This document shows, one piece after another, positions 1 to 64,000 of a stretch of DNA of 64,000 nt; position 1 is the stretch's first letter, and the number at the start of each line of letters is the position of its first letter. The stretch spans positions 309,477,468 through 309,541,467 of the forward strand of contig NC_057861.1 of NCBI RefSeq assembly GCF_019393635.1, written 5' to 3'. A program made the translations under genes and the position numbers. A model generated the notes under the pieces. The model worked only from the letters and a program-made list of their open reading frames with translations. It ran no database searches and was not told where the DNA came from. This DNA comes from Dromiciops gliroides (taxonomy: Eukaryota; Chordata; Mammalia; Microbiotheria; Microbiotheriidae).

Positions 1-110
1 CCCTCTATTGCAATAGTTTACTGTTTGGTCTCTGTGTCTCAAGTCTCTCCCCACTCCAGTCCATCCTGTACTCTGCTCTCAAACTGATCTTCCTAAAGTG
101 TAGATCTGAC
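1..110 (+). mobile_element. L2 LINE 3' fragment
   Basis: The block ATTGCAATAG, then TCTCCCCACTCCAGTCCATC, then ATCTTCCTAAAG matches 49200-49310 and the reverse complement of 12700-12810. It is cut at 118 by an LTR fragment. Confidence 0.6.
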
Positions 111-117
111 CATACAC

Positions 118-260
118 CAATTGGCTAGTGGCATTGATTGATATGACTTACATGCAGTTCTATGAATAGATGTAACTTCCGGGTGCTAGTCACATGCTTT
201 CTCCTCAGGGGGGCGTTGCTCTGGTTCTCAGCAAGGGGGGTGGCACCCTGATTCTCACAG
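118..260 (-). mobile_element. LTR fragment (same family as 42998-43406)
   Basis: About 140 bases match the outer part of the LTR at 43250-43406 and stop at the same terminal CTCACA. It interrupts an L2 piece. Confidence 0.65.
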
Positions 261-429
261 CACAGTGTCTATCAGATAGGGGCACTTCTTGACTTGACCA
301 CATATATAGCTCATACTTTGGATTTCCTAGCTTCTCATCTGCCTTCTCAAGTAGCTCTCTTGACTCAAATCAAACTTTTTCTTAGGATGAAAAACTCAAA
401 ATACACATTTCTTTCAGGTTTGATACCAG

Positions 430-1300
430 TAGTCAATACGAAGTTTTCTTATAGTCCCTAAATAATTGTTTGATTCAGAGTTTTCCAGCAATAAACTTCC
501 AAGTCATAAAAAATTCATAAAGCTTAGATACTAAATAAACCATGAACTTCATTGATCAGTTAGCACTTTTGCTTCAATGAGAGCTTCCTTTCACTAGATT
601 CTCTCAGAACTATCTGTGTTGCTTTCTTAGGCACTTTTATCTGAGGAGCTGTTTTTTCTCTCTCAGGTAGTCTCAGAATCAAGCTACTTTTTCCACACAA
701 ATGTCCTTTTTCTTTTCTTCTTTTCAGTAAATAAAATGTCCGTATAAGAAAAAAGCAGTACCTCAGAGTAGTCTTTAAAATTAAACATGCTCACATGAAA
801 AACCCTCCTTCCCTTCTGTTAACACTTCCCAAGTTTTCATTTCTTGCTTAATTTTATAGTCATTTTGCTTAATTCCCTCTTCTCTTTAACAACCCTTCCT
901 CCACCCTTCCAGACTAATGGACTCATGGGCTCTCTATGCTGTGGGATATATAAAGTCAGCCTTTGTTCTTAGCCCACACATCTGTATAACAACTGATTTT
1001 ACAAGATATGGGAAGGCCTAGACCTGCATACTGACAAAGACTCTCCATCCTGGCAACTAGGAAGCTGCCTCTGTCTCTGTTGTATCAGGCAGGATTTTTA
1101 ATGAATACAAATGAAGTCTCCATAGAGGAGAGTCATTTGAGCAATGTTGTTGTTGAAGGAAAAGGTCATCTCAGCCTCTGAAGACATTTAAAGACCATAG
1201 ATGAATCATTTGGGACCAGTTTACTCACAATTGTTCTGCTTTCATTTAATTTGTTTCTGTCACATACAACCAAACAATATTTCCTTAATGGAGGGAGAAA
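430..1300. other. Unassigned stretch
   Basis: No repeat, exon or RNA gene recognised. Contains ordinary T-rich intergenic sequence. Confidence 0.4.
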
Positions 1301-1301
1301 T

Positions 1302-1302
<1 letters not shown>

Positions 1303-1363
<61 letters not shown>
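1303..1363. repeat. (CT)n microsatellite, 61 bases
   Basis: Perfect CT dinucleotides. Both strands stay open through it, which creates spurious low-complexity frames. Confidence 0.98.
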
Positions 1364-1368
<5 letters not shown>

Positions 1369-1369
1369 T

Positions 1370-1513
1370 TGTGGGGCAATGAGGAATGAGGGTTAAGTGA
1401 CTTGCCCAGGGTCACACAGCTATTAAGTGTCAAGTGTCTGAGGCTAGATTTGAACTCAGGTCCTCCTGAATCCAGGGCTGGTGCTTTATCCACTGTGCCA
1501 CCTAGCTGCCCCC
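1370..1513 (-). mobile_element. WSINE1-like CORE-SINE
   Basis: GGGTTAAGTGACTTGCCCAG to CCACCTAGCTGCCCC, the antisense of the standard tRNA-derived SINE. It directly abuts the (CT)n tract. Confidence 0.85.
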
Positions 1514-2329
1514 AAGTGTCTTTTTTACTTGCTAAATTTTCTGAAAACAAATTAAGACAGAAGAAATGATTATTAATTACTTTGCATGTTTTTACATCTT
1601 AAAATCATGATTTCATGTCATGATTTCACATCTTAAAATCTTTCCATTGGCCTGGCAATGAAGCCTTCTCTGTTTAGGTGCTAATGAAGTTGCTAAGACC
1701 CTGAGAACATAGATGAGAGCACAATTAGGATGAGCTCAATGCCTCCTCTTTTCATCAGTGAGAGTTGAGATGTTGTAATGGTCCCTTTTGCCTCATTTTT
1801 TGGTTTTGGTTTGAGACAACAATGCTCTGATCCAAGGAAAACTCCTAATGAAAAGCAGTGAGGGCAACCAATCTCATAATCATTTCAATGATAAAAGGAT
1901 GGAATATGTCATTTGTGAAACTGAGAAGGAAGATTTATTTGATAGTGTATGAGGTCCTTCATGTTCAGGTTCATGCTTAATGTCCAGAAGCTTGTGATCT
2001 TCCCAATATTTTCAAACGACACAAGCTCCACAGTCCATATTCCCTCTGCTTTCCAATTTTGTGTGTTCAGGTAAAATAAAGGAAAAAAAAAATCAGGGAT
2101 GAAAAAGGAAACAATATTCACTGAAACTTTGGCTAGGTAGAAGTTTAGGAAGAAGTTCCTAATATCAAGGATTTTCAGACACTGGAATCACAGCAAAGAA
2201 GATTCATACCTGGGATTTCATCTGTCTCGGGAAACTCCTTGGTATTGTAACTTGTGTGTACCTCAATGCTTGTAGCACTGAGAGATTAAGTGACTTACAG
2301 TCACAAGGTAATATATGCATACATAACAT

Positions 2330-2665
2330 CTTCATATATATGTATATAATATCATATATCAATATATAAACATATATAAGTATATATGCATAGTACAATA
2401 TATAATAAATTAATAAAAGGATTGTGTATTATATAAATATATTTATGTATAATATGTGTATAAACACATATAAATAAGTATATGTTATAATATGTAAGTA
2501 TTATATACTTATATTAGGAATCAGTTAAACAATATATATTCATGTATATGGTGTCCCAAAAGTCTTGGTGGAGTTTTAAAGCTATTAAAATTTATTATAT
2601 ATGTAAATGTATAATGTGCCCCTATATTATATATGCATCTATATGAACATATATAGACACATATA
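2330..2665. repeat. AT-rich TATATA-type tract
   Basis: Irregular TA/ATATAT with little G or C over more than 300 bases; no gene seen. Confidence 0.8.
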
Positions 2666-2689
2666 TTTGAAGAGGGCCATCAGATTGGG

Positions 2690-2875
2690 AGGTCTGAGGC
2701 CTGAGTTCTTTTTGTAGTTCTGTCATTCATTATCTTGCTCTGTGTGATCTGGAGCAAATCAGCCTCTCTGGGTCTCAGTTTTATCATGATAAATCACATG
2801 ATATTTATCACAATTAGGAAGTTGGACTAGGTGATGTCTAGACGGTCCCTTCCTACTTTAATTTCTATTGTTCTT
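2690..2875 (+). mobile_element. MIR/CORE-SINE
   Basis: GTGTGATCTGGAGCAAATCA, GGGTCTCAGTTTTATC and GGACTAGGTGATGTCTAGAC in sense order. Confidence 0.5.
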
Positions 2876-3409
2876 TGATGCGAAAGGTGGGCTTTCAACA
2901 GACAGAAAAGTGCCATAGCTTGTTTTCAGTGAAACCAGTATTGAGGCATTTAATACAGACTGGTTGTTGCCCCTAGCCCTTTCAAACATGGCAGAATCCT
3001 GTAGGCTTTGATTTCATCATTATAAAAGCCCTGTATTTCTGATTCATAGTCAGTTTGGAGCTAATTATGACCCTCCCACCCCACCCCATGCCACAGTCAG
3101 GAGAAACTAAGTTACATGTTAACTATAACTAACTAGAATAATTTGTAACTAAAATAACTAACATTCTTTTATTCTTTTATCAATTGTTAAAATCCTTTTG
3201 ATTATGAGCTAAGGACTGGATTATGAACAAATAAAATGTCTCATAAACCCTTTTCCTTATGGGTGATAAATCAAGAATAATCACAGATTCATTTCCAAAG
3301 ACTTATAGAAGTGCTTTGTCCTCCATCTGTGAAAATAAAGAAGTCCATCTCTTTAATTCAAAGTCACCTTTAACAAACAAAATTAATGTTTTCCTGAATT
3401 TAGCATATA

Positions 3410-3604
3410 CTGCTATTCATTCATTTATCCATTTATCTATCTGTATGTCTATTTATTCACTCATTCATTCATTCACTCATTCATCTATCTATTTATCTAT
3501 TCACCTATCTAGTCATTTATTCATTATTAATTTAATATTTATTCATTTATCTATTCATCTGTTTTTCTATTTATTCATTCATTTGTTTGTTTGTTTATTT
3601 ATTG
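3410..3604. repeat. (ATTC/TATC)n tetranucleotide tract
   Basis: Mixed ATTC, TATC and TTTG units; translated it gives a false IHxSIHxF repeat protein. Confidence 0.9.
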
Positions 3605-3740
3605 GGTGGGGCAGTGAAGGTTAAGTGACTTGCCCAGGATCATACAGCCAGTAAGTGTTAAGTGTCTGAGGTCGGATTTGAACTCAGGTCCTCCTGACTC
3701 CAGGGCCAGTGCTCTATCCACTGCGCCACCTAGCTGCCCC
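3605..3740 (-). mobile_element. WSINE1-like CORE-SINE
   Basis: Full core and head in antisense, ending GCGCCACCTAGCTGCCCC. Preceded by ATTC/TATC repeats. Confidence 0.85.
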
Positions 3741-3929
3741 TCATATACTTTTAAACATGTATTTCATATTGTTTTCAATGAACTAAACAGTCTAATCACA
3801 CAGATTTTGCTTACACAGAAAAGCATTTTGATTGACTTCAGTTTAAACACACATACGTGCACACACACACACAGAAACACAAACACACACAAAACTCAGC
3901 CCTTTTCCATCAAATGACCTTATCTGTCT

Positions 3930-4565
3930 GTAGAGTTATAGACTTATAGAACTGGAAGATACCTTAGAAAGCATCTAGTATAGTATGATAGAAACCAGTT
4001 AAACAATAGTTTTGTTGTGATAAAATACTGCAGAGGAGGACATCCTGTCAAGAAAAGAGATGAGATTGGCCTGACAGGAACAGCTCTTGATGAAACAATG
4101 AACTCTTTGTAGTTACAGATTCTTTTTCTATATGTTTCTACCTCTCTTTGGTAACCCATTCCAGAATTTTCCCAGGAATCAAAATCAGTATTACTGATCT
4201 ATAACGTGAAGATTCTATTATTTTTCCTATTTCCAAAATTGGAACATTTGCCTTCTTCAGTCTTTTGGTATCTCTTTTGCTTTCCGTGATCTTTCAAATA
4301 TCAATGACCAGTGGTATCTACCACTTCTTTCAGTACTTGAAGATGTAATTCATCAGGATTAGATGATTTGAATACATTAATGACAGCTAGATGCCTTCTT
4401 ATCTTGGGTATCAACTCCCTGTTTGCCACTTTTGTTCTCTCATGTCCTCTCAACAGTTATTCTTGGCAGAGAAAAAGCAGCAAAAGAAGTATTGCACAAT
4501 TCGGTCTCCTCTCTGTTGTCAGTTATCATTGTACTATCCTCCCCAGTTAACAGTCCTAATCTTTC
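3930..4565 (-). mobile_element. CR1/L3 LINE fragment with reverse-transcriptase remnant
   Basis: The minus strand near 4385-4200 reads like the SPDELHPQVLKEL reverse-transcriptase block. The 3' signature (CTTCCAGTTCTATAAG) is at 3935-3975. Confidence 0.5.
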
Positions 4566-4569
4566 CATG

Positions 4570-5045
4570 TGTGAGAACTAGAGTGCCACCCCCCTGCCAA
4601 GAAAGACATTGTGAGATGGCCTTTTCTAAAGGTTAGCCTACCATCCAGAAGTTACCTCTATTCATAGAACCATCTGTAAGTCATGTCAATCAATGGACCA
4701 GCCAATTAGCTTGGAGCTGTGTGTGGGGACTGCTCTGCTTCCTGTTCCACAGAGGGCCTTCCAGGAGAACTGGCTGGGACTCCATCTCTTTGGTTCGGGA
4801 AGAAGCTCTTGGTGGCAGAACAAGGAGGAAGGTAGCCTGGTTTCCTAACTTTTGGAACTTCACGTGTTCTCTCTTGGATAGCTAGGTGAAGGTGGCTTTC
4901 TCTCTCTTTGCTAACCCCTAATATACTTTAATAAGTGCTTAAAAGCCTAAACTGTTGCTGAATTTATCAATAAATCTTAGCTAGTTCCCACACCCCCAAA
5001 CTGGGGGGGCAGGCCGGTAAGAACACATATATTAGATTTTACACA
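4570..5045 (+). mobile_element. Solo LTR, family A
   Basis: TGTGAGAACTAG to TTTTACACA. The 5' part matches the reverse complement of 43260-43406; the 3' part (AATAAG then CTTAAAAGCCTAAACT, GCTGAATTTATCAATAAA) matches 56620-56690. A fossil with no interior. Confidence 0.65.
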
Positions 5046-5247
5046 TTACGCATGAGCCTCCCCAGTCTCCCAAAATAACTTTAAAATGGATTTGTTGTTC
5101 TTAGCTTCCCTGTCTAGTTTCACCTTATTCTGAGTTTTAGCATTTCTGACACTATTTTCAGGACTGTGCCATACTTATATTCACCCTTTGTTACCAAGGC
5201 TTGTTTCCATCTTCTGTGCATTCCTTTTTGTTTTTTGGGGTTTTTTT

Positions 5248-5384
5248 GCGGGGCAATGGGGGTTAAGTGACCTGCCCAGGGTCACACAGCTAGTTAGGGT
5301 CAAGTGTCTAAGGCCAGATTTGAACTCGGGTACTCCTGAATCCAAGGTCGGTGCTTAATCCACTGAGCCACCTAGTTGACCCCC
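5248..5384 (-). mobile_element. WSINE1-like CORE-SINE (first of two at one site)
   Basis: Antisense SINE; flanked by CTGTGCATTCCTTTTTG at 5215-5231 and again from 5385. Confidence 0.85.
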
Positions 5385-5416
5385 CTGTGCATTCCTTTTT
5401 GTTTTGTTTTGTTTTT

Positions 5417-5553
5417 GCAGGGCAATGAGGGTTAAGTGACTTGCCTAGGGTCACACAGCTAGTAAGTGTGTCAAGTGTCTGAGGCCAGATTTGAACTCAG
5501 GTACTCCTGAATCCAGGGCTGGTGCTTTATCCACTGTGCCACCTAGCTGCCCC
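5417..5553 (-). mobile_element. WSINE1-like CORE-SINE (second of two at one site)
   Basis: Antisense SINE; CATTCCTTTT recurs on its right side, so it used the same target as its neighbour. Confidence 0.85.
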
Positions 5554-6273
5554 TCATTCCTTTTAAAAATCTCTTAAATTCCCCGTGTATACATGTGGGT
5601 CTCATCAGACATATCTGATTATTCCTCTTCTTTAGAATCATTTCCCTTTGTGTTTTTAAGATTTCATTCTTGGTTTTTTCCTCATTCTTCTGAGCTAACT
5701 TTTATTGTATTTTAGTCTATAATAGAATTTCTTCTTATAGGTTGCTCCAACTTTTGGGATGTTTAAATTATAAATAAATAAAGCTGTCACAGGTTGACAA
5801 ATAGCTGCCTCAGTACCCCTGAGCAAGAAATTACCAACTACTCCTCTTCTCTTCCTCCTCCAGACCTTAATAGATGATCTTTTGCCTAACAATTTCTATG
5901 TCTCTACTATATCCTTCTTTGGAGGATGAGGGTCTTCTTCCTTCTCAGAGCATTCCCCTTACATCCTCTTTAGGAAAATCCTTAAATCTTTTTTTAATCT
6001 CTAACTGTCCTTTTCTTTCCCTTTCTTCTTTGGCATAATACTCTTCCATTTTTCAACATCCTGACAAGTGTCAAATTTCCCCTGTTCGATCTTAGATTTT
6101 TCCCCACTGAAGCTTTGTTTATGATTCTTTGAGGGACACATCATTCTCCCTAACAGCCTGGGAGGTAGAGAAGCATTCTCAAGTACCTTCATTTTCTCCT
6201 CCAAGAGAAAAAAACCACCTACGCTTAGAAGACAAAAACAGTCACTAAGCTGTGGTAGAAATACAAACGTCAC

Positions 6274-6421
6274 GGGGCAGCTAGGTGGTGGAGTGGATAA
6301 AGCACCGGCCCTGGATTCAGGAGGACCTGAATTCAAATCTGTCCTCAGACACTTGACAATTACTAGCTGTGTGACCCTGGGCAAGTCACTTAACTCCAAT
6401 TGCCTCACCAAAAAAAAAAAA
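6274..6421 (+). mobile_element. WSINE1-like CORE-SINE
   Basis: GGGGCAGCTAGGTGG to an A tail; target duplication AAATACAAAC(G/A)TCAC on both sides. Confidence 0.88.
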
Positions 6422-6449
6422 GAAAGAAAGAAATACAAACATCACAAAC

Positions 6450-7050
6450 TTGATGCATGTCACTGAACAATTTCCCCTTCTCTAGATCTTAGTTGAAATT
6501 TTCAGTCTTGATTTTTAGAATTACCTGTGTGTGCTTACAACCCTACCCTAAACACTTGATTAAAACATTTATAACCAATTATCATGGCTGACTAATGGAC
6601 ATTCAACTTATTTTTCTCAGCAATTCTTTAGCCATAACCACCTTCCCTTCAACTTTATCCCCACCAACCCACTCTATCAATTAGCTTTACCCTTTAGTTG
6701 TTCTACTTACCTTCTCTTACCTTCTTGCTACTTTTCCCTTTTCCTTCTTTACTCTGCCTCTTCAGGGTCTACTCCCTAATCCTTCTTGACCCTCCTTGAT
6801 CCTTTTAATAATTTCCATAATTGTTCTTGGTTTTGATTCTTTTTCAGCTGAGAAGCAGAATATGGATAAGTGTCTGATCCTATATGTGGTTCTCCTTCAA
6901 AATTCCTTCAGTTTTTTCTAAATTTCACCAAATTTCTCCTCCCCAAATAAATCTCTAACTTACTTCACTAGTCAAGAAACATCCATGTCAATTTTGTGAT
7001 TTCCTTTTTTTTTTTTACTAAGCACCTATCTTATCTTTTCCTCTTTTTTA
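6450..7050. other. Unassigned pyrimidine-rich stretch
   Basis: Long C/T-rich runs with no family recognised; probably decayed LINE sequence. Confidence 0.3.
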
Positions 7051-7059
7051 GCATCAGTG

Positions 7060-7700
7060 TTTTCTTTTTTAAATTTCTTTTTAAAAATTTAAGAAACATT
7101 TTTCATTAATTGATTCCTCTCTCCCTCTCCTACTGAGCCAATTAAAGAAAAATAAAGCCCTCAATGTGTAGCTAAAGAGTTTGGCAAAAATGAAATAAAT
7201 TCTCACATTAGCCATGTTTGAAATTCTGTCTTTTTCTGGATTTTTAATTCATCACCTCTCTGTCAGGAGATGAGTACCATGTTTCAACGTCATTCTTTTG
7301 GACTCCTTATTTATAGTTTTGTTGATTGTTCAAAGAGTTTTAACATTTTTCAGTCATTTTTCTCTTTAATGTTGTTATTATATAAATTGTTCTTCTTAGT
7401 TCACTGTGCATTAGTTCATAGAGGTGTTTCAAGTTTCCTCTAAAATTGTTCATTTCATCATTTCTTATTACACAATATTTTGCTACACTCGTATACCACA
7501 ATTTGTTGATCCATTCCCCCCAACAAGATATCCCCTTATTTTCCAACTTTTGCCTACCATGAAAAGAGCCAGTATAAATATTTTGTTTTATGTCTTTGGG
7601 ATATAGGTCTAGTAGTATAGTTTTGTAAAAGGGTATGTTAAGTTTGTTAACTTTCTGGGCATACTTCCAAATTGCTTTCCACAATAGCATTCTGTGGCAA
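7060..7700 (-). mobile_element. L1 LINE 3' fragment
   Basis: Plus-strand blocks TTATTACACAATATTTTGCT, ATACCACAATTTGTTGATCC, GCATACTTCCAAATTGCTTT are the antisense of the L1 end. The minus-strand 116-codon open stretch (7690-7340) is its ORF2 tail. Confidence 0.6.
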
Positions 7701-7952
7701 TTTAGTCAAACATTTTATTTTAGGGGTGGGATTAGTCAAGGGAGAAAAGTAGAGAGATGTAAATGGCAGGATTTAAAACACATTACCTGTCCAAAGGCAG
7801 GAGACCATGGGAAATGACTAAATACTTTTATAATTCTGAAAGACGTTCTTTTAGAGAAAACTTCAGGGTCTCTTATCTAAAGACAAGTAGTTGTTCCATT
7901 GGTGGATGAAATCATCTACTTTTCCTTGTTTTTCCAGGATTTTTTTTTTTTT

Positions 7953-8089
7953 TAGTGAGGCAATTGGGGTTAAGTGACTTGCCCAGGGTCACACAGCTAA
8001 TAAGTGTTAAGTGTCTGAGGTCGGATTTGAACTCAGGTACTCCTGACTCCAGGGCCGGTGCTTTACCCACTGTGCCACCTAGCTGCCCC
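7953..8089 (-). mobile_element. WSINE1-like CORE-SINE
   Basis: Antisense copy; CCAGGATTTTTT on both sides. Confidence 0.88.
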
Positions 8090-8770
8090 CAGGATTTTTT
8101 AAAAGAAAATTATTTTCCTTCAATCACATTTGAGGATTTTCTACTATTGGGTTACCAGGTGGTTGGGGGCTTAGTCCCTCAAGATGTTACAAAATGATTG
8201 TGGTTCCAATTTTCACACACATACACACACAATACACAAAAATATTTCCACTTATTGATCTGTATCAGTTCATTTTATTTTATCTCAAACATTCCAAAAG
8301 TTAATTTAGGCTTATTTAGGTTTTATAGATAACTTGCAAGTCTATTATTATAAAAATAAGTGAAAGTTCTGAGGCAGCAACATTTTCCTTTAGGTAATAA
8401 TATCTTATATTTCAAGTAAACCCAGAAAAAACACTAAACCTTTATTTTTACTATACAAGTGTAATTAAAACAACAGATTTTACTCCTGAGCAAAATAATA
8501 TAGTTATACATAAAAATGCATATCAAATTTACGATTGGCCTGATGGTCTGCTGCTAAAAGCACTCTTCTTGCTTTTAAGAGGTTATATGACTGAACGTTT
8601 CACAAGCATTCAGCCTAAAGCAGTCTCCACCACTATATACACCCATCCACCAAAAAACAAGATTTTATGGAGCCAGATGACAATGGTTCAGCATATGCAT
8701 ATATGCCCTGACAATTTCTGTACACAAGTATCCTCTCTTTCTTTCCTTCCTTCCCTCTTTCTTTTTTTAA

Positions 8771-8900
8771 GGGATAATAAGGATTAAGTGACTTGCCCAG
8801 CTTCACACAGCTAGTGCCGAGTGTCTGAGGCCAGATTTGAACTCAGTTTCTCCTGAATCCAGGGCCAGTGTTTTATCCACTGCACTACCAAGTTGCTCCC
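8771..8900 (-). mobile_element. Diverged WSINE1-like CORE-SINE
   Basis: GGATTAAGTGACTTGCCCAG to CACTACCAAGTTGCTCCC; older than most copies here. Confidence 0.75.
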
Positions 8901-9034
8901 ACTCTCTTTCTTATAGTGTAAGATGAGGGGAATATTAGGACAACCCAGACCTCTCATTTCATCAGTATAGCATACTTCAAGTGTGGAAACTCTTTCTATA
9001 ATCTTAGCAACTCTTCTATTACTTCTAGTCTTAG

Positions 9035-9166
9035 AAAATCACGAAGGGCACTGAGAGGTTGTGAATTACCCAGCGTCATCCAGCTAGTGTGTGTCAGAGG
9101 TAGAATTTGAATCCAGGTCTCCCTAACTCTAAGGTTCAGCCTATATCTGCTACTGCCTCTTTATAG
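9035..9166 (-). mobile_element. MIR fragment in the 3' flank of the bicupin gene
   Basis: GAGAGGTTGTGAATTACCCA, ATCCAGCTAGTGTG, GAATTTGAATCCAGGTCT. Confidence 0.5.
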
Positions 9167-9455
9167 GAAATTCTAGGATATTTAGAAAGAACAAATGCAT
9201 AGCATTCAATTCTACTGATGCCAGCAGCTAGCACAGCACCTGAAACATATAGAGCACTTGATAAATGCTTGTTGATTGTTTTATGAAAGGATGGACATAG
9301 GAAGATGAGCTCCTAAACTTTGGTGTGATAAAGGCAATATGAAAAGTACACAGTTGTATACATCAACAACGGAAGTCTGTGCCAAAGTATTTCTATTTAA
9401 GGGATCAGTCTCCTCCCACACACATCTTAATCCTCACACAGTTTCCACTAAGATC

Positions 9456-9461
9456 TTTATT
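9456..9461 (-). terminator. Poly(A) signal AATAAA of the bicupin gene
   Basis: AATAAA on the minus strand 184 bases beyond the stop codon, giving a short 3' UTR ending near 9440. Further AATAAA copies lie further on, near 8445, and could give longer transcripts. Confidence 0.45.
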
Positions 9462-9644
9462 TGTACATGGACATTAGAGATGCAGCCAAACACTTTACTT
9501 TCTTATACCTTTGTTCCTTCACTGAGCTAACTGCATAGTTATTTGAAAAGATGATATGGCATTGTACCTGAAACACTCTAACTGATCCGCAAACCAAATA
9601 TTTCTCAGGAAAGGGGAGTGGAGGAAGAAAAGCCATCGGTTAGC

Positions 9645-9779
9645 CTAAGGCAAATTGATGGCTTGATCCTCAGTGAATTTGGGGATCTTCTTAAATTCAC
9701 TCTGCTTCTTGAAGAAAAGTTGGGCCAGGATGTGGTCAGCTGTCGCATGGATATAATCATCCAGGTCCAGGGTTTGTAG
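9645..9779 (-). CDS. Bicupin exon 9 (residues 427-470 and stop)
   Basis: Acceptor TTTTCATTGGCAG before 9779; 44 codons to a TAG at 9647-9645. Encodes LQTLDLDDYIHATADHILAQ and a Lys-rich C-terminus ending QAINLP. LQTLDLDD mirrors LQTLDIDD after cupin 1. Confidence 0.9.
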   Translation of the reverse strand, partial: LQTLDLDDYIHATADHILAQLFFKKQSEFKKIPKFTEDQAINLP

Positions 9780-12700
9780 CTGCCAATGAAAATCAAAGGA
9801 TACCATGTTAGGACTGTCCCAAGTCAAATTTCTAAGATGAACTATAAAATATGTTAGAGCGTGAATACAGAGAACTGGACAATATAGACACACCTGGCTT
9901 TACACAACTGACTTATTTCTGTGAAGAAATGTATAAAGCACCTCTTTCTTTAAATGAACTAGGACCTTATAAAAGCTTAGAGTTGGAAGGGATCTTAGAG
10001 GCCATATAGCAGGAATCTTTTCTATCACATCCCTGACAGATGATTGTTTAACCTCTGCTTAATTCCTTCAGTAATAGTGCGCTCACTACCAAGAATGGCA
10101 GCCTATTCTCTTGTTGAACAGCCCTGTTTGTTAGAAAGTTCCTTCTTATATTTAGCCAAAATCTACCTCCTTAGAACTTCTTCCCATTAGTCCTAATTCT
10201 GCATTAAGGAGGGGCAGCTAGGTGGTGCAGTGGATAAAGCACCAGCCCTGGATTCAGGAAAACCTGAGTTCAAATCTGGCCTCAGACACTTGAGACTTAC
10301 TTAGCTGTGTGACCCTGGGCAAGTCACTCAACCCCCATTGCCTCGCAAAATAAATAAATAAATAAATTCTGCATTGAGGAGTCATACAGAAGATTACTTC
10401 TTTTTCTTATTTGAAAGACTTTGAAACATTTGAAAAGAATGATCATGATTTCACTAAACTTTAGCATTTCCAGGCTTAATATCTTATAAGGTTTTGAACT
10501 GTTAGTTGTATGACATGCTTTTCAGCACTCATCACAGCTCCCTGCACATAAGAGGCATTTAATAAATGTCTGCTGCACTGAAGTGAATTCCTTAGAATCT
10601 TGGTTACCTGGGGGCAGCTAGGTGGTGCAGTGGATAGAGCACCTGCCCTGGATTCAGGAGGACCTGTGTTCAAATCCAGCCTCAGACACTTAACACTTAC
10701 TAGCTGTGTGACTCTGGACAAGTCACTTAACCCCAATTGCCTCACCAAAAAAAAAAAAGAATCTTGGTTACCTTCACCTGCCCACTCTTCAGTTTGTCAA
10801 TGCCCCTCTAAAAATGTGGCACCCATATCTGAACACTCTATTCCAGATTGGACCTGACCATCATAGAGTTCAAGAGGACAGACAGTCCCTGTGATACTGT
10901 GATCGAGGCACTATATTTCTATTAATTCAACCAAAATAATAGACTAGGATTTTTAAGGAGCCGCCATAGAAACCTGTTAACTCTTATTAAAATTTTAATC
11001 AGCTAAAACCTCTACATCTATTGTGTATGTGAGCGTATGTGTGTCTGTGTATCCGGACCTGTGATTTTATCAGTGTAGGCATAGTCTTGGTAAGGAAACT
11101 CTCTACCAATGCAGATTAATAGATGTTCTGTACTTTAGTCTTAAGAGTCTGGAACCCTCAGAGGTTAAGTGATTTGCCTTGGATCAGGCAGCCAGTCAAA
11201 GTCATAGATAGGTTTCCATCTTGCCTGGGAAGCCAGCTCTCTGGACACTCTACACGGTGCTTTTCCCAGATCTTTCTCAAATGAACTGCCGCCAAGCCAG
11301 GTCCCTCCTCAGTCCTGTACTTTTTCATTTTTTAAAAAAATCTAAATGCTAGCCTTTGTCTTTATCCCTTGTTAATGGCATTCTGTTGGGCTCAGAATTT
11401 TATCCTGTTTACTCTCCATCTCTCTCTCTCTCTCACATACACACACACACACACACACACAAATGTTACATATGTATAGGTATATAGATCTTTGTGAATT
11501 AGATTTGCTTAAAGTGAAGAGCCTATGTAGATGGCAGATTAGATTTGGAAATTGATCCGAAATGTGTTCATGGTCTTTCTACCATTCATAAATGCATCGA
11601 TCTTGAGAATCCTTTGAACTGTCTGTTACACTGGGAATGTAATTCTTACCTGGTTTCCAGTGGTGAAGGCAAGAATGAAAAGCAGATCCTCATCACATGT
11701 GCTCTTGATGTAATGCTGGGTTCCAATAGGGAAAAATACCACATCTCCAATACCAATGTTAAAATCAGTAGTACCTTGGGTACTAATAATTCCCACCTAA
11801 GCAAAATAAAATATAGAGATTTAGTGGGAAAACACAAGTATCACCAAGTATGCTATTATAGAACTGGAAGTGTTAGTTCATTAACATCTGGTGACAAAGC
11901 AGAAGATCACCATGTGGACGTATACCTGCTTGATACACCCACCCCTTTTATTTTCTTTCCCCCAGGGCAATGAGGGTTAAGTGACTTGCCCAGGGTCACA
12001 CAGCTAGTAAATGTCTCGTATCTGAGGCTGGATTTGAACTCAGGTCCTCCTGAATCCAGGGCCAGTGCTTTATTCACTGTACCACCTAGCTTCCCCTATA
12101 CCCACCCCTTTTAAAAGACTGCCAATCCTTCCTAATTTACATGATCTCAGCCCAATGGAGTCTTACTGCTACAAAGGAGATCATGCATGAATTTTAGTCT
12201 GGCTTTCATAGAATCATAGGTTTTAGAACTAGAAGGGACTTCAGGGATTATCTAATCCAATTCCACTATTTTATTTAATTCAATTCAATAAACCTTTGTT
12301 AAATGCCTACTATGTGCCAGATATTTTACTAAGCACTGGGGATACAAAAAGAGACAAAGGACAGTCCCTGCCCTCAAGGAATTTACAATCTAATAGCAGA
12401 GATGACATGCAAATAAATATATACAAAGCAAGCTATTTACAGGATAAATAGAACATAATCAAAAGAGGGAAAGCAATGGAATTCAAGGGTTGGGGAAGGC
12501 TTCTTATAGAAGGTGGGATTTTAATTGACACTTAAAGGAAGCCAGGGAGGTCAGTAGTTGGAGCCAAGGAGGAAGAAGATTCCACTTATGGTGGATGGCC
12601 AGAGATAAGGCCTGGAGCCAAGAAATGGAGTGCCTTGTTTATGGAACAGCCAGGAGACCAATGTCACTGGATCAAAGAGTTTGTGTTCAAGAGTAAGGTG

Positions 12701-15700
12701 TAAGAAGACTGGAAAGGTTGGGGAAAGGGGGTCAGATTGGGAAAGGCTTCGAATGCCAGACACTGAAGTAGGCAGACCCACCATCAGGCTATTGCAATAA
12801 TCCAAGTATGATGAGGTCCTCCACCAGAGTGGTACTACTGTCTACTTTATACAAGAAAGTTGATGTTACCCTGAAGCTAAAGTGATTTGCCTGAGCTAAC
12901 ACAGATGATAAGTAGCTAGAACTTTTACCTAGGTCCTCCAACATAAAAGTAAGCTTTTTTTTGTCCTACTACAGTTTCTTTTGGCCTTTTTTTGGCATTA
13001 GAGAAGAAAAACAAGAAATGTGTTTGCACAATAGTTTTAAGAAATCACCTTTCCACATCCACTGATGACATATCCCATTTCATTAGCGTTAAAATGAAAA
13101 TGAGGCTGTCTTAAGCCATTGGTGTAAATTCGGAGAGTTCCCAGAGTAAGGGAATTTTCATGCTGAAAGCAGAAAGAAATAGAGATGTTTAGTAAATTTG
13201 TTCTATTACAACATAAAAGTCTTTTCAGAGTCAGAGGCAAGGGCATGTTAGGAGAGTGCTGGTTCTTTCTGATTAATGTAGATACCCAAGTCAGATCATC
13301 AGGATCCCCAAATCCACATTGAGCCCTAAATTCCATGTCCACATTGCTCTAATTAACCTGTTATTTGACAAACCTCCTGACTATTGATCTATAGACACAG
13401 CTTCATAATTTTTATTTTTTAAAAAGAAATTTGGATCCTACTCTAATATGTTTTAAATTCCAGTGCCTATTCAAATAACATTCCCCAAATTACCTGATTC
13501 AAGGATTCACTGAAAATTTTCTCATTGTCACTTAGTCCATTTCCATTTTTTCGATACCGAGCCCATTGGATTATTCCTCCTGGAAAGCGAAATTCTTTTG
13601 AACCTGAATAAGAGGAAGTTTGAAAATCACAAGACAAACCAAAGGACTTCTAGCCAGCAATATAAAAGATTGGAGCAACCACAGGACACAATAAGATGTC
13701 AGCTTTCCAAGCAGATCAAATGACCACTGGATGGAATGATTTGAGAGATGTCACAATATTCTACTGGCCTCAAAAAGGTTGGTCTCCTATAACATTTGTT
13801 ATCTAGCCTAAAACTGCCATCAGTGGTTGGCTGGGATTTAGCCCTCTCCCATTAATACCAATTAAAATTTTTTTGTGTGACTGCACAAACCCTTACGATC
13901 TCCAGTGTGGTAAGGAAAACATAGAGTAGACTTTCTTCTATTAAAAAATAGGAGTTGGGGGCAGCTAGGTGGCACAGTGGATAAAGCACCGCCCTGGATT
14001 CAGGAGGACCTGAGTTCAAATCCGAGCCCAGACTATTGATACTAGCTGTGTGACCCTGGGCAAGTCACTTAACCCTCTTTGCCCTGCAAAAAACAAAAAC
14101 AACAAAAAAATACTTGATATACTTTTACTGGGGAGCTAGGTGGCACAGTGGCTAAAGCACTGGACCTGGATTCAGGAGGACCCGAGTTCAAATCTGGCCT
14201 CAGACACTTGACACTTACTAGCTGTGTGACCCTGGGCAAGTCACTTAACCCCAATTGCCTCACCAAAAAAAAAAAAAAATAGGAGTTGGGATTTAATGTG
14301 TTGAATCTGAGAGAACAGAAGAGAATAACAAGGAGGAAGAGAGGAAGGAGGCAAGAGGAGAAAGGCAGAGATGAGGTTTGAGATTTGTAGTAGCAGGGAA
14401 GTGATTCATGAAAGTGGCAGAGAGTAGTGTAGTAATAATAATAAAAATAACAATAGCAAGCATTTATATAGCATTTTAAGGCTTACAAAGCACTTTACAA
14501 ATATTTTTTTCATTTTTTAGCACTCCAATGGTACATTGCTGAAAACTAATTATATGTTACAAATCCATATCCTAAGGAACAGCCCTCCTCCTTTTTTTTT
14601 TGGTGAGGCAATTAGGGTTAAGTGACTTGCCCAGGGTCATGCAGCTAGTGTCAAGTGTCTGAGGCCAGATTTGAACTCAGGTCCTCCTGAATCCAAGACC
14701 AGTGCTCTATCCACTGCACCATCTAGCTGCCCCTACAGCCCTCCTCTTTTTAAATGTTCCCTTATCCCAAAGCTACCCTGTATCACCTTATCAGAGTCTA
14801 TTAACTCAGTCTTTGTCTGTGCATGCAAAATATTCTGGAGAATGCAAGGCGGGGAAAAAAAGAAATCAAGTTATTGAGGGAAAAAAAAAGCAATTTAACT
14901 GAAATTAATCACAGAGGCTCTCTATTTGGAATATACAAAGCCATAAAACTAAAATCACAATTGTATACAACTGTGAGTCACTAACATCCCATTTTCCCCA
15001 TTTTGCCTGCACACAAAAAAGGTATTTCATATCTTTTTAAGTCCAAAGAGATCCTACGAGATCTTCATGGTGTGAATCTTTTCAACGACATGAGTTTCAT
15101 AAAATCCTCATTTGGTTCCATATTTATTGAACATATGAACTACATTACTGAATCCTAGATAAAGTAGGTTTGACATCAAGAAAAATATCATGTTGGTTCA
15201 TCCTGTACCTTTAAGATCATAAAAGTATCGCCACACCAGGCTGTCTGGAGACTGCATGTAGCTGGCGTTCATAACCAGCTCAGCCAAATTGGGAGGGAGA
15301 TTGATAGCCTGATTTTCTTCTTGTTTCTTGAATGTTCTAATGAAATTAACTCCGCCTTGAGGCTAAAATGTACAAATAGCAGCCCCATTAGTTTTTTTAT
15401 TGTACCTCTTTAAGACATCAAAGACACAAACAGCCCCATCTAAAGTCAAAATACAATTAAAAGTTTGGGAAGTATCTCACAAGCATTAAAAGGCCTAGTC
15501 TAATTTTATACCAGCTGGAAGAAATACCGAGAGCATCAGTCATCTATGGCCCTTCTCTTGACCATGTTTCTAGTAGCCCTTCTACTTCTTCCTCATTTCA
15601 TCAGTCCATTGGTGCTCTAAAATGTCAGTTTTGAAACTACCTCAAAGCCCTTATTTGCACACTATCCAAATCTTGCCCCTTTCCTGGACCAGTATCTGTC

Positions 15701-17282
15701 TCAGTAATTCTCCACAGGGGATCTTAAGACTTTGGGGATATCAAAAGTCACTGCTCAACAGGAAAAGAGTAGGTATGTTTGCATTAGACTAAATGCATGT
15801 AAACATTTGTGACAAATACACTATTACTACACACAGTAAGTGCTTGATAAATGTTTGGTTTAAGTGAATTTTGCATTTCTCCCCAACACAGATAGTATTC
15901 CATGGAAATTCCCAAGAAAGGTAATAAAAGCATTTCTAGCATTGGGCAAGACATACAGTAGGGGCTCAGGAAATACCATCCCAAAGTGGAATGGTCTGCC
16001 TTGAAAGGAAGTAGACACTTATCACTTCATACCACCTGACATTTCTAAGTGGATGCTGGAGGCTAACTTGGGAGGGGAATTGTAAAAAGCATTTCTGTTC
16101 AGGTAGGACTTGTGCTGGAAACCCTTCGATCCCTTCTACTCTGAGATCATGCATTTCTATGCCTGATGGGTAATATAGTGAATTCCAGAAATGTGCATTT
16201 CATTAAATGTCCTTAGACTCATTCAGGGCCAAGTTTCTTCTAGCCCCTGAAGACCCTGGGCTGGCTTTCATGATCTGTCTAAGTTAACCCAAAGCTTCAC
16301 GGTGGCGTACACTTCAAGACATAGTGCAAACCTTGAGGGACCTGGACGCAATATCCTCTGGTGTAGAGAAAAACACATCATCAATATCCAGGGTCTGAAG
16401 CTCATCATGAGTGGTGAAGAAGAGCAAGAAAAGGCAGTCCTCGGTTCCCACATTCTTTATCCAGTGCAAGATATTTTTAGGGAAGAAGATCACCTGACCA
16501 GCAGTCACGTTGTATGTGGTAACCACACCGCCTCCAGCATCAACTACACCAATCCAGGCGGTGCCCTGCAGTACAAAGGTGAAAACACCATTTGCGTGGA
16601 TACAGGTTGGTAACTAAGTTTTCCAAATGGTGAATTGCCTGGATGCTTACTAATAATAGTGGTAATCATAATAATAACAACTTAGGTTGTCATGGTACTT
16701 TCTACTTTTATAACTATGTTTGTGTGTATTGCCAGTCTTTCATTAGTTCTCACAACACCTCAACGATAGGCTGAGTAAGTAGTAGTGGTAAAATTAGTAC
16801 AAGTAGGAATAGCTGTAGTGGTAATGGTAATGGTAGTAATAGTAGTAGTAGTACTATTTTTTTTTTTTAAGTGAGGCAATGGGGGTTAAGTGACTTGCCC
16901 AGGGTCACACAGCTAGTAAGTGTTAAGTGTCTGAGGCCGGATTTGAACTCAGGTACTCCTGACTCCAGGGGCGGTGCTTTATCCACTGCGCCACCTAGCT
17001 GCCCCAGTAGTAGTACTATTTTATAGATAAGAAAATTGAAAAACAGAGAAGTCCAAGATCACAGTATTGCATTCATTCAAATGAAATGTCATAACCAGCT
17101 GAAAAGCTGACCAGGAAGAAATTGATGTTTGCTCTCTTATATTTAATAAACCCATGAAGCACCGGAGAAAAAAGAGCCTGGGTGAAACTCAACCACGGTA
17201 TGATCAAAAGCAAGTTTCAGCAAAAGTTCAAGTGAGACTTGAAAGGGGTCTCAGATACCTAGGAGATGTATATATACATATT

Positions 17283-17349
<67 letters not shown>

Positions 17350-20300
17350 GTATATGTGTGTATGTATATATGTACACATACACATATGTGTATATACAAA
17401 CCCATGTATAGTATATGTGATGTATAATATGTGTACATTAATCTAAAGCACTGCGTATGTATGTGTGTGTGTATGTATGTGTGTGTGTGTAGATAGATGG
17501 ATGGATGGATGGATGGATGGAGGATGAAGTGCTGGCACTAGGAAGTAGATAGATGGCTTAGGGGATAGAGTACTGGGCCTGGAGTCAGGAAGACCTGAGT
17601 TCAAGTTTAACCTCTTTTTGCCTTAATCTACTGGAGAAGGGTATGGTAAACTGCTGTGGTATCTTTGCCAAAAAAACCCCATGGACAGTATTGGTGTGAT
17701 ATGACCCACAAAAGGAGTCTGCCACAACTAAAAGACAATGAAGCACTCACTCTGCCGCTTCGTGTTTTCCCAATCCTTGTACTTAATAAATGTTTGGTGA
17801 ATTGAATAGAATTCAGAGCCCTCACACATCTCATCACTGGCTAACTTCCCTGGGTCTCTGTACTGCTTGCCTCAGTCAGACAAGATGTGCCACACTTTGA
17901 TGGGCAAGGGAACACAAGCATTGACAGACATCCCCAGGGGTCTTCCTGAACTGAAGGAAACCTATACAGAGGAAGGCAACCCCGCAACTACAATGGCTCT
18001 GTCTGGTCAGTAAGTCTGAGATCCTTATCAGCTCTCACTTGAACTTTTGCTGAAACTTGCCTTTAATTACCTTGTGATGAATTTTCACACCCCACTGGAG
18101 CAGGATGCTCAGGTTTCATTGCCTTTCCTCAGTATTATCAGTATCCTTCTTTCCTGGGGCTTCACAAGGAACCTAAGTTCAAATCTGGTCTCAGATACTT
18201 ACTAGCTGTCTGACCCTGGGCCAGTCACTTAACCTTATTTGCCTCAGTTTCTTCATATGTAAAATAAGCTGGAGGAGAAAACTGCAAACCATTCTAGTAG
18301 CTTTGCTAAGACTCCAAATAGGGTCATGAAGAGTTGGACATGACTGAAAAATGACTCAACAACAACAAAAATATTATCATAAAAAGCAATGAACTAGGAT
18401 TCAAGAAACCGAGATTCTAGTCCCAGGTCTTCCAAGATTTTAATGAAGCCCTGGATCAGGAGCCAGGACCTAGGTTCAAATCCTTTCTTTCCATTTAATG
18501 ATGATGTGACCATGGACTTTCCAAAAGTCATTTGACCTCCCTAGGTCTCAGTTTTATCATCTATAATATGAAGGAGTTGAACTAGATGGTCTCAAAGGTC
18601 TCTTTATCTCCAAATCTATGATTCTTTGAATTGCCTTTTTGTATCTCCATTTCCTTATTTGTAGAATGAAGGTGTTAGAGTAGATGTTCTCTGAAGCAGC
18701 TTTCACTCTTTCTTCCCTATTTATTTTATTTATTTTTGCGGGGCAATGAGGGTTAAGTGACTTGCCCAGGGTCACACAGCTAATATCAAGTGTTTGAAGC
18801 TGGATTTGAACTCAGGTCCTCCTGAATCCAGGGTCATTGCTTTATCCACTGCGCCATCTAGCTGCCCCCGGCTTTCACTCTTAAGATTCTGATTGAAGTT
18901 AAATCATTAGAAAATGACACCAAACACAGCTATGATCATTCATTGTTTCACATCACCTAGAGGTTGGCTTCATGTCCCTTAATCAAACCATCTAGACCTA
19001 GTCACGTGCGTCTATTCTCTTTTATATGTGCCTCCCTATGTTCAGTCTGGATTAGAAGATAATCTTCAGGGCCTGACTCACAAAAGATGATCAATTTGGA
19101 ATCCCATAGCCTTGATCCTAGGGCCTCTGAATCACCTTGGAAAACTGATTCTTTCAGTTCCTGCTCTTCCTAGAGAGAAAGGACAATTTATTTGGCTGTG
19201 GATCAGAATGGGCATTCATTGCTATTGCCAGAATTGTTGAACTCTACATAATTCTTTCTTATGTTCTAGAAAGAGAAAGAACTTATAAAGCACTTTAAGA
19301 CTTGCAAAGTTCTTTATAGATATTAACTTGTTTTGTCCTCCAAACAACTATGAGAGATAGGTGCTATTTTTGTCCCCATTTTCTAGATGGAAACAGAGGT
19401 TAAGTGATTTACCTGTGGTCATATGGATATTAAGTATCTGAATCTAGATTTGAACTCAGATCCTTCTTACCTTACATGTAGTGCTCTATACACTGGGCCC
19501 CATAGATAAAGTGTCGGCCTTAATGATAGAGTTTGGGTTTGACCTCTGCCTCAAAATTATCTTGGCCAAGTCAATTAACTTCTAAGAACATTAGTATCCT
19601 CATCTTTTAGATGGACATAAAACTATTTGTACTATGTACCAAGTGGGGTCTAATAAAAAGGGTAAGAGAAGGGAATACACATTTATATAGAACCTACTAT
19701 GTGTCAGACACTGTATTAAGCTCTATTTAATCTCCTTTAATTAATTAATTGTTTTCATTAGGAATAGTATGTTATAAATGACTTAGCACTATATACAAAA
19801 GTTCCAGTTGATGCTAGAAATAATTTAAGCTGGGGAGTGAAGCTCTTAAAATATGTGACCCAAATCAGAAGTCTGTCCTGCTTTTTCAGGCTACAGGCAT
19901 CTCAACAATGAAAACAGATACACAATATAAATGCTTAACTTCAGAAGGAAAGAAACCCAGACCTACCTGTGCAAGGTAGCCATGTTCATTGGCATTGAAG
20001 TGCCAGTGTGGGGCACGGAGGCCATTACTTTTTATTCTCAAGGTTCCAAAAGTCATGTGTGACTGCTGCCTGTTCAAGCTAGTACCAAAGGCTTCTTCTT
20101 CAACACTGAGGTAGTCTTTGAGATTATTCCGGTATCGTGCCCATTGGATAGCACCGCCTGGGAACTCAAATACCTAAAAAAAACCACACACACAGAAAAA
20201 GGGAATACCATCCATAGGGATTGCATCACCTTTGAGAGTTAGAACCACTGTGGACCAATTTGTTTGGAAGGGGGAGTAAAAGAAGATAGAGGGGTCAAGG

Positions 20301-23300
20301 TACTATGCTAAGTGCTAAGGATAGCCTGACACTCTAATGGGTCCGTGAGCTCATTGATAAGGGTACTCCCTCCCATGATGCAGCTTACTACCCAACCCTG
20401 CCTGCCAAGCTCATGCAATTTTCCTTCATGTCCTCCCACAAATCCACCACAGGAGAGCCACTCCACATGCCCAGGACCTTCTCTCAGTTCTTGTGACATT
20501 ACAAAGATACCAGTGGAAAAACAACACAGCTTTTGCCCTCAAGAAAATTATCATCTGATTCCAGTTGTCATTCAGTCATGGAAATATTAGTATTCCTCTT
20601 TTGCGTCTCCATTTCCTTATTTGTAGAATGAAGAGGTTGGGGTAGATGTTTTCTAAAGTGTCTTTCAGTCTTGAAATTCTGATCAGGGGCAGCTAGGTGG
20701 CGCAGTGGATAGAGCACCGGCCCTGGAGTCAGGAGTACCTGAGTTCAAATTCGGCCTCAGACACTTAACACTTACTAGCTGTGTGACCCTGGGCAAGTCA
20801 CTTAACCCCAATTGCCTCACTAAAAAAAAAAAAAAAAAAAATTCTGATCAAAGGTAACTAATTAGAAAGTGACACAACACGGTTTCAATAATCAATTGTT
20901 TCACATCACCTGGAGGTGGGCTGCATATCCCTTAATCAAACCATCCAGACCTGGTCAAATCTATTCTCTTCTATATGTGCCTCCCTATGTTGTCATTCAG
21001 TCATGTCTGACTCTTCGGGCCAGGCCCTCTACTCTCTCCTAAAGTCTGTCCAGGCTCATGTTTGTTACTTTCCATGATGCTATCTATCCATCTCATCCTC
21101 CGCCATCCCCTTTTCCTTTTGCTTTCAATAGCCCAGGATGGAGGTAATGAAAACTGACTTCAGGTAATGGGCTGTGTGATTAGAGAGAGCAGATGTGAGG
21201 GCTGGCCATGGAAAGATTATGTTAACTTGAAAGGAGAAGATTTTTGGGAATTAAGTAGGGAAAATCAGTAGAGACAGAGCCAGAGTGTTTCTCAAGTTCA
21301 CTTGTGTTCTCAGAAAGAGGGAGACTGAGGCTTAGCAAGCATTGTTGGGGCTCACCAGCTACAGTTCTGCTGTAGGCATCTTCTCCACCACAAATGGTCT
21401 TATAAAACCCCAGAGATGAAGTCTAGCCCTGTCAGCTGCTGCTATATCCTGTAGACCCCATCCCAATACTTCTTACTTTTGCTAGCTTTCCCTGACATAT
21501 CTAGAAGCCAGCATGGTCCCTTTGATCCGTCCCTTAGATTTAACTGCCTATGCTAATTGCTAAAGAGATAAAGACTGTTTTCTTGCACTCAGTTTTGATC
21601 TGCCCTTAAACCACAGTCCCAGACACTCCCACCCCAGTTATCTTCCTGGTGTTAGTCCTGGCAGAAAACAAAGCAGAACATGGCTGGCACCGGAGTTGGG
21701 GTAAATATCCCCCTCTGGCCAGTCAGCTTGCAATGTTCAGGAGATAACACCAACAACAATATAACCTTTAAGTCTGCACAAACTGTACAAATGTCTCATT
21801 TTATCCTTATAACAGCCCTGTGAAGAAGGTGCTATTATAATCTCCATTTTATAGATGAAGAAACTGAGGAACAAAGAGGCTATGATTGATTGGCTGGGAT
21901 TTGCCTAGGGTCACACAGCGAGTAAGAATCTTAAGGCTGGATTTAACGCAGTTCTTCCTCACTCCTGGGCCAATCGCTCTATCTACCGTGCCACCTAATC
22001 CAGGCAATATGCTGACCCGCCTTACCCTTCTGTTCAGGTAGGGCCCCAGCTGTTACCTCCTTGCACCCAGAAAGAGATTCATTTATTGAAATGTTTAATA
22101 AGAAGTTGACAGTTTTATAAGGAGTGTTGCTTCAAAACATGTCATTCCTACCTTGGAGCTATGCAAACGATTAAGAAATTGAAATTTAAAGTCAACACGT
22201 TTTTCACCCTTTGGGTCAGAGGGAGTCTCTGGTGCTTTTGGAAGGTGAGTATCTGCATGTGGCCGGAAGTTGGCGACATAAACCAAGGAGAGTATCAGCA
22301 CACCTATCAATGTGGTGATAACACAGGCCAGGAGACAAACCAGGAAGATGTTCATTAAAGACCACTGGCTCTTCTTTTCCTATGAGAAATTATAAAACCA
22401 TTATTTTTTACTTATAAGGAAACTGGAAAATCTTTCTTTTTAAATGAAGCTTTCTTTTATCCTTTACCCAGAAGAGCTTTCATCTTATTTCTATTCTTCC
22501 CAACAGATACAGGTGAATAGATAGATAGATAAAAGGATGCAAAGATGAATAAATGAATAAATGCATGAATAAACAAATGGGTAAATAAATGAATGAATAA
22601 TTAATTAGTTAAATAGAAAAGCAAAAACTAGATAACTAGATAGATAAATGAATGGATAAACAAATACATGACTAAGATAAAAATGACAACTATTTGTATC
22701 CTCTGGGACTATTGAAAAATGTTAATGCTCCATTAACCCAATGTATGACTATAGAAATATCCTTTAATCTTCCTTTGCCTTAGTTCCCATAGCTGTGAAA
22801 TGAAGGCATTAGATTACATGATAACCAAGGCCTCTTCCAATTCTAAAATTACATGTATGTCTATATGCAAGTATGTGTGTGTATACATGAATTGAAAGAA
22901 CTCTTTCCCAAGCTGGGGCACTGAAAAGAAACCACAAATTTCACAATTTTGCTAAGGGCTGATCCTATTTAGATAGCTTGTTTACTAGTTTATCTCCATG
23001 GTAATAACCAATATAGAGAGTGATTATTTTAAGGCCTTTCCCAGGAAGGAAACTGGCCAACCATGAAATAAAACAAAATAGCCTGACTTCCTGGTGACTT
23101 CTTCCACTTTCCTCCATAGTATGGAATCCATATTCTCTCTGCTAAGAGATAAAAAGGTCGTTTGGCATGATTAAGGGTGATAATGGCTTAACATTTTTGA
23201 GAACAGAGAAGGAAATAATCTGAGGTGCAATTTTTCCTGAAAGCAGGATGAACCTTAGGTGACTTTCCTGAATAGCTCTCCAACCCAATGGTCCTTGACA

Positions 23301-26300
23301 TTAATTAATTAATGCATTTCCATACATGTGTCTTATATAGCATCTAGGTAATGGAATTCTTTTCATTCATGAAGAAGAAAATCTATCTATAATACAGCAT
23401 CTTAGGGAGTTTCAAGAGGCACAAAGAGGTTGATTGAACAGCTAATATGTGTTGGGGTGGCATTTAAACCTATAGCTTCCTTACTCCAAGTCTATATGCT
23501 CCGGTGCTTCTATGGGTTTCTATGTCAGCTTGTATATGCCTCATACGATATGAGGAAGAGCCAAGTCTTTGGACTCCTAATCCAATATTCTCTCTCACTT
23601 TGCCACCTGCCACTTACTCTAACATCTTTTAGATATTATTATAACTTATGCTAAGAAAATCAAATCTAAGTGGTCTCAACTGTAACTGTTAGCAAATTTA
23701 CATTTAGGTGTATAAAAGGTCAGTTATATAGATTTACACATAATAATATATTCACAGATAATATTTTTTTAAAATTTCAAATAATATTGCTACAACCACT
23801 TCCTCTCTCTGCCCTGCCCTGAAACTAATATTTCTTCCAATTAAGGAAGGTCAACACACACACACATGTCATGGGAGGATTATGGGCCCCGGTCACTCCA
23901 ACAATTCTCTGGGGGGTTCAAGGAACTTTTTCCTTGAAACCTCAGGGGTTTTCCCTTGAAATCAAGTAGGCCTCTCCTTGAACACAATCAAGGACACACA
24001 CTCACCTAACAGAGATAAGGGGCACAGATGGAACTGAGCATGCTCCAGGACCATCACCCTACATTCCAGTCATCCTAAGCATCTGGATGAGGTAATCCAG
24101 GAGAAGACCACCCATCAGCAGACTGCTTAGACCCATCAGGACAAAGTTGACACCCACCACCAGATCTTTCACGAGGGATTCTTCCTACCCCAGTGCAACT
24201 CGGGAAGACCACCAGCCCCTCACGCAATAAGAGACTCTTACCCACCCCCATCTAAACCCTATAAAATGGCACCCCACAAGTTATCCGGGGAGGAAAGCGT
24301 TTTGTTCTGGCAAAACCTTCCTCTCGGCCAGTTTCTCTTGTACCCCAATAAACCTGTTCTCTTATTCCTAATTAGGTCTTGTGCGAGAGTGTAATTCTTT
24401 ACAGAGGAATCCTAAGGACCCACATGCTTTCTCCTATTGGTTTTCCCCCATATCATTTGGCACCCAACGTGGGGCACGAGATGATATGGTGGGAAATGGG
24501 GTATGGGTTGTGTTAGGGATTGGGGTTCTTGGGAATTCCTCTTTAAAGAATTACACCCGGGGCAGCTAGATGGCGCAGTGGATAGAGCACCGGCCCTGGA
24601 GTCAGGAGTACCTGAGTTCAAATCCGGCCTCAGACACTTAACACTTATTAGCTGTGTGACCCTGGGCAAGTCACTTAACCCCAATTGCCTCGCTAAAAAA
24701 AAAAAAAGAATTACACCCTCTTGCACACAAAACTTAGTTAGAATAAGGTGGTAGTTTATTTAGGAGCAAGGGAAGGGAAGGGTGGGGGGAGGGAAACCAT
24801 GAAAGAAATCCATCTCCCCAAGTCTCCCCATGAAAAGTCCAAGGAAGAAAAAGAAGGAGCGAGGACAGACTAGATAGAGAGACAAGATTAAGGAGAGAAC
24901 GGCTCACTAGGGTAGGAAGGAGACTGGAAGGATATGGACTAAAAAAAGGAGGGGGACGGACTAGAGAAGGACGGACTAGGAGAGAAGCTGACTAGAGGGG
25001 AGCCCGGACAAGGACGGAGGAGAGTTCAGTTCGGAAAAGGAGAGCTGGGTCTGACAAGGTTACAGGCCTTAATACAAACCAGAGAAAGTGTAACGTGCCC
25101 TGAGGCCGGAGGTGGCTAAGGCCCTTATTGTATTCAAGAAGTTCGAAGCTCAGCAGGTGCGAAAGAGAGATGAAAGAGACGCAAGAGATGCAGTGGAAAG
25201 AGACCACAGGAAAGCAGTCAGGTTGTACACTTTATTTCCCTGTATTCCTAATTTTAAATAGTATCTCATAAATAAACTCTGCTTTGATTATTTGGTTAAG
25301 AGGCTTTTTAATCTTTAGTCTATCAGTTGGGGAGCAGTGGGGTGGAACTTTATAAACGGCCCACATTAAATTAACGAAGTCAGATAGCCAAATAGTCAAC
25401 AGTCCCCTGATTAGTCCTCCAGTCAGCTTCAGCCCCCAAAATTAGGCTAGTCAATTCAAAAATATTTTCACATTTGAATGGCAACCACGAAGGGACTTAC
25501 GGTCCAATTATAATTTTTCTAAATTTATCATTTTTTGTATAATCATAATTTTTCATAAATCCAATTATATATAATTTTCCAGGATAGTTATGAATAATTA
25601 ATTTTTTGTACATTACCCTGTCTGAGTCAATTCCCTTTAGTCTCAATTTACTCCTCAATAAAATGGGGATTATAATTTCTTTAGTACAATTTATATACAA
25701 TGTACAATTGTAAATTTACTAAATTTACAATTTAGTACAATTGTTTACAATAATTTCTTCTTATGAGGTTTTTGAGAGGTTAAAAGGAGAAAAATGGATT
25801 GGTGGGTGGGGTGGGGTACAGGTAGGTGGTGCAGTTAGTTGATAGAGCACTGGACTTGGAGTCAGGAGGACCTGAGTTCAAATCTGGCCTGAGACACCTG
25901 ACACTAGCTGTATGATCCTGGGCAAGCCATTTAACCCTATTTGCCCAACTCTCACCTATAAAATGACGGGGGAAAGGAAATGGCAAACTACTAAGAAAAC
26001 CCCAAATGGCACACATGACTGGAAAAATGAAACAACAACATCAGCCTCATTTTGTACCTGATCATGTTATATATCATCTAATTTCAACCCCATTCTATGC
26101 CAGAATCAGAAAATCTGGGCTTTACTCAAGAGACTTCGCCTTTCTAGACTCCTATTTCCTCATTAGTTAAATGAGGAGATTAAACTAAATGTGATCTCTA
26201 AAGTCTCCAACTTCCCTAACATTCAATAAGTCCATATTGGAAGGAAAAAAATAATAAAAACTATAATAAGTAACTTACCAGCCAAGAAGAGTTGTTCACC

Positions 26301-26362
26301 TTTCCCCTGGATGGGCTAGGGGGGAAAGCATTTTCATGCATTTCAAACGCTGAATTTTCCAT
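9645..26362 (-). CDS. Membrane-anchored bicupin (germin/oxalate-decarboxylase-like), nine coding exons, 470 aa
   Basis: Join of exons 26362-26279, 22379-22152, 20173-19967, 16565-16332, 15362-15209, 13603-13494, 13162-13049, 11796-11650 and 9779-9645: 1413 bases, ATG to TAG, no internal stop. Layout: cytosolic N-terminus 1-37; membrane segment about 39-63 preceded by EKK; acidic/proline linker 67-90; cupin 1 about 105-245; cupin 2 about 304-440. Cupin 1 has PHWHFNANEHGY (His160, His162, Glu167) and His207; cupin 2 has PHFHFNANEMGY (His360, His362, Glu367) and His405, so both metal sites look whole. The two barrels share FPGG-IQWARYR and LQTLD-DD, an internal duplication. Known: bicupins of this fold include Mn-dependent oxalate decarboxylase and germin/spherulin-like proteins. 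Inference: type II membrane protein with an extracytoplasmic double cupin. Substrate unknown; no oxalate-decarboxylase SENST-type lid is evident. No frameshift seen, so the gene looks functional. Confidence 0.9.
10211..10366 (+). mobile_element. WSINE1-like CORE-SINE in intron 8
   Basis: Sense copy with (AAAT)n tail; AATTCTGCATT(A/G)AGGAG on both sides. Confidence 0.88.
10609..10758 (+). mobile_element. WSINE1-like CORE-SINE in intron 8
   Basis: Sense copy; GAATCTTGGTTACC on both sides. Confidence 0.88.
11416..11460. repeat. (CT)n then (CA)n microsatellite in intron 8
   Basis: CT units followed by ACACAC units. Confidence 0.9.
11650..11796 (-). CDS. Bicupin exon 8 (residues 378-426, cupin 2 motif 2)
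   Basis: Acceptor TTTGCTTAG before 11796, donor GTAAGA after 11650; 49 codons, phase 0. Encodes VGIISTQG, then GDVVFFPIGTQHYIK, the motif 2 with the fourth ligand His405, and a strand FILAFTTGNQ. Confidence 0.9.
11964..12097 (-). mobile_element. WSINE1-like CORE-SINE in intron 7
   Basis: Antisense copy; ACCCACCCCTTTTA on both sides. Confidence 0.85.
12240..12835 (-). mobile_element. L2 LINE 3' region in intron 7
   Basis: The minus strand runs from CTATTGCAATAGCC to the L2 end block (TTGAGGGCAGGGACTGTCC, then a TATTAAATG-like tail). Confidence 0.65.
13049..13162 (-). CDS. Bicupin exon 7 (residues 340-377, cupin 2 motif 1)
   Basis: Acceptor CTGCTTTCAG before 13162, donor GTGATT after 13049; 38 codons, phase 0. 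Encodes LGTLRIYTNGLRQPHFHFNA then NEMGYVISGCGK: the second H-x-H and Glu of a cupin metal site. Confidence 0.92.
13494..13603 (-). CDS. Bicupin exon 6 (residues 303-339, cupin 2 start)
   Basis: Acceptor CTTATTCAG before 13603, donor GTAATT after 13494. The first two bases complete the Gly codon split with exon 5, then 36 codons follow. FPGGIIQWARYRKN repeats the start of cupin 1 almost word for word. Confidence 0.9.
13958..14110 (+). mobile_element. WSINE1-like CORE-SINE, 5' member of a dimer (intron 5)
   Basis: Sense copy. Its left flank ATAGGAGTTGGG (13950-13961) is repeated only after the second copy, at 14280-14290. Confidence 0.85.
14130..14279 (+). mobile_element. WSINE1-like CORE-SINE, 3' member of a dimer (intron 5)
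   Basis: Sense copy with A tail, joined to the first by a short linker TACTTGATATACTTTTACTG. Confidence 0.85.
14602..14733 (-). mobile_element. WSINE1-like CORE-SINE in intron 5
   Basis: Antisense copy; ACAGCCCTCCTC on both sides. Confidence 0.85.
15209..15362 (-). CDS. Bicupin exon 5 (residues 252-302 plus one base, inter-barrel linker)
   Basis: Acceptor CATTTTAG before 15362, donor GTACAG after 15209; 51 codons plus one base. Contains QAINLPPNLAELVMNAS (possible N-glycan at Asn283) and VWRYFYDLK leading into cupin 2. The motif QAINLP recurs at the protein's C-terminus. Confidence 0.87.
16020..16165 (+). mobile_element. CR1/L3 3' fragment
   Basis: TTTCTGTTCAGGTAGGACTT, TGATCCCTTCTACTCTGAGAT-like end block; intron 4. 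Confidence 0.4.
16332..16565 (-). CDS. Bicupin exon 4 (residues 174-251, cupin 1 back half)
   Basis: Acceptor TACTGCAG before 16565; donor GTTTGC after 16332, a weak but legal GT donor. 78 codons, phase 0. Encodes GTAWIGVV, an N-V-T sequon at Asn192, germin motif 2 (GQVIFFPKNILHWIKN with His207) and the post-barrel helix region beginning LQTLDIDDVFF. Confidence 0.9.
16776..16860. repeat. (TAG/TGG)n trinucleotide tract in intron 3
   Basis: Imperfect TAG and TGG units, the landing site of a SINE. Confidence 0.8.
16871..17005 (-). mobile_element. WSINE1-like CORE-SINE in intron 3
   Basis: Antisense copy; AGTAGTAGTACTATTTT on both sides, inserted in a (TAG)n tract. Confidence 0.87.
17268..17522. 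repeat. (TG)n/(TA)n and (GGAT)n compound microsatellite in intron 3
   Basis: Alternating TG and TA tracts, then six GGAT units at 17497-17522. Confidence 0.92.
17548..17750 (+). mobile_element. Mar1-like CORE-SINE (long form), intron 3
   Basis: GGGATAGAGTACTGGGCCTG head, then the long tail with CTTTGCCAAAAAAACCCC and a GACAATGAAG end. Confidence 0.65.
18170..18375 (+). mobile_element. Mar1-like CORE-SINE (long form), intron 3
   Basis: TTCAAATCTGGTCTCAGATA core and GAGTTGGACATGACTGAAAA tail ending in CAACAACAA. Confidence 0.7.
18440..18635 (+). mobile_element. MIR/CORE-SINE, intron 3
   Basis: AGGTTCAAATCC, TTTCATCTATAA-like and GAACTAGATGGTCTCAAAGG tail. Confidence 0.55.
18738..18869 (-). 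mobile_element. WSINE1-like CORE-SINE in intron 3
   Basis: Antisense copy; GCTTTCACTCTT on both sides. Confidence 0.85.
19268..19505 (-). mobile_element. MIR-like CORE-SINE (long), intron 3
   Basis: TATAAAGCACTTTAAGACTT, CCCATTTTCTAGATGG, GAGGTTAAGTGATTTACC and TGAACTCAGATCCTTC in the antisense order of the family. Confidence 0.6.
19967..20173 (-). CDS. Bicupin exon 3 (residues 105-173, cupin 1 front half)
   Basis: Acceptor TTTTTTTAG before 20173, donor GTAGGT after 19967; 69 codons, phase 0. Encodes FPGGAIQWARYR and the germin motif 1 around PHWHFNANEHGYLAQ with His160, His162 and Glu167. The exon ends one residue before the closing Gly of motif 1. Confidence 0.92.
20686..20840 (+). mobile_element. 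WSINE1-like CORE-SINE in intron 2
   Basis: Sense copy; AAATTCTGATCA on both sides. Confidence 0.88.
20845..21750. other. Unassigned part of intron 2
   Basis: 20845-20990 parallels 18885-19045 (shared AATCAAACCATC(T/C)AGACCT block), so one older sequence was duplicated on either side of exon 3. The rest is not recognised. Confidence 0.4.
21755..22010 (-). mobile_element. MIR-like CORE-SINE (long), intron 2
   Basis: CCATTTTATAGATGAAGAAA, GGGTCACACAGCGAGTAAG, ATCTACCGTGCCACCTAA. Confidence 0.65.
22152..22379 (-). CDS. Bicupin exon 2 (residues 29-104, membrane anchor and linker)
   Basis: Acceptor CATAG just before 22379 and donor GTAGGA after 22152; 76 codons, phase 0 on both sides. It holds the hydrophobic stretch NIFLVCLLACVITTLIGVLI followed by LSLVYVANF, with Lys-Lys on the N-terminal side, which suggests a signal anchor with the N-terminus in the cytosol. 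A hydrophilic linker rich in Pro and Thr follows, then KRVDFKFQFLNR leading into cupin 1. Confidence 0.88.
22510..22680. repeat. (ATGA/ATAA)n tetranucleotide tract in intron 1
   Basis: Degenerate GATA, ATGAATAA and TAAATGA units. Confidence 0.8.
22690..23860. other. Unassigned part of intron 1
   Basis: Apart from a weak MIR-like piece at 22730-22840 nothing is recognised. Confidence 0.4.
23877..24455 (+). mobile_element. LTR, family B, followed by a tRNA-Lys-type primer site
   Basis: Starts near GATTATGGGCCCC, contains CTATAAAATGG (TATA) and CCAATAAACC (poly(A)), and ends at CATATCA. It lies in intron 1 of the bicupin gene. Family B relatives are at 55619-56107 and 57128-57696. Confidence 0.7.
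24458..24475 (+). other. Retroviral primer-binding site, tRNA-Lys type
   Basis: TGGCACCCAACGTGGGGC, close to the known tRNA-Lys complement, two bases after the LTR end. This confirms the LTR's orientation and boundary. Confidence 0.75.
24478..24800 (-). mobile_element. Partial family B LTR in inverted orientation, holding a SINE
   Basis: The minus strand reads CCTAAATAAACTACC, then TTTTGTGTGCAAGAGGGTGT, matching the R-U5 part of family B LTRs. It faces the plus-strand LTR across the primer site. A WSINE1-like SINE splits it. Fossil remnant. Confidence 0.6.
24559..24707 (+). mobile_element. WSINE1-like CORE-SINE in intron 1
   Basis: Sense copy inside an inverted LTR piece; AAAGAATTACACCC on both sides. 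Confidence 0.88.
24800..25472 (+). mobile_element. LTR, family C, with tRNA-Arg-type primer site downstream
   Basis: Matches the reverse complement of 57720-58400 over the block TAAATAGTATCTCATAAATA (poly(A) signal) and the flanking purine-rich leader. The sequence TGGCAACCACGAAGGGAC at 25479-25496 fits a tRNA-Arg primer site. Left edge uncertain. Confidence 0.55.
25818..26040 (+). mobile_element. Mar1-like CORE-SINE (long form), intron 1
   Basis: GATAGAGCACTGGACTTGGA, GAGTTCAAATCTGGCC, GGAAATGGCAAACTACT, AAACAACAACA tail; 240 bases before exon 1. Confidence 0.75.
26279..26362 (-). CDS. Bicupin exon 1 (residues 1-28, start codon)
   Basis: ATG at 26362 opens 28 codons, MENSAFEMHENAFPPSPSRG and on to NNSSWL, then donor GTAAGT at 26278-26273; phase 0. 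This is the predicted cytosolic tail. The start is chosen because it is the first ATG after the TATA box and the reading frame joins exon 2 without a stop. Confidence 0.82.
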
Positions 26363-26471
26363 TGGTCAAAAGTTGTGGACTGGATCAATCACAAGAAAAT
26401 AAAACTGCCTGGGTTTTTAAGCAGATTGTAAAGATCTCTGAGAAGAGAATGTCAGCATTCAAGTGAGCCAG

Positions 26472-26480
26472 CCTTATATA
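26472..26480 (-). promoter_or_regulatory. TATA box of the bicupin gene
   Basis: On the minus strand the sequence reads TATATAAGG, 110 bases upstream of the ATG. A start site about 30 bases downstream (near 26445) would give a 5' leader of roughly 85 bases without an earlier ATG. The position fits a focused TATA promoter. Confidence 0.6.
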
Positions 26481-26699
26481 GGTGAAAGACAAGGAAATGC
26501 AATGAGCTCCTCATCTCTAGCTCTGAGATAAACCCTTGGAAATAGCCAGCAAATGAGAGAGCAATAAAAACACTTCCTTTACCCACCTAATTTCAGTAAC
26601 TTATAGGAAGGATCTGCTTATTTCTCAATCTGCCCTTGAAGTGAACAAACTCCTCTTTCCACTTCTCTCTCTCTCTCTCTTGCTCTCAAACACATATAG

Positions 26700-27179
26700 A
26701 ATGAGAACTACAAAATTTACTGAGAACTGATTCCCCATCGAGTCCCCTCTTTCCAAGGCAGGTGAATTGCCTGGGGCTGACTGTCTTTGTCATTTCCAGA
26801 CTCTTAATGGACTTATGGACCTTCCCCCAAGCAACTTATCCCCTTCCTATGTTCCCCACCTTACTCGCTGGACTTTATGTTATTATGTAAAAAGAGTCCA
26901 CCTGCATTAAGTAGTTTCTATTCGGAGTCAGTAACGCCTATACTTAAATTAGGAGCTGTTCTATTATTTCTTTTGTCAAAGGTCCATTTACATTAATTAG
27001 CTATATGTCACTCCGGAGCAATCTTTTTCTTCTGTTACCCCATTAAAACCCTGTCCTCTGTTCCCATCTTTGGGTATTCCAAGCTTTCGAGCTTTGCAAT
27101 ATCACGAGCTATAGTTCCTCTGCCCTGATTAAAGACCTTATTTCTCCTATATTGATTGTTTCCTTAATTTCCAGGTTAA
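26700..27179 (+). mobile_element. LTR copy 1 of a tandem pair upstream of the bicupin promoter
   Basis: From TGAGAACTACAAAATTT to CCAGGTTAACA. It shares its whole order with the next copy, including TGAATTGCCTG, TTATTATGTAAAAA, GTTCCCATCTTTGGGTATTC and TTGATTGTTTCCTTAATTT. Its left end is about 220 bases upstream of the TATA box, in the opposite orientation to the gene. Confidence 0.6.
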
Positions 27180-27183
27180 CAAG

Positions 27184-27601
27184 ACTAATAACTACAAATT
27201 TACTGAGAACTGACTGATCCCCACCTACTCCCCCTTCCCAAACAAATGAATTGCCTGTGACTAACCAATCTTTATCAACTCCAGACTCTTGATTGCTTAT
27301 GAATCTCTCCCAAACAAACTATCCCCTCCCAAAGATTCCCAAGCTTACTTCCTGGACTTTAGGTTATTATGTAAAAAAATTCACTTACATTAAATAGCTT
27401 CTGTATGTGAAAAACTTACTTTTCCCAATGGCAGTTTCATAGCTCCCTATGTTCTGTTATCTCATAAAAAGCCTGTCCTCAGTTCCCATCTTTGGGTATT
27501 CCTAGCCTTGAATCTGTGATACCATGAGCCCTCTGAGTTCCTCTGCCCCAGTTTAAGACTTTCTTTCTCTTATATTGATTGTTTCCTTAATTTACAGGTT
27601 A
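27184..27601 (+). mobile_element. LTR copy 2 of the tandem pair
   Basis: Begins TAATAACTAC and ends ACAGGTTAACA. AGAC stands on both sides and could be a 4-base target duplication. Diverged from copy 1 by roughly a fifth by eye, so these are old fossils. Confidence 0.6.
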
Positions 27602-28354
27602 ACAAGACACAGACACAGAAAGACATTTGAAAGGAGAAACATCAAAAGACTATTGATGGCCAGCAGGTCAGTCTAGTTTAGTACAATTACCAAACAGGGT
27701 GAAGTGTTTAGCCTGTTTGACGTGTGACTGTAATGAGATGCCTGTGTGAGTTCCAGGGAAATATGGTCCCTGTGTTTTTACATTGCTTAAGATTCTTTCC
27801 GTATACCTCCCCCTCCTAGAAAGATCTCCCATGTAACAAAGAATATTTTTAAAGAAAAAAAAGAGAAATATCAGCAAAACAAAAAAGAATGAAAATAGAT
27901 AGCACATCCATACACCTCCCATTTCTTCAAAAAGGTGGGGGGGGGAGGTGTCATTTTCTTTCATGTGGTTATTAATCATTTGGGATTGTCCTTTTGAGGA
28001 CTGCTTGTTTATTTTATTGCTTTTCAACTGTGGGATTTTAAAAAATTATGCTTCTTTGCATTTAGTGAATTTGGAACTATTTCTGCTGATGAAGGAGGAA
28101 ACAATAGACAATACAGAAAATGAGTATGCTGCATTGTTCAGTGGTCATTGTTGTTGTTCAGTTGTTTTTCAGTCCAACTCTTGATGACCCCATTTGAGGT
28201 TTTCTTGACAAAGATACTAGAGTGGTTTGTTATTTCCTTCTCCAGTTCATTTTACAGATTCAGCAACTGAGGCAAATAGGATTAAGTGACTTGCCCAGGG
28301 TCACACAGCTTGTAAGTGTCTGAGGTCACATTTGAACTCATGAAGATGAGTCTT

Positions 28355-28992
28355 TGTGAGAAATCCCATTTAAAAATTGGGGGGGGGGACGGGGGCCCCC
28401 CCCGCCCCGGGAGGGGGGGGCGGGGAGGGCAGCTAGGTGGTACAGTGGATAAAGCACCGGCCCTGGAGTCAGGAGGACCTGAGTTCAAATCTGGCCTCAG
28501 ACACTTAACACTTACTAGCTATGTGACCCTTGGCAAGTCACTTAACCCCAATTGCCTCACCAAAAAATAAAAAAATAAAAAAATTTCTGGGACTCAGTGT
28601 TGGAGAAGTATCAAAGGTCTTTATTTACATTCTCACAAGATTGAACTGTTCCCTAATGGAATGGTGGAGAAACATGGGCTCCTGAGCCCTTTTATCCTTT
28701 AACCCGGCTGGCCCCTCCCTTTTGCCCCAGTTACAATCTGTCCACCAAGACACTGGTGCCCAAAACTAGCTAATTAGAATGCAGCGTAGCTAATGGAGGG
28801 AGGCAAAAAAGAGACAGCCCTCTAAACTCCTACCCGACATGACCAGCCTTGGGTCTTCCTCATCATGTGATTTAGTTCAATGGGGAGGGGGAGGGGAGGC
28901 AGCCCTTTCTTAAACGGAGAGGAGCCTGGCCCTGGTTTGTGGACATTAGCATTTTCAACTTTTGATTGGAGGGCGGGGCACATTTTCCCATA
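28355..28992 (-). mobile_element. Solo LTR inserted in a CORE-SINE, itself holding a SINE
   Basis: The element is flanked by GTCTT at 28350-28354 and 28993-28997, and the interrupted SINE resumes cleanly after it. The minus strand has GGATAAAAGG (TATA-like) and AATAAAGACC (poly(A)). A plus-strand WSINE1-like copy sits inside. Confidence 0.6.
28426..28583 (+). mobile_element. WSINE1-like CORE-SINE inside an LTR
   Basis: Sense copy preceded by a 47-base almost pure G/C block (28379-28425). Confidence 0.85.
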
Positions 28993-29676
28993 GTCTTCTT
29001 GACTCCAGGTCTGGTATTCTGCTGGTATGCTGCATACATACCACATAATTCACATATTTTATAGGGCTCAGTTTCCTCAGAAGTAAAATAAAGGGAGAAG
29101 TTAAATTAAATCATCCAAACTCTATTAATTGCTGGTTGTGAAATAATGGGCAAGTGATTTCATCTCAGTTTCTTCATCTTTAAAAAGATGGAATTAGACT
29201 AACTGACATCTAAGGCCATTTCTAATTGTGACCTACTATCCTGGTGTATCTGTTACCTTTTCTATTTCCAATATTTGTTGATTCTCTGATGATTTCCCTT
29301 TTCATACCAGACTGAATTATTTCCTATTGTTAGTTCACTATTAGCTGCTCTGAAATAAAATGGGTGGCAGGGATGGTGCTGGTTGGGAGAATAATGCATG
29401 AAGGCAAAGATAGCAAGGTCTAATTAGGCCGCAGGGCAATCTTTATACAATCAGGAAATGAAAATCATGCCTTGCACTTTACCCATAGCATACTTCTTTC
29501 ATCATAGTATGTTGTTGGTGGTATTCAGTTGTTTCAGTCATTTCTGACTTTCCATGACCCCATTTGAGGTTTCCTTGGCAATGATGCAATGGTTTGCCAT
29601 TTCCTTCTCCAGCTCATTTTACAGATGAGGAAACTGAGGCAAATAGAGTTAAGTGACTTGCACAGGGTGATGCAGC

Positions 29677-30047
29677 TGTTAAGGGCTAAAATTCTAGCTA
29701 GTCTGTCTAAAATATCTAATGAGTGGTCGCCAATAAATTATAAGCTTTAGCAAGAGTTAGACTTTAAGCATTTATTAAGGAGAATAAGAATTTGGTAAAG
29801 AGAGAGAGAAAGGTCTAGATTCCTATCTATTAAAGGGAGAGCACATTTCTAGCTCCCTTCTCCGCCAGCGTCCTCAGGAAAGAGAGCGAGACTGAGCGCC
29901 AGTCTCTTCCTTCCTCCTCCCACTAGTCCGCGTCACTTCCTGATACCAAAGACAAGACTCCTGGTCTTGCCCTCAAAGACCTTCGCTTCATGGGCAGAAC
30001 TCTTCTACAGTTAGTATCCAGCAGGTGGCGTTATTCCAATCGTTACA
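29677..30047 (-). repeat. 3' LTR of the young ERV
   Basis: 371 bases, TG...CA ends; carries AATAAA (minus strand). Matches 33042-33412 throughout by eye and the solo LTR at 40012-40383 closely. Confidence 0.85.
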
Positions 30048-33041
30048 GTCCCCCCTGTTGTTCCTCAAGAAACAAAATGTTTCCTTGACGGAACAGTAAA
30101 AACAATATGATAACTATTGCTAACTAATAATATGTGAACAACAATATAGAAAAGGAAGAGAGGAAAGTTTTGTCCAGAGGGGCGATTTTTTTTTGTCCTC
30201 ATGAACCGACGCTTTGACATTAGTCTTGCAAAGGGAGGGCCTCTGCAGAGAATACATGTTACAGATGGTGTATATTATAACAGAAAGAGAAAAAAAAACA
30301 ACAAAAACAACAAATCAAAACTGTTCATTTAAAGTCTCTGAAAGTCTTTTCTCAGATGTCCTCTAGGTGTAGTCGTGGAATGGAAGTCTTTTCAGGGGTT
30401 GATGTGTGGATGCTGGTAATCAGCCAGGAAAATTTCCTACAAAATTGAGCTTAACACAACTTTAAAATAGCTTTGTCAATAATCAAATCAAACAATGAAA
30501 GTTCTCAAAAACATGTCTAAGGGAATACAGAATCTTAGTTGTTACACATGAAACATATAATAAAACAAAAATTGAACCATTTTTTAAAATTATAATATTA
30601 CTATAGTCCCCCCCTTATGGAGGGTAATTGAGAAGACAATTGCTGCGATATTAATATTTAAAAATAATTTTTATCTTTGTTTCATCACTTTTTGCATCAT
30701 CTGCCTAATTATCCTCATGCCATTATGAGAAATTAAAAAATCTAATATAATTGGTAACAGGTGTCAAGGCCAAATTCAACACTGTATTTATCATGACACC
30801 TGAGATAATTATGGGGGTTACCATAAAAGAACAGAGAAATGATGGGATATGAGCATTCCCACACTTGAGCAATATGTACTGTCCATGCAGTATGCCAGGC
30901 TTAAAATAGGTGGATGGAATACATGTCCATGCCACCAAACATATTGGAGGAAACTGAGTCAGACTTAATCAGATGCATGGGATTGAAATGGTCCATGGCA
31001 TCAGGCATATAGGAGGGAGCATAGAAGCCAGGTGTAGAAGTGAGATGGGTGGGATGAATACTTCCAGCCATCTGTACAATATTGTGGGGAAAAAGAGAAT
31101 AAAATATTAAACCAAGAGAATCCAACCTCAACATTTGTCAAAAGCCGTTCCCTTGGCCATACCTTGACTTCATGCATGTCTCCCCTCATGTGACAGTTCA
31201 GTGTCTGCTCTTGCATGTATTCCTCTTGTGATTGGATGGCATCTTGGCCAACTGGCATCTGATAACTCAGAATAAAGGCAATTAATGTCTTAAATGATAA
31301 GTTCCCATAATCCAAGTCTCATATGGATTTAAAAATTGAGGATAATAAATGATTGCAAAAAATGTGAATACATCTTGACTCAGAACACAATATATAATTA
31401 TGCAACAATTTCAAATAATACCCCTTTTTACTTAGTATACAATTACTTTTGTGAAAAATCTGAACATATTTAAATACAAGTTAAAGCACAACAGAATCTC
31501 AAAGAACTTTTTTTTTTGAAAATAGAAAACTTTTACAAATGTTCCCCTCTTTTTTTTTTTTTTTTGGAATATGCTTATCAAAAATAATACTTCTAGAATC
31601 AATTTATACTTGCCATGGCAACCAATTTGCCAGGGAAATGCTTTAAAGAGTTTGATCAAATAATCAGTTGAGAAAAAATAACAAAAACAAACAACTCAGA
31701 ATATGGGAGCACAATACTCCTAGAATTAACATTGTATTATGAAATCAAAACCATGTTTCAAAATTAGATAGATGAATGAATAGAAGAAAATACACGTGGA
31801 ATAATAAGACAATGAAATTCAAACTAAGGAAATCTAAATGAATATGAACTTAATATCAATAAGAGTATTATAAAATATAAACTTGATCACATGACTATAA
31901 AAAGCTTTTACAAATATTCTCCTTGTTTTAAAAACTAAGTATAAGACACAATCTCAAAAGCATGAAAATCTCTATGAAAATAAACCCATACCATTAATTT
32001 CAAAATGTATATATAATAGCACAGAAATCCTATGTAACCTCTGAACTGATACTATTACTCTGAGTGAATTCAGAACACTTTTGATTCCGATATCTAAAAT
32101 CCCCAATACTCATATCAATACCTTGCTGCTTACTTCTACATTTCTGTAAAATATATACCCTTCCATGGCAAAAGAAGCAGAGTCTTGAACTATGTTGATG
32201 GTTGTCATTCTTATTCAGCTTAAGTTTTTCTTCTTTAAGCCTTCTATATTGTCTGTCAGTCTTTTCACCATACAAATGCTTTATAAGATTATTAATTAAA
32301 GACAAAAGCAGGTTAGCAAAATTAAGAACAAAACGAGCATATCTGGAATTTAAAGAGTTTTCTAAGATTGTCTCAAAAGCACAGCCAGGCCGGGGAAGGG
32401 CTGAGCCTGAAGCTGCAAATGCAGGTAGAAAAAGTTGAGCATGCGCATCAGATCTCTGGACTTCCCAGGCAGGGGAAGCTATGGGCTTGGCCATAGGAGG
32501 AGTAGAGGGTGGGGTCTGGAGAGGAGGGGAGGGACCAGAGCAATTTGAATCAGATTTGATTTTGAACTCAGGCCTGGATTCCTCTTCCCCCACTTTGCCT
32601 CCAGGTGCTAGGGGATTAAAAGCTTCTAGAGGGTGGGTCATTGCCTCCAGGCATGCAAAATTAGAGCAACAATTAGTGTTAGAACTGGGAAAAGCTGCAG
32701 GAATCTCTTCAGGTTTCTCTGAAAAAGCATGGTTGGGAGAGGGGGAGATATTTCTTTGTGGGAGTACATTGCTGGCTCTTCTAACACAAATAAAAAGAAA
32801 AATAGAAAATCCACAAAAACAAAGCATTAACATGATCTTATCTCCCATTTGTCTGGTTAAACAGACTAAAATCAAAAATAGGGTAATTAGGGAGTTTAAA
32901 AGGTCCATTTGAAAAAATTTAAAGGAAAACACAGCCAGTACGCCAGTACTTAGCAGTTAAAGGGAGAGGGAGGGGAAATTTCTTACCCAACCAGCAGATC
33001 AGAAGACTGAGGGTTAGCTTTCCTCTTCGTGGTCAGCCATC

Positions 33042-33412
33042 TGTTAAGGGCTAAAATTCTAGCTAGTCTGTCTAAAATATCTAATGAGTGGTCGCCAATA
33101 AATTATAAGCTTTAGCAAGAGTTAGACTTTAAGCATTTATTAAGGAGAATAAGAATTTGGTAAAGAGAGAGAGAAAGGTCTAGATTCCTATCTATTAAAG
33201 GGAGAGCACATTTCTAGCTCCCTTCTCCGCCAGCGTCCTCAGGAAAGAGAGCGAGACTGAGCGCCAGTCTCTTCCTTCCTCCTCCCACTAGTCCGCGTCA
33301 CTTCCTGATACCAAAGACAAGACTCCTGGTCTTGCCCTCAAAGACCTTCGCTTCATGGGCAGAACTCTTCTACAGTTAGTATCCAGCAGGTGGCGTTATT
33401 CCAATCGTTACA
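33042..33412 (-). repeat. 5' LTR of the young ERV
   Basis: Same length and apparently the same sequence as 29677-30047. The tRNA-Arg-type primer site begins two bases into the interior on the minus strand. Confidence 0.85.
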
Positions 33413-33519
33413 CAGCAAGTGTCTGAGGCCAGATGAGTCTTCTTGACTCCAGGCCTGGTGCTCTTTCCAGTGAACTATCTATCTATGACCAAACTGCAAA
33501 GTGGGCTCATTTTTTTTTC

Positions 33520-34310
33520 TTCTTAGTAAATACTCCTTTATTTAAAGTTTTGAGTTCTAATTTTTATCCCTCCTTTTCTCCCTCCTCTCACCCCTCTCTG
33601 GGATGATAAGCAATCAGATATAGGCTATACATGTGCAATTATGTAAAACATTACCATATTAGTCATTTTGCATAAGAAAACTTGAATAAAAGAAAAAGAA
33701 AAAAATAACATGCTTCAGTCTGTGTTCAATCAATTTCAGTTCTTTCTTTGGAGGTGGATAGTATGCTTCATCATTAGTCCTTTGGGATTGTCTTGGATCC
33801 ATGTATTGCTGAGAATAGTTAAGTCATTCACAGTTCTTCATCAAACAATATTGCTGCCTCTGTGCACAATGTTCTCTTGGTTCTTCTTACTTGACTATAC
33901 ATCAGTTCATACAAGTCTTTCCAGGCCTTTTTGAAATCATCCTGTTTGTCATTTCTTATAGCACAATAATATTCCATCACCATCATATACCACAGTTTGT
34001 TTAGCCATTCCCCAACTGATGGGCATTCCTTTGATTTCCAATTCTTTTTTTTTTTTTAATAATTTTTTTTTTTTTGCAGGCAATGGGGGTAAAGTGACTT
34101 GCCCAGGGTCACACAGCTAGTAAGTGTCAAGTGTCTGAGGCCGGATTTGAACTCAGGCACTCCTGAATCCAGGACCGGTGCTTAACCACTGCGCCATCTA
34201 GCTGCCCCCTGATTTCCAATTCTTAAACACCACGTAAGAGGGCTGTTATAAATATTTTTGTACAAATAGGTCTTTTACTCTTTTTTTGGGATGTCTTTGG
34301 GATATAAACC
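33520..34310 (-). mobile_element. L1 LINE 3' fragment, split by a SINE
   Basis: CACAATAATATTCCATCACC, CCATTCCCCAACTGATGGGC and GGATATAAACC-TAGCAGTGGGA are the antisense of the L1 end. A SINE at 34076-34209 duplicated TGATTTCCAATTCTT. Confidence 0.65.
34076..34209 (-). mobile_element. WSINE1-like CORE-SINE inside L1
   Basis: Antisense copy; TGATTTCCAATTCTT on both sides. Confidence 0.88.
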
Positions 34311-34334
34311 TAGCAGTGGGATCAATACCCCCTA

Positions 34335-34363
34335 GGATAGATATAGATAGATGATAGATAGAT

Positions 34364-34397
<34 letters not shown>

Positions 34398-34425
34398 GGA
34401 TGGATGGATGGATGGATGGATGTAC
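34335..34425. repeat. (GATA)n then (GATG)n microsatellite
   Basis: GATA units, then six GATG units at 34396-34420. Confidence 0.93.
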
Positions 34426-35293
34426 ATACATACACATATATACACACATATGCATACTGTTATAATATCCAAATATAAGAACATACAGAATAAATACAAG
34501 GAAATATCTTAGAAGCAGTTCAATGAGACAAAGGACCCCAGGTAAGTCAATTAACATTGTCTGCAACATGAAGTAACTGGATTAGATGTAAGATCTGTCA
34601 AATATTAAAATATAGATTTTGTATCTGCTTGTCTCCTATAAACAGATCAAAGAAATAATGTTTAATCTCTCCTACAAAATTAATAAAACAGATCAGAGCA
34701 ATTATAATATCTTGTAATATCTCCTACAAATGAACCAGATCAGAGAACATACCTGTCCTCCTATGAAACAGATCAGAGACAGACAGAAAAACATAATATC
34801 AATTTAATATTTTGTCCCAAGAAGAAAGGTAACACAATATGATCATGTGGAGACTCCCCTGCTCAGAGGACTCCCCATTTCTGAGGGTATATATGGTTTT
34901 AGTCCACTGATTACAGGGCATTGCCAGTTTCAACAGAATGATACAGAAATCAACCCAGAAGCAAAAAGAAGTTTAACAATTTCAGTTATAAAAAGTATGG
35001 AGGGAATACAGAAGTATCATGATAAGACTACAGAATTCCAAAAAAGGGTTTGGCAAGGATGAGGACACCAAGATGTTACTATAAGATAGGAACTTACTAT
35101 CCTGAGGAAAAAGAAGTCACTAGGTAGGGTCCTTTATAAGATCAGAGGAACTCTAGGGACTATGTCACCAGTACAAAGCCTTCTGTTATGCATGAAATGA
35201 TTATGCTCTGGGTGCCTATGTGACAGGGTTACTACTCTAATTTTCTATCTGTGCTACAGCCTAGAGACATCCCCCTTAAAATTATTCTATCCC

Positions 35294-35429
35294 CATGGTA
35301 CAGTAGATAAAGCACTGGCCCTGGATTCAGGAGCACCTGAGTTCAAATCTGGCTTCAGACACTTGACACTTATTAGCTGTGTGACCCTGGGCAAGTCACT
35401 TAACCCTCATTGCCCCACCAAAAAAAAAA
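35294..35429 (+). mobile_element. WSINE1-like CORE-SINE, 5' truncated
   Basis: Starts at ATGGTACAGTAGATAAAG, lacks the first bases of the tRNA-like head; A tail present. Confidence 0.8.
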
Positions 35430-35549
35430 TTTTTTTTTCTATCTCCACTGTAGCCTAATAGACTTTGGTTTCTCAGGGCCTACCCACTCTGGGGTAATGT
35501 AGATAGACCTGGCTATAGCCTAATGAAATATATATACACACCAACATTC

Positions 35550-35935
35550 ATACCCATAGCAATATATAATGCTATATTAATAATAATAACAATGATAAAA
35601 AATAATATCTAGCATTTATATAGTGCCTACTATTGGCCAGACACTTTGCTAAGCAATGTATAATGCCATATTAATAATAAATAGCTAGCATTTATGTGGT
35701 ACTTACTATGTGCTAGGTCATATGCTAAGCAATTTACAAGTATTATTTCATTTGATCCTCACAACAACCATGAAAAGTAGGTGATCTTATTATCTTCATT
35801 TTATAATCAAGGAAACTGAATTTAAATGACTTGCCCAAGGTCCACACAGTTAGTAAGTATTTGAGGCCAGATTTGACCTGAATTCTTCCTGACTTCAAGC
35901 CTATTGCTCTAGCCACTGTACTACCTAGCTTCCTC
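35550..35935 (-). mobile_element. MIR-like CORE-SINE (long), with a partly repeated end
   Basis: TATCTAGCATTTATATAGTG and again TAGCTAGCATTTATGTGGTA, then TTGATCCTCACAACAACCAT and GCCACTGTACTACCTAGC. Confidence 0.65.
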
Positions 35936-35939
35936 TTTT

Positions 35940-36245
35940 AGGACTGGTTGAAAGAATTGGGGATATCTGACTTAGAAAAGACTTAGAGGGGACATCATAA
36001 CATCTTCAAACATTTTGAGATCTCTCACATGGAAAAAGAATTAGGCTTATTCTGCTCAGCTTCAAAGGGAAGAACTGGGAGTTACAGACATAAGTTGTAG
36101 AGGCATATTTTGATTCCACATAAGGAAAATGTTCTTAACAACTGGAGGTCAAAAGCAGAATGGGCTGACCCTGCCAGGAGTGGCTTTTGCCCCACCAGAG
36201 GTCTCAACACAGAGACTTTCAGCCACTTGTTGGGAGTATTTCAAA
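35940..36245 (+). mobile_element. CR1/L3 3' fragment
   Basis: GGCTTATTCTGCTCAGC, GAACTGGGAGTTACAGA, CAGAATGGGCTGACC match the CR1/L3 3' region. Confidence 0.5.
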
Positions 36246-36489
36246 AGATAATTTTTACTTAGTCTGGCAGACAAGATGACTGGCTTTCTTATTCTGAGCT
36301 TCTGTGCCAATGTTATACCGGTTTTACTGATAAAGAAATAGGCTCAGAAAGGAGAAATAACTTACCCATGATTATGTTACTAAGAAGTTGTCAGAGTTGG
36401 GATTTGAAGCCAGGTCTCCTGCCTACAAATCCAGTATTCTTTCCACATTTGCTAGGAAATGTTCCTAAAGACAAGGGGTAAAAAAGGAA

Positions 36490-36960
36490 AAAAAAAAAAA
36501 AAGGAAAGACAAGGAAGACTTACATGAACCAATACAAAATGAAGTGGGCAAAACCAGGAAAACAACATACCTAACAACTACAATGATGAAAATATGAAGA
36601 ACAACAACAAAATCCAAAGGCTATAAGATTGTAATGAATAAGCTTAACCCCCAAAAAAGAGATGAGAATATGTCCCTCCCTCCATCCAGGTAGGGATTGT
36701 GGGTGTGGAGTACTGAATATACCGTCAGATTTTGTTAATAGGTTTGTTAGTAGCTGAACTCCTCCCCGCCCCTCCCCCACCCCATCCGCTATGCTACAAT
36801 TCCTCTTTACTCTACCCACTTGGTCCCCAGTACATAGAGCACCTCCCCACTGGTATCTCTCTTCTTGGGGGTAGTTCCAGAACACAGCCCTCAGAAAGGA
36901 CATAACTAGGGCACCCTGGGGGCTGAGCCACCACTGTTCCACTTCCCAGATCCCCAACCC
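36490..36960 (+). mobile_element. L1 LINE 3' end fragment
   Basis: AAGACTTACATGAACCAATA, GAAGTGGGCAAAACCAGGAA, TACTGAATATACCGTCAGAT match the marsupial L1 3' end. The minus-strand open stretch here is a shadow. Confidence 0.55.
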
Positions 36961-36999
36961 CCTCAATCCCTTCCCAGAGCTACAAGCCCAGATGTCAAC

Positions 37000-37540
37000 A
37001 GATTTATAAAGTGGTTCAACAGCTCTCCCTGAAACCGTAGAAACAATTTTTCAAAAACTTAAATAGATGTGTTTTCTATGTTTCTTTTCTCTACCAAGGC
37101 AATTTATGACTCATAGGAAACAGTTCATCTATTGACAAGGAAAGGAAATTTAAGGCAGAACAGAAATCAAATAAATAGGAATGTTGTTCTATCAGGGAAC
37201 ATTGAACCACATAGCTACTCTCAAGGAAATAAATGTACCTCAAATTTGTTACCTACTTAACTTTGATCTATGACATTCATTTCCACTGCCAAAATGTCAC
37301 AGGAACAAGCCCCTGAAATATTGATGCTCAATAATTATCACATTCAACTACCTGGAACTCTTCTGAAAAGAGTCTGCCCCAAAGTAATTAAGCTGTCACA
37401 GTCAAGAATGATGGGTTTCTTTTAAATTGGAAATGTTGAATTGGGCCCAGACACAAATGAGTCATATCAACACAATATCTACAAGAGGCATTTAGCACTG
37501 CTAAGGAAAAGGTAGGCCAGGAGAAGTATTTGTGGTCTGG
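37000..37540. other. Unassigned stretch
   Basis: No repeat or coding signal seen. Confidence 0.3.
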
Positions 37541-38014
37541 TGGCTGAAGGGTCAACCTTAGAGCCAAGAAGCCCTGAGTTCAAGTGTTGACTCTGACATA
37601 TGTCAAATATATGACTCCAAAAAGTTACCTAACTGCTTGGTGCCACTATGGCAATGAACTCACAGGTCTGTTTCCCAAATAAATTTAAGGTCAGAGAGAA
37701 TATATGGCATGATATTTGTATATAGATTCAAGAATGGAAACTAGGAATCATAGATTTAGAGCTAAAGTAACTTTAGAGGCCATTGAATACCACAACCTCA
37801 TTTTATCAGTAAGGAAACTGAGACATAAAGACAGACTTATCCAGAGGAACACAGGGAGTTAGTAACGGAGGCAGAGCTTGAACCTGAGTCCAGTGCCCTA
37901 TCCACTATTACAGATTGTCTCCTAAAAGCACCATGCCTTCATTTTCAGGGAATTGCTTTGCATTTTAAATTAAATCCTTTTTAAACTTCCCAGTTTCTTT
38001 TGTGTGTGTGTGTG

Positions 38015-38155
38015 TGGGGGGGGTGCAATGAGGGTTAAGTGACTTGCCCAGGGTCACACAGCTAGTAAGTGTCTAATGTCTGAGGTCAAATTTGAACTCA
38101 GGTCCTCCTGAATCCAGGGCCAGTATTTTATCCACTGCGTCACCTAGCTGCTCCC
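38015..38155 (-). mobile_element. WSINE1-like CORE-SINE
   Basis: Antisense copy; AAACTTCCCAGTTTCT on both sides. Confidence 0.87.
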
Positions 38156-38324
38156 TAAACTTCCCAGTTTCTAAGATATTACTTTGCTGGGGCATATGCT
38201 GTTTTGGGGGTTCTAGAGATTAGGTAGAGGGTCCTGGCTAGTTTCTTATATAAGGAGGTAGTGGGGACCCTAGTGACTTACTTGGACAGGGAGGGTAGGG
38301 AATGGGAAGGGAGAAAGTGAATAA

Positions 38325-38500
38325 TGTAGCAACTGCATGCAGTCACTGTGTTAAGGGCTTTACAAATATTATTGTATTTGGTCCTCACATAAGCCCCGCA
38401 AGGTAGATGCTGTTATTAACCCCTCTTTATAGATTGGAAAAACAGAGGCAAACAGAGGTTAGGTGACTTTGCCTAGGTCACACAGCTAGTAAGTGTTTAA
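38325..38500 (-). mobile_element. MIR-like CORE-SINE
   Basis: CTTTACAAATATTATTGTAT, GAGGTTAGGTGAC, TCACACAGCTAGTAAGTG. Confidence 0.55.
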
Positions 38501-38639
38501 AGTGGGAGAGGCTATCAAGTCTCTTCCTTTCTACTGGATTCTTTCATGCTGCCAGCAAACATACTCATGTCTACTTGAGCCTCAAAAACAAACCAAAAAA
38601 CCCACTCACTTGATGGTCCCATCACTCCTAGTTACCAAC

Positions 38640-39200
38640 CCGTATTTCCTTCTCTCCATGTCTAAAGTCTGAGAAATCCATCCAAATTATTTGCCTTGAA
38701 TTTTTCTCCTTTCACAGTGTTCCAAATCCTCCATAACCTAGCTTCTGATCTCAATTCATTTAAAACTGTTCTTTCTAAAGTTACCAACTATCATGGCCTG
38801 TTCTTCATCCTCCTCGTTCTTTACTTTGCAGCATTTGGTACTGTGTTTTCTTCTGAAAACTGTCTCTTCTCTACATTTTCATGACTTGTTCTCCTGTTTC
38901 TCCTCCCACCTGTTTAGTTTCTCTTCAGTTTCTTTCAATAGTTCTTAAATCCTCACTCCCACTGCATGTGGGTGTCCCTAGAGGTTCTGTCCTGGGTCTT
39001 GTCCTCTTTCCCCTCTATACTATCTTACTTAGTGATGACAGGTCCCATGGGTTAAATTATCATATCCTTGCATATCATGTCCAGATCTATATTCTAGTCA
39101 TGTGTCTCCAACAGCCTTTTGGACATTTGCAACTGGATGTCTGATAGGCATCCCAAATGCAACATGTCCAAAACTGAATTCATTAAACTTCTTCCCAAAC
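38640..39200 (+). mobile_element. L2 LINE reverse-transcriptase fragment
   Basis: Contains GTCCCTAGAGGTTCTGTCCT (VP-GSVLG motif) and the ATCTATATTCTAGTC block typical of the L2 polymerase end. Open frames here are remnants of it. Confidence 0.55.
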
Positions 39201-39239
39201 CCTCCATGTTTCTGAACTTCCCTACCACTTTTGGAGTTC

Positions 39240-39890
39240 AGTTTCTAAAGTAAGAAAAGCGATGATCCCGCTGTATAGGTAAATGTACTAGGTTCAATTC
39301 TGAGTGCCACATTTGAGAAGTGACTTGATGGGCCTGAGTGTGTGAGGCAGCATGATGTGGTTATATAAGGCACTTGGAGTTGGGAGGACCTAAATTCAAA
39401 TCCTACCTCAGACATTTACTATGTGACCCTGGGCAATTCACTTACTTACTCTGTTCCTCAGTTTACTCATCTGTAAAAGGATAGGGTTGGACTCAGTGAC
39501 TTCTAAGGTCCCTTTTAACTCTAAATCTATAAGCTTTCATGTCCAGTGCTGAGAAAACTCAAAATCATACTAAGCTAGCATGCTTTGAGGGAACTAAGAA
39601 TATTTTTCAGTTGGAGAAAAGAGTTAGGGGAAATATGAGAGTAGTCTTCAAGTATCTGAAGAGTTACCACATGGAAAAGGCTTAGACTTCCTGTGCTTGC
39701 CCCTAGAAAGAACAAGGACTTGGGGAAAAGAAGATATCACAAAGTATAATCAAGCTTGAATTACCTCACTATCACTGGAGATTTTTGGGTTGGATGGTCA
39801 TTCATAAAGGATGTTGTAGAAGTAATTCACTTCCATAGGGAATGGATTAGATGAACTTTGAGAATTTATGATTCCATGATTCAGTTCCTT
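39240..39890 (+). mobile_element. CR1/L3 3' fragment split by a CORE-SINE
   Basis: The GGTTCAATTCTGAGTGCCAC block at 39291-39310 continues at 39540 (GTCCAGTGCTGAGAAAACTC) and ends near GAACTTTGAGAATTTATGAT. A MIR/Mar1-like SINE lies between (39345-39535). Confidence 0.55.
39345..39535 (+). mobile_element. MIR/CORE-SINE inside CR1/L3
   Basis: GAGGCAGCATGATGTGG, TTCAAATCCTACCTCAGACA, TTACTCATCTGTAAAAGGAT, GGTCCCTTTTAACTCTAAAT. Confidence 0.6.
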
Positions 39891-40011
39891 AGTTATGAAT
39901 ACATAAATGACTTGTTTCATATCACCCCTAGTCTCTTCTCGCTCACATGAGGTCACTCCTTATTACTATGGACAAATCTGAAGAGTGACCAATCTGTCTG
40001 GCATGGGGTAC

Positions 40012-40383
40012 TGTAACGATTGGAATAACGCCACCTGCTGGAGACTTACTGTAGAAGAGTTCTGCCCATGAAGCGAAGGTCTTTGAGGGCAAGACCAGGA
40101 GTCTTTTCTTTGGCGCCAGGAAGTGACGCAGGCTAGTGGGAGGAGGAAGGAAGAGACTGGCGCTGACTCTGGGGCTTTTTCCTGAGGACTCTGGCGGAGA
40201 AGGGAGCTAGAAATGTGCTCTCCCTTTAATAGATAGGAATCTAGGCCTTTCTCTCTCTCTTTACCAAATTCTTGTTCTCCTTAATAAATGCTTAAAAGCC
40301 TAACTCTTGCTAAAGCTTATAATTTATTGGCGACCACTCATTAGATATTTTAGACAGACTAGCTAGAGTTTTAGCCCTTAACA
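40012..40383 (+). mobile_element. Solo LTR of the same ERV family
   Basis: 372 bases from TGTAACG to TTAACA, flanked by the 4-base duplication GTAC. It matches the reverse complement of the 29.7 kb LTRs with scattered differences, so it is older and in the opposite orientation. Confidence 0.85.
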
Positions 40384-40699
40384 GTACTATCTACCTGATC
40401 TTTCCTGCCACTTTTCTTCCTCCTTTCAAGGATCTTGACCATTCTTTCCCAACCCCACTCATCAGTTCTCTTTTCTTCACTGACTTCAGTGAAGTTAATT
40501 TTACTTCAGGCAATATCTTTCTCAAATAGATGCCTCCCCTTAATAAGATAGTCACCCAATTTAGGAATGAGAAGTTACCCAAAAGTTTTTTTTTAAAACT
40601 GGCTGTTTGAAAAAGTTTTATACATGGTGCCAAGCATACAAAGGTTCAATTAACCCACAGTATTTTCCTGGAGTATTATACCATTTATATACAGCATTG

Positions 40700-42995
40700 T
40701 TTATATGGGGAAATGAATTTTGGGTTTCAACTTAGAATACCTGAAGTACGATTCCACAAGTCAGTGGCTGCAGCATCCCTGGTTGTGGCATCCAGTACTT
40801 TCCCAAGTTGCTAGGGAATTGGAAAGAAGCAAAGAGAAGCAGAGCCAAGATAGTGGAGAAAAGCCAGGAAGTCCCCTGAGCTCTCTCAGTTTCCCTCTGA
40901 AACAACATTAAATCAAACCTCTAAACAAATTTTGGGGTGACAGAAACCGCAAAAATATGGAGTGGAACAATTTTCCAGCCCAGGATAACTTAGAAGGACT
41001 TCAGGTAAGTTCTCTCTCATATGGGTAAAAGGAGAGTGCAGCCCAGCACAGATAGTACCCAGGCAAGCCAGCAGGAGGGTCTTAGCCACAGTCTAGATCA
41101 GCAACTAAGGCCCCAAGGTCCTGGCTCAGCAGACCAGTGGTATAACAGACCAGTTGTGAGGCCTCCAGTCCCAGTGCAACATGCAAACTGCCAGCCCTGG
41201 AACACAGGGCAAAACAGGTGCAACTAGGTGCATCATAGTGCAGTGGGCAAGCCACCAGTTCTGGAGGCCCCAGCACAGAAAGGCCCCTGGCCTTGTCCTC
41301 AGTGCAAAAAGCTTTGGACAGTGTCCTCTCTACCTCAGGAGCAGAATTCAACTTTAAAAGAAATGAAATAGGCTAGAAAATGAGCAAAACAAAAACAAAA
41401 AGGAGCTCTGACCATAGAAAGCTACTATGGAGACAGGGAAGATGAAAACACAAACTCAAAAGACAACATGTCAAAATGCCTACATGCGAAGCCTCAAAGA
41501 GGAATATGAATTAGCCTCAAACCCAAAAAGTACTCTTGGAAGAGCTCAAGAAGGAATTTAAAAATTAATGAAAATCAAAATAAGAGATATAGAAGAAAAA
41601 TTTGGAAAAAGAAAAGAGAGTTATGCAATAAAATCATGGGGGAAAGAGTCAACAGCTTGGAAAAGGAAGCACAAAAACCCATTGAAGAAAATAATTCTTT
41701 TTTTTTTTTTTTTTTGGCGAGGCAATTGGGGTTAAGTGACTTGCCCAGGGTCACACAGCTAGTAAGTGTTAAGTGTCTGAGGCCAGATTTGAACTCAGGT
41801 ACTCCTGACTCCAGGGCCGGTGCTCTATCCACTGCGCCACCTAGCTGCCCCAGAAAACAATTCTTTAAAAAAATCGAATTGTCCAAATGAAAAAAAAAAT
41901 CAAATGTTAAAAACAATTTCAAAAAATATAGAATTGGCCAAATGGAAAAGGAGGCACAAAAGCTAACTGAAGAAAAGAATTCCTTAAAAACTAAAATTGG
42001 ATAAGTATAAGCTAATGACTCCATGAAACATCAAGAATCAGTCAAACAAAATCAAAAGAATGAAAAAATAGAAGTAAATGTAAAATATTTCATTAGAAAA
42101 ACAACTGGACTGAAAAATAGATCCAGGAGAGATAATTTAAGAATTATTGGACTACCTGAAAACCATGGTCAAAAAAAGAGCCTGGACAGCATCTTTCAAG
42201 AAATTATCAAGGAAAATTGCCCTGATATTCTAGAAGCAGAGACTAAAATAGCAATTGAAAGAATCCACCAATTATCTCCTGAAAATTACCTCAAAATGAA
42301 AACTCCAAGTAAAATAATAGCTAACTTCCAGAATTGTCAGGTCAAGGAGAAAATATTTCAGGCATCCAGAAAGTAACAATTCAGTTATCAAGAAGGTATA
42401 GTCAGGATTACACAGGACTTAGCTGCTTCTGTATTAAAAGACTAGAAGGTTTGGAATATGATATTCTGGAAGGCAAAGGAGCTTGGATTACAACTAAGAA
42501 CCAACAACCCAGAAAAACTGAGCATAAACTTTCAGGGTAAAAAATGAACATTCAAAGAAATAGGAGATTTTCAAACTATCCTGATGAAAAGACCAGAGCT
42601 GAATAGAAAATCTGATCTTCAAACATAAGACTCAAGAGAAGCATAAAAAGTTAAACAGGAAAGCAAAAAAAAAACCACCCAACCATGTTATTCAATAAGG
42701 TTAAACTGTTACAGCCCTATATGGGAAGATGATATTTGTAATTCTTAAGAACTATCTCTGTTAGGGCATTTAGGAGTATACATAGACAGAGGGTATGGGT
42801 ATACATTGACTTTGATGTAATGATATATAAAAAGAAATTAAGAGGTGAAAAAAGTATTGCACTGGGAGAAGAGGGGAAAGGTAGGCTATGGTAAAAATTA
42901 TATCAAACAATGAGGCACAAAATACCTGTTACAATAGAGGGAAAGAGAGGGGGTGAGTATTATTTGAACCTTACTCTTTCGATGTTCAAAATCTA
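40700..42995 (+). mobile_element. L1/HAL1 LINE 5' region with ORF1 segment
   Basis: 5' leader with GAGCCAAGATAGTGGAG at about 40844. ORF1 segment at 42023-42376: RDNLRIIGLPENHGQKK, then IFQEIIKENCPDI and IERIHQL, PSKIIANFQNCQVKEKIFQA, the RRM and C-terminal domain of L1 ORF1p, an RNA-binding chaperone. After ORF1 comes a GCATAAACTTTCAGGG block rather than ORF2, as in half-L1 (HAL1) elements. A SINE and a truncated ERV interrupt it. Confidence 0.65.
41716..41851 (-). mobile_element. WSINE1-like CORE-SINE inside L1/HAL1 ORF1 leader
   Basis: Antisense copy; AGAAAA(T/C)AATTCTTT on both sides. Confidence 0.87.
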
Positions 42996-42997
42996 AA

Positions 42998-45140
42998 TGT
43001 TATGTCTAAAATTTAATGTGTGGTTGCCTTAAATTAGAAACTCATAGCACCAGTCTTTGGGGCATTAAGCATTTATTAAAGTATTTAGAAGTTAGCAAAA
43101 GAGAGAAGAACACAAGTAGTTCAGAAGGAAACCTAGCTACCCTGGTGACTCCACCAGAACCTCCAACCAAAAGGGCAGATCCTCCTTACCCCTCAAGTGG
43201 AAACTCCCTGAGGGCCCGCCCAGGCAAGGTCCCCACACACAGCTCCAAGCTAATTGGCTGGTAGCATTGATTGACATGACTTACAGGCAGTTCTATGAAT
43301 AGATGTAACTTCCAGAAGCTAGTCACATGCTTTCTCCTCAGCAGGGAGTTGCCCTGGTTCTCACAATGTCTTTCTCAGCAGGGGGCATGGCACCCTGATT
43401 CTCACACTCCCCCCTGTGCTTCATAAAGACACATCATTTCTTTACATGAAGCAATAACATTACAGATACTCATGACTAACAAAGTAAAGAGAATGAAAAG
43501 AGAGAAAAAGAAATTGAGCGACACATTAACAAAGGCTAAAGGGGGGCACTCCCCTTTTAGCAGGTGGACATTACAAACAGAGAAAAACTAAGGGCACTCC
43601 CTTTTAGTAATTGGACATTATAAACAGTGTATACAATGGAGAAAAGGAAAAACAGGGAAATGTCCGTTTAAGTGTTTGGAAGTCTTTTCTTTGATGATTC
43701 TTGGGATGTCCTCTGGGTATAGTTGTGGAATGGAAGTCTTTCAGGTGCTGATGATCAAGGCTAGCAAGTCTCAGCTGTAGAGTATCGGGTGTGATTGTAA
43801 AGTCCCTCAGGTGTTTCAGATACTGGTAATCAGCTAAGAAAGTTTCCTACAAAATTGAGCTTAACACAACTTCAAATAACTTTGCCAATAACCAAATCAA
43901 ACAATGAGAGTTCTCAAAAATGTGTCTAAGGAAATTCATAATCTTTTAGAGATTGTACAATGATTGTCCAGTTGTTACACATGAAACATAATAAAAACAA
44001 AAATTGAAACATTCTCTAACACTTAATATTACTACACTCCCCCCGTGGAGAATAAATTGAGAAGACAATTGTGATATTCATTTAGAAAATAATTTTTATC
44101 TTTGTTTCATCACTTTTTTGCATCATCTGCCTAATTATCCTCATGCCATTATGATAAATTAAAAGATCTAATATAATTGGTAGCAGATTATGATAAATTA
44201 AAAGATCTAATATAATTGGTCAAGGCCAAATCCAACATTGTATTTATCATGACATCTGAGATAATTATGGGGGTTACCATAAAAGAACAGAGAAATAAGA
44301 GAAATGAGCATTGACAAACTTCATGGCTCTACAGACAGACGATGCATTATGCTGATGGAAAACTGAGTTAGGCTTATTCAGATCCATGGGATCAAGATGT
44401 CCATGGCATCAGGCATATAGGAGGGGGAACTGAAGTCAGGTGTTGAATGAGGTGGCATAGCCTGGCCACTGGTACCATGTGGGAAGAAAATTAAACCAAG
44501 AAAATCCAACCTCAACTCTTGCCAATAGCCTTTTTCTCAGCCTTTCCCAAGGCAGTGTAGTACTTGGACTTCATTCATGTCTCCTCTTTTTGTGACAGTT
44601 CAATGTCTGCTCTTGTATGTATTCCTCTTGTGATTGGCTGGTATCTTGGCCAACTGGTATCTGGTAACTCAGAACGAAGGCAATTAATGTCTTAAATGAT
44701 AAATTCCCATAATTCAAGTCTCATATGAATTTAATATAATGATAGCAAAAAATGTGAATTTGCTTTAACTCAGAATATAATATACAATATAATATACAAT
44801 ATGCAATAATTCCAAATAATAACTTTTTTTCTAAGTATACAATTACCTTTGTGAAAAATTAGAACATATTTTAAGTTAAAATACAATATTAAAAGACTAA
44901 AAGTCTCTATGAAAATAAGCCATGACTATTGAGTTAAAAATGTAGTTGCAATGGCATAAAAAAGAAATCCTTATGTAGCATTCGAACTGACTTTTTTATG
45001 CTTAGCAAAAATAATACTTCTAGAATTAATTTCCACTTGCCATGGCAACCAATTTGCCAGGGAAATGCTTTATAGAATTTGATCAAGTTAAAAAAAAAAA
45101 CCCAATTTAGATTATGGGAGAATAATACTTCCAGACTTAA
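42998..45140 (-). mobile_element. Truncated ERV: one LTR plus interior related to the 29.7 kb ERV
   Basis: LTR 42998-43406 (TG...CA on both strands' ends) is followed by a purine-rich tract on the minus strand and about 1.7 kb of interior that parallels 30048-31740 in order. Shared landmarks include the GAATGGAAGTCTTT block and the TGACTTCAT-like block. The LTR differs from that of the 29.7 kb element. The 5' LTR is absent, no coding region is recognisable, and it is old and broken. It lies within an L1/HAL1 copy. Confidence 0.7.
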
Positions 45141-45825
45141 TATTATATTATCATTTATTTATTTATTGCATATTTATTCTTTCTTGTATTTTTTCCTTTT
45201 GTTCTGATTCTTCTCTTACAATATAACTAATGTGGAAATGTGTTTAACATGATTGTAATGTATAACCTATATCAGATTGCTTGCTGGCTTTGGGAGGTCA
45301 AAGGAAAGGGAGGATGGATGGGAGAAAAAAATTGAACTTAAAAAAATCTTTACATGAAATTTAAAAAGTAAAATTTAAAAACAAAAGAAAGGAGGGCAAA
45401 TCAGGGGAGGTGGTGGTCAGAAGCAAAACACTGGTAAGGAGAGACAGGATGAAAGGAGAGAGAGAAAAGTATAAATGGGGAAAATAAGATAGAGGGAAAT
45501 AGTAATCATAACCTTAAATGTGAATGGGATGAACTCTCCCATAAAACTAAAGATGATAGCAGAGTGAATTAAAAACCAGAATTCTACACTATGTTGGTTA
45601 CAAGAAACACATTTAGGGCACAGCTAGGTGGCGCAGTGGATAAAGCACTGGCCTTGGATTCAGGAGGACCTGAGTTCAAATCTGGCCTCAGACACTTGAC
45701 AATTACTAGTTGTATGACCCTGGACAAGTCACTTAATTCTCATTGCCTGCCCCGCCCCCCGCCCAAATGCTGAAAACTATCTTTACATGTAATTGGAAAA
45801 AATAAAATATCATTTCACAAGAAAG
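45141..45825 (+). mobile_element. L1/HAL1 3' end
   Basis: ATGTGGAAATGTGTTTAACA-like block, TATAACCTATATCAGATTGC, CTTTACATGTAATTGG and AAAAAATAAAATATC are the marsupial L1 3' tail. It probably continues the 40.7 kb unit beyond the ERV. Confidence 0.65.
45617..45764 (+). mobile_element. WSINE1-like CORE-SINE inside the L1 3' end
   Basis: Sense copy, GGCACAGCTAGGTGG to TCATTGCCTGCC. Confidence 0.82.
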
Positions 45826-46214
45826 GGGGGGGGGAGCAGAATAGAGAAGCATTATCGTGCTGGTTTTCTCCACCTGTATTGTATAAGAGAAGATTCTGTT
45901 TTAGAATAATAGAAAACATCTCTAGATGAGTCATTTCTCAGCAATGAGGAACAAACAGCAATTGGCCTCAGGGTGGAAAGAGGTCTAGAGTCTGCTTTCT
46001 CAACACCACTTTATGTGTGGGTTATTCATGAATTGAATGTTTTTAAATCAGTATCTATTTGATCAAGTTTGTTTAAGTTGGCTTTAATCCTGTATGTTAG
46101 TGTTAAATATTACCAATGTAATGCTATTCCAGAGTTTATGTAAACAATTCAATATTACTCAGATAAGATCCTTTTCTTTTAATGAAGAAACCTTAGAGAT
46201 TCCCCTGTTAGTAA

Positions 46215-46395
46215 GCATCATGGTACAGTTGCAAGAGTACCGACTTTATAGTCAGAGGAAGTTCAGTTTTTGCTTCTGACTTTTACTGCCTCTATGACCT
46301 GAGGCAAAGCTCTTTAGCATTCCTGGTCTTCAACTTCCTCATTTGTAAAATAAAAGTCTTGTACTAGATCATCTTTATAATTCCTTCCTTGCTCA
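46215..46395 (+). mobile_element. MIR fragment
   Basis: CATGGTACAGTTGCAAGAGT, TAGTCAGAGGAAGTTCAG, CTTCCTCATTTGTAAAATAA. Confidence 0.45.
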
Positions 46396-46654
46396 GGATC
46401 TATGAGCTCCAAAACAACGATACTTGGGATTTTTTTCAGAGATTCTATTAATGATCTTAATTTTCTAAACATCCTGAAACAAAGGTAATATTTAAAGGGA
46501 ATTAATGTACAAACCTACATGGCTTAATAAGACCAGTTTCATTAAAGATATGATGGAAAAAGATAGCTAAAGAACAGTTCATCTAAAAAAAATCAGTGGG
46601 TATTGTTTGACCACAAGTGTCAAATAAGTCAGCAGTGTGTTATAGAAGTCAAAA

Positions 46655-47020
46655 AGAGTGTCTGTCCAGAGAAGAGCAAACAAGATGGTGAACGGCCTTG
46701 AGATGTTGCATATGAGGATCAATGGAATGAACTATGGGTTTTTAGCTTAGAGGAAAAAAGACATTGGGGTACCAGGTTCAGAATAGCTATCTTTCATCAA
46801 GTAAAGGGAGAGCTGTGATGAGGAAGCTTTTTCTGTTTGGTCCCAGAGGCACAGAATTAGGAACACTGGGTCACAGTTGCAGAGGGGAAGATTTAGAGCT
46901 TGATGCAATAATGCAAAAGTTCCTGAAAATCAGAGATATAATAAAGTGAGATCTGTAGCCTGAGGAGGTTCTGGGTTTCCACATTTTCAGAGGTCTTTAA
47001 GGAAAGGGTGTATAAGCAAA
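46655..47020 (+). mobile_element. CR1/L3 3' fragment
   Basis: AGAAGAGCAAACAAGATGGTGA, cut here to its first 20: AGAAGAGCAAACAAGATGGT, followed by GTCCCAGAGGCACAG and GTTCTGGGTTTCC blocks in CR1/L3 order. Confidence 0.5.
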
Positions 47021-47089
47021 AAACTTCCCTTCATCTTAAATTGTTTCCTCTCTTACTCCTTCCCTCACCCATAAATGCGCCACTTCCAT

Positions 47090-49870
47090 ATTCAAAAATT
47101 CTGGAATCCCTTATCCAATCATAATCTATTGGCTTTTCACTTATTCCTCTGCCCTCCCTTACATAACCCTGCTCTGTCTACAGTATGACCTCCAGTGCTT
47201 TTATCCCTTAATTCTCTCCCAAGCCATCTTCCCCACACTAGCCACTCTCTCCTCTTCCTATTTTGACCCTTTTGTGAACCAATTCAACTCTACACTGTCC
47301 TCTTGTAAATCCTTAGCCCTCTTACTCACTGAGTATGCCCAGCCAAGCTTCAGCCTTAGATCACTCCCACCATTCTCCACATTTGCCCCTACACATGTGC
47401 TGTTGAATGAAGGTGAAGAAAATCACTCAATCTTCTGACTGGGTCCACTACCAATTGGTGTTCAAAACCTCAACCAGGCCCTCACTGCTATTAGGCAATC
47501 CTCCTATACCTCCCTTATCATCACACTATCCCACTCTCCACAGTGGTTCTTCAAGACCTTTTAATCCCTTCTCAAATCTCCCATGGCTACCCCTTCCTCT
47601 GTTCTCAAAGCTGAAAATATTGCCTCATATTTTACAGAAAAAACTGAGATCATTTCCCCTAAACTTCCTCTTCTCCCTTCCTTTTCATCTCCTGTCACTG
47701 ATACCTTCTACCACTAATTCCTTCATCTCTGTCTCACATGATTAAGTGGCCTTACTCTTTTCCAAGGAGTACTTATTTATCTTAGATTTTATTATAAAAA
47801 GTAAAATTAATATTAAAAATGTCTCCATTAAGTTAACACATCTGGGCTGTGTGGTGTTTTGCCCAGGTTTTTTTCCCTACTTTATAAATATAGAGAAGCA
47901 ATGGAGCTCTGTTTTCAGGTAAAATCATTGATCTGCCCTTTCTCTCTGGCCTCCACCAATCCCAGCTGCCCTGGGCACTTGACTTCAGAGTACCCCTTCC
48001 ACCCCACCCCCACCCCCTGTTCTGCTCACCCCAAGTGATCCCATTCCATCCTATTTCCCCTAACAGATTGCCCCCCTCTGTCATCCCACCCTTTGGCTTA
48101 TTTTCAATCTCTCCCTATCTACTGGCCCATTCCCTCTACCTACAGCCATGCCCATGTCTCTCACATCCAGAAAACACCCTCACTTGATCCCTCCATCCCT
48201 GCTATCATCCTATATCTTTTCTGCTATTTATAGCTAAATGCCTCTAAAAGGTTGTCTATGGTAGGTGTCTCGACTTTTTCTCCTCTCAATCTCTCTTTAA
48301 CCCCTTACAATCTAGCTTCTGAGATTATCATTCCATTGAATCAGCTCCCTCCAAAATTACTAATGATCTCTTTGTTGTCAAAGTAGCCTCTCCTCAATCC
48401 TCTCTCCTTGACCTCTCTTCAGCCTTTGAAATTGCTGATCGGGCAGCTAGGTGGCGCAGTGGATAGAGCACTGGCCCTGGATTCAGGAGAACTTGAGTTC
48501 AAATTTGGCCTCAGACACTTAACACTTACTAGCTGTGTGACCCTGGGCAAGTCACTTAACCCCAATAGCCTCACACTAAAAGAAAAAGAAATTGCTGATC
48601 ACTCTCTTCCCCTTGATACTCTCTTCTCTTTAGGTCTTCAGGACACCTCTCTCTCCTGGTTCTCCTCCTACCTTATCTGACCACTCCTTCCTTGTCTTCT
48701 TTGCTGGATCATCTTCCAGATTACACCCTCTACCCATAAATGTCAGGGTTCTGTCCTATCCTGTTCTCTTCTCCCTCTATATTATTTCATTTGGTGATCT
48801 CTATGCTGATGATTCTCAAATTTTATCCTGCCCCAATCTCTCTGCTGACCTTCAATCTCACATCTCCAACTGCTTTTCAGACATCATGAGTTGGATGTCT
48901 GTAGACATCTTAAACTCAATATATCCAAAAACAAACTCCTTTTTTTCTCTTAATCCCTCCCCTTCCCCTTTCCCTTACTTCCTATTACTATAGAGGGCAA
49001 TACCATCGTCCTAGGAGCTCAGGTTCACAACCTGGAAGTCATTTTTGGATTCCTCACCATCTCTCACTGGCCCCCCCCTTCCCCCACCCCGCCCTGCCCC
49101 ATATCCAATCTGTTGACAAGGCCTATCAATTTCACCTTTCCAACAACTCTCCATTATTCCCTCCTCTCCTCTGACACTAACACCACCTCATCCCTGGATT
49201 ATTGCGATAGCCTGCTGGTGGCTCTCCCTGCTTCAAGCCTCTTTCCATTCCTGTCCATCCTCCAGCCACTAATGTGATTTTCCTAAAGCACAGGTCTGGC
49301 CATGTCACTGCTCTTTCCCTGTTACTACCCCCCCACCCCACCCCAAATAAATTTCAGTGGCTCCCTGTTGCCCTCTAGGAACAAATAAAAATGCTCTGTT
49401 TGGCATTCAAAGTCCTTCATAACCTAGTCCCCTCCTACCTTTCTAGCCTTCTTACACCTTACTCTCTAACAGAGGCTCTCTGATGCAGTGACACTGGCAG
49501 CCTGGACGGTTCATGAATAAGGCACTCCTTTTCTTGGCTCTGAGCATTTTCTATGGCTGTCCCTCAGGCCTGGAATCCTCTCCCTCTTAAACACCATCTA
49601 TTGATTTCTATGGTTTCCTTTAAGTCCCAACTGAAATGTCATCTTTTTTACAAGAAGCCTTCCTCTCCTAACTCCTTTAATTCTAGTGCCTTCCTTCTTT
49701 TAATTATCTTCTATTAATCCTGTATATAGCTTGCCTTGTATATGTTTGTTTGCATGTTGTCTCTATTAGATTGTAAGATCCTTGAAGGTAGGGGCTGTCT
49801 TTTGCCTTTTTGTATCCCTAGTGTATAGCACAGTGCCTGGCACATAGTAAGTGCTTAATAAATGTTTAGT
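47090..49870 (+). mobile_element. Long L2 LINE copy (about 2.8 kb)
   Basis: A DLSSAFEIADHSLPLD and LSWFSSYL protein block (48405-48680, split by a SINE) corresponds to the L2 reverse transcriptase DLSAAFDTVDHSLLL / LSWFSSYLSDR. The copy ends in AGCACAGTGCCTGGCACATA and a GTGCTTAATAAATG tail at 49865. Decayed by stops. The open stretch at 47407-47745 belongs to it. Confidence 0.75.
48441..48587 (+). mobile_element. WSINE1-like CORE-SINE inside L2
   Basis: Sense copy; GAAATTGCTGATC on both sides, splitting the L2 polymerase frame. Confidence 0.88.
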
Positions 49871-49924
49871 GGTCAAAATTCCATAATTATGTTTAGGAAA
49901 TTTTCCTTGAGCCTATATCCTCTT

Positions 49925-50110
49925 CTTTTTAAGTTACAGTAATAGCTACATTTGCAAAGCACCTTATATGCTATATTTCATCTTCACAATAACCCAATGA
50001 AGTGGGTGCCATTATTATACTGAGAGAGGTTAAGTGATGGACCCAGGGCCATACAGCAAATAAGTATCTGAAGGAGAATTTGAACTGTGGGCTTCTGCTT
50101 CTAATACTAG
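49925..50110 (-). mobile_element. MIR-like CORE-SINE
   Basis: GCAAAGCACCTTATATGC, GAGAGAGGTTAAGTGATGG, TTTGAACTGTGGGC. Confidence 0.5.
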
Positions 50111-50369
50111 GACTTGCTAATAAGTTCCCTTCCCTTTAAGGAACTTATTCTATTGTGGGTGTTTAGGAAGTTTTGGGCAGAAATAAGTAAATACACAGAC
50201 TTGGAATCTTTAATTAGTTCAGGATTCAGCAGTAGGCCTACTTAGTTCCATTTACATACAATTTCTGTATATAGCAAATAGTTTTATAGTACTTCAGAAT
50301 TTCTTTTCTCTGGCAATGGAAATCAACTTCAGAGTCTATTTCAAACAAATCAACACTTAGAAATGTTAC

Positions 50370-50580
50370 CTGGGGTGGAGCCAAGATAGAGGAGTGAAGT
50401 TAGATTTTTTTTCCCAAGGTTTTCCAAACATCCCTCTAAACAACTTTTAAAAAGTATATCTAACCAAATTCTCAATGGGAAAACCACCAAAAAGTCACAG
50501 TGAGTCATTTTTCCAGCCCCAGTCAGGAAACACTACCAGTGTTTGGACCAGAGCATCTCAATCTATTCTAGCAGCAAATT
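50370..50580 (+). mobile_element. L1 5' leader fragment
   Basis: GGAGCCAAGATAGAGGAG, CCTCTAAACAACTTTTAAAA and TTTTTCCAGCCC blocks parallel 40835-40985. Confidence 0.5.
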
Positions 50581-51455
50581 GATTTCTAAAATATTTTTGC
50601 TTTAATAATAAAGATCCAAGCCAAAGAATTGGTGTCTCAGTTTTGAAAGATTTGGTTAATGCAACTAGATGTGTTTTTGCTTCTTCTATTGCAACCACAC
50701 CAATATTAATAATTATTTTTTCAATTACAAGCCATATTTAATGTATTCTTGTCACTTCAGAAAGTAATAATTTTGTTAATTCTATGGGTAGTTTTGTTTT
50801 AAGTAAGTTTTTAAAGTAAGTTTTAAGTAAGTTAGGCTCCTTATCAAAATTTTCAAGAATTCATTGTAAAACTTTTGTGCATTTTATTACCTGATTCATT
50901 TTTCACTCAGTTCAGTTTTGTGAGTAGATAAGGTTTTTTGTAAAGGGGAGATAAGTGTCCTATAGTGAAGCAGGTGAATGTCTTATGAAGGGAAATAAGT
51001 TCAGCTGCCCCGTGATGTTACCTTCCTTTCTGAAATTCTTTTCATCAAGGACTTTTTCCTATTACATCTGCAAAACTGGTTTTCCCAAAGAATAAATCTA
51101 TGTCTCTACCCTATGTAAACTCCAGAGCTCTCTATTGTTGCCAGGATATAGTATAAAGTCCACTTGTCATTTAAAGTCAAGCACAACCTGACCCTAACTT
51201 ACCTTTCTAGGTTTATTATATGTTATATGACATTCTATCTGCAATTGTACTTAAAGTCTTCCATGCCTGGAATGCACTCCTTCATAGTGGTCTTTTAGAA
51301 ACACCTATTTCCTTAAAAAGTCAGCTTGATGTAATGGAAAAGAGCATTTGCTCTGGAGGCAAGAGGACCTGGTTTCAAATCTTGCCATAAATACTTACTG
51401 AGTGTATACTTACTTTAAGCAAAGCACAAACTTCTTTTTATTTATTTATTTTTGG

Positions 51456-51592
51456 GGAGGGGCAATCAGCATTAAGTGACTTGCCCAGGGTCACACAGCT
51501 AATAAGTGTCAAGTGTTTGAGGTTGAATTTGAACTCAGGTCCTCCTGAATCCAAGGCCAGTGCTTTATCCACTGTGCCACCTAGCTGCCCCT
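51456..51592 (-). mobile_element. WSINE1-like CORE-SINE
   Basis: Antisense copy ending GTGCCACCTAGCTGCCCC. Confidence 0.85.
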
Positions 51593-51699
51593 GGGGGGTG
51601 TTATAAAGAATGAGGTGATATACTAACAAAAGTTGTACTATGGAGTCTTAAGTCAGGCTTCTTTTTAATGAGTGATCATTATAGCCGGAAACAGGAAAA

Positions 51700-52080
51700 A
51701 TGGAAGGTTGTGATCCATATATCTTTAAAACAACAACAAATTAAAGCAGAGAAAGGAAGGAGACATAAAGGATGTTACAAAGTTTGGAGCAATTTTAAGC
51801 CAACAACAAAAAAATTAAAACTGTACTAAGACTTTGGAGATGTCTTGTATTTTACAACTTTGGCTAGGGGAAGAATTCTTCCCTAAATACAGAGATGATA
51901 AAAAAGATAATGTAGACAATTTTGATTAAATAAAATTAAAAAGCTTATGGAGAAGCAAAAAAAAAATGCAGTGAGAACTAAGGAAACAACTGGGGGGAAG
52001 TTCAAAGCAAATGCACCTAATAAATGTAAAATATCAAAGATATGTAAGGAATTAGTCAAATGTCTTCAAGTCAATTCATT
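51700..52080 (+). mobile_element. L1 ORF2 3' fragment
   Basis: GACAATTTTGATTAAATAAA then TTAAAAAGCTTATGGAG parallels the L1 ORF2 block DNFD-IKLKSL; stops throughout. Confidence 0.45.
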
Positions 52081-52564
52081 TTATAGATATTAGGTTCTTA
52101 GTATTTTACTTTACCTGATTATTCAGGATTTTGCCCTGATGTCCCCAAAATCCATATCCCCTATTTTTCAATCATTTTGATACTATTTTATTTCGAATAG
52201 CTTTTAACTTAAATCTTAAGAGTTTAGTCAAACAAGCCATCAAGTCATTTCATTTATATAAGTAGAAACCATTTACTGACATTACAATCTTACAAAAAGA
52301 TAATTCTGTGAGACTAATCCCACAAGGAATATTTATTACAAATATAATAACCACTTACAAAAACAATCAAATAAGCATACAAAACAATAAACTTTTAGCA
52401 CTTAAGGTAGAACCAAATAAATTTCATCAATCAAAAATCATTTACTAAGTATCTAGTATGTATGTGCTAGTTTGAAGATACAAATACAGTGAACTAATTA
52501 ATACACTTTCAAAGCACATCTAACAAAAAGGAAACAAAATGTTTTCTTCAGTGTCCCTTCAAAC

Positions 52565-52790
52565 ACAGCCAGTGGTACAGTGGTCCTGCAGTCATGAAGA
52601 CCTGAGTTCAAAATCAGAACTATCTACTTAAGATCTATGAGCCTGGAGAAGTCATTTAACTTGTTTACCTCAGTTTCCTCAATTGTAAAATGGGGCTAAG
52701 AGCACCATGGTTGTTGTGAGAATCAAATGAGAATGCTCGTTAAAAGCACTTAGCACTTTCTAGGCACTATAAAAATTCTTATTCCCTTTC
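52565..52790 (+). mobile_element. MIR fragment
   Basis: GTGGTCCTGCAGTCATGAAG, CTCAGTTTCCTCAATTGTAA, GCACTTAGCACTTTCTAGGC. Confidence 0.5.
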
Positions 52791-52819
52791 TCCTTTCCCT
52801 TCCAGGTAGCTTAATTTTT

Positions 52820-53380
52820 GTTATCTCTAGATTTATTTATTTTTTTAAATAATTGTAGTCAATGTATATACAGTTCTGGTTTTGCTATTCTCATTGCATC
52901 ACTTTGTATAGATATTTCTATATTTCCTGGTATGCTTCACATTGTATCATTTTGTGTAGACATTTTTGTATTTCCTGGTATGCTTCATATTTATGGTTTT
53001 TATAATACCATAATAAACCATTATATTAATGTCACAATTTATTCGGCCATCTCTACTTGTTGGGGTTTTTTACTAAATTTTTGTGACTATAGAACTGTGA
53101 ATATTTTATACAAATGAGTCCTTTTTTATGATGCTTTTGGAATAAAGCTGGAATAGTTGGGTCCAAATGTGTTATTAGTTTTAGGACTTAATGAATTTTG
53201 TTTTCCAAAGTGTATTTTTGTGCCAGGCTAGTCATCAATGTATTAGCATGTCTACTTCCCCACAATCCTACCAACACTAGACTTGATCATTTTTTTGGCT
53301 ATTTTTCCCCATTCAAATGAATGGATATTTGTATATTAAGCTTTTCTTTATTTCAATTTCTCTATTAAAGATTTGCATAG
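52820..53380 (-). mobile_element. L1 LINE 3' fragment
   Basis: TATTCGGCCATCTCTAC, GGAATAAAGCTGGAATAGTT and AATGAATGGATATTTGT blocks are antisense L1 tail. Confidence 0.45.
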
Positions 53381-53527
53381 GGGGCAGCTAGGTGGCGCAG
53401 TGGATAGAGCACTGGCCCTGGATTCAGGAGGACCCAAGTTTAAATCCAGCCTCAGACACTTGAAACTTACTAGCTGTGTGACCCTGGGCAAGTCACTTAG
53501 CCCTCATTGCCCCACAAAAAAAAGAAA
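53380..53527 (+). mobile_element. WSINE1-like CORE-SINE
   Basis: Sense copy between two L1 fragments. Confidence 0.85.
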
Positions 53528-53529
53528 AA

Positions 53530-54110
53530 ACAAAATCCATTACAAATATGTAGTCATATAAAACAAATTCATGCATTAACCATGTTAAAAAAAGGAGAAA
53601 GAGAGAGAAAGAAAAGAATATATGCTTCAATCTCCATTCTGGATCCACCATTTCTCTATCTGGAGATGGACAGTATGTTTCATCTGGAGTTCTTTGGAAT
53701 TGTGGTGGGTCATTGTGTTGATCAGAGTTACTAAGTCCTTCACAGTCGATTGATCTTTACAATATTGCTGTTGTCATATCTATTGTTCTCCTGGTTCCAC
53801 TTTACTGTCTTTTGCATTAGCAAGTCTTCCCAGGTTTTCTGAAACCATGACCATTATTTCTTACAGTACAACTGTATTCCATCATATTTATAAGTCATAA
53901 CTTGTTTAGCCACTCTCCAACTGATGGGCTTCCTTTTAGTTTACAATCCTTTGTGCACCACAAAAATATTGTTTGTACACATGGGTACTTTTCCTCTTTC
54001 TCAGATCTCTTCGGGGCATAAGCCCAGTAGTAGAAAGAGCTTCTTGGGTATACTTCCAAATTGCTTTCCAGAATGGTTGAACTAATTCACACCTTCACCA
54101 ACAGTGTTTT
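53530..54110 (-). mobile_element. L1 LINE 3' fragment
   Basis: GCCACTCTCCAACTGATGGG, GGGGCATAAGCCCAGTAGTA, CTTCCAAATTGCTTTCCAGA are antisense L1 tail. Confidence 0.6.
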
Positions 54111-54114
54111 CCTA

Positions 54115-54880
54115 TAACCCCTCCAGCACCTTGTCCTTAGAACTCACTGCCTTTCCCCCAAAACTTTCCACTCTTCCCAACTTCCCTATAACCGTCACCA
54201 TTTCCCTAGCCATCTAATTTTGCAACCTCAGTGTCACACTCACCCCACATACCTTGGCATTTCAACCTTTACAATATCTCTTATACACGTCCCCTTCTCT
54301 CCACTCACATACCCACTGTGATGATGCAGGCTCTCAGCACATCACAGCTGGACTATTGCAGCAGCCCAATGGATGGTGTCTCCACATACTCTAATACAAT
54401 AACACTGGCCTTTTAGCTATTACTCATACATGCCATCTCTACACTATATATCTTTTGACCTGCTATGTCTGAAATGCTCCCACTCCTCTCCTTATCCTCT
54501 TGGCTTCCTTACAGGTTCAGCTTAAATCCTGCCTTATGCAAGAGGCCCTTTCTGGTGTCATCCCCAAGTCCCTTCCACCCCAGCCCCCATCCAGCCGCCC
54601 CCACCTCCCCCATAAGTGCCTTGCCTTAGAGTTCACCTCCCATCTATACTGGATATATCTTGTACGTTCATAGTTGTTTACATTTTTGTCTCACCAAAAT
54701 GCTAGTTTCTTGAGGGCAGGTGTTATGCAACATGTTCCAAGTTTTAGTGCAGTTGTCAGCTAATAAAACTAAAAGCTGCACTAAGACTTTTGGGACACCC
54801 TGTATTTTTCTTTATTTCTAGAGAATAGTGCATTGTTTGGCATATAGCAGGTGCTTAAATCCTTCCTGACTGAATAACCT
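54115..54880 (+). mobile_element. L2 LINE fragment
   Basis: Contains CAGCTGGACTATTGCAGCAG, TGGAATGCTC-like and TTGAGGGCAGG blocks, ending with CATATAGCAGGTGCTTAAAT. Confidence 0.5.
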
Positions 54881-54949
54881 TTACAGATTATATTCCGCTA
54901 ACTTCTTCCAGAGATAATGATTTCATTGACTAATAAGTGAGTCTGCCCA

Positions 54950-55160
54950 TAATGATCATCAGATCACACTTAAATGGTGCTTTAAGATTTGTAAAACACT
55001 TTACATAGATTATTTCACTTGAACTTACAATAAACCAGGTGAGAGAGGTGTTATTATTATCCCCATTTTGTGGATGAAGAAAGTGAGTCTGAGAGAAATT
55101 GATTACCCCAGGATGACTCAGCTAATAAAGTTTTGAGGTAGGATTTAAATTTGGGCCCAT
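54950..55160 (-). mobile_element. MIR-like CORE-SINE
   Basis: TGTAAAACACTTTACATAGA, CCCCATTTTGTGGATGAAGA, ACTCAGCTAATAAAG. Confidence 0.55.
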
Positions 55161-56107
55161 TTTATTCTATGCTAACTAGGAAGTGAAATTGCTTTATTTT
55201 TAGTACTTGATTAAAATGTACCTTATAATATTTGACCTTTAGGTTTTTTTCACATTTCATTTCTAAGAGACACTAATTCTAACTTAAAATACCTGACCTT
55301 GACCACTGACTTAGAGACAACTGTTGCTTTTTATTCATTGCTTTTTTTGTTAGACTTCCTATTATAGTCTCAGAAGTTTCAAATTTAAATAGAAATGAGG
55401 CCATTAAAGGATACATAAGGATTCCTGCAGTTTGCCTTTCAATTTACTCTTAAAATGTAATACTACCTATGTGTTATTGTATTTTCATTTATTTTGTTAA
55501 ATATTTCCCAATTCCATTTAGATCTGGGTTCAGGCTGTACTCAGGAATATTGTGGGCTGCCTATTTGACACCTCTGATCTAAACAAACTTATTAGTTGAG
55601 TGAAGGCAGTAGGATAAAAAATATTATGGGTCTAGCACCCCAGAAGTTCTCTGGTATGGGCCTGGGGACCCCAGAATATCTCTGGGGTAAATCAAAGAAC
55701 TTTTTCCTTGAGAAACTAAACCAAAGGGCAGACACACCTAACCAGTCTCCCCCACCCCTAGAGAGATAAGATTGGGTGTGGCTGCTGCTTTTGTGGCCTG
55801 AGGAGCAGAGAGATGGCTTGAGAGATCCAGAGCTGCCCCTCACCTAACTTCCCCCAGCCACCACCAGTGGGGGATGGTCCTTCCCCAATAGGGGAACATT
55901 CCACAGTCAGACTATCACCTCATTGGACCACCATCTGACTTCTATAAAAGTATCTGCCTGTCTCCTGATTGAGGAGAAAGGTATCTCAGAGCCATGTCTC
56001 TGTGTTATGCCTTCTCCCCATGAGAAGTCCAAGGATTTCTCTCTTGGTTTCCTTTCCCTAGCCCCTAAATACACTATTTTATTCTAATTGGATTTGTGTA
56101 CAACAGG

Positions 56108-56911
56108 GTGTGATAAAATAATGTGATTTGGCAGACACCCAGGGGTCCTGCCTGAGGATTGATTTAGTATTGTTTGAATTGGGTGAGGCTGAGAAACTAA
56201 GTACCTACTTAAGGGTGATTAGATGGAACCACACCTGGCTGGCCCTGAGTGATGTGCTGTTTTCAGAGGTGGTGTACTACTGACATCAGCAAGAGACCAT
56301 TTTCAACCAATTAGCTTGAAGGACCTCCCCTTTCGGGGAAGGAGAGAGGAACTAGGAAGCAGAAGTTAGGTCACTGCCTCTTCCTCTTTTGGTGGAGGAA
56401 TAGGTGTGTGGCAGCAGATGGGAGAACAGGAAGGCCCTTCTTGCTCATTCAGACATCGGCTTGGTGGTGAGAGATTTCACATGGGCTTCTAGGAAAAGGA
56501 AGGTTTCTTTCTCTCTGGCTATACCAAATAGATCCAAGCTAGGATTTCCGTGCTATAAGGAATCTGTTCTCTCTCCTCTCTCTCTCTTTCTCTCTCTTCA
56601 CTAACTTATAATATATATTTTAATAAATCCTTAAAAGCCTAAACTCTTGCTGAATTTATCAGTGATTTTAGTCAGCTTTTCCCCCAAAATTGGGTGGGGG
56701 GGGCAGATTAGAACCCACAATTTAGATTTATTTATTTATTTTTTTTGCGGGGCAATGGGGTTTAAGTGACTTGCCCAGGGTCACACAGCTAGTAAGTGTT
56801 AAGTGTCTGAGGCTGGATTTGAACTCAGGTACTCCTGAATCCAGGGCCAGCGCTTTTAACCACTGCGCCATGTAGCTGTCCCCCACAATTTAGATTTTAA
56901 ACAACACAAAG
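56108..56911 (+). mobile_element. LTR, family A, nested inside family B LTR
   Basis: TGTGATAAAATAATG to AAACAACACA; shares AATCCTTAAAAGCCTAAACT with 4930-4960. It contains a minus-strand SINE at 56746-56884. Confidence 0.6.
56746..56884 (-). mobile_element. WSINE1-like CORE-SINE inside a family A LTR
   Basis: Antisense copy; CACAATTTAGATTT on both sides. Confidence 0.87.
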
Positions 56912-57127
56912 GTATATCCTTTAAAGAGGAATTCCTAAGGATCCCTAACCCAAACCCCCACTTATTTCCCCATAATATAATTGGTGCTCATAGGTACAGA
57001 AGCAGGTGGGGAAAAAGGGGTGAAGGGAGAAACAGGCAGGGAAGGAGGCTGAGGAGCAGGAGAAATCATTGAATTCCTGTGAGGAAGGAGGCCTTTTAGG
57101 GTTATCCATAGCCATGCCCAACTGAAT

Positions 57128-57696
57128 CTAAGGAGGTTATGGGGAAAATGGGGTGGGGGGTTGGGATAGGGGTTGGGGTCCTTAGGAATTCATCTTTAAA
57201 AGAATTACACCCTCTTGCACACAAATCCAGTAGAATAAGATAATAGTTTATTTAGGGGCTAGGGAAGGGAAACTGAGAGAGAAATCCTTGGACTTCTTCT
57301 CATGGGGAGAAGTCATGGCACAGAAGCATGGATCCTCAAGCAGGAAACAGGCAGATACTTTTAAAGAGGACTGATGGGGGTGATCATCTGACTGTGGAAA
57401 GTTCCCTTATTGAAGGAGGACCATCTCCCACTGGTGGTGGCTGGGGGAGTTGGGCTAGGGGTGGCTGCAGATCTCTCAAGCCATCTCTCTGCTCCTCAGA
57501 CCACAAAGGCAGCAGCCACACCTAAAATCTTATCTCCCCAGGGGTGGGGGAGACTGGAATGAAGGGTGATGGCTAGCTCAGTCCTGATCTGGTGCCACTT
57601 ATCTCTTTAGGTGTATCTGTCCTTCGATTTAGTTTCTCAAGGAAAAGGTTCCTTGATCTCCCCAGACAACTTCTGGGATGGCCTGAGCCCATAACA
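57128..57696 (-). mobile_element. LTR, family B, inverted copy
   Basis: The minus strand reads TGTTATGGGCTCAGG to CCCATTTTCCCC and has TTTAAAAGTATCTGCC (TATA-like) and CTAAATAAACTATT (poly(A)). It is the inverted partner of 55619-56978 across about 150 bases. Confidence 0.65.
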
Positions 57697-59336
57697 CTTT
57701 CCTTTTGACTTCTGGCTTAAAGCCATAAAGGCCAGTGAAGGATATTTTGACTCGCTAGGGCTAATTTGGGGGGCTAAACTGTGGTTTACTAATCTGGGGA
57801 CTTTTGACTGTTTGGCTATCTGACTGTGTTTAATTTAATATGGGCCATTTATAAAGTTCCACGACACTGCTCCACTCCCAAATTGATAAGCAAAATATTA
57901 AGAAGGCTCTTATCTAAATAATCAAAGCAGAGTTTATTTATGAGATACTATTTAAAATTAAGAATACAGGGAAATAAAATGTACAACCTTACTGCTTTCC
58001 TGCAGTCTCTTTCCACTGCATCTCTTTCCCACCTGCTGCCCTTTGAACTTTTTTTTAATACAATAAGGGCCTTAGCCACAAGAGGACTTAGGGCACTCAA
58101 GTCCTTTATTCTAACTCCGAGCCCCTTTCACTTTGTAAATCCCCCTGCTTCTAACTTTCCTCTCCTTACTGCCACCACTGAACCCCTGTGTTTCTCTCTC
58201 ACCGACTTTCTGTCTGTCTGCTCCGTCAGTCTGCCCTCTGCCGCCTTTGCCGCCCCTCTAATCTTGTCTGCCCGCCTTTCCTCCTTGCTCCTAGTCTTGC
58301 ATTATTGTTTGTCTCGGTCCCCCCCCTTGTCTGAACTTCTTCTCAGCCTCTCTCATCCGTCCTTGTCAAACCATACCCCTTGCTGTCTAACTCCCAGGTC
58401 TATATATACCTTTCTTATCTCCACTCAAATCTCGGGGCTTTTTGTGCCCCCACAAACCAAGCTAATCCGCCAGCCAGGGCTGTGGCTGGTGGGGGGCGGG
58501 GGGGGGGTGTTGTGCTCAAGCCTCATGCGCCCCAGCACAGGCCACGCCAGAGCCCAGCATCTCTCAGATACCTCAGCTCAGGGTGGAGGGAGCTGGGGGC
58601 TTTTTCCCCCCAGCTGTCTGACCTGGCGTCTTGTACAGCCCACGGGGCTTTTTGACTCAGCTGAAGCTGAGGAGGAGGGGCACCAGCCCCTCCCACACAG
58701 AAGAGACCCTGAGGGTCTAAGGCTTTCTAATCTCAGCCTAAAGGTAGGGTCCCCAAATCAAAATAAATTTCCACACCAGTATGTATGGAATCTCTGTCCA
58801 TTTCCCTTCAGGCCTGCAAAACTTGTCCAATTGCAAAATGGTATTACAGTTAAGAGATTCCAACTGATATTTTGGCCAAGCAGTATTACAATAATAGATC
58901 ATGCATTTCTTTTTCAAATTTATAAATCCTAATTTAGTCTAATCTCTTAGGATGCATCCCAGCGGTGAACCTTTCCAAACACTTCCTTTCTGCCCCATGA
59001 CTATACCCAGATATCGTCCTGTCTGAGAAGAATGGTCTGAACATGGTTCAGACATTAGGTTGAGCCCTCTCAAGGGAGGGAGATGCTGGCTGCGCATCTC
59101 ATGGAAGAGCCAAGTGCTGGCAAGGGATAGACACACAAACAAAAGTTCTTACCCAGAAACATGGAGTCCTAGGGTCTGAGCATAGATTAGACGTCCCGCT
59201 GAGTTTTTGTCGAGGGAGGGAGACCCAGGCTGCCCATCACAGTTGTGTGCAAAAGCTGACCATCTCTACCTCTCCATGACTCAAACAAGAGGTCGAGTCA
59301 GGTGGGAGAGAACTTCTGTGGCACTAGGCCCATAAC
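57697..59336 (-). mobile_element. Family C LTR-type element (long LTR or LTR plus leader)
   Basis: The minus strand starts TGTTATGGGCCTAG at 59336, has GGTATATATAGACC near 58400 and CATAAATAAACTC near 57945, and shares the R-U5 block with 24800-25472. The 330-codon plus-strand open stretch over it is antisense to the element. Boundaries uncertain; broken fossil. Confidence 0.45.
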
Positions 59337-59545
59337 AAAAAACATATTGAAATTGATGCTTATGGTTACATTAGACAACAGAAAACTTCAATCAAGACAG
59401 AACACTTGACAGCATTTTGGGATTTAAATGCAGGTATACACAAAATTTATATATTAAAAAATTAAAGAAAATTTTCAATTCCTTTTTATAATAAAGTTTA
59501 AGTGCACAAATACATCCCAAATCCAACATAAAATAGCTTTGCTTT

Positions 59546-59691
59546 GGGGGCAGCTAGGTGGCGCAGTGGATAAAGCACTGGCCCTGGATTCAGGAGTACC
59601 TGAGTTCAAATCCAGTCTCAGACACTTGACACTTACTAGCTGTGTGACCCTGGGCAAGTCACTTGACCCCCATTGCCCCTCCAAAAAAAAA
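59546..59691 (+). mobile_element. WSINE1-like CORE-SINE
   Basis: Sense copy; AAAATAGCTTTGCTTT on both sides. Confidence 0.88.
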
Positions 59692-60003
59692 AATAGCTTT
59701 GCTTTGTTGTGTCTCTAAAAAGCATTTTAGTTATTTAGAACAGGCAAAGAAAAAGCAATCCTCTGAGTTCTAGGCTTCACAAAAGGATTCTGTTTTAAAA
59801 TTATAGACATAATTCTGATGTGCAAATATGCAATAAATATATACACATGCATTCCTACCTGCTTTACATCATTCTAGAGTATTCACAGTAGAATCAAGCG
59901 AAGGGTTAGAAATGTTCAAAGGCTGGGCTTTATGATACATTTGCAATTCTATTATTTGGGTGTGCAATGAAGTTAGACTGCAAAACAATGTCATTTTAAG
60001 AAT

Positions 60004-60009
60004 TTTATT
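60004..60009 (-). terminator. Poly(A) signal after the candidate terminal exon
   Basis: AATAAA on the minus strand 50 bases past the candidate TGA. The support is only as good as that of the exon it would serve. Confidence 0.25.
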
Positions 60010-60058
60010 TTAACAAAAAATCCATTTTGGCCCATTTATGAATGTTTCAAAAGAAATC

Positions 60059-60176
60059 TCAATTTTTGTTGGTTGGATAGTTTTTCCTCTCTTCATTTTT
60101 TCGTGATTGTATTAGGTTCGATTTGCCACGGGTATCCTCAACTAGTTCTCTCAGGCGGGACAAATGGTGCAAAGCC
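60059..60176 (-). CDS. Possible terminal coding exon of an unidentified host gene
   Basis: On the minus strand a T-rich tract and AG at 60178-60177 precede an open frame of 38 codons (ALHHLSRLRELVEDTRGK onward, ending YPTNKN) and a TGA. The stretch has several CpGs, unlike its surroundings, and no repeat is recognised in it. An AATAAA follows at 60009-60004. It reads like the charged, helical C-terminus of a larger protein whose other exons would lie beyond 60.2 kb, but I saw no partner exon up to 64 kb and do not recognise the protein. Confidence 0.35.
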
Positions 60177-60179
60177 CTT

Positions 60180-60840
60180 TTGGAAAAAATACAAAATATA
60201 ATAGACTAAGAGTACACAGTGAATATTCAGTACATAGAGGAAAAAAGAGATAGCACTGTTCTTATATAAAATAAAATAACTAGATAATGTTAGACTACTC
60301 AATTTTGATACCATTTGGGACTAATAATTTATCTTAGTTTCTATAAGTATTGTGAATAATTCCAAGAACATAAATATTTTAATCTTAAAAACCTTGGAAG
60401 CCAAACTTTACAGCATAAATGGTAAGGGTTTTTATCCCGGTATTTAGAAAATATGCTTTTGTATGGTTTCAGCAAATAAAACTCTTTGGTGTGAGACAAT
60501 GTAACCTCTTGGCCCTAGTTGCTGCCTCTCCAGTACAAGAAATAATGTGAGTCCCTTCTCTACTTAGCAAGAATATACTAAAGATATTTAAGAAAATTAA
60601 AAAAAAATTATTGTGCACTTGTCAAAAGAAAGATAATAGAAAAATACACTTAAATACTTAAGTAGATATCCTCATTGAACCTCTAATTTTCTAGGCCTCT
60701 ATTTTTCATCTGAATGCATGATAGCATACATTCAATTATGTGAAAATATATCCTAATCTCTAGGGCACTCATATGATTCTTACACCATCCATTATTACTG
60801 TCACAATGTCCCTAATGTTATTAGATAATAGACGTCTACC
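60180..60840. other. Unassigned AT-rich stretch
   Basis: Would be the last intron of the candidate gene ending at 60059, if that gene is real. No exon seen. Confidence 0.3.
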
Positions 60841-61350
60841 ACATTCACCCAATGACAATTTCTTCAGTGACTTCAGTACCTGACTTACAAACTTCAATAC
60901 CAAAATCTATCATCATCCTCACTGATTTCAGTATTCATACTGAATACCCTTTTAACACTCTAGTTTCACTATTCATGACTTCTTCAACTTCCATGGCCTC
61001 CATCTCCACTCTAGTTCATCTGCACAAAGTGGTGATGCCTTAAATCTTCTTTTTTTTTTTTTTTTAAGTGAGGCATTTGGGGTTAAGTGACTTGCCCAGG
61101 GTCACACAGCTAGTAAGTGTTAAGTGTCTGAGGCCAGATTTGAACTCAGGTACTCCTGACTCCAGGGCCCGTGCTCTATCCACTGCGCCACCTAGCTGCC
61201 CCTCTTAAATCTTAATATCATCCAACATCACCCCAAACTACTCCACCTCTTCCTCCTCTTTCCTCTCATAACATCTTACCTTATCACATATTTATTTATC
61301 TGTTGTACATCTTCCCTCCTCAAACTTCCCACACCCCATCGATAAGCTCC
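60840..61350 (+). mobile_element. L2 LINE coding fragment, split by a SINE
   Basis: Short blocks such as ACTTCAGTACC, CTGATTTCAGTATTCATACT and TTCTTCAACTTCCATGGCCTC resemble the L2 upstream coding region. Weak but in order. Confidence 0.4.
61067..61202 (-). mobile_element. WSINE1-like CORE-SINE inside L2
   Basis: Antisense copy; CTTAAATCTT on both sides. Confidence 0.85.
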
Positions 61351-61699
61351 TTCAATTCAGGGATCAGATTGGCTTTTATTACATACTAGGCACTGTGTCA
61401 GGTGCTGGGGATATACATTTTTTAAAAAAGTGAAGCAGGCCTTTCCTTCAAGTAATGTATATTTTGATAGGGGAAGAAACACATATAAGGAAGACGTGAC
61501 CAAGGAAGGGAGTTTTGGATTGGGCAGTCACAGGAATCGTGAGGAAAGCCACAGGGCAATCAATGATCCTTTCCAGAAGTAATGATAGCATTGTTTTGAT
61601 AAGATGTCTGGGTAGCTGGTCATAAGGTATGCTCTGGAGCTGGCTGGATAGAATGGGTAAGATGAGTTTGTACTCATTCACTCACCAATAATGACATTT

Positions 61700-62580
61700 C
61701 ACACTCGGGGAGGATAAAAGACAATTGACATTGAGGGATAAGCCAAAAAAGCAGATTATAAAAAGCATACAAAAACCTGAAACATCATACTTGTTTGGAA
61801 TTATTTTGCATAGGGACAGATAGCTTGAAACACCTCAATATCTACTGAAGATTGTCATTATATTACATCACAGTACAATAAGTGATAATAATGATGATCT
61901 GAATCAAGAAAAGGATCAGTTATATTATATATCTATATGGCAGATGCCTATGTAGTACAGTGTTTTAAAACTGCATTTTTAAATAAAAAGTGGTTAGAAT
62001 TTTTTAAAGATATTTCAGTATTTATAGAGAGGCAGCTTAGTTTAGTGGATAGAACATTGGTGTCAAAGTCAGAACCACATGTTCACATCCACCTCTGTAC
62101 AAACTCACTGTGTGATCCTGGGTTTAACTTCATAGTTTCTCAGAACTATAACTTGCAGAGAAGATACCAACCTGCACTGGTAAAGGGAGTGTTTTCATTC
62201 TGGAGTTCTGTATACCGATTAAATCTGATGTATAATCACTACCCTCTATCCTACTTAAATCCTTAAATATAGATACTTATGTGGAAAATTCAATTTTGTG
62301 GTTAGGAGAAAGAGTTATATATCCCTGCAAAGGGAAATTAAATGGTGATATCAGATTATAATTTGTGGTTAATGTCTCTCTGTAAAAAGAAAAAAAGAAA
62401 AGAAATAAGAAATCTTAGAGTTGAAGAATGCTAAAGAGGCCCTTAAAATGTTTCAAGCCTTCTCCAAGGTTATTTTAACAACTGCTTTTCTTCCTTTTCT
62501 CTTCTCTTACCTTTCTAAGGTCCATTGGGGAAAAGTGTCTGTGATTTAATGATAAACAGAATGGGACTAAGAAAAATATG
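61700..62580. other. Mostly unassigned stretch
   Basis: Only the MIR piece at 62024-62170 is recognised. Confidence 0.3.
62024..62170 (+). mobile_element. MIR/CORE-SINE fragment
   Basis: GAGGCAGCTTAGTTTAGTGG, GAACATTGGTGTCAAAGTCA, TGTGTGATCCTGGG. Confidence 0.5.
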
Positions 62581-62586
62581 GATTGT

Positions 62587-63043
62587 TGTGTATTACAGTT
62601 GTCAACTGGCAATCACAATGTCATGAGACTTATGTGAAAACTAGGTTTATTACAGGAGAAATGAACATGCATGGGAACCCAATAGGCTCAAAGTTTTTAC
62701 AGCAACTTACACTTTTATAATATCAGGACAAAGGGAGGAGGGGATATCAGGAAGAGGCATAACATGGAAGAGGGAACAGTGCAGCACAGGTGTAGGACAC
62801 CAAGACCACTCCCCACAGGGAGGAGCAGAGCAATGGCAAAAACAACTTTCTTTTCCCTTGGGAACTGCTAAACTAAGAAATAAGGAGGGCCACCTCATCT
62901 ATAGAAGACCCCAGATGCAGAAGCATTATCCAAGCCTGGCACAGATGACTGACACCTGTCATGCCTCCCAAGGACACACAGGGAATCCAGCTTGGGATAC
63001 AACAATAAATTATGTCAGCTCAGGGGAACTTTGGCCTTGACAC
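62587..63043 (-). mobile_element. Probable solo LTR
   Basis: The minus strand reads TGTCAAGGCCAAAG to ATACACAACA, with GATATTATAAAAGTG (TATA-like) and GTAATAAACC (poly(A)) in LTR order. No target duplication found. Confidence 0.35.
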
Positions 63044-63130
63044 ATTCAGGACCCCCTGCATGCTCTGAGTCCAGTTTTTCTGGGAAATATGACAAATCAA
63101 AAAGACAAGTTCAGGGGATCTCCTTAATAC

Positions 63131-63396
63131 AATGCACATTTGTAATACCGGATACTGAGGGAGGTTGAGGCTAGTAAATTATTTGAGCTCCTGATTCTAA
63201 GCTGTTGTTGGGCTAAAGCTGATTAGGTGCCTATAAAAGCCAAGCATCAATATGGTGAACCCCTGAGAGCAGAGGGTCCCTAGGTTGCCTAGGAAGTGGC
63301 ATATTGGCTCCCATCAAAAACAGACCAGCAGTGGATCAGGTCTATGAGTGGCCACTGTACTTCTAGCCTGAGTAAAATAGTAGGCCAGTCTCTCTT
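63131..63396 (+). pseudogene. RN7SL: 7SL (SRP) RNA pseudogene
   Basis: The order of 7SL blocks is clear: a GTGCCTGTAGTCCC-like start, GAGG-TGAGGCT, a degenerate GCTTGAGT block, GGCATCAATATGGTGA as GCATCAATATGGTGAAC, CCAGGTTGCCTAAG as TAGGTTGCCTAGGAAG, then GCCACTGTACTTCTAGCCTGAG near the 3' end. About 266 of the roughly 300 bases of 7SL are present with heavy substitution, so it is a processed, dead copy. 7SL is the RNA of the signal recognition particle. Confidence 0.85.
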
Positions 63397-63649
63397 CGCC
63401 TGCTCTCCTCCCCACCACCTAGAAAAAGCAAAACCCTATAGACAGACAGACAGACATTTGTAGAAGGAAGACTATAGGATTAAGGTAGTATGTCTACTCA
63501 TCTTAAGTCACTTTTATTTATTCCTCAAACTTTCATTATTCTTGTATTCTACAATATGAGAATGTGACAAAAAGGTGGGGTTAACTCACATTTTGGGAGA
63601 CACCTAGGTCCTACTTTGGTTCCACCCTCATTTATTCAAAGCATATTTA

Positions 63650-63800
63650 ATAAATTATTTCTAAGAATCAATCAATAAGCATTTGTTAAGTACCTACCAT
63701 TGAATGTATGGGGTACTCTACTGTGCTAGGTGGTGGGAATATAAAGACAATGGAACAGTCCCTGCCCTAAAGAAGCTTAAATTCTATCAAGCAAGAAAAA
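63650..63800 (-). mobile_element. L2 LINE 3' end fragment
   Basis: ATCAATAAGCATTTGTTAAG, CACTGTGCTAGG-like and ACAGTCCCTGCCCT blocks are the reverse of the L2 3' end. Confidence 0.5.
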
Positions 63801-63931
63801 CAACATGCTCTTCATTTCTCACTAAACTGCCTAGAGACTTCTCCATCATGCCCCAGAAACTTCTTCATCCTGGAAAATCACTTCAACCCTAGAATTTGCC
63901 TTGGAAAGAGATCGTACAAAGGGAAAAGAGG

Positions 63932-64000
63932 GTGGCAGCTAGGTGGTGCAGTGGATAGATCACCAGCCCCGTATTCAGGAAGACCTGAGTTCAAATCCGG
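63932..64000 (+). mobile_element. WSINE1-like CORE-SINE, cut by the window end
   Basis: GGCAGCTAGGTGGTGCAGTG to TTCAAATCCGG at the last base. Confidence 0.85.

Follow-up and report, generated by a model that had tools for sequence, protein, structure and literature searches.

Two-cupin proteins of the kind described here are best known from microbes and plants. Germin, the plant oxalate oxidase, has a single cupin domain, whereas oxalate decarboxylases (OxdC) have two. In the passages of two papers that deal with residue roles (PMC3585803, PMC11433825), an arginine of oxalate decarboxylase, at the position considered below, adjoins the metal. The Ceriporiopsis bicupin oxalate oxidase (CsOxOx) has its nearest homologues in the OxDC family (PMC3585803).

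Membrane proteins anchored by the CLLAC domain (PF15675), among them DYNAP, would be expected to have type II topology at the plasma membrane and Golgi, and DYNAP is known for transforming activity in mouse fibroblasts. Human DYNAP is a type II protein whose helix and Ser/Thr-rich tail lie within one exon (PMC8329785), and its gene (C18orf26) sits between C18orf54 and RAB27B according to the portion of PMC4868023 that places it. Among the matches listed by a search of the open-access literature we found neither a vertebrate bicupin nor DYNAP described as a mucin family, which does not prove their absence.

We analyzed a 64,000-nucleotide window of the genome of the marsupial Dromiciops gliroides, whose minus strand carries a nine-exon gene from 26362 to 9645 (Table 1). 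A complete gene of nine exons and 470 residues had been predicted originally, and every exon limit agrees with that prediction. All eight introns read from the sequence have GT..AG ends, and the joined exons amount to 1413 bases, or 470 codons followed by TAG, with no internal stop. The gene is intact, its eight splice junctions being predicted from the DNA. Searching the animal's own genome with the bicupin as query gave 13 matches, nine of which were all nine exons at the locus; the remaining four comprised three exons for anchors and a single weak relic. Likewise, a Cupin_1 profile search of the 3.3-Gb genome returned two matches, both inside this gene, and an Rfam search of the window gave no match. 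A complete and functional bicupin gene is apparently present in a mammal, one whose SINE repeats look marsupial.

Table 1. Predicted features of the bicupin gene, in window coordinates.
Feature	Position	Strand	Basis
TATA box TATATAAGG	26472..26480	-	read in sequence; 118 bases 5' of ATG
Exon 1: ATG and 28 residues of the predicted cytoplasmic tail	26279..26362	-	splice/frame reading; matched in genome search
Exon 2: CLLAC transmembrane anchor (residues 33-62) and stalk	22152..22379	-	Pfam PF15675 1.1e-13, phase-0 acceptor
Exon 3: cupin 1, motif 1 (R157, H160, H162, E167)	19967..20173	-	frame, Pfam, ligand alignment
Exon 4: cupin 1, motif 2 (H207)	16332..16565	-	frame, profile match, ligand alignment
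Exon 5: linker joining cupins	15209..15362	-	splice/frame reading
Exon 6: cupin 2 start	13494..13603	-	splice/frame reading
Exon 7: cupin 2, motif 1 (R357, H360, H362, E367)	13049..13162	-	frame, profile match, ligand alignment
Exon 8: cupin 2, motif 2 (H405)	11650..11796	-	frame, ligand alignment
Exon 9: final 44 residues and TAG stop	9645..9779	-	splice/frame reading
AATAAA, possible polyadenylation signal, 3' of stop	9456..9461	-	read in sequence

The predicted protein begins with a short tail, passes through a single hydrophobic helix and continues into a pair of Cupin_1 domains, in keeping with the membrane-tethered bicupin proposed before. The CLLAC domain matches residues 33-62 over the full model (1.1e-13; 50.9 bits vs a curated cut-off of 25), the top 19-residue hydropathy window begins at residue 39, and two stretches match Cupin_1 (PF00190; 3.1e-37, 127.9 bits), well outside what chance would give. 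The predicted anchor is the CLLAC transmembrane segment of DYNAP-type proteins, and thus its exon has a placental relative. It has 24, 23 and 23 of 28 residues in common with three DYNAP-like genes of the same genome, and in all four a phase-0 acceptor lies 5 codons upstream of a conserved Trp. A genome-wide CLLAC search found five exons above the cut-off, all on one strand in a single 0.3-Mb cluster; each has an AG acceptor in phase 0, the divergent member included. The 20 residues before the helix contain 4 basic and 1 acidic, and the 20 after it 2 of each, a weak cue. By analogy with human DYNAP, and weakly from this flanking charge, we infer a type II protein whose cupins would be extracellular. 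The original prediction had overlooked the CLLAC/DYNAP identity of the membrane anchor.

The locus is flanked by C18orf54/STARD6 on one side, where LAS2 gave a Pfam match of 25.3 bits (below the cut-off of 27) and STARD6 was identified through PDB 2mou (1.9e-14), and by RAB27B, whose exons were recognised on the other flank of the cluster. Three of the four non-bicupin CLLAC genes have tails with a Ser+Thr content of 48-67%, and two of these tails run uninterrupted as open frames, 1949 and 2168 residues long; TATAAAAGG boxes lie upstream of exon 1 in three DYNAP-like genes. Exon 2 of the bicupin gene lacks such a DYNAP-type tail, has its donor after residue 104 and is followed by the cupins. 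DYNAP shares the CLLAC anchor exon, the intron position and phase seen in the marsupial DYNAP-like genes, and the locus, but differs from the bicupin in its Ser/Thr-rich tail within the anchor exon, an extra cytoplasmic exon and the lack of a cupin. Together the comparisons show that the predicted bicupin is kin to the CLLAC (DYNAP) surface-protein cluster. We rejected the idea that DYNAP is the orthologue of the bicupin gene minus its cupins; since the marsupial has separate DYNAP-like genes, DYNAP and the bicupin are paralogues. On the side facing RAB27B, the cluster has a diverged exon 7 relic left by a second bicupin copy.

As a tentative and rather unlikely history, the C18orf54-RAB27B locus may once have held tandem membrane-tethered metallo-bicupins; DYNAP and the giant mucins might then have arisen from duplicated promoter-and-anchor exons reading into new Ser/Thr-rich tails, with marsupials keeping one enzyme and placentals the stripped anchor protein. 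An unlikely but serious alternative is capture of the anchor: in the marsupial line, a cupin gene that stood on its own would have received the anchor exon of an older DYNAP gene, so that a placental bicupin never existed. DYNAP is present both in placentals and in D. gliroides, and repeats aside, exon 2 is the sole part of the bicupin gene with DNA-level likeness to the DYNAP-like genes, exon 1 being not clearly alike. Over the 28 anchor residues, the bicupin departs from the marsupial DYNAP-like genes at 4-5 positions and human DYNAP from the 161-residue marsupial gene at 6, giving no sign that the split between bicupin and DYNAP predates that between marsupials and placentals. On the other hand, dS between the bicupin and DYNAP-like anchors gave no value over the 28 codons, which we took as saturation, compared with 0.32-0.42 among the DYNAP-like genes (likewise 28 codons). 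Furthermore, the diverged exon 7 relic suggests long residence at the locus.

Cupin motifs 1 and 2 are complete in both domains. All eight metal ligands are kept (160, 162, 167, 207 and 360, 362, 367, 405), as are both active-site arginines, R157 and R357, three residues ahead of the first His. In the alignments the lid glutamate (Glu162), Glu333 and Trp132 of oxalate decarboxylase have no counterpart, and the lid is 2 residues shorter than in OxdC. Simple patterns for the SE lid and the Trp occur in neither bicupin half, vs 65 and 70, respectively, of 82 prokaryote N halves. CsOxOx, likened here by its description, is likewise a two-cupin protein with no SENS glutamate in its lid (DASN).

The short cytoplasmic tail and CLLAC helix would hold the two cupins outside the cell. 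Each cupin retains its four metal ligands and its arginine and so is likely to bind Mn together with a small carboxylate. With no counterparts of the lid glutamate, Glu333 and Trp132, oxalate or a related acid would be expected to undergo an oxidase-like reaction, and not decarboxylation, with CO2 and H2O2 released at an epithelial surface. Most likely the bicupin is a metal-dependent surface enzyme whose presumed substrate is oxalate or some other small carboxylate. Some metal-dependent enzyme activity we modestly favor, while the oxidase-like production of CO2 and H2O2 exactly as proposed is doubtful. It is likewise unlikely, though worth weighing, that the cupins are non-enzymatic and form a surface scaffold in the mucin layer that binds metal, removes superoxide or binds carbohydrate. 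The neighboring genes are mucin-like, the lid and Trp residues are missing, and seed-storage bicupins, in the part of PMC3765361 that treats them, are mostly metal-free and inactive, indicating that the cupin fold can lose activity. However, eight intact metal ligands and two intact arginines would be unexpected once metal chemistry was lost.

The cupins had been called germin/oxalate-decarboxylase-like; membership in the known oxalate-decarboxylase bicupin line is not supported. We built trees of 64 and 68 cupin halves; of the 82 prokaryote proteins that were usable they drew on 31 and 33, and L097, which has no second motif, was left out. Within this prokaryote sampling, the two marsupial halves are each other's nearest relatives in both trees (100/99). 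In the first tree the pair joined a long branch, L090 (93/56, flagged by the program); in the second, unrooted and built without L090, the pair (100/99) grouped with an archaeal/chlamydial set (96/88). AU tests, for which the groups were defined after inspecting the first tree, rejected joining the marsupial N half to OxdC N halves (p 1.2e-4) and the C half to OxdC C halves (p 3.1e-4). These trees and tests show, against the prokaryotes sampled, that the predicted bicupin duplicated internally on its own, separately from the oxalate-decarboxylase bicupins. That the halves are 48-49% alike is insufficient by itself to prove a private duplication, because eight of the 82 prokaryote bicupins score higher between halves and one scores equally. 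Between the halves dN was 0.49 and dS gave no value, which we took as saturation; the protein has thus been conserved.

Thus ordinary membership in the oxalate-decarboxylase family (TIGR03404), inherited or transferred and with the same catalysis, is very improbable. The best PDB matches are indeed OxdC (3.9e-20), TIGR03404 itself matches (4.2e-33), and both protein types have two Cupin_1 domains, His/His/Glu/His ligands and an arginine at the third position ahead of the first His. But the TIGR03404 score of 114.9 falls far under the curated cut-off of 254.2, the AU tests reject the grouping, and the SE lid and Trp motifs common in the prokaryote N halves are absent. The marsupial gene also differs in its membrane anchor and eight introns. 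Eight Nitrososphaeria/Chlamydiota bicupins (L034, L035 and six others) similarly lack the Trp and SE lid motifs in 8/8 N halves, and REPHWHPNA.E occurs in at least two of them, yet they form their own N and C clades by their own duplication and are 25-29% identical to the marsupial protein. Among the matches listed, the nearest prokaryote sequences are 24-30% identical, making substrate transfer by homology weak.

We rejected recent bacterial transfer or contamination because the gene has eight introns, lies in a 764-Mb contig among conserved mammalian neighbors and is that distant from the prokaryote matches listed; phage records gave no match, and two viral-contig scans no relative. That it is a recent pseudogene or unexpressed relic is highly improbable: a second copy has left a relic exon close by, but all nine exons are open, every one of the eight introns has GT..AG ends, a TATA box is present, 470 codons run without a stop and the codon pattern indicates long conservation.

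As a whole, we consider it probable that the gene is an intact member of the CLLAC cluster and encodes a type II surface metallo-bicupin with its own duplication. A mammalian surface protein made of two paired cupins whose metal sites are intact would be unexpected; we know of none. Should its ectodomain break down oxalate or produce hydrogen peroxide, the host genome would encode a surface enzyme of a kind that, to our knowledge, is found only in microbes and plants. Furthermore, the finding ties DYNAP, an obscure placental transforming protein, to a cluster in which one anchor carries very different ectodomains, and comparing species at this one locus makes it possible to test how DYNAP arose and what it normally does.

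Re-deriving the exons from splice sites and frame gave nine on the minus strand, exactly at the coordinates and with the 470-residue count of the original prediction. The nine-exon gene is thereby confirmed: all 8 introns start with GT and end with AG, and the joined frame is open throughout, with 0 internal stops. Intron phase is 0 in 7 of 8 and 1 in the remaining one, and a TATA box lies 118 bases 5' of the ATG. A whole-protein search of the D. gliroides genome (3.3 Gb, up to E 10) returned 13 matches, of which nine are the bicupin exons, three are paralogues with the anchor alone and one is a weak match resembling a cupin. Intron 1 carries a repeat of ~547 bases (window 24926-25472), and another copy, 93.8% identical, lies at C1 309291975-309292519 (C1, genome coordinates). 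Window positions 32030-32956 hold a minus-strand open frame of 308 residues, and the opposite strand is also open over a long stretch there.

Bicupin exons, the exon 7 relic and neighbouring CLLAC exons in D. gliroides (C1, genome coordinates; otherwise window positions)
Feature	Position	Strand	Basis or remark
Bicupin exons 1-9	26362-26279, 22379-22152, 20173-19967, 16565-16332, 15362-15209, 13603-13494, 13162-13049, 11796-11650, 9779-9645	-	splice sites and frame
Bicupin exon 7 relic (L119)	C1 309150773-309150925	-	sequence match and splice sites
CLLAC open exon, 161 residues	C1 309286494-309286012	-	48% Ser+Thr
CLLAC open exon, 1949 residues	C1 309264546-309258700	-	67% Ser+Thr
CLLAC open exon, 2168 residues	C1 309235276-309228773	-	60% Ser+Thr
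Divergent CLLAC exon, 121 residues	C1 309204080-309203718	-	28% Ser+Thr, short tail

We searched the whole D. gliroides genome with the profile of CLLAC, the DYNAP-type transmembrane anchor. Among the 30 matches listed, 5 exceed the cut-off, all on the minus strand at C1 309.20-309.50 Mb; one is the bicupin anchor exon and the other four are its cluster neighbours. In the bicupin, CLLAC is full-length at residues 33-62 (1.1e-13; 50.9 bits, cut-off 25). The exons of the 161-, 1949- and 2168-residue genes share with the bicupin a phase 0 acceptor five codons before the conserved Trp, and their anchor helices are identical to its helix at 24/28, 23/28 and 23/28 residues, respectively. Common to these three genes are a TATA box followed by a short first exon (MEGKYRK...), and a second exon. 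The 1949- and 2168-residue frames are apparently giant membrane mucins that arose by expansion of the DYNAP tail. The divergent 121-residue exon, whose acceptor is likewise phase 0, is possibly an older cluster member. The 161-residue gene model matches, across three exons, what we take to be the human DYNAP sequence at 55/117 residues. In human, DYNAP has type II topology, and exon 3 encodes both its helix and its Ser/Thr-rich tail (PMC8329785).

The upstream neighbour of the bicupin, likewise on the minus strand, is C18orf54 (LAS2 in Pfam, 2e-5, 25.3 bits, just below the cut-off of 27). It is 70.5% identical over 78 residues to what is presumably the start of the human protein. Beyond it STARD6 begins on the plus strand (PDB 2mou match, 1.9e-14). 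Downstream of the cluster, five exon matches on the minus strand (C1 308853844-308873351) represent RAB27B, whose first 52 residues show 100% identity with the human protein as we take it to read. These neighbours match the human order, listed in PMC4868023 as STARD6, C18orf54, DYNAP, RAB27B, CCDC68, TCF4, indicating that the bicupin sits in the DYNAP interval.

Pfam finds Cupin_1 twice in the bicupin (3.1e-37, 127.9 bits), and the oxalate bicupin family TIGR03404 (NCBIfam) scores 114.9 bits, under its cut-off of 254.2. Among solved structures, oxalate decarboxylase (OxdC) matches best (3.9e-20), ahead of Sll1358, glycinins and oxalate oxidase. Judged by sequence, the metal ligands are H160, H162, E167 and H207 in cupin 1 and H360, H362, E367 and H405 in cupin 2, and both cupins are predicted to be intact for metal. 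R157 and R357 each lie three residues N-terminal of the motif's first His, and this conserved arginine suggests a carboxylate ligand. The OxdC N-terminal site is described as H95, H97, E101 and H140, surrounded by a second shell that includes R92 and W132 (PMC11433825), and the proton donor is proposed to be Glu162, in the lid, or Glu333 (PMC3585803). Neither bicupin half has Trp at the place of W132, where I199 and V397 stand (motif GxxxFFP). Compared with OxdC, the bicupin lid is two residues shorter and lacks the glutamate, and the aligned counterpart of Glu333 is Leu221. By simple patterns, the Trp motif occurs in 70/82 prokaryote N halves and the lid motif in 65/82. In half 1 an acid pair, D227 and E228, lies close to the lid position and could take the place of the lid glutamate; half 2 has no such pair. 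The ectodomain holds two N-glycosylation sequons, at residues 192 and 283.

Between the bicupin halves dN is 0.49 and dS gave no value, which we take as saturation. Over 28 codons only, the bicupin anchor differs from the DYNAP-like anchors by dN 0.14-0.16, again with no dS value, and the three DYNAP-like anchors differ among themselves by dN 0.03-0.04 and dS 0.32-0.42. The bicupin protein has been preserved while its silent sites became scrambled. The exon 7 relic spans the same 38 codons, of which 14 are identical, with acceptor and donor at matching places and no stop; the ligand Glu and the Arg are both replaced by Gln. Its match reached only E 0.38 in the genome-wide whole-protein search; exon 7 alone scored 35.8 bits against it, whereas the highest score over 100 shuffled versions of the surrounding 10-kb piece was 23.1. 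None of the other 8 exons rose above its own shuffles in that piece. We infer that the relic derives from a second copy of the bicupin; this would suggest long residence of the bicupin at the locus.

Relatives were sought among prokaryotes and phages. Plasmid records gave 72 (24-28% identity among the 15 matches listed), phage records searched with the bicupin gave 0, and a prokaryote genome scan (alignment A1) gave at least 576, the best 80 at 24-30% identity. A gene for an Nramp divalent metal transporter comes after one of the Paraburkholderia bicupin genes (L031, 53-1694), as would fit a protein that depends on metal. The N and C halves of 82 prokaryote proteins and of the marsupial bicupin were excised around motif 1, and trees were built from prokaryote cupins and the marsupial bicupin. 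The first tree (64 halves, from 31 prokaryote proteins and the marsupial bicupin) holds an oxalate-decarboxylase set of 22 N and 22 C halves and a separate Nitrososphaeria/Chlamydiota set with its own 8 N and 8 C halves; the marsupial halves pair together (support 100/99). AU tests, on groups named post hoc after the tree was seen, rejected placing the marsupial N half among OxdC N halves (p 1.2e-4), the marsupial C half among OxdC C halves (p 3.1e-4) and the marsupial N half among OxdC C halves (p 8e-8). Grouping with archaeal/chlamydial N halves, a set against which the marsupial N half alone was placed, was likewise rejected (p 3.6e-5). A second tree (68 halves, from 33 prokaryote proteins and the marsupial bicupin, omitting the long-branch locus L090) agrees with the first, and in this unrooted tree the marsupial pair groups with the archaeal/chlamydial set (96/88). 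The Nitrososphaeria/Chlamydiota bicupins (L034, L035, L037, L038, L041, L056, L077, L094) form a family of their own, with a separate N/C split, and have neither the Trp motif nor the lid motif of oxalate decarboxylase. The two marsupial halves have no intron places in common (boundaries 104, 173, 251 versus 302, 339, 377, 426), which speaks against a recent exon duplication. Their pairing in the trees could also arise through gene conversion between them.

The CLLAC anchor and the human paralogue DYNAP suggest that the bicupin would be a type II protein with extracellular cupins, and the flanking charge of its helix agrees weakly with this topology. That the lid glutamate and the Trp are missing speaks against decarboxylase chemistry, and OxdC with the lid glutamate or lid replaced is reported to shift toward oxidase (PMC3585803). 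Our best guess is that the bicupin is an oxidase-like surface enzyme. In normal human tissue, DYNAP is reported to be expressed only in oesophagus and spleen (PMC8329785), and according to PMC13056625 DYNAP co-varies with MUC21 in TCGA data, alongside SPRR3, CRNN, KRT13 and KRT4. By analogy, upper-gut epithelium would be the first candidate site of bicupin expression.
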